Source: Linderina pennispora
Lineage: Eukaryota; Kickxellomycota; Kickxellomycetes; Kickxellales; Kickxellaceae
Direction: 5' to 3'
DNA length: 64,000 nt
Assembly (NCBI RefSeq): GCF_002104995.1
Contig: NW_024468257.1
Location: 372,001 to 436,000, forward strand
The position numbers and the translations under genes are program-made. Below, piece by piece: positions 1 through 64,000 of the stretch (position 1 is the stretch's first letter; each line of letters begins with the position of its first letter). The notes beneath the pieces were generated by a model. It searched no databases and was not told the DNA's origin. It was given only the letters and a program-made list of their open reading frames with translations.

Positions 1-525
1 CATGTCTGTATCATCTCTGAGACTACTATCCGTAGCCTTCTGCCCCTTCACATCATCCGCTGCTGCACCTGTGACTGGCGATAGCTCCAGCCCCCTGCCA
101 GGCTCAAAAGCACTTAGCGACTGGACATTCCATTCAGGCATGCTCACTGCTCCCCGGTCATGTATTGCTGTGCAGCCTCAGCCCGGTAACATGCGCTGTT
201 TGGCGGTGGTTATGTTGAGAACAGGGCATATACAGAAATCGTCGACATTTACCACCGGGTCTCCAGACCGTGGGCCACAACGCGCTTCTCGTCTGTCTGG
301 TCCTCGATACCGGCAGGCACGATAGGAAACCTCTATGTGATTTTCGCCGGTAGCTTCGATCCTCAACTTCAAGACTGCGTCAACCGTTGACGTGTCTGAT
401 ACACAAGACGATTTATGGATGACACCCATGATGAGCGCGCCACGGGCATCGCCCAACATCATTGTCATGGACAACAATACGACGATTGCCAGCGGGCTGA
501 GCAGCTGACCTGCGGTTTTGAGCAA
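1..525 (-). pseudogene. Secreted-protein-like reading frame, interrupted, running off the left edge
   Basis: On the minus strand a frame open from about 525 to 178 starts with a strongly hydrophobic stretch (LSPLAIVVLLSMTMMLGDARG) that reads like a signal peptide, followed by a Cys-containing mature part. It ends at a TGA near 180, yet the same frame is open again from there to base 1, so a single stop interrupts a longer frame. No ATG lies before the hydrophobic stretch in this frame; an ATG at about 540 is in another frame, so the start is also unclear. I recognise no family. It may be an unannotated intron, a decayed gene or a sequence error. Confidence 0.3.
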
Positions 526-1408
526 TGTGGATGGACATTACCGACTATGCTCTGAACATCACTACAACCAAGCCGGATGTTAGGTATCCGCAGTACAGGG
601 TTGCATCAGGCGCTATGCAGGTACCCGCTTGATGCATTCTCGACAGCCATCGAGGGTTGCACGATTGTTATTGCTGGTGGTTTGGTGGTCAGCAATAACA
701 CCGTGACAGCAACCGTCGAGATGTATGGATGCATGCAAAGACGAAGGTGCCCTTACCACATTTGGTGCTTTTGCTGCCAGCCCTCAGCTGCCATGTGTTT
801 GTTTACTTTTATCGTTATTTTCACACAATGTACACGTACACATTCGGTGCCTCCCATCACGAGAGGACCTGCATTTCCATGATATGCAGGTCGCATCCAT
901 CAAAACTGCGTGTGGCTAGCCGTGCCAGTGCTGCCCAAGTGATGCCGTGGTAGCCGCAGAGACACGTACGCGCTATCAGTGCGGATCGCTTTTGATAGCT
1001 CGTGATCCCCCCGATATCCATTTGTGGACATCAGGCGCGATTATGCACGAGCAGTCTTGTGAGAAAAAACTGATGAGAAATATTTTTTTTTGACTTCTCA
1101 CGCTGGCTTTCCACCTTTTTTGTGGTCAGCGCCGCCCGTCTGATTTTTGCTCTTCTATTTGCTCCCTAGGATTGGCTCCTTGTGAAAGCCGTCCTGTGAT
1201 CCCCCGCCTTCTTGTCCTGTCCACCCTTCTTCTCCTCTCCAGCACAGACCCCCTTCTACTCTGTACACACCCCTTTTTGTATTGTTATCTTATCTATATT
1301 TGTACACATGTCGGACGTAGCTGCTGCACACGAGAGCGGGCTGGTACTGCAGCACGACGCACGGGCAGGGAACGCCGGGCTCCAGAAACCTGGAAGCTGT
1401 GGCTGCTA
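526..1408. other. Intergenic region, promoter side of the first carrier gene
   Basis: No convincing gene is seen; the open frames are short and have no recognisable composition. A pyrimidine-rich stretch (about 1200-1290) precedes the carrier. An ATG at 1308 opens a 33-codon frame that ends in a TAA overlapping the carrier ATG at 1409. It could be an upstream ORF or the displaced true start. Confidence 0.4.
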
Positions 1409-2452
1409 ATGGACCAGGCACCGTCGTCGGAAAACACTAGATATGCTGTCATGACCGGCGCAATTGGCGGAATTGCAGGCTGCACAGGTACGAGGAGAGG
1501 AACCATTATTCCACACAGTAATAGAGGGAGTGGCCAGTCGCTAACACTTACTTTATAGCCAAAACGGTGGTGGCGCCATTGGACCGGGTCAAGATTTTGT
1601 TCCAAACACACCACGTAAAGTACACACCGGTACGCAGGCACGCACTTTGGGCTCTTCAAGGCCGGGGCATCGATCTACCGCGAGTACGGCGTGCGCGGGC
1701 TTACTCCAGGGTCATTCGATGCAGCTGGCGAGGATATTCCCGTACGCAGCGGTCAAGTTCATGACATATGAGCAGCTGAAGCGGCAGCTTGGGCGGCATT
1801 TCAGCGATGCCCACTTGAGGAACTTTCTGGCAGGCTCGCTCTGCGGCGTCATCTCGGTCGCGGTCTCGTACCCGCTGGATATGATCCGGGTGCGGATGGC
1901 GTATATAACACCAGACGGCAGGCGGCAGCGGCAGAGCGTCATGCAGGTGGCGAAGCTGATCTACAGAGAGAAGGCGTACAGGTTTCGGGCTGTTCAACTT
2001 TTTCCGCGGGTTCCCTCTGTCGCTGATGGGGATCGTGCCGTATGGCGGCGTGTCGTTCCTGATGCACGAGTATTTCATGGAGTTGGCACGCACGCGGTTT
2101 CGCCCACATTGCCACATTGCCGCCGGCTGAGCGCAAGCCTAGCACCGACCGGAGGCGGAAGGTCAAGGAGCTGAAGAACTGGGCGGAGCTGACAGCTGGC
2201 GGCCTGTCGGGCGTCTTTGCGCAGACCGCAAGCTACCCGTTCGAGCTGGTGCGTCGGAAGATGCAGATTGCTGGCGCCCACGATCCGAACCGCCGGGCGA
2301 GCGCAGTCACAATCGCGGGCGATGTCTGGCGCAAGTCTGGAGTGCGCGGGTTCTTTGTCGGGCTGACCATTGGCTATGTCAAGGTTGTGCCGATGTTTGC
2401 TGTCTCGTTCTTTACGTACGAGAAGCTCAAGGCTATCTTCGATCTAGAATAA
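1409..2452 (+). pseudogene. LEU5: Leu5-type mitochondrial CoA carrier, copy 1, frame-broken
   Basis: This is a mitochondrial carrier of the Leu5/SLC25A42 type (CoA import across the inner membrane). Exon 1 is 1409-1487; a 71-nt GT-AG intron (1488-1558) sits at the same place as in copy 2. All three carrier signatures are present: PLDRVK, YPLDMIRVR and YPFELVRRK. Compared with copy 2, one extra base is needed near 1630, 1703 and 2101. A further +1 shift near 1981-1985 is shared with copy 2. Between lesions the protein is well conserved, ending FFVGLTIGYVKVVPMFAVSFFTYEKLKAIFDLE-like as Leu5 does. It is either a young pseudogene or a functional gene with sequence errors. The start is the first ATG in frame with the signature; an upstream frame remains open. 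Confidence 0.7.
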
Positions 2453-2769
2453 CAAAGTACATTGTATTGTTACATAGGCCATTAGGCTGTGGTTTTAATA
2501 CTGGCTGGAGCATTATTGGCCTGGCATCCATCAGCATACCATGATGGCGCGGGCTCCCTGAGTCCTGGTGGTTAATTTCACATGTACGCACATGCAAGGC
2601 GTGCATATATTGGACATATCCTTTGGCTTATCGCTGGCAGAGTACCGCGAGCCACAATACTGCCGCAGTCCCATCAGGTATTGATCACCGTAGGCTTCCT
2701 GTTGCAAAAATGGCCGCGGCTCCAGGATTTAAACCGCTATTGTTATCTTTGCTGTTAGGCCATTTCAGG
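2453..2769. other. Intergenic spacer between the two carrier copies
   Basis: About 317 bases with no gene; it serves as the 3' end of copy 1 and the promoter of copy 2. No clear regulatory motif is seen. Confidence 0.5.
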
Positions 2770-3885
2770 ATGTCTACAATCTCTGCCAGTACACGCGGCA
2801 GTGAGTTGGCGGGGCTAGAGAAGGCGGTGCCGACACCACCATCATCTCCCGGGAACGCGCTGTATATGACCATGACAGGAGCAATTGGGGGGATTGCAGG
2901 ATGTGCAGGTATGAATAGCATGTTGACCACACGAGGAAATTGGGGAGATGAATAAGAGAGCTGCATGGCTTACCTGAATGCTCTTTTGGTTTAGCCAAGA
3001 CTGTGGTAGCGCCGTTGGATCGAGTCCGGATCCTGTTCCAGACCCAGCATACGAAATACGCGCACTACGCAAGCACCCGCTTTGGTATGTTCAGGGCCGG
3101 CGCATCGATCTACCGTGAGTACGGCATGCGCGGGCTGTTCCAAGGGTACTCCATGCAGCTGGCACGTGTTTTTCCGTATGCCGCGGTAGAGCTCATGACA
3201 TACGAGCAGCTGAAGCGGCGGCTGGGCCAGCATATCGACGACAAGAACCTCAGAAATTTCCTGGCAGGCTCGCTCTGTGGCGTCATCTCAGTCGCAGTCT
3301 CGTACCCGCTGGACATGGTGCGAGTGCGGATGGCATACAATACTCCCGACGGAGCCCAGCAGCGACAGAGCATCCTGCAGGTCGTCTGGACAATCTACAC
3401 AGAGAGGGCGTACAGGTTTGGGACTGTTCAATTTCTTCCGCGGGTTCCCGCTGACGGTGGCTGGGATTGTGCCCTACGGCGGGGTGTCGTTTTTGACGCG
3501 CGAGTATCTTCGCGAGCTGGCGTGCACCCGGTTTGCACACATTGCTGCTCTGCCGCCTGGCGAGCGCAAGAGGGCGGGTGGCCGCAGGCGCAAGATGAAG
3601 GAGCTGAAGAGCTGGGCGGAGCTGACTGTCGGCGGGCTTACCGGTGTGTTTGCCCAGACTGCTAGCTACCCGTTTGAGCTTTTACGTCGCAAGATGCAGG
3701 TTGCTGGTGCCCACGATCCGAACAGTCGGGCCAGCGCATTCAAGGTCGCCAGCGACCTCTGGCATCAGTCGGGTGTCCGCGGTTTTTTTGTCGGACTAAC
3801 AATCGGGTACGTCAAGATGGTGCCCATGACTGCAGTGTTTTTCTTTACCTACGAGAAGCTCAAGGCCGTCTTTGATTTGGAGTAG
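2770..3885 (+). CDS. LEU5: Leu5-type mitochondrial CoA carrier, copy 2
   Basis: Six-helix mitochondrial carrier of the Leu5/SLC25A42 type, predicted to move coenzyme A (or its precursor) into mitochondria. Exon 1 is 2770-2908 and exon 2 is 2995-3885; the 86-nt intron splits an alanine codon. Signatures: PLDRVR in repeat 1, YPLDMVRVR in repeat 2, YPFELLRRK in repeat 3. The C-terminal GVRGFFVGLTIGYVK block is typical of Leu5 rather than of general carriers. The gene is a tandem duplicate of the copy 0.3 kb upstream. One +1 frame change is needed near 3415-3420 (after IYTERAYR, before GLFNFFRGF), at exactly the site of a lesion in copy 1. No normal intron fits there. Family assignment is firm; how this site is decoded is not. 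Confidence 0.85.
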
Positions 3886-3956
3886 TAGAAATAGATGTAG
3901 TGTTGAGTATTACCAGGATGTATTGGGATAGAGTTCATAGGGTTTGTGCAGGTGGC

Positions 3957-5186
3957 CTACTCGCGAGCATGCTTCGGCATGCCAGACTCAGTCAGCAGGG
4001 TCTCGGACTGATCAAGCACACGCGGGCCATCGCCGACCTCAGTGTGGATGAGTCTGCGCACCGCACCAGCCTGGAACTTGCCGACAGTCTCGGCAAGCTT
4101 GCGGACCGCGGGGTCCGAAATGGTCTGGCCAACCTCCTCGGCATTGACCAGGCTGAACGGGTTGGTGTAGAAGACCTCCGCCAGGACATCCTCGTCGCGC
4201 GGGAACAGGTATGCGAACAGCTCGACCAGATCACGCATCTCGCTCTTGGGCGCGTAGATAACGGCGTTGGGTCCAGCATCAAAGGTGTAGGCTGCAGCAG
4301 TGTATCCCTTAGCAGCATTGTAGGCGTGGATGATGCGGGTGACTGCGTGGCTGGTGTCGTTCATGTAGGCAATGGGCGGGTACGTGTCGAGGCAGACCGC
4401 ATGGAACTGGTTGGAGTCCTGCATGGTGATCTTGGCAAACTCTGCAAAGTCACGCTCCTGGATCGCCTTCTCCATCGCCTCCATCCGGGCCGGCACCACC
4501 GAGCGCACGCGCTCCGCAAACAGGGCCGAGGTCTCCACCGTGGTCTGCATGCCAGCGGTCGACGACACAGCCTTCTTCTTGTCCGAGACAACCAGAATCA
4601 GCGCCTGGAGCTCCGGCCAGTGTGCACGCTCAGCAACCTGCTGCGCCATCGAGTCCTCGCCATTATCCTTCTCGCCCATGCGCCAGGCCACGAATCCGCC
4701 AAACATCGACCGGCACGCCGACCCGCTGCCGACCCGCGCCACACGCGACAACTCCGCCGTGCTCTGCGGCAGCTTAAACAGCTCGCCCAGCGCGCTCACC
4801 AGCGCCGCATATCCGCTGGCCGACGATGCCAGCCCGGCCGCCGTCGGGAAGTTGTTCTCCGAGCACACATGGATCTTGTACTGCGACAGCCGAGGCAGCT
4901 CAGGGTTCTTGGCCTCCTCCGCTGCCCGCAGCGCGCGAGCGGTTCCAATCGAGTTCACCAGGCGCTTGGACGCCTGGATGTCCTCCTCGACGCCGTTCAG
5001 CCACAGGCGGTCAGACTTGAAGTCTGCCGAGCATGCGATCGTCGTGCGTGTGCTCAGGTGGTCCTGCGAGAGCGTCACCGAGAGCGACGAGTTGGTTGGC
5101 AGAATAAGCGACGGATCCCGCTTGCCCCAGTACTTGATCACAGCAATGTTGACTGGCGAAGTAACGGTTGCGGAGTAGATTGCCAT
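3957..5186 (-). CDS. MVD1: Diphosphomevalonate decarboxylase
   Basis: ATP-dependent decarboxylation of mevalonate 5-diphosphate to isopentenyl diphosphate, the last step of the mevalonate route to sterols and isoprenoids. The 409-residue intron-free protein begins MAIYSATVTSPVNIAVIKYW, the family start, so the ATG at 5186 is preferred to one five codons upstream at 5201. The GHMP-kinase ATP loop NFPTAAGLASSASG is near residue 115, and the family blocks VGSGSACRSMFGGFV and FDAGPNA follow. Length and motifs are normal. The gene is convergent with the Leu5 copy, with only about 70 bases between stops. A 435-codon open frame on the opposite strand is a shadow of this gene. Confidence 0.97.
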   Translation of the reverse strand: MAIYSATVTSPVNIAVIKYWGKRDPSLILPTNSSLSVTLSQDHLSTRTTIACSADFKSDRLWLNGVEEDIQASKRLVNSIGTARALRAAEEAKNPELPRLSQYKIHVCSENNFPTAAGLASSASGYAALVSALGELFKLPQSTAELSRVARVGSGSACRSMFGGFVAWRMGEKDNGEDSMAQQVAERAHWPELQALILVVSDKKKAVSSTAGMQTTVETSALFAERVRSVVPARMEAMEKAIQERDFAEFAKITMQDSNQFHAVCLDTYPPIAYMNDTSHAVTRIIHAYNAAKGYTAAAYTFDAGPNAVIYAPKSEMRDLVELFAYLFPRDEDVLAEVFYTNPFSLVNAEEVGQTISDPAVRKLAETVGKFQAGAVRRLIHTEVGDGPRVLDQSETLLTESGMPKHARE

Positions 5187-5510
5187 GTTGAAAGAATGCA
5201 AATTTAAAAACGGACTGTTTAGATGAGCAGAGAAAAAAAGCCAAACGCTAGCTTGCGCCGGCTGGTAGATTTTGTGGCCTGGTTGACATGGCGCCGATCT
5301 TTCGGTCTTTGAATTCCATTTGCCATCAGATGATCACGTGAGTGATGTTTACAACTGATTTCACCGGCATTTACTCCTGAGTGTTGCGAGGGAGCAGTCA
5401 TAAGACAGCGGCTGGAACACCCCCACAGTTACAGCGCCAGATGTGTTTTAAATATCCTGCGACCGGGGAGGCTGTGCAAACTACAGGGGATACTCATAGT
5501 CCTCCTCCCA
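5187..5510. other. Intergenic region upstream of MVD1
   Basis: About 320 bases between the MVD1 start and the 3' end of the P-loop gene. No gene or clear element seen. Confidence 0.5.
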
Positions 5511-6473
5511 TCAGACCCTAGGTTGGATATGGATGGGGACACATAGCGGATCACTACCAAAATATTCCCCCATGTTTGTGTTGCCCTGGGGCGCACCAAC
5601 AATAAAGAATCCTGCGCTCCTGAGCTCATGGATGATGATGTGGACATCGCGATCGAGAGGTCCATCCGGTCCGAACACAGCATCAATGTTGTCAAAGAAA
5701 AAGAATGGCTTGAGCGGCAAGTAGATTGTGTTCCCGTTTCTGTTGGCAAATGATCCTCGTCTAGTACCGAATGAGATTAGCCCCATTGCAACCTTTCTAG
5801 CCAATGTGCGAATGTTGGTTGTCGAAACAACATCAACATCCTGGAGTATCTCGTTGAATCCTTCCTCCTCATCAAACGCGACAAACATTGCCTGCACCAG
5901 GTACGCGACCTTGGCTTGCCAATCGGGTACTGCCTGGCCGTCGACGTAAAACTCTTTGCAGTTGACCCATTCGTTGCAGTCCCTGACAAAGATCACTCGC
6001 CCGTTGCCATGCTGCCGGATGATATGCGCCGCAATCTCGAGCATGAAGTAGCTCTTTCCATTGCCAGTCTCGCCCGAAAAAATTCTCTGGTTATGAATCA
6101 AATTGGCATTTGAGGTTCCGGGGCCAGTACTAGTCCGAGCAAGCGGCAGAATACCAGGTTTACGAGACTTGTCCGGGTTCAAAGCGCTATTGGCGTACTT
6201 GTCGATGGCAGTTATGAGGTTGCTCATGCTTCCGAGCCGAGTCTCCATACTGACTGCTTGTAGTTGCTCACCAACCGAAATGGGGTACCTGATGTCAGGC
6301 AGGGCAGCAATGAGGCTGCGAGTCCTGATGTTTGCGCTAGTGAGGGCATCGATTGTGCGGATGCTGTAGTCACTGTGCTGGCGAGCCTCCATTTGGCTCC
6401 AAACCTCAGATGTTTCGAGGTATCTTGCCAATGCATTGGCGAACCTGAATGCTTGATCGTCAGCGTCCTCCAT
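5511..6473 (-). CDS. P-loop NTPase of unknown function
   Basis: A 320-residue protein with a Walker A motif GETGNGKS (about residue 133) and a hydrophobic Walker B-like FFFFDNID (about residue 260). The rest does not match a family I can name. The arrangement (Walker A, then a long segment with EWVNCKEFYVDG, then Walker B) recalls DAP3-like mitochondrial ribosomal GTPases and the P-loop domain of Crinkler-type proteins, but neither is established. No signal peptide or membrane segment. The first in-frame ATG is at 6473; the open frame extends nine codons upstream without an ATG. The N-terminus before the P-loop is short, so it could be a fragment of a larger gene. Confidence 0.55.
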   Translation of the reverse strand: MEDADDQAFRFANALARYLETSEVWSQMEARQHSDYSIRTIDALTSANIRTRSLIAALPDIRYPISVGEQLQAVSMETRLGSMSNLITAIDKYANSALNPDKSRKPGILPLARTSTGPGTSNANLIHNQRIFSGETGNGKSYFMLEIAAHIIRQHGNGRVIFVRDCNEWVNCKEFYVDGQAVPDWQAKVAYLVQAMFVAFDEEEGFNEILQDVDVVSTTNIRTLARKVAMGLISFGTRRGSFANRNGNTIYLPLKPFFFFDNIDAVFGPDGPLDRDVHIIIHELRSAGFFIVGAPQGNTNMGEYFGSDPLCVPIHIQPRV

Positions 6474-7347
6474 AGGCTGCTCGATAGTGTGATAGAACAA
6501 TCAATTGTGCTGCTGAAGGTGATAAAGGAAGCTCAAAGAGAAAGATGGGTAGTGGGATAGTGGGCGAGAGAGAAACGGAGGAGTACCGCATGCTTTAAAT
6601 ACAGTTTAGCGACCCTAGGCGATGTAAAAGAGTTGTAGAGTTTGTCGAGTTCAGAAATATTATGCTTGAGTTTTATACATGAGCGACTCAGTGATATGAT
6701 GAGTTGGATGGGCAGACTAAATGAGCAAGTATATTGAATCGAATCATATATCACGTTTTGAGTTTGATCATGCCACACGCATATTGTTGGTAGCTGGTAA
6801 TGCGCCTGCCGTATTGTTGACTGAGGTCATTGAGTTTGGTGCATCAGAAGCCATCCGCTATTGTTTAAAGGATGCTATATAGATGGTGCTGAGCGAAGGA
6901 GAACGCAAGCATGATCAACTAGCTGGGATTAATATGCTCCCCACTTGGCCGATTATCAAATTAGGGCGACGATGTCGATCCTGGGACATACGCAAGCTCG
7001 TATTGTTGGAGTGCTACAGTCGTCACTGGCTGTAGCATGATATCAGCTGAGACATCCAAGGGAGCTGTTAACAAGCCGAGTTTCACTATCACAGCACAAA
7101 AATAGGGCTGTGTAGCTGAAATGGGCTTTCAGGTTAGGCATTGATAATGCGTGGATACACAAACAATCCCCTAGATGACCTCCATTGCTGCCAGGTGTAT
7201 TGATGCTGCCAGCCCCTCTCGGATTCCATCCACTACCACATGGCATCTATTTACTAATTCTCCAACGACTGCTTGGATCGCCACTGGTGGGCATGGCCAG
7301 CACAGGTGTATATTGTTTTGCTCCAGTGTATCAAGATCCTTCCTTTG
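6474..7347. other. Intergenic region, AT-richer
   Basis: About 870 bases, noticeably richer in A and T than the coding neighbours. I found no coding, RNA-gene or repeat signal. Confidence 0.5.
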
Positions 7348-8571
7348 CTACAGGTTTTGCAAATCGGCCATGTCGCGACGAACAGCCTGTGTTTCCTGGA
7401 CAATTCGGGCATAGGACTGGGCAATCTCCTGGAATTCCTCTCCAGCCTCGCGGTAGATCGCCAGCTGCTCGTCCAGCACGGCCTGTTCTTTGAGCAGCCG
7501 TGCCTCCTCGGTTTTCAACAGGCCACGCAGCGACTCCAGCGCCTGTACGGTCTCGGCGCTATACAGCTCGTTGAACATGTCAGCAGCAATAATGCGGAGC
7601 TTCAGCGACAGGCTGTGGATGAGTCCGCCAAAGTAGCTTTCCAGCGCCTGGGCGGTCTCGTAAATGGGCGAGCTGCGCTCCAGCGCGCACAACGAGCAGA
7701 GGAGCGTGGCTTCGTTTGTGAGCTCGGCAATATACTGCACATGGGCGCGGATGAGATCCAGCTGCGCGTGCTCTGCGTCAGCGGGCGTCGGCAGGCCAGA
7801 CAACTCGGTGATGCCCGGGATGGCTTGGACACAGGCCAGCTTGCGCTCAATATGCATGCTGATGTTTGCATCAATGGGGACATTCTCCATGGCGACATTG
7901 ATGTCCAGCAGCGGCGTGCTGTCAGGCAGGACAAGACTCGCCTTGGCCTGGGCCAGCAAGAGTGCCTATGGACAATAGATGGGCTTTAATTTACGCATGG
8001 TGTGTCGGGCTGAATGCCCATCCCTCTGCTTCCCCTTATCCCGCTGCCTCTCGTTCGCAGGCACTTGCCTTTTTTGTAAGCGCGTCTCCGTGTTCTTCGC
8101 TGCATTCAAACAGGTCTTGCTGCTCCAAGTATCGGCGCCGTGCCGCGCGCACCTCAGCGTCCTACAGACAGCACAGGGGGTGTGGGATGTTGTCAGCGGC
8201 CTGTATTTCCTGGCCTCCCCAATTTAGGTAGGAACATGTGACCGGCTGTTCGCATTAAGGCACTTTTACTCAGGAACTGGGGCGTTCCGAGGGGCGGACA
8301 GTGCACAGGATCCTCCCCCGAGGAGTGCCTTCTGCTACGTCGTGGGTGGGGCACGATTTGCATGTATTCCGTTTGCTGGTTAATGAACATGCCCCTCTTT
8401 CCGGCGGCACGCATGCGCATTCTCTTCCGTAATTTCTCTCTCTTCTCGGAGCCACGGGGAAGAGTGTGGGAGCGAGAGAGATAGAGCGCGCCTATTTACC
8501 TGTTCCCCGCGGCGCAAGCGCAGAAGGCGCTGCTCGACATCGAGCACTGCTGCGCGGCTTATTGGCGACAT
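7348..8571 (-). CDS. HAUS4: HAUS augmin-like complex subunit 4
   Basis: Three exons on the minus strand: 8500-8571 (ATG at 8571), 8069-8161 and 7348-7965. Intron 1 (8162-8499) is GT-AG; intron 2 (7966-8068) is GC-AG with the strong GCAAGT donor. All junctions are in phase 0. The product of about 260 residues is helical. Its C-terminal block (SLKLRIIAADMF, then a run ending YREAGEEFQEIAQSYARIVQ) resembles the conserved end of HAUS4, where the human protein reads YEVLGEEFDRLVKEYTVL. Augmin recruits gamma-tubulin to existing microtubules in the spindle. The protein is shorter than human HAUS4. An ATATATAT stretch lies about 50 bases upstream. Family call is by pattern memory only. Confidence 0.6.
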
Positions 8572-9943
8572 GGCGGAGCAGGCAATTAGTTGTTTCGGCG
8601 TGTGGAGGAAGAAAGGTGGCAATATATATGATCGAGAGAAATGACAACAAGCGGCGATCCCGAACACATCCCCCACGGCGCAGGCGGGGGTTGGGAATTG
8701 CCAGGCATATCGTGCCAGTCAGTGTTATGGATTGTGGACACAACATGGAAGGCACCGCGACGTGATGCACGCTGGGGGAGGCTTGAAGGCATCTCAACAA
8801 GCGGTGTTCAGCAAAACGGCGCTGTTGTGCGCAGCGACAGGCATGCGGATATTTGTTTTGGGCTGTGCCACAGCCGCTCTAGTCCAGCTGGACAAGGTTT
8901 TTGGGAACAGATAATGTGTCATCCGCCTGCCTCTCCCCCGAGTCGCTCCTGCTGCCCGAATTCTAATCGCCCCCGCCCCGGTGTGCAGACTGCATGCCGC
9001 GCGCACCAAATCGGGGAACTGCGAGAAAGGGCGGTCACTGGCAATTTGGAATATCGCGTCTCGTGAGACGGGATCATCCAGCCCTTTCGCCAGCCTAATT
9101 CCCCTGTGCGCTGTTTGCTGCCTGGCCAGTGGCAGTGTGTACCTGGCCCCTTGTCGATACCCTCGCCCAAAGGCGTCAATGGCATCCCTCGGGAGCAGCA
9201 TTTTCCTCTCAATGCCTGAAAGAAAAGAAATAACAGCCCAGCCAGAAGCCAACAATCAGGTTTTTGTGCTATTCTCTGTGTTTTAGCTGACTGGGCCTTG
9301 TTGGTAAAAGGCGGCTGATTGGTGGGTGGCCTCTGCACTCTCTTTTCTGCCCCTCCCCAGGCATTCGTTTTTATTGCATCTGCTCGGGCAAGGCGAGAAA
9401 AAAAAACCAGTGGATTTTTTCTCTCTTCCTCTCCCCGTTTAATCTTTATTTCCTTTCTCTTCCGTTTTTCTCTCACAAAAGCAGCCTTTTCTACATTTCG
9501 TTATTTTTCAGTTTGCTCAATTTCCGCGTAGAGAGGAGAGAAAAAGACATTTAGAGCCGTCGGTTTTATAAAATAGCTCTGTCGCATATCCTTTCGCTCT
9601 CCCTTTTTCTCCTGCTAAGCCGTCTCGCTTGTTTTGGCTGGTGGGCTTCTGAAACCTGTCCTGTTTCCTTCTTTGTGCCCCCTGCCTTGATTGGAGAGCT
9701 TAAATTTTTCTCGCCTATTTCCTCGCCGGTGCCGCCCCCGCTTGCTGCTTGTTTTTTTAGTTGTTTGCCAACGGAGCGAGCCCATTCCTCTTTTCTCCCC
9801 TCATTTGTGCCCCAGCACCTGCTCGCTATATATTTCGTTTTCTTTGTCCTTGTCCCAGAACTGCATAAAACGAGGTCAGCCTCCCCATTCTTTTTCTGCT
9901 CTTTCTCTACTACAACACAGCCTGCTGGGTAATAAGCGTGACC
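8572..9943. other. Divergent promoter region between HAUS4 and MUB1
   Basis: About 1.4 kb without a gene. The half next to MUB1 (9400-9940) is strongly pyrimidine-rich on the plus strand, as in many fungal 5' leaders, with a TATA-like CTATATAT at 9826-9833 about 110 bases before the MUB1 start. Confidence 0.5.
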
Positions 9944-10792
9944 ATGCGCGAGTCCAATTTTCATTTCCCCTCGCTCAACAAGGCGTGCGTGTCGATTACG
10001 TCTGCGCTATACGACCGGCGAGCCCTGGACTGCACAGCTGACCTGCCGCTGGTGAACTCACTGTCTCACCTCAACTACTTGACATCGTCGTCGGCGCGCA
10101 TTCGAGAGATTCTGACGACCGACGGCGGGCTGGAGCGGCTGGTGCGGATTCTGCGGACGACCAAGGTGACGGAGGACACACTGCACAGCTGGAAGTGGAC
10201 AATGGCGTTCCACTGCATAGTCAACGTCGGAGTGCGCGGGTCGCAGGAAATCCGGCAGCGCGTGGTGCAGGTGGGCGCGGTGCCAATTTTGGTTGAAATC
10301 CTGAACGCATATCTGATGGGCACCGAGGTCATCCAGCTGGAGCAGCAGTACCGGGCCGCCCTGAGCGCCCACATGGAGCAGCCGCTGCCCAAGATGCTCG
10401 ACTTTAACCCGAATGAGGCTGGTACCGCGGACGAACACTCGGAGATTAGCGACCCGTCAAACACAATTATAACTGTTCACTCCATTGCGTCGGGCGCGGC
10501 ACACTCTACCGGTGCAGCTTCGTCCCGGTCCTCGGGCTCGGCTGCTGCCGCTGCTGCTGCGCGTAACAATGCTGCCCAGGCTGCCGCTGCCGCTGCCGTC
10601 GCCGCGGTGTCTGGTATTAACCCTATCCCAGTTTCTGTTCCTCCTATGCAGCAGCAACAGCAGCAGCAGCCGCCGCAGACTGGAGATGCCTCTAGCCAGC
10701 AGGTGGCTGTAGCACAGCAGCATCTCCAGCAGCTACAGCAGCAGCAGCAACTTCTTCAGCAGCAGCAATTGCAACAGCAGCTCCAGCAGCTC

Positions 10793-10848
<56 letters not shown>

Positions 10849-11944
10849 ACAGCAAACACGGCGGCCTGGCGAAGGCGCCCATCCCTTGGCGCGGCAGGTG
10901 TTCCCCGATGGCGCTACAGTTCCGCTACATATGAGCGCTCCCTACCTGTTTGCTGAGCAGGAGCGGCTGCGCGACAAGTTCGAGGCGGCCCAGCGCCGCC
11001 TGCAGTCCATCGACCACGTCATGTATCGTCACGACGAGGTGGTCCTGGCGCTGCAGCTGCTGGCATACCTGACCAAGACACCGGCCCAGCGCGCCCTCAT
11101 CCACGAGTGCCCGCTGCTGTATTCGGAGATCCGGCGGACCAACGCTGCCACCTGCCCTACCAACATGTCGGGTTATGCGACTCCAGGCGACCTTACCGAT
11201 GCCGTGCAGGCAGCCGAGGCAGCAGCGGCAGCCAATGAAGCAGCCGGGCTCCCACCAGCCCGCCGCTACCCGCCCACCAAGGGAACCGTGGTGGACGTGT
11301 TCTCTGTGGTGGAACGGTTCGCATTCCAGCGCACGTTCCCGTCGGACATGGTATACTGGTCCAGCATCGTCATGCGCAACAACTGCCGGCGAGACGAGGC
11401 GCGCAACGGGCTGCGGCAGTGCTCGTATCTCAAGTGCCAAAAGTGGGAGCGCCAGCAGCGCGAGTTCGCAAAGTGCCGCCGGTGCCGCAAGGCCAAGTAC
11501 TGCTCCAAGCAGTGCCAGAGCCGCGCCTGGGCCGAGGGCCACCGCAACTGGTGCACCGAGCGCAACCCGTCGGGCGGCTTCGATGACGCCCACGCGGACA
11601 CCGCCGTGCAGCAGGCCGCCGATGCTGCTACTGCTGGTGCAATGGTGGCCGTGGCAGCTGAGCCAGCCGCCGCGGCACTCCACCACAACCACGGCCATGC
11701 CCACCAGCATAGCCACGCACCTTCGCAGCACACGCCTGCCCAGTCGTCCGCTACTCTCGGTAATGCCGAGTCTGCAGAGAGATCTGCTTGGGTGCATAAT
11801 GCTGCTGGTGCTGCTCCCGCCATGAGCGACGGCTCGGCGACACATGACGATCCTCGCCAGCAAAGGGCTTTGCCTGTCCCCACCTACTTTCAGAGCACCA
11901 GCACATACGCGGGAGGCGAGCATCTAGCGGCGGGCAGCTCTCAG

Positions 11945-11976
<32 letters not shown>

Positions 11977-12088
11977 GCAGCAGTTGCAGAGACCCCACCA
12001 CCACCCGTACTCACGGCTTGCCGATGAGCCAGCCCACCATGCCGTGTCTGGGCGGGGCCGGGTGCGTGGACCTGGCTCCATCGAGTGA
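9944..12088 (+). CDS. MUB1: MYND zinc-finger protein Mub1/SamB
   Basis: Intron-free 714-residue protein. The N-terminus (MRESNFHFPSLNKACVSITS) and the following armadillo-like helical part match the fungal SamB/Mub1 family. In yeast, Mub1 works with the Ubr2-Rad6 ubiquitin ligase on Rpn4 turnover; in moulds SamB affects cell polarity. A MYND finger lies near residues 490-530 (CSYLKCQKW, CRRCRKAKYCSKQC, then His and Cys). Alanine-rich and long glutamine runs separate the N-terminal domain from the middle part, and another Gln run plus a His-rich stretch lies in the C-terminal tail. The ATG at 9944 is used; the frame is open only two codons further up, to a GTG. Confidence 0.9.
10649..10855 (+). 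repeat. CAG/CAA trinucleotide tract encoding polyglutamine in MUB1
   Basis: Nearly pure CAG/CAA codons, interrupted by a few Leu codons, give a Gln tract ending with about 20 consecutive Gln. The mix of CAG and CAA limits slippage. Confidence 0.9.
11942..11983 (+). repeat. Second CAG/CAA polyglutamine tract in MUB1
   Basis: Fourteen consecutive Gln codons, alternating CAG and CAA, in the C-terminal tail. Confidence 0.9.
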
Positions 12089-12490
12089 TGGGAGACATTA
12101 TATATTTGCTTGTTATCCCCCTACTTTATATTTCTTTCTGCCCGCTTTCTTTCTCTATCTCTGCACTGCCCTCTCCACTTTTAATATCTGGACCCATCTC
12201 CTTTTTTCTACTACGCTATCCATTCTAGCCTCCTGCCTTTGCCCATCCCCCTGCCTTGCTCAAAGGAAACAGCGATGCCTTTCAATACAAGTATTTGTAC
12301 TCTTTCAAAAAGCCAATAAATAGCCACGTGATTTTCAGTTCAATGCAGGTAAAAAATTGTGACGTGGAAACGCTCGCATAATAGCTACTGCCAGCGTGAC
12401 GGTTGATGCCACCCCCAACTTTGCCCTAGCTCCACTCTGCATTCTATTACCCATCCCTCCGCGCACATCCAATTAGAACGTCATATAGAA
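12089..12490. other. MUB1 3' region and SED5 promoter
   Basis: About 400 bases, pyrimidine-rich in the first half, with an AATAAA-like polyadenylation signal near 12315. No gene seen. Confidence 0.5.
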
Positions 12491-13611
12491 ATGTCCTCGG
12501 CAAAGACAAAGACACTACGCGACAGAACCACCGAGTACCGGCTGCTCGTAAACGCCCTGCGCAAGCGACAGCAGGTAGCCAGCGAGCCGCCCAAGCCAAA
12601 GAAGGCTGCGCTGAGCGAGTTTACGCGGCATGCAGGTGCAATTGGCAAGGACATTCAGGAGACGACGCTCCTGCTCGAGCAATTAGCGACATGTACGTGT
12701 TGGCAGCTTCAGATGCGGCAGCTGTGAGCAATTAGCAATCGACTAACAGGCATGCAGTTTCATGTAGTGGCACGCAGCAAAACAATATTCGACGACAAGA
12801 CGCCAGAGATCAACGGGCTGACGGCCCAGGTGAAGCAGCGTATAGCCACGATCAACGGCAAGATCCTTGCGCTGCAGACCCTGCAGCGGCAGCAGAATGG
12901 CGGCGAAGGCAGGCAGGCGGTGGAGCACCACTCGAACGTAGTAGTGTCGCTGCAGACGCAGCTGGCGAGCACATCGAATGTGTTCAAGGACGTGCTGGAG
13001 CTGCGTAGCGAGAGCCTAAAGGCCTCGGGCACGCGCAAAGAGCAGTTTATTGGCGCAGGCAGTTTGGAATTTGCACCCGCAGGTAAGCACATTTGAAGCG
13101 GTATCCTCCAAAATGGGCAGGACCCTAGTGTATGCGTACCCGACTGATGCGAGTTGCCTTAGGCGTGCGTAACCGCCGCAAACTTGATCCCCCTGTAGAT
13201 TCGCCTCTCTACCAGTCTGAGCGCCGGCAGCCGTCGGGGTACCAACCGCAGAACGAGGATTTCGTCGCCCTGTCGCTGCCCGAAATGGACGAGCAGTCGA
13301 GCTCGCAGATGCTGCTGCTGCAGGACGGCCAGTCGTCGTACCTGGACAGCCGGTCGGACGCCATTGGGTCGATTGAGTCGACGATCTCCGAGCTCGGCCA
13401 GATCTTCCAGCAGCTGGCGCAGATGGTGTCGGAACAGCGCGATGTTGTGCAGCGGATTGATGCCAATGTCGAGAGCATTGACGTCAATATTGGCGCCGCG
13501 CAGAATGAGCTACTAAGATACTACTCGAACATCTCGAGTAATCGGTGGTTGATGCTCAAGATTTTTGCTGTTATTTTGGTGTTTGCGTTCTTGCTAGTTA
13601 TGCTGGCATAA
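12491..13611 (+). CDS. SED5: Syntaxin Sed5 (Golgi Qa-SNARE)
   Basis: Three exons: 12491-12692, 12750-13082 and 13199-13611. Both introns (57 and 116 nt) are GT-AG and the junction phases fit (codons split 1+2 at both). The N-terminus, MSSAKTKTLRDRTTEYRLLV, is the Sed5-type peptide that binds Sly1, followed by a helical regulatory domain (KTIFDDKTPEINGLT matches syntaxin 5). The SNARE helix near residues 240-295 has the central Gln (LAQMVSEQ), and a tail anchor (LKIFAVILVFAFLLVML) ends the protein. It mediates fusion of ER-derived and intra-Golgi vesicles. The last 18 bases overlap the 3' end of the convergent pseudogene. Confidence 0.9.
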
Positions 13612-15460
13612 GCTCCCCCCGTTCTTCATGCCAAATATATATTTTCTGTATGACATCACGCACCAAATGAATGCTGCAGCAATATGCCCAACACATGGAC
13701 ACGCACTAAATGGGAAGTGGGCTGTTGGTTGGTGTGAACTCACGCACATACACTGGGACAATCCCCCTAATGGCAGAATCATCAGTGTCGCCCCATCGAC
13801 AAGGTCAAGACTGACACCCAGCATCGGCAGATGTGGCATTCTGCTGATCGGATGTACAGCATCAGTCAGATCAATTGCCATGCAGGAATGGATCTCGAGC
13901 CGGGTCACTGTGTCGCTGACATTGCGGTTCTCGTATGCCCTAATGGCCCGGCCAATGCTAGCAAACCTTGTCGACTGGTTGAGGAAGTGGGGGCTGCGGG
14001 TCGGCGAGTAAAGGTCCAAGTACTTCATAGAAAAGCATGGCAAAATCAATGTGTTGAGGCAGGGCAATTGGATGAGCATGCTGATGATGCTGGCCTTGTC
14101 GCCAATGCTAGCCGTGAGGCGCAGGCACCGGAACTGCTTCCAGCGGATGGTCATGGGAAGCGGATACTCGAGACCGCAGAGCATGGCCTTGCGGAAACAG
14201 GCCGACTGACTGAACAGCGTGCAGACAAACTCGACCCTATACTTGGTCTTGTCTGCTGCCGTCGTTGCCAAATGCACGACCTCGAACTCCTGGATGCACT
14301 TGAGCAGCTCCAGCGAGATTCTGTGGAATGCAGTCGGCCTCTCGTGCACAGTCAGTTTGGCTACCGCTGCCACGGAATAGCACATGCGGAAGTTTATTGT
14401 CGCATTTCTTATGCCCTGCACTTTCAGGTCTTTCAGCAGGCCAAACGATACCTTGCTGGTGAACTCGGGAGGCTCGCCACCATTGTCACCCGACAGCGGT
14501 ATGAACTCGAGCGAAATGCACTCGAGCTGCGGAAATCTCAGCCATTTGTCCTCGAGCTCAAACATGTGCCAGTCGACCCCCTTCATTAGCTTCGTCATGG
14601 TGAGTCTGGGCAGCTGCCCTGTCGGAATAGGCAGGGGGTTTCGGAGCATGCGCACACACTGCATATCCAGCGTGAGCCACGTTAGGTTTAGTGAAACAGC
14701 ATGTTGCGGTCATCGGGGGAAGGACATGACTACCTGCACTGTCTCCAGGATATTCAAAAAGTGCGCGAGCAGACGGACAAGAAGGAATGTGCCAGCGGTG
14801 GCCAAGCTATATATTGTCTGCAAAACTGACCCACATTCGTATGGCACCCTGTAGCGGATGGACAGTGTTGTGTCTCGGGTACGAGACACTTAGATAGACA
14901 GCCTCCTGCAACTGTCTAGAACACGTTTACTCTCCAAGCACCTTTCCACGACGTATATTGAACGTATGAAATATGCTGTATGAAAGAAGGAAGGAGGAAT
15001 CGCCAGGTGAAAGGGCAGGTGCCCGTCTAAGTAGTGGCGCCGGTCGCTCAGAATAGTATGGCCGGCCATTGTGGCCTAAAGGTCTTGATCCATGGGTTCT
15101 TAAGATCATAAGGATTTGGAACCACAGACAGGATGCTTGGGAATATGCTGGCAATATAAATAAATGTGCGTTTGGCCTCGGCTTCGCACAGTGCTGCGCT
15201 CTGCACCCTACCCGCTGTGAACAGGCCAGATCTCAAGAATGTCTAAAGCCTAGCATTGGGCAACAGGGTGGTACTTATGCTCTGATATCCGATGCCCTTG
15301 TAAAGCTCAAATGCATGTAGGCAGATGCTGTTCATTACTACTCGTACTTCTTTCACTTTGGCCAGCTTGTTTTGTCCTAGTAGAAACCCGTAGTTATTCG
15401 CCCACTTCTACCTGTGCTCGTTTGGGCATCTATCATTTGCGCGCTGTACGCAAAGTCGGG
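13594..15460 (-). pseudogene. Decayed paralogue of the 554-residue lineage-specific protein
   Basis: The frame 14664-13594 (356 codons) aligns along its length with the C-terminal two thirds of the intact protein at 16243-17907 (shared blocks LEYPLPM, LPCLNTLI/LPCLETLI, MPCFSM-like). Homology continues upstream in the same frame but through an in-frame TGA near 14717 (VQVVMSFPR then stop, versus VQVIMPFPD). It then moves to other frames: SGLFTAGRVQSAALCEAEA near 15200 and VKEVRVVMNS near 15350 both match the intact copy. So an ancestral full-length gene has lost its N-terminal half to a stop and frameshifts. The remaining ORF could still be expressed, but nothing supports that. Confidence 0.75.
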
Positions 15461-16242
15461 TATTGTAGCATGGGGTTGAGGGAACAGTGTGGCCAGTGTC
15501 TCTATGTCAATAGTCCTTTAGGATAGATATGGCGTGCAATGAGTGGGTACATATGTCGAACACAAGCTGAGCTTGTACCTCAATGCTGGCAGCGATGGGA
15601 GGAGTGTTGGCAGGGAACGTCATTATAATTAAGAGCAAGTACGTGCACAATAAGCAATATGTGTCTGAGCCAAAGACGAGAAAGGCAAAGAAAATCGACA
15701 GATAACCTGCACATCCTTTTAGTGCCTTTCTGAGCCTGTCCACGTGATGGGCAACATACACATGTCCGCAACCTCAGTCACCTAATTTGTGAAAATGGCA
15801 GATCGACAACCTGGGTTGCTCAGCTCCCAGTCTATCAGCTTCCGATACCACCCGCTCGTTTAGGCAAGGGCGGGGGAGCTTGACAGCAAAATGTCAATAG
15901 AGGTCTGCTGCAAGTGAGTCAACACAGCAGAGACACCCCTGGCGCCCATGGCGACCGGGAGGGTTTCTTGAGAGAGAAACGAATATCGTTTTGACAACCT
16001 CCGATCATGATTGACAGGGTTTTGGCTACTGATAAATCCATCTCAGCCAACTCTTTGCCAAGTATCTACGTCATATATCATCCCGGCAAGGTCGGCATAC
16101 AAATGGTATTAATTTTATTTGTTGTATCTACGGTGATAGCATGCAATTCAGACGTAGATGGGTACAAATTTACGGCAACGTAGGTGGCAAGACGCGGTGA
16201 GCATACAGACAGGAATGCATATTTTCTCTATGCTTGCTGTTG
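15461..16242. other. Intergenic region between the paralogues
   Basis: About 780 bases; possible further eroded N-terminal remnants of the pseudogene may lie here but I could not align them. No other gene signal. Confidence 0.4.
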
Positions 16243-17907
16243 CTATTTGTCGGCAGAGAACTCGCTTACCAGCACACCGCATTCGCAAACCAGAGGCAGT
16301 ATCGCCATTATCATATCAGTGATGGAGTCAGGGTTGACGCCGAGTCTCTTCAACCGTGGCAAGTGCTGGACCAGCTTTGCCAGGTCGTTGACAAGCAATG
16401 GCTTGCAGGAAAGGATATCAAATCGTGTGAGCGACTCGCTGATGGCAAACTCGCGGTCCACCAAATAGCTTTCGTCAGTGATAGAGGGCCGGTCGGCCTG
16501 GTCGTCAAAGTGCTTGTTCCTTGATTCTGACGTGATGTCGTCGACATTCATCGAGAAGCAGGGCATGATCAGCGTTTCCAGACATGGGAGCTGCTCGAGC
16601 AGATTTTCGATGCCTGCCCTATTGGCAATGCTGGCCGTGAAGTACAGCCACCGCAGCAGCTTCCAATTGATGTACATGGGAAGCGGGTACTCGAGCCCAG
16701 TGAACTTGGCAACCTTCAGACGGGCTCCGTAGTTGAATAGCGGATGCAGGTCACCACATTTGTAAACGACAGGCTTGGCCGAAAGCCTGTCCAGGTGGAC
16801 CACATGCAGGTTGCGTGAGCATTTGAGTAGCGGGAAGCTCATCTTCTGGAGTGCCGATGGGTCTTCGTACAGAATCAGCTGCGGAACAGAATCGGCTTCA
16901 AAGTAGCTGGAAAAGTTCATCGACGAGTACTTCATGCCCTGCACCTTCAGAATCTTTATCGACGGGAAACGCACACTGACTTCAAAGCTGGGCATCCTCC
17001 TGGGCGAGCCGTCGGGCCTGGCAAACTCCAAAGAGAGCTCCTCCACGTGCGTAAATCTCAAAGCCTTGTCGTCTAGCAAAAACAGGCTCCAGTCGACGAC
17101 ACCCTCGACCTGCATCAAGTCGAGCCGGCGGAGCATATGCACTGGGATGCGGGGGAAGTGCTTCAGGCAGCGCACATATCGAGAGTTCAGGGACAGACAA
17201 GTCAGGTAGCGGGAGAATGTCAGGCTGACGCTATCGGGGAACGGCATGATGACCTGGACAGAGATGAGTCGGGGCAAGTAGTGACCAACAAGCATTTCGA
17301 ACAGGATGACACCAGTGCAGGCAAGGTTCTCTAAGATCTTGGAAATGGGCCCCCACTTGGGCGGAATGCAGTACTGGATGTTGACGATGTTTGGATAGAG
17401 AGTTGTGATTTGGGTTCGGGTGAGCATGGCCTCAGCCACACTCAGCTGAGCGTCCTGCATCCTCCCCGCAGTAAACAGACCCGGCCCCAAAAATACCAGC
17501 AGCTCGACGCTAAGCAGCCGGCTTCTGTTGATACGCAAGAAATCAAGGGCGATATCGAGACCTAGGGCCGCTGTGCTGAGGCTGTTCATAACGATTCGGA
17601 CCTCTTTGACATAATCGAGCTTTCCTGCGGCAACCAGGAACTCAAAGTTGCTCAACCACTTGCGACTGTACACGCACGAGCATAGCCTGTCACTGCACTG
17701 ACACAGCATAAAGCACTGGATGACCAGTGTTCTGTATGCATCATCAGGTATGAGGCAGCACAGGTGCGGGTGTCGGATGGCAAACGTGACTAGCCGGTAA
17801 TAGTCGTTCAGGGTCGAGGTCATGTTCAGTGCGCCTATGACAAGGTTTTGTATGTGCACCTTTTGGATCTCGGGGTGGGCACTGTCAATGTCTTTCAAAA
17901 ACATCAT
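16243..17907 (-). CDS. Lineage-specific protein, LRR/F-box-like fold suspected
   Basis: A 554-residue intron-free protein starting MMFLKDIDSAHPEIQKVHIQ. It is rich in Leu, Cys and short beta-alpha-like repeats (for example LRWLYFTASIANRAGIENLL, LPCLETLIMPCFS, LPRLKRLGVNPDS), spaced roughly as in irregular leucine-rich repeat proteins. That suggests, but does not prove, an F-box/LRR-type protein without a clear F-box. A decayed paralogue lies next to it on the same strand, so the family expands by tandem duplication. No signal peptide or membrane segment is obvious. I do not recognise a characterised relative. Confidence 0.6.
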   Translation of the reverse strand: MMFLKDIDSAHPEIQKVHIQNLVIGALNMTSTLNDYYRLVTFAIRHPHLCCLIPDDAYRTLVIQCFMLCQCSDRLCSCVYSRKWLSNFEFLVAAGKLDYVKEVRIVMNSLSTAALGLDIALDFLRINRSRLLSVELLVFLGPGLFTAGRMQDAQLSVAEAMLTRTQITTLYPNIVNIQYCIPPKWGPISKILENLACTGVILFEMLVGHYLPRLISVQVIMPFPDSVSLTFSRYLTCLSLNSRYVRCLKHFPRIPVHMLRRLDLMQVEGVVDWSLFLLDDKALRFTHVEELSLEFARPDGSPRRMPSFEVSVRFPSIKILKVQGMKYSSMNFSSYFEADSVPQLILYEDPSALQKMSFPLLKCSRNLHVVHLDRLSAKPVVYKCGDLHPLFNYGARLKVAKFTGLEYPLPMYINWKLLRWLYFTASIANRAGIENLLEQLPCLETLIMPCFSMNVDDITSESRNKHFDDQADRPSITDESYLVDREFAISESLTRFDILSCKPLLVNDLAKLVQHLPRLKRLGVNPDSITDMIMAILPLVCECGVLVSEFSADK

Positions 17908-18323
17908 TCTTCTAGATGTAAAAGAGGAATATAAAGCAGCAGGGTAGCAGAGAGGAGGAAACCATGGCAGAGCAAGCCATCCAGCATTTTTCGCAGGCCA
18001 CCGTCTCCATCAGCGGATCCGCTGGTTGCGGTCCTGCCAGCTGCTTACCCCAGAATGTGTGCCGGGATCAATGGAGCAGCCACACCGGATTCCCTCTATT
18101 GGAAGCCAGGAGAGCACCTGCAATCACAATAGCGTGCCAGCCTCTCATCACTCTGCAGATAATTCTCGAGCAGACAATGAATGCTGATAACTATTGTGAA
18201 GTTCTACGTGGAGCAAAAGGGTAGCCATGTGAAGCCAAATACCAGCAGAGCAGACGCATACAGGGGCACTGGGCATGATGCCAGCTGAGAGAAGGTGGTA
18301 GTAGATTGAACATAAAAGCAGAG
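17908..18323. other. Intergenic region
   Basis: About 415 bases between two minus-strand genes; it holds the promoter of the 554-residue protein and the 3' end of the PHP gene. No distinct element seen. Confidence 0.5.
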
Positions 18324-20261
18324 CTATAGCACCGAATCGTCCCATGCAGTGTGGCTCCGACGCCGGTGGATCTTGCGCCCAACGACGCGGAACAGCTTCA
18401 GGATGATTTCGAACAGAACTAATGCGGCAACGAAATACATCATGAAGCAGCCGATCGATAGACCATGGACGTCAACGATCTCGTTCTGGCAGTGTGACCC
18501 GTGGAATGAGTACTGGCCAGTGTACCGGTCGTAGAAAGACCCAAAGTAGTCTGCCAGCTCCGATAGCGGAGCAAGGGCCAGGTACTTGGACGAGTAGACG
18601 TGATCGGCCCGACCCGTACTGCCGGTTGGATCGAACAAAAACGATGTACGCCCAGCCTGGATCTCTCGCATGATCGATTCCTTTGTGAACTGGCGTGCAT
18701 TGAGAATAGTCCAGGCATATGCAGGCTCGGGCGAGTGTATGTCACTGCCCGTCATCATGATCATTTTCGGTTCGCCCGAGCCGTTGAGGCTCTGCAGATG
18801 CTGGAAAGTGGGCAGGTCGAACGTGGCTTGGTTGACAACCTCGAAGCCATCGACGCCCCAGTCGATCAAGGACTCAATGCTCGGGTGGTTGGGCAGACGG
18901 GGAGTCTTGAAGGTGCCAATGGTAGTGTTGGACCACGGGATATGGTTAACAATAACAAGCCCTCCAAGCTCGTGGGCACGCGCAATGGCTGTGCGGATGT
19001 CCTCGTCGGTCGGCTGCGCCTTGTTCCCCTCGGTCACCGTGACATTGACATTGATAAAGTTCATGTGAATGCGGCACGACGAGTACTCCATGCCTGGAAT
19101 AACGATGAACCGGCCCGGGTGGTGCGTGTTGGCATACTCCTCGGCACGCAGCCCACCGTCAACCGTATTGTGGTCGGTGACAATCATGGCGTTGTAGCCC
19201 TGTGCAATTGCGTACTCGACCAGCTGCTCTGGTGTTAGCTTACCATCCGACACAGTCGTATGTGCGTGCGAATCCAGCAGCACATTAAAGCTACCGAATG
19301 CCGGGTCTATCGGCGACAGGCGGTCGCGTGGGTTGGTCTGCCAGTCAAACGTCAGTGCCTTAAAGTCGGTCTTCTGGAGATCGCTTGTCTCGTGGAACGG
19401 AATCAGGAGTAGAGATATCAGAAAAACAAAGATGATCATGACCAGCAGCCGCCGTAGGACTTGCAGCAGGTACGCTCTAGCCTCACGTTTAGTCTCTCTA
19501 TCGCGCATCTTCTGCGGCAGCCGCTTAAAGTCCTCAAACTTGCGGCCCAGCTTGCTTAGACGACGTGTCACTGGCCCATTCTTGCGGAACTTTAGATCCT
19601 CGCTCTGCGTGTCGCTGCAGTTGAAGATGCTGCTCTTTTGGATTGTGATATTGGCCATGTCGGGCGTGGATAGATACGGTATAGCGCTGCGCACCGATGG
19701 CGACCGCTGCATTGCTTGGTAAGGCCTGGCAGCCGACTCATATGCCGACTCACGCTGAGCTGGTCGTGTGTTGTACACCATTTGGTGTGCAGGCTGCGAT
19801 GACTGCGGCAACAAGCTGGGCATTGGCTCCTGGGGAAGCTGCAGTATGGCCTGGGCTGGGCCGCTGTTGGAGCTTAAACTTGGCCGGCTGCTGTGCCTAG
19901 ACTGGGACCGCGAGCGAGACATCCGTCTAGCGGCTTCAATGCCACGGCGGTACCGATACACGTCCATTGATGCGCTGTTAGGCATACGAACAGGGGAGCT
20001 CCGGCTTATGCTAGTGTTGCTAGAGACAGCTGGGCGCACCTGGTGGGGGTTCTGCACATAGGTTTCGGTCTGCTCGTCAGAGTCAGACTCTGTGGCAATA
20101 CCAGTGACAGCTGCTGGCTGGATGGTGCCGCACTGACGGGCCCGGTACATGGCCACCCGGCCATTGCTGCAGCTGCGGGTGCGGCTGCGGCTGCTGTAGC
20201 GGCTCAATCTCCTGTTGTCCTGCGAGAAGGCTTGGTCGAGTGATCTGTAAGGGTTGGCCAT
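18324..20261 (-). CDS. Membrane-anchored PHP-domain phosphoesterase
   Basis: A 645-residue intron-free protein. The first 240 residues are Ser/Arg-rich and probably disordered. A membrane helix follows (LLVMIIFVFLISLLLIPF, about residues 272-290), then a PHP domain and a second membrane helix close to the C-terminus (IGCFMMYFVAALVLFEIIL). PHP metal-site motifs are clear: DSHAHTTVSDG (HxH), TDHNTVDGG, IPGMEYSS, VNHIPW and TGSDIHS. PHP domains are metal-dependent phosphoesterases. With one helix on each side, the catalytic domain should sit in a lumen or outside the cell if both segments span the membrane. Substrate unknown. Confidence 0.8.
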   Translation of the reverse strand: MANPYRSLDQAFSQDNRRLSRYSSRSRTRSCSNGRVAMYRARQCGTIQPAAVTGIATESDSDEQTETYVQNPHQVRPAVSSNTSISRSSPVRMPNSASMDVYRYRRGIEAARRMSRSRSQSRHSSRPSLSSNSGPAQAILQLPQEPMPSLLPQSSQPAHQMVYNTRPAQRESAYESAARPYQAMQRSPSVRSAIPYLSTPDMANITIQKSSIFNCSDTQSEDLKFRKNGPVTRRLSKLGRKFEDFKRLPQKMRDRETKREARAYLLQVLRRLLVMIIFVFLISLLLIPFHETSDLQKTDFKALTFDWQTNPRDRLSPIDPAFGSFNVLLDSHAHTTVSDGKLTPEQLVEYAIAQGYNAMIVTDHNTVDGGLRAEEYANTHHPGRFIVIPGMEYSSCRIHMNFINVNVTVTEGNKAQPTDEDIRTAIARAHELGGLVIVNHIPWSNTTIGTFKTPRLPNHPSIESLIDWGVDGFEVVNQATFDLPTFQHLQSLNGSGEPKMIMMTGSDIHSPEPAYAWTILNARQFTKESIMREIQAGRTSFLFDPTGSTGRADHVYSSKYLALAPLSELADYFGSFYDRYTGQYSFHGSHCQNEIVDVHGLSIGCFMMYFVAALVLFEIILKLFRVVGRKIHRRRSHTAWDDSVL

Positions 20262-20956
20262 TGGGAATAAACAGTTAGCGTGGGTTTCGTGTGGTGACTA
20301 AATGGTAACTAGTAGATATAGGAATGGTGATAAGGAATGTAGTGACTGGTAAGCCGGAGGGAGTGCACGGTTAGCAGATGTGTATCATTATAGACTATCC
20401 AGAGGTTGTTCGTTGTAGCCAGCTTCTGCTTGGAACAAACTGGATATCCCGAGAAGCAATATTGCAATTTGGAAATAGGCCCACTAAGGATGGTGTAGAA
20501 ATTGCCCAGCAGCAGCGCGAGCACCAGTCTGGCAATTTGAGCGACGTGTACCAGGCCGCTTGTGCAAATCGCCCTTGCATTAGCTGCCTGGCGCTCTCAT
20601 GGTGCTTTCAAACATCTCGGCAACAAGCAATTAGTGGCAGCAAGGCAGGAGGCAACCACATCGTCTGGCTCTACACCTGCAGCCTAATATAAAAAGTCGA
20701 GACATGGGTGTATTCTCCGTTCATGTCAATATTGCGTGCTCGGGAGCCGAGACCTTCCCATGCATGCAGCCAGAGTATTGCACAGCATGCGAGCAGCCTG
20801 ATCAGACACGCCTGCCGGCGCACAGGTGGGTTCTGAAAGGGGCCCGGTATGCCAAAACAGCCGCAGGGTGGGGGAGTGAGAAAGGCGAAGCGATGCTATA
20901 AACCGATCGACAGCTAGAATGGATTGGAAAGATCAAGAGCGGCAGCTACAGTGAGT
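20262..20956. other. Intergenic region upstream of the PHP gene
   Basis: About 695 bases without a convincing gene; open frames here are short and unsupported. A TATAAAAAG-like stretch lies near 20689 on the plus strand with no gene behind it. Confidence 0.4.
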
Positions 20957-21992
20957 TTAGATCTTGGATCCGCCCGAAATGTAGAACCACTTGTGCAGAG
21001 ACTGGTCAACCTCGGGGTGGGGCACCGACACGCCGCCGGCAGCAGCGGCGTTGGTGTTCTCGACGGTGGCCGAGTTGCCGAGGGACGCGTTCTGGAGGGT
21101 GATGTCTCCGGGGCTGGTCTTGCCGGTGACAAGATCGTTCCAGGCGTCGGCGGTCTCCTTGACGACCTCGGTGGCGTAGGCGCGGTTCTTGGCCTCGCCG
21201 CCAAAGGCGAACTGGTTCTCGGGCTTGCCGTCAGGGATCTTGTAGATGCGGAACCACTCGTTGGTCGCGTGCAGCAGACCTGGCATGTACCGCTCAATGT
21301 CCTCGACATCGTTGATCTTGGCCGCAAGAGGGTCGTTGACGTCGATGGCCAGAATCTTCCAGTCGGTCTCGCCCTCGTCAATCAGCGCCATGACGCCGAC
21401 AACCTTGACCTGCTTGACCTGGCCGGTGAAGCCGATGGCCTCTCCGATCTCGCACACGTCGATGGGGTCGTTGTCGCCGACGCACTTGGTGTCCTCGTTG
21501 GTCTGGTTCGGGTCCTCCCAGGTCTGCGGCAGAGCGCCGTAGTTCCAGATGTAGCCGTGGTGGGGGAAGGCGTTGCGCACGAAGCGCAGCTTGCCCTTCT
21601 TGGTGTCCTGCTTGATGGGGTTCAGCGCGTCCTCCTTGCTGATCTACATGTATGAATAGTGCGAGGCGCTGGGGTTTTTGTGAGCCGAAATTCAAGCGCC
21701 GCAATTTGCAAAGTGGAATAGCAGGGCTGCACTTCATACCATCTCCGCCACCGTGTAGACCGCCTGCAGACCACACAGCACACACAGTTTACTACAAATT
21801 TCGCAATTCACATACCTCCATCTTGGCGTTGGTCCAGCGGGGGATCTCAACAACCATGTTGTAAATTTTGTTCTTCTCATCGGCGAACAGGGGAATATCG
21901 TGGAACGGCGAGATAACCTTGCCGTCCTTCTCGATGAAAACACGGTAGTCAAGGGTTCCGGGCTTGCCGACGACGCGAGTGGTGTAGGACAT
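20957..21992 (-). CDS. IPP1: Inorganic pyrophosphatase
   Basis: Soluble family I pyrophosphatase, hydrolysing diphosphate to phosphate in the cytosol and so driving biosynthetic reactions. Two exons, 21816-21992 and 20957-21643, with a 172-nt GT-AG intron (GTATGT donor), phase 0; total 287 residues. The N-terminus [20 protein letters not shown] and the block [20 protein letters not shown] match yeast Ipp1. The metal-binding signature [11 protein letters not shown] is intact, as are [18 protein letters not shown] and the C-terminal HKWFYISG. No anomaly seen. The C-terminal part before HPEVDQ carries an Ala-rich linker. Confidence 0.96.
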
Positions 21993-23285
21993 GGTTTTGG
22001 GAGCGAGAAAAGTGTTTCTATCTACTAAGAGAGCGAAAAAAAGCAATAGATGAATAGGGAGCAGAAGAAGATCCATCACCAAGCAGCTCTCCTTATGAAG
22101 CCTCTCTGTCGCCCCCCACAGTTTCATTGCTGCCAGCAGAATAAACACCGCCTGCTAGCGCCCCCAACCCTGCCAGCAGCCTGGTCCTAAGGGGTCGTGG
22201 CCGGCGCTTTGGGGACGCAGGTGGAGGGCGGTCGCAGCAGCTTGAACCGTGACTCACAGCGCCAGCAGCGGGGCCATCGGCGGTGGTCGGCAGCAGGACA
22301 GGTGCACGTTCTTATCTCCAGGTTCTCCTTCGAATAGGGCTGCTGGTCATTTCGCGCAGCGCGCACGCAATTCTGCATCTGCATAGAATGATCGTCACTT
22401 CTCGCTCCTGATAGGGGACTGCCGCGAATCGGGAGCGCAGAGCACGGCTGGAATCAAGCGAGAGGCCGTCTCCAGAGCACATGCATGCCGTGGCCAAAGT
22501 CTGCCCCTTGTGCGATGGAAAGGCGCCATCTAGCTTGGACACATGCCAGCCAGCCTGTGTTAGAATCACCGGTGGAGATTAGGTAACCAGAAACGGGTCC
22601 AGTGGTATGACGATAGCTATTTTACATTAGTGTGGTCTAGCTCAGCCCTTGTAGGAAGGAGTTGACGGCATAGGCGGCACTATCGATCGACTGTCCAGTC
22701 CAAAAGGCGACTGGCGCTGCTCTGGCTCAACCGGGGACGTTTATAGAAATTGATGGCCAGGACCTCTGGGCACCAAGGGGATTTGTCGAGGAATTGTGCT
22801 GAAAAGACTGAACGGGTATGGTCGCACGGACGCGGGCGCCTTGGCGTGATGGCAATTGGGCGAGGCAGGGGCGCGGAAGGAACAAAGTGCTTTTTTTTGG
22901 GGTGGTTGGCTGCCGCTGCTGGTGGTGTGCCCAGCGTCCCAGGTAGGGGCTGTGGCGGTTAAAGAACAAGCGCTTTGTCCATGCCTGGTAGTCAGAAGCA
23001 CTGAAGCGACAACACTGGCTGTTTGCACCTTCTTCTCTTCAGTTTTTCCGCAAGACAATTTTGTAGTATTTGTTTCTTTTGTGCTAGCCCGACTGCTTCC
23101 CCCTCTAGCGTCTACTGACAGTCGAGAGAGCGCGATTCTGTTCTGCCCCTTTGCTACTGCGAGCAAGCGCATCATTGCCTGACCAGCATTATTACTGCAG
23201 CAAAGGCCTGCGGCAGATCCTGGGTTCCGACTAGAACCCTATATCACTACCGAAAAAGCCATCACCACATACAGCACCCAGAACG
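21993..23285. other. Divergent promoter region between IPP1 and the syntaxin array
   Basis: About 1.3 kb; several open frames are present but none has start context, homology or composition that supports a gene. No repeat or RNA gene recognised. Confidence 0.5.
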
Positions 23286-24189
23286 ATGGGCCGCGACAGA
23301 TTTGGCGAGCTGCAGGCCGGGATGGACCCGGCGCCTGAGCAGACAGCCATTGAGCTAGGCGAGTACGCTGGGACCCACATAGGCACCAACACGACTGAGG
23401 GCCAGTTTTTTTACCTGATGGACACGGCCAAAGACCAGATCGAAGCTGTGAACCAGCGGATCCAGCAGATTGCACACCTGCACGACCAGGCGCTCGAAGC
23501 GACTAGCGAGGACGAAGCACCGACAGATTTCGTATGACCGCGACCAGCTTGTGGCCGACACCAACAGCCTAGTCTCCGAGATCAAGCAGAACCTAGATGT
23601 CCTGCAGCGGACTTTTGACGACCCAGCGCTGAGCAAGTCGCAGCGCGTGGCACGGGCTGCGCAGCAGCAGGCGGTGGCCCGGCATTTCTCCGAGCTCCTG
23701 CAGAGGTACCGCCAGATGGAGACGCAGTACTCGAACCGCAACAAGGAGCGGCTGGAGCGCCAGTACAGAATTGCCCGGCCGGATGCCACTGACGAGGAGA
23801 TTGCGGCGGCAATTGAGAGCGACCAGGCGGGCCAGGTGTTTGCCCAGTCCGTGATGCACTCGTCGCGGATCGGCGAGGCCCGCCGCGTGCTGCGGGATGT
23901 CGAGGAGAGACAGGCGGACATCCGCAAGATTGAAAAGACTGTCAACGAGCTGTCTGAGATGTTCCTCGAGGTCAACGACATGGTGAACCGGCAGCAGGAG
24001 ATGATCGATAGCATCGAGAATGCCGTTGAGGACACGCACGTACACGTTGAAGACGCACACAAGGAGGTCAAGAAGGCCATCGTGTACCGCATCAAGGCGC
24101 GCAAGAAGATGTGGATCATCATCTTCCTGGTCATCCTCATCATCGTCATCATCATCATTATTGTCTACTTTACCGTGATCAAGAAATGA
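23286..24189 (+). CDS. SSO1: Plasma-membrane syntaxin, array member A (Sso1/2 type), frame-broken
   Basis: Qa-SNARE for exocytosis at the plasma membrane. It starts MGRDRFGELQ like its two neighbours, has the three-helix Habc domain and a SNARE helix (IRKIEKTVNELSEMFLEVND) with the central Gln in NRQQEM, and ends in a tail anchor made almost entirely of Ile, Val and Leu. One extra base near 23510 (agcgagGacgaag) splits the frame in the Habc domain; without it the sequence lines up with copies B and C (ATSE...DRDQLVADTN). Unlike B and C it has no intron after MGRDRFGELQ. It is less similar to B and C than they are to each other. Confidence 0.85.
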
Positions 24190-24671
24190 CGGCAGTGCCA
24201 TGCCCCGTTTCTTTTGCCCCTAGTGTTCCGCCCGTATTTTTCTATAATATTCCCCCCTTAGTCCGCTCTATTTGTAATGCGCAGCAACAGTGGTCCTAAA
24301 TATAGGAGCTTAGTAGTTGCGGAAGCCAAGAGCTCTTGGGATTCTTCCTGAGACTCTTGCACCAAGCCTTGGCGCCACCAGCCAACACTTTGTGCAAAGC
24401 TCCAAGCACACGTGGATCAGCACTCACCTACACGATCGTCACCCCGACGCCCTCAGCTGGCTATTCATAGCACTGTGGGCTTTCTTCGGCGACGAAAAAG
24501 CTTGGTCAGCTGCAGCCATACGAGAGTGGTCCGCGCCTGCATCTCAGCGTGGTTGAGCGCCCTCAACATTTTCTTGCCAAAACAGAAGCGCGCTATCGCC
24601 CAGTTCCTTTTGCAGCTTTGCACTTTGCGTTTCACACTCAGATATATTTGTTTCCTGCTTAATACTCAGCC
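24190..24671. other. Spacer between syntaxin A and B
   Basis: About 480 bases: 3' region of A and promoter of B. No gene seen. Confidence 0.5.
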
Positions 24672-25678
24672 ATGGGCCGCGACAGATTCAGCGAACTCCA
24701 GGTAAACGCTGGTGCTTTAAGGATACGGGATATCCCAGATGGCCCGCCCTTCACTGTAGCTGACACGAGTGCTATTGCTTTGCTGCAACATAGGGTGATG
24801 TCCCGCCCACAGGAGCGTACACTGAGGGCTACCAGATGCAGCCGTCCTCGCAGTTTGCCAGCACTGGCGGAATCAGCGACACCGACTTCTTTGGCATGGT
24901 TGACAGCATCACTGAGCAAATGGCCGAGGTAGACAAGCGCATCAGCGACATCGCACAGCTGCACGAGCAGGCGCTGAACGCGACCAGCGAGCAGAGGCAC
25001 GCACAGGTGTCGAGAGACCGCGACCAGCTTGTCGCCGACACAAACGCTGTGATCACAGACATCAAGCGCAGCCTGCAGACCGTGGACCGGCTGCTGCAGC
25101 AGAGCGACCCATCGGTGTCAAAGAGCCAGCACGTGGCGCGCGCCAGCCGGCAGCAGGGGCTGGCAAAGAAGTTCTCGGAGCAGATCCAGCGGTACCGCCA
25201 GATGGAGCACCAGTACTCGCAGCGCAACAAGGAGCGGCTGGAGCGCCAGTACCGGATTGCGAGGCCCGATGCGACCGATGCAGAAATCGCCGATGCCATT
25301 GAGAGCGACCAGGCAGGCCAGGTGTTTGCCCAATCCGTGATGCAGACATCCAGGGTCGGCGAGGCTCGCCGCGTGCTGCGGGATGTCGAGGAGCGGCAGG
25401 CAGACATCCAGAAGATTGAGCGCACTATTGAGGAGCTGGCGCAGATGTTCTTGGAGGTCGCCGAGATGGCCGAGCGCCAGCAGGAAATGCTCGATACTAT
25501 CGACAATGCTGTTGAGGAGACCCACGGGCACGTCGAGATGGCCAAGACCGAGGTCGACAAGGCCATTGTGTTCAGAAAGAAGTCGCGCAAGCGCCTGTGG
25601 TGCATCCTGGCGCTGGTCATCCTGATCATTGCCATCATCGTGGTTATCGTCGTGCTGAAGGTCAAGGGCGTCTTTTAA
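24672..25678 (+). CDS. SSO1: Plasma-membrane syntaxin, array member B (Sso1/2 type)
   Basis: The intact member of the array. Exon 1 (24672-24701) encodes only MGRDRFSELQ; a 92-nt GT-AG intron follows, and exon 2 is 24794-25678, phase 0. About 304 residues: a short N-terminal region, Habc domain, linker, SNARE helix (IQKIERTIEELAQMFLEVAE, central Gln in ERQQEM) and a C-terminal membrane anchor (LWCILALVILIIAIIVVIVVL) with only a few residues after it. It acts as the t-SNARE for secretory vesicles with Sec9- and Snc-type partners (family knowledge). A 298-base stretch (25112-25409) is almost identical to copy C. Confidence 0.93.
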
Positions 25679-26129
25679 TACAGTTTTCTTGTTCAGCTGG
25701 CTAATGCGGATCCGTCCCCTCGCTAGCCAGCAGGCCAGAATGTTTGCAGGAATTGTGGATCTTCCAACGTAAACAACAGCTTGCGTTTAAAGTGGCCGGG
25801 TGTGTTTGCAGACGCACGCTTCGCATTTTTATTCTTGGAGAAATCCAGTGCGATTTTCCATCAGCGCGCTGGACACGCTTGCGTTTTTACTGCACTTTCC
25901 TGACGTCTCTTTTGGCGCTAGTAATCGAGAGCCCATTTAGCACAGACAGACAGACCCTCTTCTCCTTTCTCCTTTCTCTTTCCTCTTTTCCAATTATCTA
26001 CGTGTACTCTTTCCTGTGTTTTGACTAGTGTCGAACCCGTCAGTGGAGCAGCACAACCAGTACGTGCCCTCTGTACAGTGACCTTCTTCTTGCACTCTTA
26101 ACGAAACTTTTTGAAATTACACCCGAAGC
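25679..26129. other. Spacer between syntaxin B and C
   Basis: About 450 bases; the last part is pyrimidine-rich, as expected for a promoter and leader. No gene seen. Confidence 0.5.
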
Positions 26130-27460
26130 ATGAGCCGCGACAGGTTCCAGGAGCTCCAGGTACGGACAGTTGCATTATTCTTGACGGTGCTGCGCTAGGA
26201 GAGCCGCTGGATAGCGGGCATATGTTGGCGCTCTGGCTGACTACGTTGGCGGCACATAGCCATTGCTCGAGATAGGTGTGTCCCACTGGCACCTAGCCAG
26301 GAGCCAGGGCCAGCACTTGAGCATAAGCGTATGCATGTGTGGGGTGGGGGTTGTCCTTTTCTCTGCATTGCATGTTCTATTTCTGACATCCCCGCCATGC
26401 ATGCCAATACGAACTCCTGGGCGTCGCCAAGGTTTCCTCTTTTTGACATCAGCTCCAGACAATACCCTCACGGTTTAAAAATAACTTTGTCCACTGCCAA
26501 TGCTGTAGGGCCAAAGCCAAGGGGGATACGGCGGAGGGTACAACGCCGGAAATAGCAACCAATGGTCTGGGTACCAAGCCAGCCCGCACGAGCAGCGCAT
26601 CGAGATGAACAACTTTGGCTACAACAACGGTGCAGCAGGCGGCATGAACACGGACAACGAATTCTTTGGGCTGGTTGACAAAATCACCGAGCAGATGTCG
26701 CAGGTGGACCAGCGGATCCAGCAGATCTCCCAGCTACACGAGCAGGCCCTGAACGCAACCAGCGAAAGCAAGCACACGCAGGCCGCCTCTGACCGCGACC
26801 GCTTGGTGGGCGACACGAATGCAATGATCACCGAAATCAAGCGCGACCTGCAGCGCATCGACCAGGTGCTGCAGAGCTCGCAGAACGACCCGTCGGTGTC
26901 AAAGAGCCAGCACGTGGCGCGCGCCAGCCGGCAGCAGGGGCTGGCAAAGAAGTTCTCGGAGCAGATCCAGCGGTACCGCCAGATGGAGCACCAGTACTCG
27001 CAGCGCAACAAGGAGCGGCTGGAGCGCCAGTACCGGATTGCCGAGGCCCGATGCGACCGATGCAGAAATCGCCGATGCCATTGAGAGCGACCAGGCAGGC
27101 CAGGTGTTTGCCCAGTCCGTGATGCAGACATCCAGGGTCGGCGAGGCTCGCCGCGTGCTGCGGGATGTCGAGGAGCGGCAGGCAGACATCCGCAAGATCG
27201 AGCAGACGATTAACGAGCTGGCGCAGATGTTTAGCGAGGTGTCGGAGATGGTCAACCGGCAGCAGGAGATGATCGACAACATCGAGAGCGCCGTCGAGGA
27301 CACGCATGTGCATGTTGAGACAGCCCGCCAAGAGGTCGACAAGGCCATTGTGTTCAGAAAGAAGTCGCGCAAGCGCCTGTGGTGCATCCTGGCGCTGGTC
27401 GTCATCCTCATCATCATCATCGTGCTCATTGTCTACTTCACCGTCATCAAGAAGAAATAG
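26130..27460 (+). CDS. SSO1: Plasma-membrane syntaxin, array member C (Sso1/2 type), frame-broken
   Basis: Exon 1 (26130-26159) encodes MSRDRFQELQ; a long 349-nt intron ends at 26508; exon 2 runs 26509-27460. After the intron comes a Gly/Gln/Asn-rich N-terminal segment absent from A and B. Habc domain, SNARE helix (IRKIEQTINELAQMFSEVSE, central Gln in NRQQEM) and an Ile/Val-rich tail anchor ending VYFTVIKKK follow. One extra C at 27041-27042 breaks the frame in the middle of a tract otherwise almost identical to copy B, so the expected reading is unambiguous. Either a sequencing error or a very young lesion. Confidence 0.88.
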
Positions 27461-27699
27461 GTTTTCCGCTCCTTTTATATCGACGCGTTTTCGCAATTTC
27501 ACCTTGTCAGCATCACGCCCATCTCGATAATGATGGTGCATGTGGCGGCTGCATGTGCGCATGCGCTCCTCCACTTCATGAAGCAGCGCAGAACTATTGT
27601 GAAGTAATCGGTTTTTTTTGGATTTGTACAAGAACGAAGAGCGGATAGGGGTGGTTGCAAAAAGAACAGCGGCGCGTATACGAGGTGGATTTTTCCCTT

Positions 27700-28797
27700 C
27701 TAGAAGTCCTCGTCGAGCTCAAAGACATCCTCGTGGTGGTTGCCCTGGGTGCCCATCATAACGCCGGCCTTCTGGTAGTCCGACACGCGCTTCTCGAAGA
27801 AGTTGGTCTTGCCCTGCATCGAGATCATGTCCATGAAGTCGAAGGGGTTGGTGGCCAGGTAGTGCTTGGGCTGGCCCAGAGCGACCAGCAGGCGGTCAGC
27901 AACAAACTCGATATACTGGCACATGAGCTTGGCGTTCATGCCGATCAGTGACACGGGCAGCGCCTCGGACAGGAACTCCTGCTCGATGGTGACAGCCTCG
28001 GTGATGATCTGGAGGATGACCTCGGCGGCCGGCGGGGACTGCAGGTGGTGGAACAGCACGCAGGCAAAGTCCGTGTGCAGGCCCTCGTCGCGGCAGATCA
28101 GCTCGTTCGAGAAGGTCAGTCCAGGCATCAGGCCGCGCTTCTTGAGCCAGAAGATCGACGCAAACGAGCCCGAGAAGAAGATGCCCTCGACCGCCGCAAA
28201 GGCCACCAGGCGCACGCCGAACTTGGCCTCGCGGTTATCGATCCAGCGAAGCGCCCAGTCGGCCTTCTTGCGGATGCACGGGATGTTGTCGATAGCGTGG
28301 AACAAAAAGTCGCGCTCCTTGGGGTCGCGGATGTACGTGTCAATGAGCAGCGAGTACGTCTCCGAGTGGATGTTCTCAATCATCATCTGGAAGCCGTAGA
28401 ACGACCGCGCCTCGGGGATCTGAACCTCGGTGCTAAAGTTCTGCACCAGGTTCTCGTTGACGATGCCGTCCGAGGCAGCAAAGAACGCGAGCACGTACTT
28501 GATAAAGTGACGCTCGTTGTCGTTCAGGCGGTTGTCCCAGTGGCCCATGTCCTGCGACAGGTCGATTTCCTCGGCCGTCCAGAACGACGCCTCGTGCTTC
28601 TTGTACATCTCCCAGATCTCGTGGTACTTGATCGGGAACATGACGAAGCGGTCCGGGTTGGGACGCAGGATGGGCTCGTCGACCTCGATAACGCGGCCGT
28701 GCAGCGACAGCTGCGGCTGCTGCTGAGCAGCCTGCTGCTCGGCCTTGGTGAGAGTGGCAGGAGCGGCAGTGGTGTGGGAGACAGCGTCAACGTCCAT
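27700..28797 (-). CDS. RNR2: Ribonucleotide reductase small subunit (R2)
   Basis: Intron-free, 365 residues, full length. Class Ia R2 carries the di-iron centre and tyrosyl radical needed to make deoxynucleotides. Visible hallmarks: EARSFYGFQ, then the iron ligands and radical tyrosine in [17 protein letters not shown] with a further Glu and His ligand, and the C-terminal FELDEDF tail that docks on the large subunit. The N-terminus is Ala/Gln-rich and divergent, as usual. The upstream region carries a TATA box and MCB/E2F-like sites. No anomaly. Confidence 0.98.
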
Positions 28798-28917
28798 GGT
28801 CGAAAGATTTGTCAGAGCAGAGTGTCAAGATTATTAATGTGTGAGGAAGGGGAGGGAAGAAAGCTAATCCGCAGGCTGGCAAAGATTGCGTGGATTGAGC
28901 GGCCGGGAAGCGCTCTC

Positions 28918-28925
28918 CTTTTATA
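28918..28925 (-). promoter_or_regulatory. TATA box of RNR2
   Basis: TATAAAAG on the minus strand, about 120 bases upstream of the RNR2 ATG. Confidence 0.6.
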
Positions 28926-28986
28926 GCAGAATTTTAGCAAAGCGGCTGGGGGAAAAAGCACCTCAAATTTTTTCCTTTGGCTGGGA

Positions 28987-28994
28987 ACGCGCGT
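28987..28994 (-). promoter_or_regulatory. MCB-like element upstream of RNR2
   Basis: ACGCGCGT, containing the MCB core ACGCG on both strands, 190 bases before the RNR2 start. MBF-type factors bind such sites in S-phase genes of other fungi. Confidence 0.45.
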
Positions 28995-29077
28995 TTGGCA
29001 AAGTGTCGCGAGCGCGTGCACGCGCCGAAGCCAGCAGGCGTGGGGCGGCATTCCTTGCTGCCCGCTGAAGGCGCGCG

Positions 29078-29085
29078 TTTGGCGG
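29078..29085 (-). promoter_or_regulatory. E2F-like element upstream of RNR2
   Basis: TTTGGCGG (written on the plus strand), preceded by GCGCGCG, close to the animal E2F consensus. Binding is inferred. Confidence 0.4.
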
Positions 29086-29208
29086 GCCAGACCAATTCTG
29101 CGCGCTGCTGATGGCGCCGGCTCGCTTCCTAAAGCGGCAATTGGCTCGCCATGCGCGCGCCTGTGGCGACTCCTGTCCACTCTGAGGCTGCACACGGCTC
29201 GCAGCAGC

Positions 29209-29214
29209 ACGCGT
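29209..29214 (-). promoter_or_regulatory. MluI cell-cycle box upstream of RNR2
   Basis: Perfect palindromic ACGCGT about 410 bases upstream of the RNR2 start. Confidence 0.4.
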
Positions 29215-30008
29215 CGCAGTGGCTCGGCCTGGGGAGGTGGGGTGTGATCTGGGTATTAGATCAAAAGCAACATCCAGTCACGTGTTTTGGCCGTCTGGCT
29301 TGATGGCCTGGGAGCACATTCTCGGGCTCGACCATATGCAATCCATCATCCCGCGCCGACTGCCCCCCTCTTCGAGGCTGTGTAGACCTCCAGCAAGCAT
29401 TTTTGCTGGTTAAAAGGCGCAAAATGACTGGCGGGATATGTGTATACCGAACTAAGATGAAGAGCAAGCCTCCACCCCAGCGCTGAGTATCCACAAGCCA
29501 AGTGTTGCTATGCATCACCCACCAAGGGAGAAGGGCGAGTGAATACAAAGCAAAACCAGATGTACCTTGCTACCGCCAACAGGATCATGCCCAAAACAAT
29601 ACTCTAGAGCCCCGGCCCCAGCTGTCTTGCTCTTGGCAATGGTGGTGAAGTCGTGTCCATTGCTAAACCGTGTCCCACTGTGGTGCGTGGCAACGCGCTT
29701 GTCTACATGCCGGCTACCAATGCATCTGCTGGTCCACATCTCTATGTGGGAGACCCATTCTACCGATGTGCCAACGCCCTGGCGACGTTTGGCGCAAGCC
29801 CCTTTTCATGTGCTGATCAGCGGGGGCTCAGGGCTGTGGAATCCATCGATTACGGCGGGCATGGCGAGGCAGTGGCGGCCCTTGTCCGACAGCAGCACTT
29901 GGGCTCTGCGGACTTGATTGACAGGCGGTGCACATTCTCTGCCTCCGCACTTTTCTGTATTCTAACCTCAGCCTTTCCCCTTACCTAAATATTATTGTTT
30001 TATTCGAA

Positions 30009-33000
30009 ATGGACTCGCTCCAAGTTCCTCGGGTGAGCCATGCACGGCCGCGCGAGGCCGACAAAAAGCTGCGTGAGACTTCTCCATGGTGGACAGCAAC
30101 GGCGGCGATATTCGTGCAGCTGGCTGGGTTCGCCATGCTTCTGCTGTTTCTGACCAACTCGCTGGTGGTATCAACACCGTCCAGCTGGATACTCGGCCGC
30201 GACTACTCCACCTCCGACTACGCCGAGGGCGCACGCGTCGAGCGGGCCATGGCCAATGTTTCGGCAGTAGCGGCAGCAGGCTATACAAAGGCAGGCAGAC
30301 TTGACCGCCGCCTGGTATTTGACGTGGAGCGCGCGCTGGACGACCTGGAGGAAATCACCAAGACCCCGCATTCGCTCAACGACAAGCGCAGTCTGGTTGT
30401 GCGCGACTACCTGCGCAAAACTATTAGCCAGATCATCCAGGACTCGAACGCCGAATTCTATGACCCTGGTGGTGAATGGCACAACCGCAGAGTTCGACGA
30501 TGACGGCACGCTGGTGTACTGGGAGGACAGCTCGCTGATCGTGCGTGTGCCGGGAACCAGCGACGAGAAAGAAGCCGTGCTTGTTGAGGCCCACTATGAT
30601 GCAGTGCCAATTAGCTACGGTGCCTACGACGATGGCGTAGGCGTGGTAGTTTGTCTGGAGCTGCTTCGCAACGTTGTGCGGTATCCGGTCCGCCACCCCG
30701 TGGTCATCAACATTGACTGGGGAGAGGAGGATGGACTGTTCGGTGCCCAGTTGTTTGCCCGCTTCCACCCGTGGGCCGAAGACGTCCGCGGGTACCTGAA
30801 CCTCGAAGCCGGCGGTGTGGGTGGCCGTGCAGTTGTGTTCAGAGCATCGCACCAGAAGCTGCTAGAGGCGTACCAGCGCGCTGTCGACAAACCGTCGGCC
30901 TCGTTGATTGGAAATGACGCCCTGAAGCTTGGCATTGTCAAGTCTGACACTGACTTCAGTGTCTTTACGACAAAATACGGCATCCCTGGCATTGACATTG
31001 CCTTCGCCGATCACCGCAACTTTTACCACTCGGAGCGCGACAACTTCCACCAGTCGACCTCTGCCAGCGTCTTGAGCATGGGCGCCGTGTCGCTGAGCAC
31101 GCTGCGTGAAATCGCAGACTCACCCGACATCCTCAAGTCAATTCCACGCTCATCGCTGCTGCCAGCCCGGCCTGTTGCCAAGAATGCCAGCCAGCTGAGT
31201 GCAGCAGTGGAGCCAGCAGGCGAAGAACAGATTGTCATTGAGAACCTACAGCATGTGGTGGTCAGACACAACCCAGTCGTATACAATGCCATTAACAGCG
31301 CTGTGTTCTATGATATCCTCAACCGCTTCATGTTCGTGCGCTCGTACGGATACGAGTTGGCACTCAACATCAGCATTGGCATCCTAGGTGTTCTGGCCGT
31401 CATTGCTGCGCAATATCCGTTTGTGCGGCCGGTTGCTGGAGTCAGCGCTGAGGAGATGTCCGACCTTCATGTCGGCAAGCGTCTTTGGCTGCAATGCAGG
31501 CGGAGCGGGTTCGTTGGTGGCCTGCTTGAGGGCTTCGGGGTGCTCCTGGCCAGCTGCATCTCCAGCCTAGCAGGATCGCTGATCTTTACCGGTCTAATGG
31601 TCTCTCTGGTGGTTCCGCGTCTGGTCTACACGCATGTCTTTCTGCAGGTGATGCTGCAGTTTTCGGCTGCTGCACTTTCGATCATGTGTGTGCTGACTGC
31701 GTGGGTGCGCCGCTCGCGGCTGCGCGACATTGAGCATATGGTGTGGTACTCACACGGCCTGCTGCGCTCGGCAGTGCTGCTGTTTGTGGTTGCCCCCTTG
31801 AACGCCCACGAAATCGGGCTGATGTACCGCGAGCAGTGGTATGCAATTGCGGCGCTTATATCGACTGGTTGCACGGCCGTGCTCGATGACTCTACCGGAA
31901 TCGGCAAGCTGTGGAGGGCTCGTCTTGCAGCAGCCACTGGAGATAGCATCACCCAGTCTTTGGCTGACCGCCAGAGCGACGAGCATGCTGAGCGGCTGTT
32001 GACCCGTGCGAGCAGCAACACCAGCATCAGCCAGACCGTGCCGGGAACTCCTCGCAACAACCCCACCACATACATTGCCATAACACAGCACATATTCTCT
32101 GGCATGCGCTTCATTCTTGGTGTGCTGGCACCGCTGGTCATTGGCTCCGACACCCTGCTGCGTCAGCTCGTGATTCTCAAGGACCAGATCCCTGACGGAT
32201 CCCCGCCAATTGCCTGCTTGGCCATCGCAGCGCTGGATATCACGACGTTCCTCATCTTCATGGCTCCCTATGCGCTCAACACCATGATCGACCTGGACCG
32301 CTACTGGCTGATCCACTACGTCAGCGATCAATCCACCACCGCTCTCCAAAAGCTGTGGTCCTCTGGATCGACACGTGCCCTGGAGGTCCTGTCATCGGCA
32401 AGATCCCAGATCTCGCTGCATACGAATCGCGCAGAGTCCCAGCGTGATATCGACGAGGAATCGCAAGGGATTATGTCGCCGCGTCCCGAGTCAATCGACG
32501 ACGACAATATTCGCATCCTGGTCTCCGGCAACGAGCGTCCATCGAATGGCACCGAGGAGGAGCGGGCAGCAGCCCAGAGTGGCTCAAACAGCGTTCGCTC
32601 AAGCATAGAATCAGGCGATGACGAGCTGGGTCGTCGCCCGCTCGGCCAACTGTACAAGAAACGCGAGGCCCCCGAGACCTATTGGTCTGCGTATGATCTA
32701 CGCCTGGACCGCTGCCTGGATTTTGCTGTGGGTGTTTATCCAGCTATGCTTCCTGTCGGGCGAGGGCTATGACAAAAACACCAACCCACTAAAGGTGCGG
32801 GTGTTCCAGTCCACCCAGGTGTCAACACAGTGTGCCGACGGCTGCGTCAGGAGTTCGCTCAGCCTGACCTCACCCGACAGCAGCGGCCTGGCCCGGGTCG
32901 TCCGCAGCACGGCGCCTGCCCATGTCACACCTGTGTGCTTCACGAAGAGCGCAGCTGATATGTACCAGTGCAAGCTGCCGTGGGTACCTCCTGCGGATGG

Positions 33001-33556
33001 CACATGGAACCCAGTCACTGCAATCAACGTCACTAGCGTCCAGCGCTCTGCGTCTTCTACTGAGCACGGCACACTGTTTACTGTCGATGTGCGCTTTACT
33101 GCGCCTGAATCGCGCACATGCTACATTGACTTTGGCAAGCACCGCGGGTTCTCGCCCAAGCATATCCAAACCCGTCGCCAGTTTCTCCACCAGCAGCACC
33201 AAACAACACAGTGATTAGTCGCGTTGTGCTGCCAGTGCTGGAGCGTGCTGGGTTTGGCGTCAAGCCGCTGATCACTGGGCCGCTCATCGACAGGGATCCG
33301 ATCTTTGCCAGTCGAATCTACGCCCACCGTCGTTCGTTCGATGGCGAGTTCGATTGCGCAGATCGTGTACTCGGTGCCCCAGCAGAACGCGACCCAGCCT
33401 TCTGTGCTGGTCGAGCTGACATGCAACTTTGATGTCGTCGACAGGACACGCCCCGCTGCTAGCTTCAATTATCAGCAAAGCGCCCGAGTGGACCTGGGAT
33501 TTACGCCGTACGGCAACCGACTGTCAACCGTTACGCTTAGCGATGTCCACATATAG
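30009..33556 (+). CDS. PFF1: Vacuolar membrane protease Pff1 (M28 family), frame-broken
   Basis: Large membrane protein of about 1,180 residues. One N-terminal helix (ATAAIFVQLAGFAMLLLF) is followed by an M28 zinc aminopeptidase domain with all ligand motifs: EAHYDAVP, YDDGVGVVV, WGEEDGLFGAQ, NLEAGGVGGR and DHRNFYHSERDNF. A multi-helix membrane part and a C-terminal beta-rich luminal domain (VELTCNFDVVDRTRP, FTPYGNRLS) complete the Pff1 layout. Four frame changes are needed: +1 near 30465 (after AEFYD), +1 near 32691 (before the helix starting MIYAWTAAWILL), -1 near 33165, and +1 near 33310. No introns fit at these places. Conserved blocks on both sides support one gene. It faces the vacuole lumen in yeast; substrates unknown. 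Confidence 0.87.
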
Positions 33557-33568
33557 CGTCTTTATTTT

Positions 33569-34165
33569 TTAGAATATTCCCTCTACTGCGTCCGCCAAGG
33601 CAACGCTGCACACAGTTGTAACCGCGGTGATAAGCAGTGACTTGAACCCGTAGCCCGGGAACAGCCCAATGACCGCAAACACCCACGCGAGCAGCAATCC
33701 AGTCGTGGCAATGTGCACCAGGGAGTTGGCGCCAGCCTGCCAATTCTGTAGGTCCAGGGACTCTCCCAGGATTCGCCGTTTCCAGATTGATGCAAATACG
33801 TAGACGCCAGCAAATGGCAGTACTGCCACTGCCGCCAGGTACATCCAGGTCATCGAAATCTGCGGTGTCTCTGGCTCTCCGCGCAGACTGCGATCCACCT
33901 CGAAATATCTTAGGAACCAGCGCAAGAACCACCCAAACAGGAGCAGTTTCAGGATGTTGGCAATACGCATGCCTGTCCTGACTTACTTCCTCCTGAGACT
34001 CCGACTGCTCATTTGCATCTTGCTCTGGCTGCGCCTGGCTGTGAGGAACCAGGTCGCCTGTCTCGGCCTCTGTTTTTGGTTCAGCTGTGCGCTGCCGTAC
34101 CTGCGAGAAATATATAGCCTGCGCGGCTGCGGGCTTCTTTGCAGGTTCGACCCATCTGTTCGTAG
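33569..34165 (-). CDS. Small membrane protein of unknown function, 5' end unresolved
   Basis: Minus-strand gene ending 13 bases from the PFF1 stop (convergent). A likely 88-nt intron (33899-33986, strong GTAAGT donor, acceptor TTTCGAG) joins an acidic Gln/Glu-rich exon (33987 to about 34165) to an exon with two to three hydrophobic helices (WMYLAAVAVLPFAGVYVFA and ATTGLLLAWVFAVIGLF). An acceptor-like TTGCCATAG just before the first of these exons suggests at least one more exon upstream, which I could not fix. Without splicing, an ATG at 33970 gives a 133-residue protein. Family not recognised. Confidence 0.45.
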
Positions 34166-34440
34166 CTATGGCAATAAAAGCGAAGGAAGGGTGCAGAGAA
34201 ATGAAGAGTGTGCCTGACTTCAGTTGCACGTGAGTGGCCAAAGAACACATGCTAGAACGCGAGTCTTTACCGATCCGAAATGATGGGACCACTGCAAAAC
34301 TACCTGCTTTGAGAAAGAGGCTTTCCCTACAAGTCCAGAGCCTACTCCGAGCCAACAATGAGAAAAGCCACTCATTATGTGATGTGGAGCAAGCTGGAGT
34401 GAGTGCTGCCTGAGATGACAAGCATGCGTTATGCCAAAGT

Positions 34441-34465
34441 CAATATTGAAGTAAACTCAATATTG
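34441..34465. repeat. Perfect 9-bp inverted repeat
   Basis: CAATATTGA, a 7-base spacer, then TCAATATTG. The half-site core CAATATTG is itself a palindrome, so the two halves are also direct repeats. Confidence 0.7.
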
Positions 34466-34961
34466 TGTTTACATAATAATTGTTAGCCTTGTGCCAACAC
34501 TGACTGAATGTTCTGGGAACATGCTTGTTTGAGCAATCCCTGTTTTCACTTGTTTGGCCAGTGTGACTGATGTCTAGTACAGTCGTGGCTTTTACCTAAT
34601 CGGCGAGCTTGGCAGGATACAGTGGAACTTTCTGTGGTTTTGCATATGCAGACTTGGGGTCTTTGCCAAGACCTTGCAATCCCCTCCCCCAGCAGCCCCA
34701 TACACATGGACTGTATGTGATCCAATTTCAGAAGGCGCCAAGCAGATCAGCTCCAGTTTTTCCGCACCATCTTGGTATTTTGTCAAGGCGATGATCTTGG
34801 CACACCGTGGCTCTTGGATAATAGAAAAGCGGTGCGGCATTTCCTGTGAGTTCTTGGGAACTTTGCTTAGCAATCTTGGCAACAGCAGCAGGTAATTGCT
34901 TCCACTTTCTTTGTTCTACCGCTGGTACACGACTGCGGCCAGAAGTGTGGAAAATATGTAG

Positions 34962-34969
34962 TATATAAG
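34962..34969 (+). promoter_or_regulatory. TATA box of the RTA1 gene
   Basis: TATATAAG 83 bases upstream of the ATG at 35052. Confidence 0.6.
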
Positions 34970-35051
34970 AAGTCGATATAGCTTCCATCAGCCCCACATA
35001 TCCTCACTCATCCACTGACAGCTTCAAGATTGTACATCTAGCTTTTCTACA

Positions 35052-35868
35052 ATGGCATACACACTTCAAGACCTTTTCGACTACCACCCTGTCAACGGTG
35101 TGCCTGGAGCAGCAGCAGGTCTATTTGCTATTATCGCTGCAATCCACATCTGGCAGACAATCCACTACAACGCGCCGAAATGGATGTACATCTTGGTCGG
35201 CACCGCAGTAGCAGAGAGCGTCGGGTACATCGTCCGTAACGTCCTCATCTACCACACATCCTTGGGCTTGTTTGTCTTCATGAACCTGTGTCTGCTGCTA
35301 CCGCCCAATGCGCTGGCGCTGTTCAACTACAAGACAATTGGCGAGGTTCGTGCGCCGCTCAAACGTGACGGCACACCGGTTCTGGCTCAAGCCCAAGTTC
35401 ATCACATGGTTCTTCTTTGGCAGCGACATATTCTCGTTCCTGATCCAGGCGACCGGCGGCAGCATGCAGGCAACAGAGAGCACACGCAATGCGGGAAAGT
35501 ACATTGCCCTGTTTGGCCTGGCGATCCAGCTTATTTTCTTTGCCTGCTTCCTTGCAATTACCATTTACGTCCACCGCTCGGCTGCGTATGTGGTCAGCGC
35601 GGGGCCCAAGGACATGACAGACAAGGGGGCCAAGATTAAGCTGATGCGTGTTATTATCGCCACCACTATTCTGCTCTACGTCCGATCCATCTACCGTGTG
35701 GCAGAGTTTGCTGACGGGTACGGTGGAAAGATATACAGTGCCGAGTGGGCGTTCTACGTGTTCGACTGCCTGGCGATTCTGTTCAGCTTTGTTATCTACA
35801 TCTTGTGGTTTGTCGGCCACCACTTCCCATCCAAGGCGGTTGATGGAGGCTATTGCGATGTATTCTAG
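35052..35868 (+). CDS. RTA1-like seven-helix membrane protein, frame-broken
   Basis: Member of the fungal RTA1 / lipid-translocating exporter family (yeast Rta1, Rsb1, Pug1), tied to lipid-stress or drug tolerance. The start MAYTLQDLFDYHPVNGVPGA and seven hydrophobic helices fit, with family blocks AESVGYIVRN, LLLPPNALALFNYKTIGE, FGSDIFSFLIQATGGSMQ and the helix pair near the end. One extra base near 35344 (ggcgagGttcgtg) breaks the frame between helix 3 and helix 4; the second frame then continues to the stop at 35868 (about 270 residues in total). No intron signal at the break. A TATA box lies 83 bases upstream of the ATG. Confidence 0.85.
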
Positions 35869-36338
35869 CCTAGCCCAGTTTGGACATTCGCTAATTCTTA
35901 ATACTGTGATTATCTTGGACAGGTTATTTGTTTGATATTGATATAAAAAGTCCAACGCATCCACAAATGTCTGAACGAGAGAAGTGTATGGTTCTAGTAA
36001 TACCTGTGTGCCTTTTGATATCAAGAGTAGCTGACTAAATAGGAGTATGTGTAACCAAACGCAAGTAGTATTGGTTATATGCACGGCAACTCATCTGAAT
36101 GCTATAAATGGGTCCAACCAGTAGCCGCCAATGGAGTTGCCACAGGTTAGCAGCAGATAGATACACACAGCGTGCGGTTTGTAAAGTATGAAATGTCATT
36201 CAATATAATGCAATTAGGAAATCTGTAAGTGGTAAATGGAGGGAGAGCAGGGCAGAATGGTCCATGGCAAATAGCCATGATTCTAGTAGAAGCCTTAGCA
36301 GCAAATTGGTGGTTGGAATTATATATATACACCACGCA
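35869..36338. other. Intergenic region, AT-rich
   Basis: About 470 bases with no gene signal. Confidence 0.5.
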
Positions 36339-36557
36339 TTATTGCCTTGAGCTCGATCTTGGTTCCGGCCACATTTCAACGAGTGTCGCCGTGTCCCAAC
36401 CGTCAACAATTGACTGCTGGTCAAAGTCTATCGGTAGCGATATGGGCTCCAATACAAGCATTTCCTCTCTCCTCGGCACAGCTTGCATGAGCTTCTTCTG
36501 GCTGGCACGCAGCCTGTGCCGCCGGAACAGGCGTAGACGCAGCAAAGTGAATGGCAT
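36339..36557 (-). CDS. Possible small basic protein, unsupported
   Basis: A 72-codon ATG-initiated frame with an Arg-rich N-terminus (MPFTLLRLRLFRRHRLRASQ) and a more acidic C-terminal half. It has no recognisable domain and no membrane segment. It lies alone between the RTA1 gene and the small TM gene pair. It could be a terminal exon of a larger gene or chance. Kept only because nothing else occupies this stretch. Confidence 0.2.
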   Translation of the reverse strand: MPFTLLRLRLFRRHRLRASQKKLMQAVPRREEMLVLEPISLPIDFDQQSIVDGWDTATLVEMWPEPRSSSRQ

Positions 36558-37397
36558 CTTGTAAGGGGGCTTAAAAGTATAAAAAGAGAGTGAGTGGAGT
36601 CAAGCAGTGTTAAAAAGTGGTTCGAGTAGAAAAGCAAAGGAGCATGGCCCGTGGAAGGTAACTTATACAAGCATCACAAGGGAGGATGGCTATCAGCTGT
36701 TTTTGTTTCTTTTGGGGGACATCTGTCTTTTCGTAATGGCTTTGTAGGCTTCAGGCGCAAATCGAGCTGGGTCGAGTGGTTGTCGGACATGGCACAGAAG
36801 CGAATAAACGGAGAGGAAAATAGTGATCTGCATGAAGTTACAAGCAGCTCTTTGGGCGTGGCATTTTTTAGGCAAAGTCACGGTCGACGGGCGTTCTCCG
36901 AACCATACCTCTCCAATGGGACGGACCTGGCCAAGGATTGGGATCATGAGAGTTGCTCGGCAGGTTTCCAAAAGTGGTCCTGCTTGTTCCTGCGGAAATA
37001 AGCGTGCTGGGCAGCTCCTACTCAATCTGTCTTCTGGCGGAGGCAGGAGGTGCATGGCATGACTGGCCGATGATGGTCTCTGGGAAGAGCGAGTCACGGC
37101 TAGCTGCGGCCGGCTGGAGGCGTAGTCTCATGCGATGCAGCAATTAGATCACATTCAGATCTGTCCGCCAACGTTTTCTATATATCCTGGTTCAATATGG
37201 TTGTGGAGCATACAAATGTGGATGTAGCCATTGGCGAGTGTGTTGGCTGAGTAATTGGCCCCCTTTTGGTTTTTTTTGACAGGCCGCTTTGTGCATGGAC
37301 ATGCATGGGCCTCTGACAGTGCTTTGAAAGGGGGAAGCCTGTAGCGATTTTATGTTATCCAAAGCAAATAAGGTTTAGAAATGGACATGGGGGGAGC
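36558..37397. other. Intergenic region
   Basis: About 840 bases; the 134-codon frame on the minus strand (36693-37097) has no gene-like features. Nothing else seen. Confidence 0.4.
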
Positions 37398-37729
37398 TCA
37401 CAGGGTGCTGGAGATGCCAAAGCTCTGGTTATCGACGACAATCCGCGGATCATGAACTCTGGCAGCCGGCGGTGGCTGTGGCGCAGACAGCGTACGTATG
37501 CTCCAGTTGTCATTATCGACATTGCTGCTGGCGTTCAGGGGCGGGGTCAGTGTGGTGGCTCTGCTGAGAGGCACGTTGGTGTGGGAAGCAGCAGCTCAGC
37601 TCTTCATTGGCAAGGGCGTCGCTTTCTGTCTTTAAGCCGCTGGGCCAAAGTGGAGGGCAAGAAGCAGCAGAGAAGAATAGCAGTAATGGAGGCAGCAACG
37701 ACACCGAGGCCGGCATACACTGGGTTCAT
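37398..37729 (-). CDS. Small single-TM protein, tandem paralogue 1, frame-broken
   Basis: Starts at the ATG at 37729 with MNPVYAGLGVVAASITAILL, one hydrophobic helix followed by a basic stretch (RLKDRK). The rest, about 70 residues, is Ser/Thr/Pro-rich and polar and ends PPAARVHDPRIVVDNQSFG then ISSTL at 37398. Two +1 shifts are needed: an extra C after the DRK codons (near 37620) and an extra T near 37595. Length (about 108 residues), topology and tail match the next minus-strand gene at 38037-38360. Family unknown; likely type III or tail-out single-pass membrane protein. Confidence 0.45.
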
Positions 37730-38036
37730 TCAGAAGGAAGAATAGTAAGTATTAGTGATATCAAGAGTGGAGTAAAAGTGGCTTGAAAGGCGCCCTGCTC
37801 AGAGGAACTATGTTGTGGACTTGATGAGCAGCAGTGAAGTCATCGAAAATTATTTTTTCAACGGGAGCTGAGGGAAGGTGGCACATGAGTTGCCGTATAG
37901 AAGGTTCTGCACATCCTGGCCTGGTGCCAGAAAAAGCACGATGTCGACCAAGCGTGCATAGGGGGGCATCCCCTCCAATGGAGCTAATGCGCAGCAGGGG
38001 ATTAGGTAAATACAGTTAACAAGATCCCGGGGGATA
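37730..38036. other. Spacer between the two small TM genes
   Basis: About 307 bases, no gene seen. Confidence 0.5.
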
Positions 38037-38360
38037 TCATATCATGACCATGTAGACGTACGATGGTGTCCGCGGCCTATCTACTTGGACAACATGGCTG
38101 TTGCGGATGGCAGGCGGACTGGCAGTGTCTGGCGCCAAAGTGCATCCGCTGAGATTATCTGCATCGTCGCGGCACCGTGGGGACGTGCGCTCAGTCATGC
38201 CCGGGCGACTTTGGTGGATCTCGTTTTCATGTTCCGCAGGACCGAGGCAGCACAAGATACGGGTGCGCTCCGATTTTTCGGTCTTAATGTATGCAGCGAT
38301 AAACAGGGCCAGCAGGAGGACACTGCCCAGGATTGGGATGATGGTTTCTGCGCCAGCCAT
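38037..38360 (-). CDS. Small single-TM protein, tandem paralogue 2
   Basis: A 107-residue intact frame from the ATG at 38360. N-terminal helix AETIIPILGSVLLLALFIAA, then a basic segment (YIKTEKSERTR) and a polar tail ending SPPAIRNSHVVQVDRPRTP and YVYMVMI. The tail motif PPAxRxxxxxVVxVD-like and the overall plan match the gene 0.3 kb downstream on the same strand, so I read the two as tandem paralogues. A longer frame upstream lacks an ATG. No known family recognised. Confidence 0.5.
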   Translation of the reverse strand: MAGAETIIPILGSVLLLALFIAAYIKTEKSERTRILCCLGPAEHENEIHQSRPGMTERTSPRCRDDADNLSGCTLAPDTASPPAIRNSHVVQVDRPRTPSYVYMVMI

Positions 38361-39066
38361 ATACGCGTCTTTATAGTACAAAAAGCAGTTGGACGGAGAG
38401 AGGGAAAGTAGCCGTTGTCAGAGTCGGGTGAAAAAGATGGCGCATTGTCAAAAGACCCCAGGTCCCTGGGGAGCGAGGTTTGTGCAGGCAGAAAAAGACC
38501 TGCGGTTTGCTCGGCGACACAAGAGGAGGAGAAACAGGTATTGATTGCCGGCGAATACAGGTGAGAATGGGTATCGTGACGAGCGGGCGAAATGTGACGG
38601 CTGGAAGGGTTGGTTGGAGGAATGGCTGTTCCTTTGATGGTCACGCGTCGGAAATGGCGGGCAAGACGGGTGTGGGGGGAAGAGTGTATGTAAGCGAAAA
38701 TTCGGCCAAGCGTTTCGAGAACACAGCCTTGGAGGACGAGCGCTTGGCTGACGACGTCAGGGGGGCGGGGGATTCCACGAGGGCGACGGAGTGGCAGAAT
38801 TGCAGACCTCATGTGCTGGGGTGATAGGGGAGCGACGAGTCAAGCAGGCCGATCTGATCAGCGAAAGCCAGACAGGGACCAGGAGCTGGGGTTGCATGGG
38901 CGAGAGAGGCGGGGCATTTGGGTGACGTTGCACAGCGTGGCGCCAGGAAATCAGCGGGGAAGCATGGCAGAAAGCCGCAACGCTTTCTTCTTCCAGAACT
39001 TTTATTTTTATTTTTTCCACCCTCAAATTCAAGTTGCGCGGGCGGGGACCATCTAATCAACAAGCA
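38361..39066. other. Divergent promoter region upstream of PTM1
   Basis: About 700 bases; purine-rich on the plus strand in places. The 205-codon minus frame here has no supporting feature. No distinct element. Confidence 0.45.
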
Positions 39067-40893
39067 ATGCTGGGACTCAAAGGCACAGGCGTGCTCGGAC
39101 TGGTGGTAAGCGGGCTTTTGATGTGGGGGCAGCCGGTGGCAGGCGAGTACGGGATCCTGACACACGAGGTGGGCGACGGGTTCAAGTGTGCTGGCGTGTA
39201 CGGCACAACAACCGAGCGGAACGGGCAGCGGTCGCGGCTGGAGATCGAGTTTCCGCCGGAGCCGCCCTCGGATATCGCAGTGGCGGTGTTCAGCTACTCG
39301 GACAGCGAGTGGATCGGGCTGACGGTGAATGACGGCAAGGTGGTAGCTGACGACTCGTCTGACCTGGCAGCGGATTCGGACGACTCGGGAAACCTGACGA
39401 CGGGGGTCGTCGGTTCACGGTGTGCAATGACGAGACAATCAACATGGAGCTGTGTGGCGAGGTGGACCGCGGGCGGCCGCTGGTGGAACTACCGCGACTC
39501 GGCAGGCACTCTGCGCAAGTTCAAGTCGACGATCTACGCCGACTATGTGAAGCTGAGCCGGGCTGGCGTCGGGTACACGGCGCTGGAGGCGAAGGAGTGG
39601 GGGTATGCGCATAATGGCTCAGATGACACGGCGTGGCGGAGCAAGGCGCGCACGAGCTTCGTGGAGGGAGCGCAGCTGGACTGGAAGAGCGACGGAACAC
39701 TGAAGGTGACGTATCTAATCAATGCCACCGGATACTACTGCGTGGATGCAGCCAGCACCCACGACTTCACGGCCCGCGCCGACTGGACCAATGCCCACGG
39801 GCAGCTGCCGGCGGGCGAATACCCGAAGGTGCATGTGTATGCGGTGCTGATGGGCGCGTATATTCTGATTGCCTTGGTGTGGGCGTTTATGTCGTGGCGC
39901 GTGTGGAGCGAAGTTTTGCCAGTGCAGAACCGGCTGTTTGCACTGGTGTGTCTGATGGCGGTGGATATGGGCCTGAACTTTGGCTTCTGGCAGCACTACA
40001 ATGCCCATGGGGCGCCGTCGCTGGCGTACTCGGTCGCGCTGGTGGTGGTGGATGCGGGCCGCAACAGCCTGTCGTTCTTCATGCTGCTGGTGGTAGCGCT
40101 GGGGTGGGGGGTGGTGCGGCCGTCGCTGGGCAAGGCTATGATCCGGTGCACCCTGCTGGCTGGCGCCCACTTTGGCGCCGGGTGTCTGTACGGAGCCGGG
40201 ATTGTGTTCCGTGACCCGCACGACGCGGGTCCACTGGGGCTGGTGTATGTGGTGCCGCTGTCATTCACCATGACTCTGTTCTACGTGTGGACGCTGAGCG
40301 CAATCATCGCCACCACGCATATGCTGATCGACCGCCAGCAGTCATACAAGCTGGCCATGTACAACCGGCTGTGGCGGCTGCTGATGCTGTCGCTGATTCT
40401 GCTGTTTGTGTACTTCGTGTTGAACGTCATGTATACCGTGTTTTATTCGCGCCCGGAGCTGGCTGACCGCACATGGAAGTGGCGGTGGTTCTGGACTGAC
40501 GGCTGGCTCAACCTCGAGTACTTCGCCGTGCTGGCCACCATTCTGTTCTGGTGGCGCCCCACCACCCAAAACTACCGCTTTGGCCTCGAGGAGCTGGCGG
40601 GCGACGAGGAAGAGGCTATGCAGCGCGACCAGGCCGGCGATATGCGCGACTCGTTCGATAACCCGCGCATGGGCGAGGATCTGGAGCTTGACGTCATTGG
40701 GCAGAACCCAAAGGACGTGTCGGCCGATGACGTGCGGTTTGTGGTGGACGATGACGAGGACTCTGATGAGGAGCATGTGCGCAAGGCCGACACGCTGTTT
40801 GAAGCCCCCGCGTTCTCCGATGACGAGGACCAGGCGGCAAGCGCCAGCAGCCGCGCGGGATCTGCTGCACGCAAGGGCGCCAAAAACGACTAG
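39067..40893 (+). CDS. PTM1: Ptm1/GPR107-type seven-helix Golgi protein
   Basis: Intron-free, 608 residues. Signal peptide (GVLGLVVSGLLMWGQPVAGE), a luminal N-terminal domain ending INATGYYCVDA, seven membrane helices (about residues 262-500) of the Lung_7-TM_R/GOST fold, and an acidic C-terminal tail. Yeast Ptm1 and human GPR107/108 act in Golgi/endosomal trafficking. The ATG at 39067 directly precedes the signal peptide. Between about 39400 and 39480 the annotated frame (residues about 112-138, Trp/Arg-rich) looks unlike the family. An alternative frame there reads FTVCNDETINMELCGEV, the Cys-pair block expected in this family, so a compensated pair of frame changes is likely. Confidence 0.88.
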   Translation: MLGLKGTGVLGLVVSGLLMWGQPVAGEYGILTHEVGDGFKCAGVYGTTTERNGQRSRLEIEFPPEPPSDIAVAVFSYSDSEWIGLTVNDGKVVADDSSDLAADSDDSGNLTTGVVGSRCAMTRQSTWSCVARWTAGGRWWNYRDSAGTLRKFKSTIYADYVKLSRAGVGYTALEAKEWGYAHNGSDDTAWRSKARTSFVEGAQLDWKSDGTLKVTYLINATGYYCVDAASTHDFTARADWTNAHGQLPAGEYPKVHVYAVLMGAYILIALVWAFMSWRVWSEVLPVQNRLFALVCLMAVDMGLNFGFWQHYNAHGAPSLAYSVALVVVDAGRNSLSFFMLLVVALGWGVVRPSLGKAMIRCTLLAGAHFGAGCLYGAGIVFRDPHDAGPLGLVYVVPLSFTMTLFYVWTLSAIIATTHMLIDRQQSYKLAMYNRLWRLLMLSLILLFVYFVLNVMYTVFYSRPELADRTWKWRWFWTDGWLNLEYFAVLATILFWWRPTTQNYRFGLEELAGDEEEAMQRDQAGDMRDSFDNPRMGEDLELDVIGQNPKDVSADDVRFVVDDDEDSDEEHVRKADTLFEAPAFSDDEDQAASASSRAGSAARKGAKND

Positions 40894-41208
40894 ACTCTAG
40901 CTATTCTCATATACAACACACATCCTCAACAATACTGACGTGTTTGTATTTTGAGTAAAAGAATAAACCTGTGAAACAATCTGTATCTCTGTCACATACG
41001 GCCTTTTATCTGTGCGTCCTGGGGTGTGCTTTGTTCCTCGTGGCTAGTCTCACGTGCCCATACACTACAATACAGTTTTTTTTTGGCCATAAGGCAGTCG
41101 GTTGATGCCACACCCCGACAGATGGGTCGATGCAGGCTGCCCGGTCTTCTCAAGCTCCATACTCGCAACAAACAGCTCCTTCTCTTCGGACTCTATTCTG
41201 CTTCACCC
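40894..41208. other. Spacer between PTM1 and DCS1
   Basis: About 315 bases; AATAAA-like signal near 40962. Open in the DCS1 frame but with no other sign of coding. Confidence 0.5.
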
Positions 41209-42141
41209 ATGGCTTCTCCTACAACTGCCGTCAGCGACATCGAAGCACTGGTGCGCCAGTTCCGCCTGCACGAGGTCCTGAACGAGGACCCAGCCACCAA
41301 GACTGTCTGGCTGCTGGGCTCAATCGCCAGCGACACGCCCGTTGCCGGCTCCTCCGCCGCCGTCTTGACACTCGAACGCACTGCCATCTCCCCCCTTGCC
41401 CTCCGCCCCTCCACTGTGCTGCTGCCACAGCTGACCCTGGACTCGGGCGCCCTGAATGACATCTACGCGTCGGCAACAGGCACCTCCCATGCGCTCTCTC
41501 CAGACGTCCGCGTCTCGCTGATCTATCCGGCGCAGCAAAAACACATCGACAAGTACCGCCGCCAGCAGTACATGTGGATTAAAGAGACAGCTGAGATCTA
41601 CGGGGCCGTGACCAGGCCGTATATTGACAACGAGCCAAAGTCGCGCATCCAGTGGGTGTACAATATCCTGGACGGCTCGGCGGAGCGCGAGCGCGTGGTG
41701 GTAGAGGACAGCGACCGGGACACGGGGTTTGTGGTGTTGCCGGACTTCAAGTGGGACGGCGTGGGCGTGGAGAGCTTGTACTTGGTGGTGATTGTGCGGC
41801 GCAAGGACATCCGGTCGCTGCGCGATCTGCGGCCGGAGCACCTGCCGATGCTGCGCAATATACGGGAGAAAGTTGGCGCCGCCGTGGACTCCGTCTATGG
41901 CGTCGCGCAAGACCAGCTGCGTATGTTTGTGCATTACCAGCCGTCGTACTACCATTTCCATGTACATGTCACCCACGTTAACTTTTCTGGCAAGGGCGTG
42001 ATGGCTGGCAGAGCCCATCTGCTCGACACTATCATCGATAACATCGAGAACATTGCGCCCGACTACTACCAGAGGGCCTCGCTGTCGTTTGTGCTTGGCT
42101 CGGACGACGCATTGTGGCCACTGCTTGCTGATATGAAATAA
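41209..42141 (+). CDS. DCS1: Scavenger mRNA-decapping enzyme DcpS
   Basis: Hydrolyses the cap left after 3'-to-5' mRNA decay, releasing m7GMP. The 310-residue intron-free protein has the N-terminal swapped-dimer domain, the block VRVSLIYPAQQKHIDKYRRQ, and the C-terminal HIT domain with the catalytic histidine triad in YYHFHVHVTHV (middle His is the nucleophile by family knowledge). VVLPDFKWDG and the C-terminal YYQRASLSFVLGSDD are typical. The ATG at 41209 gives MASPTTAVSDIEALVRQFRL, matching other DcpS starts; the frame is open upstream to 41026 but that part is unlike the family. Confidence 0.95.
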   Translation: MASPTTAVSDIEALVRQFRLHEVLNEDPATKTVWLLGSIASDTPVAGSSAAVLTLERTAISPLALRPSTVLLPQLTLDSGALNDIYASATGTSHALSPDVRVSLIYPAQQKHIDKYRRQQYMWIKETAEIYGAVTRPYIDNEPKSRIQWVYNILDGSAERERVVVEDSDRDTGFVVLPDFKWDGVGVESLYLVVIVRRKDIRSLRDLRPEHLPMLRNIREKVGAAVDSVYGVAQDQLRMFVHYQPSYYHFHVHVTHVNFSGKGVMAGRAHLLDTIIDNIENIAPDYYQRASLSFVLGSDDALWPLLADMK

Positions 42142-42195
42142 AAAAAATAAAAAGACGTATTAACAAGTTGCGACAGCTGCTTTTCACAAAGAAAA

Positions 42196-43716
42196 TTACA
42201 GCCGGTACCGGAAGTTCGGGTGGCGGTCGCCCAGATCCGCAATCTCCTCGGACGTCATCTGCGAGATATCCTGTGGGTTCTTCTCGCGCCTGCGATTGGA
42301 AGTCTGCAGCGACACGCGCATGGCCAGGGTGGCTACGGCGACAAACGCACATACGGCGATATTTGCTACATGTCCGGCCAGGTACCGCGGCGCATCTCTG
42401 CCCGGATACATATACGAGGCGGCGAATCCGCCAAATGCGCCAATGGCCGAGACCATGGCGGCGGCCACCGAGGTCTTTGTAGTTCCCGATTGATTCGACA
42501 CGGCCCAGCCGGGCGCCGTGGGCACGACCAGAATGCTGGCGCCGTTGAAAATGCACAGGCCAACAAACCTTACGGCGCTCTGCGTCGTGGCCACGGCCAT
42601 CACCAAGCCGACAATATTGAGAATCTGCGCATACACCAGCAATACGCTGCTGCTGCCGGCCCATTGCGCCAGGGTGCCCGAGAAGAACGATACCAGGAAG
42701 CTGACAAAGTTGGGAATCGCCGACATGCCCTGGCCGGCGATTCGCCCGAATCCCATTTCGACCGTGAAGATGGGCGCGAACAGCGGCCCGGTGTTGGCTG
42801 TGATATTGCCGGAAAAGCCGATCACCGACCAGGCCCAGATCCGCCAGTCCAGCAACGACCGGTAGAGCTGGCGCCGGCTGAACTCGCCGGTCTTGGCCAA
42901 AGTGCCCTGCTGCACCATGATCTTTCTGATCACCGCCTTCTCGTCCCCATCCAGGAAGCTGCACGTGGCTGGGTAATCCTTAACCATAAAGAACGCCACA
43001 ACACTCCACACCAGCGACGAGCATCCGTAGAATATAAACAGGATCTGGTACGGCCGCAGCACATCCGACTTGATGCTGCCCAGTCCGGCCGCCGCCGGCC
43101 CCGCCCACATGCTGGCCAACGACGCCGAGCTGTACATCCATCCGAGCCGCCGGCTCAGCTGGTCGCGCGGATACCACGACGCATACACCGCAATCACCCC
43201 CGACGTAAACCCGGCCTCGAACATGCCAATGCAGAACCGCACCGCGATAATCCCGCCCTTGCTTTTCGCCAATGCCCCCAGTGCGCCCGTCACCGACCAG
43301 GCCGCCGCCAGAAACGAAAGCCAGAGGCTCGGCCGCACGTGCTTCAGAACGATATTGCTGGGGACTTGGAAGATCAGATACGACACGTAGAATATCGACA
43401 GCGGCACCGTCACGTCGTCCAGGTGCATGTCCGCAACCACCCCGACCGGCTTCGATTGGCTTAGCGCTACCCGGTTCAGGAAACTGAACATGTAGCCGCA
43501 GCAGATGAAGAGCGCCAGGCGCAGGTCCGTCTTGCGCAGGTACCGCTTGTAGGTCGCCTGCTCGGCTTCTGTTAGCTCGAGCTTGCCCTGCAGCTCCGGC
43601 AGACTGTCGTCCATGGCCTCCACCTTGCTAGCCGAGTCCGCGGCCTTCTCGCTGATTGACGGCTGCGTCGATGGCGGAGCCCTGTGCTCCGCCGATGTGT
43701 CGGCTTGCTGCGCCAT
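42196..43716 (-). CDS. MFS transporter, anion:cation symporter (Dal5/Tna1) family
   Basis: About 506 residues, 12 helices, intron-free. Family markers: YKRYLRKTDLRLALFICCGY at the start of helix 1, the loop 2-3 region FYVSYLIFQVPSNIVLKHVRPSLWL, and RFCIGMFEAGFTSGVIAVYASWYP. The family moves organic anions such as nicotinate, allantoate, pantothenate or biotin with protons; substrate here unknown. The ATG at 43716 (MAQQADTSAE) is preferred to the ATG at 43809, which lies only about 7 bases from a TATA box. Its 3' end lies about 55 bases from that of DCS1 (convergent). Confidence 0.9.
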   Translation of the reverse strand: MAQQADTSAEHRAPPSTQPSISEKAADSASKVEAMDDSLPELQGKLELTEAEQATYKRYLRKTDLRLALFICCGYMFSFLNRVALSQSKPVGVVADMHLDDVTVPLSIFYVSYLIFQVPSNIVLKHVRPSLWLSFLAAAWSVTGALGALAKSKGGIIAVRFCIGMFEAGFTSGVIAVYASWYPRDQLSRRLGWMYSSASLASMWAGPAAAGLGSIKSDVLRPYQILFIFYGCSSLVWSVVAFFMVKDYPATCSFLDGDEKAVIRKIMVQQGTLAKTGEFSRRQLYRSLLDWRIWAWSVIGFSGNITANTGPLFAPIFTVEMGFGRIAGQGMSAIPNFVSFLVSFFSGTLAQWAGSSSVLLVYAQILNIVGLVMAVATTQSAVRFVGLCIFNGASILVVPTAPGWAVSNQSGTTKTSVAAAMVSAIGAFGGFAASYMYPGRDAPRYLAGHVANIAVCAFVAVATLAMRVSLQTSNRRREKNPQDISQMTSEEIADLGDRHPNFRYRL

Positions 43717-44335
43717 GTGCGTTGATGAAAAGGTCCAGGGGAAGGAAATTGTGTTGGCGAACCGTGCTGAAAAACGAAAGGAGCAGGGGCTGGAGACCGG
43801 GATGGACATCGCCTGCCTTTTATACCAGCCCTCCCCTCCGCCTGTATTTATCCGGACGGGACTGTGTCAGCCGGGTGCATTAGCCCACACATCCTACGGG
43901 CCACTACAAACAAGGGATGCCTGCTCCACCCCCAAACGAAGCAAAAAAGTTGGCATAGGAGTGACATTGGCGGGAAAAAGATCAACAGCCAAGCATCAAG
44001 TGCTGCGTGAACCCTGCTGGTGCATTGTAAAAAATAAATAAATGAGAATGGAGCCGGACTGGAGCTGGACTGGCTTCCTCAGACACGCTCAAAGAAAATC
44101 ACCTCACCCCAGAACCGGCCATGAGTCAACAGTCTAGCCTGCAACCAGAAGATTCTATAGCGATGGACTTGCAGCAAAAAGGCTAATGGTCCTGTGCAAC
44201 CCTTCTTGCGCAAAGAGCAAACTGGTACGCGAAATGTTGGGCATCTTGCAATGGTACCATCCGGTACGATATCCCCTTTCTGGCAATCCAAGACTGCAAT
44301 ATACTGTACAATTAATGATTAAAAACGGCGGTCCG
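43717..44335. other. Promoter of the MFS gene and 3' region of the OPT gene
   Basis: About 620 bases, no gene seen. TATA box at 43816-43824. Confidence 0.5.
43816..43824 (-). promoter_or_regulatory. TATA box of the MFS gene
   Basis: TATAAAAGG on the minus strand, about 100 bases upstream of the preferred start at 43716; it argues against the more distal ATG. Confidence 0.6.
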
Positions 44336-46771
44336 TCAAGTATTCGTCTCCTGGGCCAGCTGGATCCACGGCCGCCGGGCCAGCGGACATTGATCGATCT
44401 GGCTGCCCCACCACACGATCCTGTCGGCAACCGGCTCCAGGGCAAAGTTCATGACCAGCCCGGTCACCAGGATGCCCGTGTCCAGCGCCGCCGACAGCGC
44501 GTAGCTATAGTGGTGGTGCCACGCAGGCCGATACTTGCGCACCACGTAGTTGATGCCAAAGTTGACCAGGAACCACGCTGGCACCCACAGCGGCGAGATG
44601 ACGGGAATCAGGCCCAGGAAATTAAGGACCACCGGCACGTGCACCTTCTGCAGCCAGCGGCAACGATGGTAGCGCCGCTGCAAGAAATGCACAGGCACCG
44701 GCAATAACAGGCCGACGAGAAAGCCCCAGAACAGCACCCGGTAGGACGATCCAAGGAACATTTTGGCGGGGCCGATTGCACCATACAGGATGCTGGCATT
44801 GTAGAATACGCTGGCGCTGCGGCATGACCACGGGTAGCCGCTGCAGAGGCCCGGCACGCTGTCCAGAAGCCGGTATGTGACCAGAAGCTCAAGCAGCACC
44901 GCAATAACAGTCGATGTTAGCTGCACGATGAACATGTGGCGGGGCGGGATCTTGGCGTAGTGGCCGAGCTTCAAGTCGCTGACCAGGCTCAGGCTCTGCG
45001 TGGTCGTGATGTACCCAAACACCTTAAACACCATGTTGGCCACGGGCCGTCCCGGCAGAATAAACCCAATCAGCATCTCGGTGATGATGTTCAGGCCGGG
45101 CTGGATATTGGTGGTCGCCTGGATGTACCCGACCGGGATTGTGAACACCACCGGAATCGCAAGCGACAAAAGGAACCCCCACCACGGCAGCCCGATGTCA
45201 AATGCCTGACATGCCACCAGCCCCATGGCACTGCTCGCCACCAGGACCACCACGAACCACCACGGCGGGATTGCACGGTACCGCGTCATCAGCTTTGCGT
45301 GAATGTCCAGTGTCTCCGCCCGCGACTGCTGGAACGCCATCCACACCTGGTGGCCGTGGTGCAGCCCAATGTACGAAATCAATGACGCCAGGCCAGCAAA
45401 CCCGATGCCGTACGATAGCGCATAGACTGCAGGGATCCTGATCGGTCCTGTCTGGCGGTATGCCTCCGCGTCAAACTCGCCAGCGGGCGTGATAATCGAC
45501 GACATGTTGTACAGTGCGCCACTTTCAGTGTACAGATGGTAGTCGTACATTGGCATACTGGCCGACCCCCAGAGGTTGGTGAAATAAACAACCGGCAGGG
45601 CCACCCACACAAACAGCACAAAGCCCGCCATCATATTGCACGCAACACTGAAGGGTGTCGACACCGGTCCTGCCAAGTACGCATTCGACACGGAGTTCCA
45701 GTCAAGCGTCAGCGACAAGACGCCCAGCCCCGCACGCCCACTGCCGATGATATGCATGAGCTGGCGGTTGGGGAATGCTATGCACAGAAGCGACAGCGAC
45801 GACAGGCCCGGGAACAGAAACCCAGGCACGATATACCAGACTGCGCTCAGCCCGCACGCCACCCAGAAGAACCGCGCGCGGGTCCACCGCGGCACCCCGA
45901 ACAGCCGGTCGGCGGGCCGGTCCGGGAAGAAACTGTTGAGGACCGATAATGCCACAAGGTTCTCGCGCCACACCATCGCCGCCGGGCGCACCAGCAATGG
46001 CTGCGCTACGCCCGCCAGCCCGTAGCCGATCAACTGTGACGACAGACAGAGAAATGCACTGGGCCAGAACCCAAAGCCCGCCCCAAACCACTTGCGCTTA
46101 ATCACCACCACCTCGATTGCGTACGCGGACGAGCTGCCGGCGCTCGCAAACACCGTTATCAGCACCAGCTCTTTGAACGAGAACGGACCTGGATTCAGCG
46201 TCCATTCAAACCCCCACCCGAACACCCGCCAGGTATGCCTGGTATGCGGCAGTGCCCACGCCAGCAGCCGCCCCAGCGGATACGACAGGACCTGCACCAG
46301 GATTACTGAGAGCTTGATCGGCGCGTCGCGGAAAAAATAGTACTGGTTGGCGCTGGCCATTATGCCCAGGAAGAGTATGCCCAGTGCCCACACGCGGAAT
46401 GTCAGTGAGGGCGTCGCTGGGTCGTCGTGTCGGCTGACCACCGCGCGTACCTCTGCATAGGGACTGTCCTCTATGTCGCTGTCTATCGATGGCTCTTTCT
46501 GGGTGCCCGAGATCTCGGCCATTGCGTGCTTCTCCAGGCTGCTGGTGGAGCGCATTTCAACGAGCGTCGAGTGCCGCTTCGGTACCCGGTCCTGACCACG
46601 GTATCTGTGATATTCGCATCCACATATTGTGCTCGCGTCGCAGCAGCTTTGGTGCATATTGGCGGATTCTGGCTTTGGCGATGTCCCTGGCAACTCGCGT
46701 TGTACTGGGTGTTTTGGTTCTAGCTGCAGAGTCAAAGAAGCCCCATTGCTAGGTGCTTCGTCAGAATGCAT
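44336..46771 (-). CDS. Oligopeptide transporter (OPT family)
   Basis: Proton-coupled importer of small peptides at the plasma membrane (OPT/Isp4 branch). About 811 residues, intron-free, with some 16 hydrophobic helices. Family motifs: SPYAEVRAVV and DDPATPSLTFRVW before helix 1, the NPG motif in LNPGPFSFKELVLITVF, KIPPRHMFIVQL, and YPWSCRSASVFYNASILYGA with IGPAKMF near the end. The start MHSDEAPSNGASLTL (ATG at 46771) is preferred; the frame stays open to an upstream ATG at 46903 whose product looks like leader sequence. No anomaly seen. Confidence 0.93.
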   Translation of the reverse strand: MHSDEAPSNGASLTLQLEPKHPVQRELPGTSPKPESANMHQSCCDASTICGCEYHRYRGQDRVPKRHSTLVEMRSTSSLEKHAMAEISGTQKEPSIDSDIEDSPYAEVRAVVSRHDDPATPSLTFRVWALGILFLGIMASANQYYFFRDAPIKLSVILVQVLSYPLGRLLAWALPHTRHTWRVFGWGFEWTLNPGPFSFKELVLITVFASAGSSSAYAIEVVVIKRKWFGAGFGFWPSAFLCLSSQLIGYGLAGVAQPLLVRPAAMVWRENLVALSVLNSFFPDRPADRLFGVPRWTRARFFWVACGLSAVWYIVPGFLFPGLSSLSLLCIAFPNRQLMHIIGSGRAGLGVLSLTLDWNSVSNAYLAGPVSTPFSVACNMMAGFVLFVWVALPVVYFTNLWGSASMPMYDYHLYTESGALYNMSSIITPAGEFDAEAYRQTGPIRIPAVYALSYGIGFAGLASLISYIGLHHGHQVWMAFQQSRAETLDIHAKLMTRYRAIPPWWFVVVLVASSAMGLVACQAFDIGLPWWGFLLSLAIPVVFTIPVGYIQATTNIQPGLNIITEMLIGFILPGRPVANMVFKVFGYITTTQSLSLVSDLKLGHYAKIPPRHMFIVQLTSTVIAVLLELLVTYRLLDSVPGLCSGYPWSCRSASVFYNASILYGAIGPAKMFLGSSYRVLFWGFLVGLLLPVPVHFLQRRYHRCRWLQKVHVPVVLNFLGLIPVISPLWVPAWFLVNFGINYVVRKYRPAWHHHYSYALSAALDTGILVTGLVMNFALEPVADRIVWWGSQIDQCPLARRPWIQLAQETNT

Positions 46772-47312
46772 TATGTGGTCGTAAAGAGAAGCAAAAAAGA
46801 ACGGACACGGGAAGGAAAGTGACGGTTGCGAAGGTGCAGACACTGCCAAGACGAGCAAAGGACTGGCGAGCAAAGGACTGGCGCGCAGTGAGCGAGAATG
46901 CATGTTTTCCTGGCTCTGTCGATACTGCCCGGCGCCAATTTTGCTCTCCCCATCTCTGCTGTAGGGAGGTCAACAGCTTGAATGCCGGCACGGCAGGTGC
47001 GCAATCCCTTATTCCTTTATTTGCTACTGCGACTTCGGACGCAAGCAACAGCCTGGGTCACATAAAATACCTCAACATACATGCCTAGGCGGGGGTGACT
47101 TTCTTCCCCGAGGCATCGCATATCTTGTGTGGCGTGCTATGCTCGGGATGACCAAAGGGAGGCAAATTCCGGATGTTCATGCATTAACATTACAGCCACC
47201 CTCGGCTGATGTAAATGGGCGCACTATATGCATGTCTATTAACTTCACCATATCCGGGTAACTGCCAGCATTCTGTATACATCACTGCATTATAACCTAG
47301 GATACATCGCAG
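46772..47312. other. OPT promoter and SAD1 3' region
   Basis: About 540 bases; a direct 9-12 base repeat (gactggcgagcaaag / gactggcgcgcag) near 46860. No gene seen. Confidence 0.4.
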
Positions 47313-48880
47313 CTAGATGCCATTTCGCTGCCATATCTGGATGTACGTGTCTGACAAAAAGATCATCTGCGGCATGATCCGCTCCATCTGCAGGTCGCGC
47401 GACTGGTACCACTGGTCGGTCGCCGCATGCCGCAAGTACACCAAGTACTGGCTCTCTGCCAGGACCGCATCATCACTACCCGAGCCCCCTACGCTCGGGT
47501 GCTGCGGCACTGGCCCGCTGCCCGACGCTGCCGGCTGTCCGTCATGGCAAATATTGGCAATCAGGTCGTATGTTCCCGCTTGCCCCTTTGCCTTTAGCCG
47601 CGCCTGCGCATCGGCAGGCAGCAGGTCGCCAAACGAGACATTGCGGATAGGGAAGTTCACCACAGTCGGGTTCTTTTCCACTGTGAACTCGTTTTTCGAG
47701 AACCGCTTTACATGGCAAATAATGTAGTTGGGCAACCTCCGCAGCTGGTAGCGCCTTGCCGACCCATTGAGCTCCACCACGGTTGAGCCGTCGTAGCGGT
47801 GCAAAAGCGTGGTTAGCGCGATCTGCGGGATGTTGACCCGACTGTCGTCGTCGTCGCCAGTAAACAATGGCTTGGGCGGTAGCTCAAGGGAAAGCGTCAG
47901 AAACGGCACTTTGATGCGCTGCACTTCTTTGGACGCATCCAGGGCTGCTGTATTGGCCTCGCTCTTGCTCATTTGTGTTTCATTGTCCATCAGCTGCGTC
48001 TCGACCTCGACTTCGCCCTGGAATGTGCTGTAGACTACGCTGCTGCCGCGTTTCTTCGATCCACCCAGATCCATATGCAGCGTGTTGAGCAGCCACATCA
48101 GAAACTCGAATGCGTCGCCCTGCGCATCCAGCCTGAAGCGCTTCTTTGACCGCGTAACAACCTCCTGGACGAATTCATGCGGGCTTGTATGCGATTTGAA
48201 CGGCCGCGCATGCCACATCTTGCGCACCAGGCCGGCCATGCGCTGCACCAGTTCCGGCTTTGCATCCAGATCCTCCATCAGCAGCAGCGCGTTGCGGATC
48301 GGCGGCACATGGGCCAGAGCCTGCACAACAACGTTCATGTAGTCATTGCACTTTATCTTGTTCAGACCCGTGAACCCAACCACGAACTTTTTGCCGCCGA
48401 GATCGTACCCGCACTCGCTGACCGTGTCCAGTTTGCTCACCAGCTCTTTTGTGAACTGCGGCTGCACATTGGCTTTGATGTCGTTCAGTGACCGGTCCTT
48501 GACCTCGTAATTGTCTGGTAGAACGTATACCTTGAGCGTCTTCAGGTTGATGAATACGTGGTGGTCGTCGTTGATGCTGTGGAAGTATGCGTGCGTCTGT
48601 TTGCCACGCCCCTGGTAGTATTTGCCGCAGACGAGACACGCATACACATTGTTGTTTGACAGAGACACTGAGCACAGCTTCTCAAAGTCAAAGTCAAGGT
48701 TGGCCCGGCTGACTGTGTCGAGGTAGAGGCCCTCGATTTCGCTGGTGGGCTGGGCTGTCTCCTCAACGTACTCGTCTTCACTGTCGCCTTCCAGGCCATG
48801 TGGCGAATTTGTCCGCTGAACCTTCGACGGGGCTAGCCAACCCAAGGGTCCTCGCCAGCAGGCCGTTTATGCGCAGACAT
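47313..48880 (-). CDS. SAD1: U4/U6.U5 tri-snRNP factor Sad1 (USP39 family)
   Basis: Needed for tri-snRNP stability and spliceosome activation. An N-terminal UBP zinc finger (YACLVCGKYYQGRGKQTHAY and DHHVFINL) precedes an inactive ubiquitin-protease fold. The block GLNKIKCNDYMNVVVQAL has Asp where active proteases have the nucleophilic Cys, as in USP39. HEFVQEVV and GDAFEFLMWLLNTLHMDLG follow. The frame holding the domains has no early ATG and starts after a stop. The ATG at 48880 (MSAHKRPAGEDPWVG) is in another frame and reads through if one base is missing near 48835. So the start is probably 48880 with a -1 lesion. No intron fits. Confidence 0.9.
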
Positions 48881-49159
48881 AGTATTTGAGAAATGAGTCA
48901 ATTTACAGGAGAGCAAAGGAGAAAGGCGCGTGCATGGCAGGGCTCAAGAGCGACAGCCGCATTAGTTGCTGATTTACGCCAGATCAAACTGGCTTCCGGA
49001 TTAGCGCCTGTTCGTGATCTGAAGCCGCAATCTTGGCTTGCGGCCAAATCTGCGCACTGCTCCTCTATTTTGTAGCTGTTTTTTTTTATCCTCTAAGCTT
49101 TCTTCAATTCGCCACCACCACCACTCCTGCCTTCGCTGCACATATAGACACATAAGCCC

Positions 49160-49649
49160 ATGGACGGTCAGACACAACGGCCAGCGATCCGGCCTGGAAC
49201 CGGCAGCCAGCCTCTGCGGCGCAAGGGATTCTACGACGATGCCCGGCTCGAGGAGGTGTATCGGCGGCGAATCGAGCGCTTGTCACACGGGCCGCCCTCG
49301 AAGCTGTCGCGGAGACTGCAGGTCATCAACTACGCCGTGATGTTCGGTAAGGAGAATTTCTGCATTTGTTTTGGTGTCTTGTAAATCGCCGCTCTAAACC
49401 AGTGCGCATGTGCCATATATACGCCGCCATCATGCGATTTCTTGCTGTCTATCGGACAGGAATCTCTAGCTAAAATTGTGCTTGCCATTGCTAGGCGTCG
49501 GATCATACATGGTGCTGTACCAGGACTTTGGCGACAAGCCGCACTGCTTCACGGGTCTGCGCAAGTGGTACTTTAACAAGATCGACTCGTTCTGGTCGCT
49601 GTCCAAAGAGGAGGAGCGCGAGCTGCGTGAGCGTGGCCAGCTAAAGTAG
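49160..49649 (+). CDS. Small two-exon membrane protein, unknown
   Basis: Exons 49160-49346 and 49495-49649, a 148-nt GT-AG intron, and a glycine codon split 1+2; 113 residues. The N-terminal half is basic and helical (YDDARLEEVYRRRIERL). A short hydrophobic segment around the splice junction (INYAVMFGVGSYMVLY) is followed by DFGDKPHCFTGLRKWYFNKI and a charged tail. The plan, a short matrix-side basic part and one weak helix, resembles small mitochondrial inner-membrane assembly proteins, but I cannot name a family. The matching splice phase and the uniform character of both exons support a real gene. Confidence 0.6.
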
Positions 49650-50636
49650 ACTGTTGTATAGCTGGTGCTTTTGCACGTGCGTTTGTTGTGGTTAAAACTG
49701 AATATTTGCCTGCTGAGAAACCACGTCGCTGTAAGATTTCAGCAGTGTCTGCGGGTTGGGACTGGAGCGGGATTTCGCCACATGAATGTGCAGCTGGCTG
49801 GGCTGGAGGCACAGTGTTTTTGGACGTCGCTGTAGCTCCGATCATGAAAACGCAATCGTGCTTTGGAGACGGCCGGCTGCCGTCTATCCCTCCAAACTCC
49901 CCTATATGCTTTTGGGGAGAGGAGCAAGCGAGACTCGGACTGCTTTTCATAGCTGCCGATACTTAAAGGCGGTCCCGCGCGCAGTCTTGCTCCTTCTCTT
50001 TTGTTTGAAGCTTCGACTTTTCACTTCCTGTGCATCTATTTGCCGCTTCATTTCCAGCATTCATTTGGCTCCCCCTTGTTTGCCCGTGCTCCCCTCCCTT
50101 GTCTCCCGTTGCGCATTTGCTACGCCCACTCGCCCACTAAGCCATTGGGGCTCATTCAGGAGGTCTGTATCGTGTGCTGGCAGGCTTTTCTTTTTCTGCC
50201 ACAGCATTCCTCTCCTTCGCTCCCAGCAATTCCACCCTGTGTGTTTCGCTCATTTACTTTTATGTGCTGCTAGTACCTGGCCCCGGCACAGCAGTTGGGC
50301 GGGGAAAAAGAGGTATGCGTTCTAGGTGTGCGTGCATACGCGAGTGTGACTGCGCGCGTGTGTTCCAAGAATCAATGTCAGAAAACGGCCATGCATGGGG
50401 GATTCTTGCGACCTTGCCTTATATGCGCGACTAGTTTGTTTACTGCCTGGGCGTTTTTGGTTTCCAGAAAAAAGGCTCAGGATTTTCGTCGACAGATGCT
50501 CCACCCCCGTGGCCACAGAGTGGGCCTGAGGATTCACATGCCCGATATGCCTGGCTAGAGAGGCCACTTGACCACTTTCTCCTCTGCTTTCCATGCTAAT
50601 TGTATTTTTATCTTCTATGCTCTCCACCCGGTAGTC
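49650..50636. other. Long promoter region of the 50.6 kb gene
   Basis: Nearly 1 kb, with a pyrimidine-rich plus strand between 49980 and 50280. No gene or repeat recognised. Confidence 0.45.
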
Positions 50637-53416
50637 ATGTCTACAGTATCATCACAGCCGTCGCAGCGGTCCCACACCCGCCGGTGGACCAGCGTCAGCA
50701 GTAGCACCAAATCAGGGGACACTGGATCTCCACAGGCCCACAACGCCCCAGAAGGTCCAGGTTCTTGAAGGGACTACTATTCCTGAGCACTCCCTGCTGC
50801 GGCTTAGCGGCGACGAGAACACCAACAATGTGCGTGCTCGGTCTGGCAGCGAGGACGACGTGAAAATCTCACTGGGGCTGAAAGAGGGCATTGAGCGCGC
50901 ATGGAACACCGTCCTGGCCAACGTAGGAAACATCTCACTGGCATGGCAGAACGAAATTCCATACGACGGCTACTCGCCCAACGCCGTGCCCGACCCAACG
51001 CGCATTTTCGAAAACGTCCAGGCCAAAAACACCAAAACACACACAGTCAGCGTACAGGCTGGTGACGGCGAACTGAAAGTGCCTGGCAGCCAGCCCCGCC
51101 GCCGCAGACTCAAGGCCATTGTGAGGCCGCGCAGCAACACAACCGGGTCGCATGTGTCCAGTGCGCGCAGCGTGCGCTCAGATGATGTGGCAGTAGCTGC
51201 GTCGTCAAAGTTGGAGCAGCGGCCAGATGATATCCTGAAGTCGCTGACGAACGATGGCGGATTTAGCGATCATGCAGAGGAGACACGGCGCAGGAAAGAG
51301 AAGCGCACGGCGAAGAAAAAGAACAAGCGGCCGCATGCGCATACTAGGGAGGCTGGTGTTGGCAGAAGTGTTGCGAGCGTGTCAGCGGCGACTGAGCCGA
51401 CGGATGACCCCGATGCTGCTGAGGAAAGCCAGTCTGCTGCTAGCAAACCAGAGCACGCCAGGCGTCCAAGCATGTCCATCCGCCTCTCTATCAGCCGGCT
51501 GCTACCACCAAAGATCCCCGGTATTGACACAACAGGCGACTCCAGTCTGCAGCCCCAAGAGTGCCCTGCGCCTCTGCCCGATAGGAAACCCAAGGATAAG
51601 CGTGCATCCTGGGCTCCACATTCCTTCAGTTCGCCGCTGCAACTTGGCCTGTCCTTGTCTGAAGTCTCCGAGGACGCACCTGGATCTGCTACAGCTACTG
51701 CACATCGCCGCACCAACAGCCTGCCATACGAGAACACGCTGGGCATTCTAACTGAAGAGACCGAGGGAGCCCAGTCACCTACTGGTGAGCAGCTTGGAGG
51801 AGTTGCTGAGCCTGCAACTTCAAATACCCACCTGCCGCCAAGCGAGACGTCTGTCCAGCAAGCACACGTGTCGGACGAGGTCCGCCTGAACAACCTAGAG
51901 GACCAGGTCTCGATGATGCTCAGTCAGTTCGGTGTCCAAACCGTGCCTCCCCACACCTCCCATGCAAGCCAATCTGCCACCCTTGGTGCAGCCGCCTGCA
52001 CTAGATCTACCGAGCCAGCGCAAGATCCACTGGTTCCAGTCACCTCGCTATGCGCCTGCCTACCGTGAGCCGAGATCAGGCAAAGATGTGGTCCTCCTCG
52101 ATGACGACTCGAGTGGGGCTGATAACCTAGGGGATACGGACCACTACAACATATACCGCTCTCCACGTCTCATGGCCGGTGACAGCAACATGTCTGAGTA
52201 CTTTGTTTCGGGTAGCAGCGCCAGGTTGCATCGGAAGCTAACCACAGCTAGTATTGTGTCGACTGCGGTTGGGAGCACCTCATCTACATTGCACGATGGA
52301 GCGAATGCGTCGCCCCGTATGACTCGTGCTTACCGCCAGCTGCCACAGCAGCGCATCCCAGCATTTCCACATACCTCTAGTCCACACCTCACTGCGGGAG
52401 CTAATGCGACCACCGAAAGACCCATGTGTCCATATTGCCGCAGCCTCAACACCCCATGCAATCAGTTGCACTCGATCCTCGAGCGCCTTGACCAGACCGA
52501 TGTTTATGTGAAGAATGTTGCACGGCATGCGACAGTCGTCGATGCCTTGCTTGCCGATCTGCGCGCCCAATCTAGCGTATTAGCAGAGACGCTTGCCTCG
52601 TCGCAAGCCCGTGCATCGAGTCTTAGCCAGACTGTCACCGACGCGATCGACCGCGCTTCACAGAACTTGCGTCGTCGCTCGGCCTCCCACGCCACTGCCC
52701 CGCAGACTACATCGGTCCACGGACCCGAGTCGGTATCGACTATGCGCAGCCGACTGGACAATTACCGCACGCTGTCAAAGAAGGCACGCGACCTTGATCT
52801 GCGCAGCCAGCTCATGGCCACAGTGGTCGAGGCACGAACGCACCAGGAGGAAACCGGCCGGAGCTTTCGTGTAGAGAACGACAAGAGCGCCCACCTGTAC
52901 TCGTGGATCCAGGATGCAGTGGCTATCTCAGCACACGCAACATCAGCGTCAGAGGCAGAATTCCCGGATGGCCCGGTGCGCAGACGCCGCACTTTGGCAA
53001 CGCTGGGCGAGGCTGCGTTTGACCAACCCGCGCCGATGTCGCCGAGAGAGCCCGTGTCGTCGCGGGCGTCAACAGGATCGCGGGCAAACCGGAAACCGAG
53101 GCGCAGCGGCGGAAAGCACCATCGCCACCACCGTCGCCCCATCCAGCCGATCCCAGTGCGGGCGCAGAGGATCGGCGAGCAGTGGGAGCAGCTGCAGGCG
53201 CTCATGGACGAGATGATGCTGGATGACCAGAATGAGCAGGTAGCAGCAGCAGAGCCCGCGTATGACCGAGAGCTTGCTGCCGGCATCGCTGCAGATGGAC
53301 TGAAGCTCGTGCAGCGTGTGCTCAAATCCACGCTCGAATCGCTTGACAAAGTCAAAGCGCAGGGCAGCCCTGTCCAGGAACCCGCCTGCGAGAATGCTGA
53401 AATCCCTGCTATGTAA
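50637..53416 (+). CDS. Large unrecognised protein with disordered and coiled-coil parts, frame-broken
   Basis: About 925 residues if two +1 lesions are allowed, near 50730 and near 51935. The N-terminal region has a short ordered-looking block (GLKEGIERAWNTVLANVGNI, then WQNEIPYDGYSP). A long Ser/Pro/Arg-rich middle with a lysine-rich patch (RRKEKRTAKKKNKRPH) follows. After the second lesion come the block KIHWFQSPRYAPAYREP, a CPYCRSLNTPC cysteine motif, and predicted helices that could form a coiled coil. No known domain recognised. The uniform codon character on both sides of the breaks supports one gene. Confidence 0.55.
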
Positions 53417-53494
53417 CATCCATATTGCTGCAACCCCTTTAGACAAATATACAACGCATTTCGCTCAAGTACATTTCCCAAAACTGAAAAAGAA

Positions 53495-54013
53495 CTACAT
53501 CTCCAACGCCGAAATCTCAGCCTCCGACTCCTTCAGAACCCCCGTCAGCACACTATCGACCGAATTCGCCAGCGCTGCACCGCTTCCCTGCTTGGCCATC
53601 TCCTGCTGCTGCTTGTGCCATTTCGCAATTAAACTCCTATTGACCTTAATCGCCGCCTGCTGGCACTTTTTGATCGTGCCCGAGACATGCCACATCCGGA
53701 TCATACACGGAGTCCGGCTGATCTGCGTAGTCAGCGTCAGGGCTGACCATATCATCTGGTAATGGTCTCGAGGTACCTTCAGAATGCCCATGTTTGTCCG
53801 CGAGCTAAAGTATTTTACCTGCGTGCCCATTACTACATGGCCGGCGCCCGAGTCGCCAAAGTTTATCTGCATCTGATCTCTGATTAGGTGGAAGATGGCT
53901 TTTGATGACAGCGCCGGCTGTTTCCGGTCTGCTTTTTGATGGCCGAGCGCCTGTTCAGCCGCAGTGTGGAACTGGATCTCAAAGCACAGGTACCGATGCT
54001 TGAATCTGACCAT
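53495..54013 (-). CDS. POP5: RNase P/MRP subunit Pop5
   Basis: Protein subunit shared by RNase P and RNase MRP, involved in tRNA 5' processing and rRNA maturation. The typical start MVRFKHRYLCFEI is at the ATG at 54013 (172 residues). The frame continues to an ATG at 54073 that would add 20 residues (MARKSGAPMYPLPLYAQPSN). Central blocks INFGDSGAGHVVMG, VKYFSSRTNMGILKVPRDHY and a basic, Lys/Gln-rich C-terminal part fit the family. Convergent with the long gene at 50.6 kb. Confidence 0.88.
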   Translation of the reverse strand: MVRFKHRYLCFEIQFHTAAEQALGHQKADRKQPALSSKAIFHLIRDQMQINFGDSGAGHVVMGTQVKYFSSRTNMGILKVPRDHYQMIWSALTLTTQISRTPCMIRMWHVSGTIKKCQQAAIKVNRSLIAKWHKQQQEMAKQGSGAALANSVDSVLTGVLKESEAEISALEM

Positions 54014-54073
54014 GTTGGAAGGTTGCGCATAGAGGGGCAAAGGATACATCGGCGCCCCGGATTTCCGCGCCAT

Positions 54074-54958
54074 GTGGGTTCAGGTCTTGTTTATTTATAA
54101 ACCAGGTGTCATTGTGGGAATGGCGCTGGCCAAATGGAGCAAGGCGGCCTTTGGCCGGAAATTTTGTGGGACTTGGCAAAGAAAAATACTAGACCACTAC
54201 TACTGTTGCGTCTGCATGTAGCTGTTGAAACTAATGAACTATCTGCCAGCCTGACTCTAAACCACGTCCATTCCTTTGCTTGCGGGATCCAAGTGCCCCA
54301 GCGGACCCGAACCTTGGCCATCTCCACAGATGCTACTCCCAACCTATCGCCCATTTCTTATCACCACACGCCCCTCCGTCGCTGACACTCTCCGCTACAC
54401 TACCACTGCCTAGCTGCAGGTCATAGCGATCCCTTCAGCAGGCATATGCTACCTGCTGGATCTAGATATACACGAATGCCGCAACCTGTCGTCGCCGATC
54501 TGCGGTGCAGTGGATCAGCATTTCACCATCCCGCCTTTTTCATGGACATGGACTGCGGAAGCACCTCGGCTGTACCAATGTCCACCTTTGCTGTTGCCTG
54601 CAGCCATTTTATACACTTTAATCTCAGGCAGCTGTGCGGCACGCCATGCTGCTGAATGACGAAAAAATCTTTGTATTGCCGCCCTTCCCCACAGCTCCCG
54701 ATTCTCACGACGTAGAAATCAGCCACCTAGATGTAATCTATGGCGGAGTTTTTGACATGCGCTTTGGATCTTCGTCGGCTCCGGCATATACCACCTATTC
54801 TCACAGTAGCATGAGCGCTTGCCATCTCTCCAGGGTTGCAAGTGCGCGCCAAGGTATATAAGAGAGCATGCCTATATACCACCTTTCTAGAATAGCCAAG
54901 CAGCGCCCTACACTTTTGCATCTTTAGAAGTCTACCAAACGCCGTCCCCAACACTACG
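54074..54958. other. Divergent promoter between POP5 and the P450 array
   Basis: About 885 bases, no gene. TATA box of the first P450 at 54855-54862. Confidence 0.5.
54855..54862 (+). promoter_or_regulatory. TATA box of P450 gene 1
   Basis: TATATAAG, 97 bases before the ATG at 54959. Confidence 0.6.
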
Positions 54959-56497
54959 ATGATCTCGGAACTTCTCTCTGTTTCAACGCCGCTGGCTCTC
55001 CCAGCCGTGTCGCTGGCCATAGCGGTCTATGTTGCCCTTACCATCAAGCGTGCGTTCTTTTCGCCCCTGTCCACAATTCCTGGGCCGTTTCTGAACAAGC
55101 TTTCCAACCTTCCCCTCAGGTACCACACCATGACTGGCAGTTACCACGCGTATACTACCCAGCTCCATATCAAGTATGGCGAGGTTGTTCGCATTGGCGC
55201 AGACTTCATCTCTCTGTCCAACACATCTGACACGCGTTTGGTCCTAGCCACCCATGGCTTTAGAAAGGGCCCGATCTATACAACCGGACTTTTGCTGGAA
55301 GAAAACTCGTTTGCTACAACCAACCCCGAGCTCAACAAGGTTCGCCGCCGGCAGATTGGCGATGCCTATGCCTTTCACACATTGCGGGCAGTCGAGGACT
55401 TGGTTGTTGACGCTGGTGCCAACTCGCTGATCAAGGTGTGGGACGCGGCTCTTGCAGAGCAAGGCGACAAGGCCCGCATCAACTACTTCTACTCGTTCCA
55501 TCGCGCCAGCTTCGATGTGGTCGGTGCCCTTGGGTTTGGCCAGAGCTTCAATATCCTGCAGACCGGCAACACGGAGGTCATTGACCACATGCAGAATTCA
55601 ATCCACCTAAAGGTGCTGTCCAGCCTCCTGCCGTTTATCTGGTCTATACCGGTGCTGTTCAAGGAAAAGAAAAAGTCGACAAAGGCCATCGTCCAGCTTA
55701 TCCGCGATACCATTGACATGCGCAAGAAGCTGGTCAGCGAGACTGGCAAGCCACCGCGGATCGACGTGTTGCAAAAGATGGTTGATGCCAAGGACCCGGT
55801 CACAGGCGAGATCCTCGGCAATGAGAGCTTGATTTCGGAGATCTTCCTGATGCTCATTGCTGGCACTGACACCACCAGCAACACGCTGTCATGGGTTATG
55901 ATGCAGCTGATGCACTACCCGGAGGTGTACCGCCGCGTCACTGAGGAAATACGCACAACATTCCCGGACACCTCGCAAACAATTTCGTTTAATGAGGCCA
56001 GGTCCAAGCTCCCGTATCTCTCAGCAGTCATCCATGAGACCATGCGCATCAATCCGTCCGTTGGTGGCTTCCTTCCACGCTGCGTTCCGGCAGAGGGTGC
56101 AACAATTCAGGGACACCACATCCCAGCTGGTACACAGATCTGCATTACTATTACTGCTTGCCAGCACAACCCTCAGATGTGGAAGAACCCGGAGGTGTTT
56201 GACCCCGAGCGCTTCCTTGGCCCTGACGTTACCGAAAGATTGAAGGATGTGCTGACATTCAGCTCGGGTGTTCGAGTTTGTATCGGCCGTAACCTTGCCT
56301 GGGTTGAGCTCTACACCGTTCTTGCCAATGTCTTGCGCAGGTACGATTTTGAATTGCCCGAGAATGCGCCGTATGGCCCACACAAGCTCAGCGACAAGGG
56401 AGTTCCGGCCGAGATTCCTGGCGAATCGTTTATTGTCACATCTCCTGTAAATCCGAAGGACAACTGCTGGGTCAAGATTTCGCATGCCAAAGCATAG
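54959..56497 (+). CDS. Cytochrome P450, array member 1
   Basis: Microsomal haem-thiolate mono-oxygenase, 512 residues, intron-free. N-terminal membrane anchor followed by the proline hinge (FFSPLSTIPGP). The I-helix oxygen-binding motif AGTDTTS, the K-helix ETMR, the PERF-type DPERFLGPD, and the haem loop FSSGVRVCIGRN with the axial Cys are all intact. The overall look is near fungal benzoate 4-hydroxylase / trichothecene-pathway P450s, but the substrate is unknown. It is the first of four tandem same-strand paralogues. Needs an NADPH reductase encoded elsewhere. Confidence 0.95.
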   Translation: MISELLSVSTPLALPAVSLAIAVYVALTIKRAFFSPLSTIPGPFLNKLSNLPLRYHTMTGSYHAYTTQLHIKYGEVVRIGADFISLSNTSDTRLVLATHGFRKGPIYTTGLLLEENSFATTNPELNKVRRRQIGDAYAFHTLRAVEDLVVDAGANSLIKVWDAALAEQGDKARINYFYSFHRASFDVVGALGFGQSFNILQTGNTEVIDHMQNSIHLKVLSSLLPFIWSIPVLFKEKKKSTKAIVQLIRDTIDMRKKLVSETGKPPRIDVLQKMVDAKDPVTGEILGNESLISEIFLMLIAGTDTTSNTLSWVMMQLMHYPEVYRRVTEEIRTTFPDTSQTISFNEARSKLPYLSAVIHETMRINPSVGGFLPRCVPAEGATIQGHHIPAGTQICITITACQHNPQMWKNPEVFDPERFLGPDVTERLKDVLTFSSGVRVCIGRNLAWVELYTVLANVLRRYDFELPENAPYGPHKLSDKGVPAEIPGESFIVTSPVNPKDNCWVKISHAKA

Positions 56498-56837
56498 CGT
56501 GTTTGCATCAATAAATGTTGTCTTGAAGCCTCAGACCATACGGCGATTTATTAGCCAGCATGTCCGTTAATTGCTGCTGGTTTGACAAACAGGGGCCACC
56601 CCTTGTGCGTAGGCAAATTTCCGGAGCACCGCCGGCACTATAAACTACTGAAAATGGTATTTTTGCGGCGTGACCATTGTTCAAGTACACACATGTGAAA
56701 TTGTTGCTCGCTGTTGCCAGCAGTAAACTGTCTTGACTAGAAACGCCAAAGGGTGCCGCGGCTATTAGTGTGCCTTTCCTTCCTTTCGACTCCTCCACCA
56801 CTTATTTTCTCTAACCACCCTTGGCTCATATTTCACC
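56498..56837. other. Spacer between P450 genes 1 and 2
   Basis: About 340 bases; AATAAA-like signal right after gene 1. No gene seen. Confidence 0.5.
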
Positions 56838-58382
56838 ATGCTATTCGATATGGATTACCAGGCAATCTCGTCGTCTCTGATCGCCCCAGTAGCAGCATTG
56901 GCCATTGCTATTTATGTAGCGTCTGCTATCAGGCACGCATTCTTCTCGCCGCTCTCGAGTATACCTGGTCCGGTCATAAACAAGTTTTCCAGTCTGCCGC
57001 TGCTGTTCAAAGTTATGACCGGCCAGTACCACGCATATTCGACAGAGCTGCATGCGAAATACGGCGAGATTGTGCGCATCGGCGCCAGCTACGTGTCCCT
57101 GTCCAACACATCGGATACACGGCTTGTCCTTGCCACCCACGGGTTTAAGAAGGGAGTGGCGTATACCAAGGGCCAGCTGACAAAGCAGAACTCATTCTCG
57201 ACTGTTGATCCAGAGTTCAACAAAGTGCGGCGGCGCCAGATTGGAGATACCTTTGCGATGCACACACTACGGGGTATCGAGGACCTGGTTGTTGGTGCGG
57301 GTGCTAACTCGCTGATCAAGGCGTGGGATGCCGAGATTTCCAAGCAAGGAGGAGCAGCAAGAGTCAACTACTTTTATGCACTACATCGCATGGGTTTTGA
57401 CGTGATCGGTGCGGTTGGGTTTGGCCAGAACTTCAACATTCTGCAGACAGGCAACACGGAAGTAATTGACAATATGCAGAGCATGATGCACTTGAAGTCA
57501 ATAATCACTGTGCTGCCATTTGTCAACCGGGTTCCATGGCTATTCCCAAAGCTGAAGAAGTCTGCGCAATCACTTTTAGACTTCATTGGCGGCGCAATCA
57601 GGATGCGCAGACAGCTTATTGAAACGACAGGTGCCCCACCACGGGTTGACATCCTGCAAAAGATGATTGATGCCAGCGATCCGGCGACGGGCCAGATTCT
57701 CGATGGAGATAACCTCGTATCTGAAGTTGGACTGATGCTGATTGCTGGAACAGACACCACCAGCAACACGCTGTCGTATACGCTTACACATCTGCTCCAC
57801 AACCCTGGTGTCTACAGGCGGGCAACGGAGGAGGTACGCAGTGTATTCCCTGATGCCTCGCAAACGATTTCGTTTAATGACGCTAAATCCAAGCTGCCCT
57901 ATCTCTCAGCAGTAATCCACGAGGCTATGCGATTGAATCCATCCGTGTCTGGCTTGCTACCACGCCAGCTTCCGGCTGATGGGGCAACGATCCAAGGCCA
58001 TCACATCCCGAAGGACGCACAAATATGCATATCTGTTTTTGCCTGTCAGCGCAATCCGCGGACTTGGGATAACCCCAATGTGTTCGACCCAGAGCGTTTT
58101 CTTGGCACCGACTTAGCTGAGAAGTTGAAGGATGTGCTGACTTTCAGCTCGGGTGTTCGGGTCTGTATCGGACAAAACCTCGCCTGGGTTGAGATCTATA
58201 CGGTTCTTGCCAACATTCTGCGCAGGTACAACTTCTCGCTGCCCGAGGACGCCCCATATGGCCCTCACAGACTGAACAGGCTTGGTGTTCCGGTCGAGAT
58301 CCCAGCCGCTTCATTTATCGTTACCGGTCCGAGGAATCCAAAAGACAACTGCTGCGTCAGCATTACTCTTGCTGCGGCTTGA
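56838..58382 (+). CDS. Cytochrome P450, array member 2
   Basis: Tandem paralogue of member 1 (514 residues, intron-free), with the same anchor and hinge (FFSPLSSIPGP). I-helix AGTDTTS, K-helix EAMR, DPERFLGTD and haem loop FSSGVRVCIGQN are intact. It differs from member 1 mainly in the F-G region and around the substrate-recognition segment after the K-helix (SVSGLLPRQLP versus SVGGFLPRCVP), which suggests a shifted substrate range. The next interval to member 3 is 3 kb instead of about 0.35 kb because it contains the Fanzor-like gene. Confidence 0.95.
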   Translation: MLFDMDYQAISSSLIAPVAALAIAIYVASAIRHAFFSPLSSIPGPVINKFSSLPLLFKVMTGQYHAYSTELHAKYGEIVRIGASYVSLSNTSDTRLVLATHGFKKGVAYTKGQLTKQNSFSTVDPEFNKVRRRQIGDTFAMHTLRGIEDLVVGAGANSLIKAWDAEISKQGGAARVNYFYALHRMGFDVIGAVGFGQNFNILQTGNTEVIDNMQSMMHLKSIITVLPFVNRVPWLFPKLKKSAQSLLDFIGGAIRMRRQLIETTGAPPRVDILQKMIDASDPATGQILDGDNLVSEVGLMLIAGTDTTSNTLSYTLTHLLHNPGVYRRATEEVRSVFPDASQTISFNDAKSKLPYLSAVIHEAMRLNPSVSGLLPRQLPADGATIQGHHIPKDAQICISVFACQRNPRTWDNPNVFDPERFLGTDLAEKLKDVLTFSSGVRVCIGQNLAWVEIYTVLANILRRYNFSLPEDAPYGPHRLNRLGVPVEIPAASFIVTGPRNPKDNCCVSITLAAA

Positions 58383-59019
58383 TCACTGGACCGTCTCTAA
58401 CGCACAATCTTTTACCTATATATAGGATTTTATAGTCCAAAAAATGTCCAACTGTCCGGTAAAACCTTTTTAGTTGGTTAAAACATAAAACTCTTAAGCT
58501 TCAACACGGGTTTGAGTGACTTGCTCTGTAAACTCCTTTTTATCTTGTGTGGCATCTGACCTCATCGGTGAAACCAGGGTGACAAGCTGGTATTGTAGTG
58601 GTCACAGGTCTCCACTAGATATCTCCATTGGTTCAACGCAAGAGCTGCTCTCATTGTCGGTCGGCCTGATAACTTCCATGGCATCACCATGGCGGTCATC
58701 ACCGGCTGCGCAACACTCAGGATATTTATTTATGAGCACCTATTGAATAAGGCCATATAGCTCTTCTAGCGGTCATGCAATATTTGTGGGTTTATTTTAC
58801 AAATTAATTTGTCTTATGAACATGCGTAAGCAGTAGTATTTGGGCCACAATGGATCCAGTCTGTATAGACTGATTCAAGAGACTGTATCAGTGCTAAGGG
58901 CCCCAAGAACCATGCAAGCCAGATCATTTTTAATAAAAAGTTCTTAATGCTATGCATACGCAATAAAGCAAAGCTGAACAGCATCATTTCTCTTCTTACT
59001 TGCCTATTGAATTTCTCAA
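58383..59019. other. Region between P450 gene 2 and the Fanzor-like gene
   Basis: About 640 bases, AT-rich compared with the P450 genes, probably including the left end of the inserted element. It holds a short perfect stem AGTCT-GTAT-AGACT near 58860-58875 followed by a partial copy (agactgtatcagt). I could not find terminal inverted repeats or a target-site duplication by eye. Confidence 0.4.
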
Positions 59020-61115
59020 ATGAATATTACCCGCAGCACTACTGTCATAAAGACATCACTTGGTGGTATTGGCTTCCGTGATTCTATGTTGCCCCGCCTA
59101 GAGCAATTTGTACACAGCGTCAATATCATCAAAGAGCATACATACATGCTTGCACGATGGATATTACTCCATCAACTAGCTGACGATGATGCTTTTGACC
59201 CTGCAATATTTGTGAAAAAGGGAATCTTTCATTCAATTTATTTATTTATATATCACAATTTGAAGGCAAAGGCAGCCATGTCTGCCGAGGATTTCGTCAA
59301 CTGGAAGGACAGGTCAGAACTGTCGAGCGCAGATTTCGGTGATGTAGTTAGATACCATATTTATGATTATCTATTGCATAATGGCGATATCGAGCTACAT
59401 GGTGTACGTGAAATGAATCAAGTAGCAACATACGTGGATGCCGAGCTGATGACAGCATACAAGAGCAACATTGTGTTGCACTATGGCACTTGCCTACAGC
59501 GGATTCTGGCCAAATTGATTGATATTTGCAGCCGCAAAAACACACTGCACAGTACAATGGGCAATGTGTCCAAGGCTGAGTTCAATAACGCATGTCAAGT
59601 GTGTATTTATACACCTGCACAGAAGCTCCGCCAGGCAGTTGCCTCTAGGCACCCTGATCTCAGTGTGCTCACCCTACCGATGCTTGCAATCTACAACAAG
59701 CTGGCACCAGTCCTTAATGCCTATGATGCCAAGTACAGATTCGCCAAAGACAGCCGATACTATGATGCCAAGGCAAATCCACTTAAGCATCTGCGTGCAT
59801 ATATTCGCTTATGCCAGCTTATTGAGAATGAGCAGCTTGGCAAGTCTCCCCCCAATGCCTGCCTCTGCGGACATCATGGATCCCAGGCCATGTGCGCTTA
59901 GACAAGCAAATAATCAAGCAGGTGTTTATTTCGAAAACACGTGAGGAGGTTACCAAGATCAACGCAGCAAAGAGGGCAGCAGCAGCAGACACTGTTGCAG
60001 CACTTAACAATGCATATGCATCAGCACCCCCAGTCTGTGCACACGACCCGGTCCAAGGGATCACACAATCTGTGTGGGATGTGTGGGGCCGGGTCGCAGA
60101 TTTAACATCAAAGCCATTTAAGGCGCATGATGATAGAAAATTCCACGGAATGGCAACAACAGATGGTATAACGATATGCATTTTGTTGCAAGACAAGGTA
60201 TCCAAGGCTGATGCTGCAGGAGACGATGCTGCGGGAGGCAATGCTATAGGCGATGCTGCAGGAGGTGGTGATGCAGGAGGCGATGCTACAGCTGACTGTC
60301 ACTATATCCACCAAATCCCACAGCCAGAGCTGCAGAATCTGAAAGGCTGCTGTGTATTCATCGATCCAGGTCGGGGTGATTTACTATACATGATGCACAA
60401 AAATAGCAGCAATGGGAAAGAGGGTGAAAAAATGCTCTACCGCTACACACGGCAGCAGCGCAATAAGGAGCTCAAGCTGCGCCATTATGACAGGATTCGT
60501 TGGGATACAAAGGATCAAGTCCCAGAAGATGCTGTCCGCATAGCAGAGGCAGAGCTTTCCAAGCACTGCTGCCGGACCCTTAGCCCAGCAAAATTCCGTG
60601 CCTACGTTGCTGGCCGTGCATCTGTGCGGTGTGTCCTAGCACCGTTTTATGCCAGCACGATGACAGCGCGAAGGTTACCAGAGCAGCAGCCCACTAAGTC
60701 AAACAAGCAGCACCAGAGGCGCTGGAAGGCCCATCTGGGTGTCGGGACCAGTCCCAAGGTGTACTCGCTTCACCGCAAGCTGCGCCTTGATTCATTCATG
60801 AACCAGGCCCGTACAGACCACAGGCTTGCCGCAAAACTCCGGAGCAAGTTCGGTCCAGATCCAGTGCTGATCATGGGCAATTGGAGTGCGCCGATGGCCC
60901 GACACCATGCGCCGATTCGTGGCAAGGGATGGCGCGACAAGTTCAAGCACCATGGCTTTGAAGTCTATCTGATCGACGAATTCCGGACATCATCGATGTG
61001 TCAACCCATGCTGACTAGCAGCCGAGCTCGCATCGCAAGCAGAGCAATTCTAGTATGTAAAACCAATACCCTGCATGCAGACATAATGATGTACGCTCTC
61101 GGGCACGTGAATTGA
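59020..61115 (+). CDS. Fanzor-like protein (eukaryotic TnpB homologue), frame-broken
   Basis: Two frames, 59020-59901 and 59859-61115, form one gene of about 700 residues, joined by a -1 shift in a run of six C near 59848. N-terminal signature: TVIKTSL followed by MLPRLEQFVHSVNIIKEHT. Helical REC/WED-like part, then LRAYIRLCQLIENEQLGK and PLRTSWIPGHV. RuvC-I motif VFIDPGRGDLLY at about 60353-60388, then RYTRQQRNKELKLRHY. The late block MGNWSAPMARHHAPIRGKG leads to EVYLIDEFRTSSMC near 61000. These blocks, in this order, are those of Fanzor proteins, eukaryotic relatives of IS605 TnpB, some of which are RNA-guided DNA nucleases. The C-terminus after DEFRTS is shorter than usual. The element sits in the P450 array. 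Confidence 0.82.
59020..61115 (+). mobile_element. Probable Fanzor-carrying element, ends not defined
   Basis: A TnpB/Fanzor-type gene standing alone between two P450 paralogues is best read as a mobile-element insertion or its remnant. No transposase (Crypton, hAT, Helitron, Mariner) is seen nearby. Only the gene body is given because the true ends could not be found. Confidence 0.5.
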
Positions 61116-61382
61116 TAATTGCTTCCATACAGTGGAACGGTAAATGGCTGGGATTGGTTTGGGCAATTAGGACGATGCACTACTATATGCAACCCACCCT
61201 TCGCCAGCCACAAGGCTGAGAACAATGTTTGAGATAGCACTATTCCCACTTGACATAGTTGCTCCCACAGCCGTGCATGGTTGTGTGGTAGTGTCAAGGT
61301 TGGGCTCGTCTTAAATGCACCCCCAGCTCCCTCACTCTATCTCTCCTCTTTTCCAACGCCCATATCATAATTCTCATTTTCA
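61116..61382. other. 3' flank of the Fanzor-like gene and promoter of P450 gene 3
   Basis: About 270 bases. In known Fanzor loci the guide RNA comes from the region downstream of, or overlapping, the 3' end; this is where it would be sought. Small hairpin-like stretches occur (cacagccgtgcatggttgtg near 61266), but nothing diagnostic. Confidence 0.4.
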
Positions 61383-62954
61383 ATGACTGCCGACTATTTA
61401 GACAACATATTCAACATACATCCTGAGAAGCTATCCATCTGGCCAGTGCTTTTGCTGGCTGCTGCAATATACATGGCACAGCTAATTTACTTGGCATTTT
61501 TCTCACCACTTTCCAATATCCCTGGGCCGCTCGTGAACAGATTCTCCAATCTTCCACTCAAGTATCGCATGGTGCGTGGTCAGTATCATTCGTATTCAGC
61601 TGCACTTCATGCCAAGTATGGTGAGGTTGTACGAATCGGACATGATCATGTCTCCTTATCAAACACTGCAGACTGCCGTTTCGTTCTCTCCACCCATGCA
61701 TTTCCAAAGGGGAAGATGTATGATAAGGGGTACAGCAGCAAAGGGTTCGTCGTCAATACCTTCACAGCGGTCAACCCTGAGGTCAACAAATTCCGTCGCC
61801 GCATGATTGGAGACGCCTTTGCAATTCATACGATGCGTGCAGTTGAGGGCATGGTTGTGGATGCGGGTGTTGGTTCGCTGATAAAGACATGGGATACTGA
61901 GATTTCAAGGCAAGGAGGGCAGGCCTGTATCAACTACTATGACTCATTCCTCCGCATGGGGTTCGATGTTATTGGCAGACTATGCTTTGACAGGAACTTT
62001 AACGTTCTCCAGAAAGGAAACACCGAGGTTGTCGACTGGATTCACGATACTGTGACGTTTGCCGCATTCCGTGGAATGGTTCCTTGGCTCTCAAGACAGC
62101 CGTGGGCATTCAAGAAATACAAAGACTCCCGCGCTAGCATCAAAAGGCTGGCAGACACAACTGTCGAAACTCGCCAGAAACAGATCCAAGAAGCTGGTGC
62201 ACCGCTGCGCGTCGATTTGCTACAGAAGCTTGTCGATGCTAAAGACCCCGAGACTGGAAATATATTTACACCCCTCGAGATTCAGTCAGAGATCATTCTC
62301 ATGCTCACCGCTGGGTCCGATACTACTAGCAATATGCTTACATGGACTGTAATGAACCTGATGCACTATCCGGAGATCTACGGACGTGTAACTAGAGAAG
62401 TGCGCGCCGCATTCGCCGATACCTCCCGGACTATTTCGTTTGCCGATGCCACATCGAGGCTGCCGTATCTCACAGCTGTTATCTATGAGTCAATGCGGCT
62501 AACACCATCGTTCTCGAGCATACTGCAACGGTGCGCACCTACTGGTGGTACGTATATTCAAGGATTCGTCATTCCGAGTGATTCACACATCTGTGTGTCA
62601 ATTTCTGCTTGCCATCGCAACCCACGCCTATGGAAGGACCCGGAAACCTTTGATCCCGAGCGCTTCCTTGGTCCAGATTCGGCAGCACGGATGAGAGACG
62701 TACTGGTGTTCAGTTCAGGCGTTCGCATCTGTATTGGGAAAAACCTGGCCTGGTTTGAACTGTACTTGGTGCTTGCAAACATTCTGCGCAGGTATGACCT
62801 CTCGCTGCCTGTAGATGCGCCGTATGGGCCACATAGGCTGGACAAGGTTGGCGCTCCGGTCGAAATTCCAGCGCAATCGCTTCTTGTCACTGCTCCGAGG
62901 AATCCCAAGAGTGATTGCCGCTTAATCATTTCTTTGGCAGAGACAGGCTTTTGA
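61383..62954 (+). CDS. Cytochrome P450, array member 3
   Basis: 523 residues, intron-free, same family as members 1 and 2 but the most diverged of the array. Anchor and hinge FFSPLSNIPGP; I-helix AGSDTTS; K-helix ESMR; DPERFLGPD; haem loop FSSGVRICIGKN. The N-terminus before the anchor is longer, and the C-terminal end differs (LAETGF). All catalytic motifs are intact, so it should be active. Lies just downstream of the Fanzor-like insertion. Confidence 0.95.
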   Translation: MTADYLDNIFNIHPEKLSIWPVLLLAAAIYMAQLIYLAFFSPLSNIPGPLVNRFSNLPLKYRMVRGQYHSYSAALHAKYGEVVRIGHDHVSLSNTADCRFVLSTHAFPKGKMYDKGYSSKGFVVNTFTAVNPEVNKFRRRMIGDAFAIHTMRAVEGMVVDAGVGSLIKTWDTEISRQGGQACINYYDSFLRMGFDVIGRLCFDRNFNVLQKGNTEVVDWIHDTVTFAAFRGMVPWLSRQPWAFKKYKDSRASIKRLADTTVETRQKQIQEAGAPLRVDLLQKLVDAKDPETGNIFTPLEIQSEIILMLTAGSDTTSNMLTWTVMNLMHYPEIYGRVTREVRAAFADTSRTISFADATSRLPYLTAVIYESMRLTPSFSSILQRCAPTGGTYIQGFVIPSDSHICVSISACHRNPRLWKDPETFDPERFLGPDSAARMRDVLVFSSGVRICIGKNLAWFELYLVLANILRRYDLSLPVDAPYGPHRLDKVGAPVEIPAQSLLVTAPRNPKSDCRLIISLAETGF

Positions 62955-63325
62955 AAATAATTGCGGTGCATCTTGCGCACACAAACGCTGCCTGCTATCC
63001 TGTCGCTTGAATATGATGCTTGTTAGGATTAGGCACGTTGCGTAATTCCTGTTAGGCTAAACTTGGTATAGTACCCTTCGATTTATTAGCCGAAATGACG
63101 GACTTGGGAGCTGCAGCACTCATAAATGAGATATTGCATAGGACCTGCAGCATTCGGACGGACATCGGAGCGCTCTCTGTAAGCGCACATGTCTGGCTGA
63201 TGTCAAATATGATCTCCTGCCCTGATAAAAGGCAGTGGCAATCCCTAGGTCCATCTCTGCTCGCACACACTCCTCTTCTCATCTCATCTCTTCACCATAG
63301 TTTTTATAACTGTTCTTTGAAACGA
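62955..63325. other. Spacer between P450 genes 3 and 4
   Basis: About 370 bases, no gene seen. Confidence 0.5.
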
Positions 63326-64000
63326 ATGGCGATTACTAGTGCGTGCAACGAGCTACTAACCTCATCTGTCCTGTGGACAGTCGCCCTGCTTGCTGCTTCG
63401 GTGTACCTTGTGCAGCTGGTACACACTGCATTCTTTTCTCCTCTTGCCCAGGTCCCAGGGCCGCTCCTGAACAAGTTTTCTAACCTGCCGCTCAAGTACC
63501 ATGTCATTCGCGGACAATACCATTCGTATACAAGCGCACTGCACGCCAAGTATGGCGAAATTGTGCGCATTGGATACAACCACGTCTCTCTGTCCAACAC
63601 CTCCGATGCTCGGCTCGTTCTTGCCACCCATGCATTTCTGAAAGGCCCTATGTATGAAAAGGGGCACCTGATTGAGGCCAATACCTTCTCGACTATCGAC
63701 CCTGAGGAGAACAAGATACGCAGGCGCCAGATTGGAAGTGCATTTGCGATGCACACTATGCGTGCTGTTGAGGATACAGTAGTCGATGCCGGCGCAAACT
63801 CGCTCATCAGCGTGTGGGACGCTGAAATCTCCAAGCAAGGAGGGGCAGCCAAGGTCAACTACTTTTACTCATTCCACCGTATGGGCTATGATGTTATCGG
63901 CGCAATTGGCTTTGGGGAGAGCTTCAACATTTTGAAAACCGGAAACACGGATGTCATTGACTGGATGCAGGACACGGTGCACCTCAAGTCATTCCGTAGC
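63326..64000 (+). CDS. Cytochrome P450, array member 4, cut by the window edge
   Basis: Open from the ATG at 63326 (MAITSACNELLTSS) to the last base, 225 codons without a stop. The N-terminal anchor and hinge (FFSPLAQVPGP), the B-helix region (HAKYGEIVRIGYNHVSLSNT) and the block RRRQIGSAFAMHTMRAVED align with members 1-3. The sequence stops before the I-helix, so catalytic motifs are outside the window. Confidence 0.92.
   Translation, partial: MAITSACNELLTSSVLWTVALLAASVYLVQLVHTAFFSPLAQVPGPLLNKFSNLPLKYHVIRGQYHSYTSALHAKYGEIVRIGYNHVSLSNTSDARLVLATHAFLKGPMYEKGHLIEANTFSTIDPEENKIRRRQIGSAFAMHTMRAVEDTVVDAGANSLISVWDAEISKQGGAAKVNYFYSFHRMGYDVIGAIGFGESFNILKTGNTDVIDWMQDTVHLKSFRS

Follow-up and report, generated by a model that had tools for sequence, protein, structure and literature searches.

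A Fanzor1-bearing Helitron family in Linderina pennispora, and a proposed role for its nuclease at empty insertion sites

The genome of Linderina pennispora harbors a family of Helitrons, which are rolling-circle transposons, that carry the gene for a Fanzor1, a eukaryotic protein related to CRISPR nucleases. I propose that tandems of a RepHel element and a Fanzor element are probably the autonomous form of this family, and that the Fanzor nuclease, guided by an omega-RNA, probably cuts empty A-TA sites, thereby keeping and spreading the Helitron. What Fanzors do for their transposons can here be asked of about 100 young copies, at least eight of them with intact frames, in the company of a RepHel transposase and each with a 3' flank that is a possible guide. 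Their insertion sites predict a recognition motif, and the motif agrees with that of a related enzyme. The family is a source of new, intact Fanzor1 proteins whose predicted motif is short. Because Helitrons do not duplicate their target on insertion, it also allows the idea of homing or retention to be put to a direct test in a transposon of that kind.

The family was met in a window of 64,000 nucleotides, the whole stretch of DNA that was analysed, which lies on contig C212 of a genome of 26.17 Mb in 222 contigs, the one searched throughout. An earlier note, made from the letters of the window alone, had read there a Fanzor-type gene of an early-diverging fungus. Both the family and the host were correctly called. 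The peptides it quoted are all present, in the order and at the places it gave, in two frames of the + strand, 59011-59901 and 59832-61115. By phmmer, the N-terminal part of the gene, searched apart, matches the solved Fanzor1 9cf0 (PpFz1, from Parasitella) with an E-value of 1.3e-19. The C-terminal part matches 9cf0 with 5.5e-36 and a second Fanzor1, 8gkh (from Spizellomyces), with 3.1e-19. These values exclude a chance match, and by its motifs the window gene is a Fanzor1. Pfam by itself does not reveal the family: its best relevant match, TNB (PF07282), has an E-value of 0.1, under its cut-off, so the family identity rests on the PDB and motif comparisons.

The note had also suggested a search for other copies, and this turned up a family repeated about 100 times or more. 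The window sequence has 113 matches among the best 40 of 264 candidates scored; genome searches scored the best 40 to 50 candidates, so that lists of paralogs are lower bounds. A pattern scan found 114 exact 3' ends of the family, whose full length is about 3.35 kb (at least two of those ends belong to another Helitron family), and the reversed pattern, as a control, found 0. Forty copies were fetched, picked by their similarity to the window, and with the window copy make up the set of 41 considered below. Eight of the 41 (L017, L019, L020, L024, L026, L036, L044 and L047) have one open frame of about 860 amino acids from ATG to stop, a fraction that, given the way these copies were picked, is no genome-wide estimate.

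By homology and motifs, the intact copies encode Fanzor1 proteins. The protein of L017 has PpFz1 of Parasitella parasitica as its closest solved relative (9cf0, E 1.1e-81), followed by SpuFz1 of Spizellomyces punctatus, also a Fanzor1 (8gkh, E 7.3e-37), and 9cer (E 3.7e-5). The Fanzor1 motif is given as D-X(125,275)-[TS][TS]-X-X-C4 zinc finger-X(5,50)-RD (PMC3627910), and L017 fits it with D530, T738-S739, a finger made of C742, C745, C778 and C783, and R801-D802. PMC10711439 adds three further Fanzor1 features: a DPG in RuvC-I, a TDG in the WED domain, and an E placed six residues ahead of the finger's first cysteine. L017 has D530-P531-G532, E735 six residues before C742, and T430-D431-G432. 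An AlphaFold model of the Fanzor1 of the intact copies, made from a 6-row alignment, had a pLDDT of 35.8 and a pTM of 0.24, values too low for it to speak to the REC/WED/RuvC fold. PpFz1 has an FRI insertion that binds cyclophilin, which PMC11423790 describes from Parasitella and Rhizopus only; in contrast, Linderina has alanine-rich and GDA-repeat stretches. In L017 the first occupies residues 315-385 or so, and the second, of variable length, lies just before RuvC-I at about 443-503. A protein search, which reaches only proteins that have exact words in common with the query, gave one relative over threshold, P0001 from Coemansia sp. RSA 2673, at 29% identity. In P0001 the third catalytic position of RuvC is occupied by N rather than D, as has been reported of GtFz1 as well (PMC11423790).

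Judged by its ends, the element is a Helitron. Copies of the family begin (A)TCTTTACCTATATATAAGATTTTATAGTCC and finish with a hairpin and CTAG, after which come TA and a unique flank. A canonical Helitron is recognised by a 5' TC and a 3' hairpin plus CTRR (PMC3627910), and the family has all of these. Nor is the target duplicated: the direct repeats on either side of the insertions have a mean length of 2.3 bp, hardly different from the 2.2 bp obtained when flanks are swapped, and only 2 of the 23 copies scored (those of the 41 with both ends) reach 5 bp or more. Units of ATCTTT stand upstream of the 5' terminus in L023, L038, L041, L042 and L046. The variable (ATCTTT)n was at one time considered as a LINE-like tail, an idea that was given up because the 3' hairpin with CTAG and the RepHel-type 5' end explain the element better.

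The genome has RepHel Helitrons as well. The RepHel profile PF14214 has 13 matches in the genome, several of which are halves of one gene, and one RepHel copy, L061, carries both Rep and PIF1 domains. The first 80 bp or so are common to RepHel and Fanzor elements, at about 97% identity. The 3' end proper to the RepHel element was found in seven exact copies and one variant, and all eight run directly into another 5' end of the family. In seven instances what follows is a Fanzor element (on C1, C23, C112, C171 and C212, and twice on C157), and in the eighth it is a member of a short family (C2). Two further ends with the RepHel hairpin and a different spacer (C6 and C201, with one flank between them) continue into other DNA. 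RepHel protein is found near a Fanzor element only in the tandems; copies with Fanzor alone carry none. The tandems on C112 and C157 differ in their outer flanks on both sides and differ slightly at their junctions. The different flanks imply that the tandem moved as a unit or that its halves met more than once. Several other Helitrons came to notice along the way: a short family (L062, L074 and L075) whose 5' end is common with RepHel and Fanzor elements, a RepHel copy (L059) with an internal pair of inverted repeats of about 500 bp, and a second, more distant type of RepHel (G000:C68:198243-198650) with an open frame of 1989 codons.

Fanzor1 genes have been seen in Helitrons before. Helitrons are named among Fanzor1 carriers in PMC10711439, and the cases best described are CRe-1, -2 and -3 of Chlamydomonas reinhardtii (Bao and Jurka 2013, PMC3627910). 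Like the family described here, these are non-autonomous Helitrons, as that account presents them, present in many copies, some with internal deletions, and their 5' end is also that of autonomous Helitrons in the genome they inhabit. They differ in that they are of the Helitron2 type, have 5 or 10 exons, insert after TTTT and frequently show target duplications, whereas the Linderina family has TC...CTAG ends and a single intronless frame, inserts at A^TA without duplicating its target, and forms RepHel-Fanzor tandems. Among paper titles on Fanzor, Helitron, rolling-circle, TnpB or Linderina transposons, none was about the present system, though large surveys of Fanzors may list Linderina. 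None of those titles points to a Helitron family of a fungus that ends in TC...CTAG, forms RepHel-Fanzor tandems, has many intact copies free of introns and a constraint that was measured, and inserts at targets matching the motif of a Fanzor1 that has been tested.

Is the gene maintained for its function? Selection and conservation were assessed in an alignment of 31 of the 41 copies, the other 10, including the window copy, having either no recognised end or a length outside 2.0-3.6 kb. Omega was taken as the ratio of nonsynonymous to synonymous changes divided by the ratio expected under neutrality, for which the 5' non-coding part served as calibration, with the repeat-rich codons 440-504 omitted. 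It falls from 0.95 for singletons to 0.69 for variants in two or three copies and to 0.31 for variants in four or more. Among the last class, one stop codon was seen where 8.4 were expected. Purifying selection has thus left its trace on variants that have passed through several copies. Most simply, constraint acts on the lineage that keeps spreading, and single copies are free to decay. Conservation extends past the gene. The 94 bp of 3' non-coding sequence that precede the last 30 bp have a value of 0.021, which puts their conservation level with that of the first two codon positions (0.020 and 0.022), compared with 0.041 for position 3 and 0.036 for the 5' non-coding part. The terminal 30 bp (0.036) and the first 100 bp (0.059) are not specially conserved.

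The insertion sites bring us to the motif. TA follows CTAG in each of the 37 copies scored (4 of the 41 were not scored). Put in terms of the junction itself, the 3' flank starts with T in 37 of 37, and the last base of the 5' flank is A in 19 of 25, these being the copies of the 41 that fit a strict 5' pattern. Canonical Helitrons insert between A and T. A scan of the genome for ends, which did not demand TA but did demand A or T ten bases further on, returned 100. By their spacer 95 of these are of the Fanzor type, and 92 of the 95 have TA (79 of 82 when each distinct flank is counted once). Ends of other Helitron families in the same scan have TT (3 distinct flanks). With two CA cases and one TA case added, TA is found in 1 of 6 in the other families (Fisher 8e-6), a count that leaves out two TA ends of one family because they were found by a pattern that demands TA; with both included the figures are 3 of 8 and 6.5e-5, and the comparison set is small either way.

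The TAM of PpFz1 is reported to be ATN (PMC11423790) and that of SpuFz1 to be CATA (PMC10432273). The A^TA sites of Linderina fit the first, and ATA is contained in the second. Given this agreement, the target of the Helitron may double as the motif of the Fanzor. A similar logic is known from the right-end RNAs of IS607 TnpB and Fanzor, in which the fixed bases of the target next to the right end are used both in the scaffold and in the TAM (PMC10711439). The cases studied there are IS607 and elements with terminal inverted repeats, and the extension to the TA beside a Helitron is a proposal made here. The Spizellomyces prototype, SPu-1, which is assumed to be the same as SpuFz1, is described as having terminal inverted repeats and putative TA duplications (PMC3627910).

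Sites that lack the element bear on whether TA belongs to the target. Thirteen insertions were queried for paralogous sites (the second query scored the best 40 of 74 candidates), and at least eight such sites were found. Three are empty, and the distance between the flanks shows the other five to be filled. Two of the three empty sites have A^TA at the insertion point: the paralog of L015 on C106 reads CCCA^TATAC, and the paralog of L011 on C16 reads CACCA^TATAT. All three are altered there, by 8 bp on C106, by about 100 bp on C16 and by a deletion on C24. The last removed some 40 bp between GTCAC repeats, and its right edge falls 16-20 bases beyond the motif (for L026, the insertion concerned, the 5' boundary is uncertain by 3 bp). 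This edge is near the reported cuts of SpuFz1, which lie after bases 16-17 and 20-21 (PMC10432273). The alterations suit cutting followed by repair, but changes made during insertion would also account for them, and three cases prove nothing. With every empty paralog rearranged in some further way, TA could be host DNA or the element's own end. The flanks of L014 are themselves repeats, and a candidate empty site for that copy was set aside as not readable.

The model I propose would work as follows. RepHel-Fanzor tandems would move autonomously, and they would mobilise in trans the copies that have Fanzor alone or are deleted. Transcription of the element's 3' end would give an omega-RNA, with the host sequence that directly follows CTAG-TA as its guide. 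What the nuclease recognises would be A-T(A), the Helitron's own target. An empty site, A-TA followed by the flank, would then be a substrate, and the filled 3' junction, G-TA followed by the same flank, would be spared. Cutting of the empty site would either promote repair from a filled copy or produce a scar, and in this manner the Helitron would be kept and spread. The more specific part of the model I offer tentatively, as something that could well be wrong: that the Helitron's insertion motif (A^T plus A) and the nuclease's recognition motif are one and the same, that each copy's own 3' flank supplies the guide, and that filled sites are immune. Their immunity would come from G taking the place of A at the 3' junction.

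Right-end RNAs of Fanzor1 with three stems have been described, with fixed target bases taken into the scaffold (PMC10711439), and the present model follows that description. In Linderina the 3' 124 nt fold, by RNAalifold on the alignment, into three stems, the last of which is the Helitron hairpin. Compared with column shuffles there is little extra stability (z of -1.2 for 124 nt, -0.3 for 160 and -1.9 for 260). Pairing holds in 831 of 837 cells, mostly by invariant pairs and G-U changes, and the three-stem alignment contains no clear compensatory change. Rfam gave no match in the window from 58300 to 61400.

One may ask whether the Fanzor gene does anything for the Helitron. Helitrons capture genes, and a captured gene might simply hitch-hike, its constraint derived from a few source copies selected for some other reason and its TA nothing but the end of the element. 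That only 8 of the 41 copies are intact, and that deletion forms without RuvC spread as well, would be expected of a passenger. I consider it unlikely nonetheless, since the variants common to several copies show selection, two of the three empty paralogs have TA where the element would have gone in, and the motif agrees with the TAM of PpFz1. Among the deletion forms, one internal junction, 1733/2860, is common to four copies at different sites, with two more within 3 bp of it, and two other junctions, 1678/2860 and 1631/2794, recur in two copies each. L009 and L012 occupy one duplicated insertion site and differ in their internal deletions, and each of the two junctions is also present in copies elsewhere, a pattern that suggests recurrent deletion or gene conversion between copies.

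Alternatively, the Fanzor might be selected for a step in transposition itself, such as cutting or choosing the target or processing strands, rather than for cutting empty sites. The constraint on the gene and its position beside RepHel fit any role in the spread of the element, and TA at the insertion points could reflect the nuclease's choice of target. This too I judge improbable, and rather decidedly so, because the 82 distinct flanks among 95 ends mean that no copy's guide would steer insertion to new sites, and because Helitron families of the genome with no known Fanzor gene have inserted too.

The copy in the window is one of the internally deleted forms. It extends on the + strand from the 5' TC at 58408 to the 3' CTAG at 61050-61053, ends that were read in the sequence and bounded by comparison with the 40 fetched copies, and it measures 2646 bp, against about 3.35 kb for full copies. 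The A at 58407, the base that most scored copies also have there, is the host's at the 5' side of the insertion point. On the other side, TA at 61054-61055 is read, from the flank counts, as host DNA and is predicted to be the last two bases of the A-TA recognition motif. The Helitron 3' hairpin occupies 61026-61040, with one mismatch in this copy. The N-terminal part of the Fanzor1 runs from 59020 to a frameshift stop at 59901. The frame changes in a run of C at 59848-59853, and the C-terminal part continues from 59854 to 61000. Comparison with intact copies places the catalytic D of RuvC-I, within DPG, at 60363-60365 and the E of RuvC-II at 60978-60980. Comparison with full copies reveals two deletions that had escaped the note, one of 147 bp, in frame, with its junction and 11 bp of microhomology at 59975-59985, and one of 487 bp, with its junction and 9 bp of microhomology at 60992-61000. 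The second takes out the zinc finger and the D of RuvC-III, along with the stop codon and the greater part of the 3' non-coding sequence, so that the RuvC triad is incomplete, and past its junction the frame is no longer Fanzor coding sequence.

The earlier note was right that the frame breaks in the C-run but had thought that a sequencing error might be the cause. The same 6-base run is found at the same place in 10 other copies of the 41 (17 of the 41 fell outside the pattern used for the count), which argues that it is not a one-off error. The note's further suggestion, that the gene may otherwise be intact, does not survive the absence of the finger, the third aspartate and a stop codon of its own. 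That the locus is an intact gene masked by one erroneous base is hardly credible: the C-run is a homopolymer whose length varies among copies, as such an error would have it, but the residues for catalysis and for binding zinc are lost in the two deletions, and the reading could stand only if the assembly were in error at both. With the C-run change and two internal deletions, the window copy is dead. No empty insertion site for it was found within the window. The element sits between cytochrome P450 genes of a tandem array (56838-58382 and 61383-62954), and a paralogous stretch on C64 has the same insertion with the same flanks, at 91% and 94% identity.
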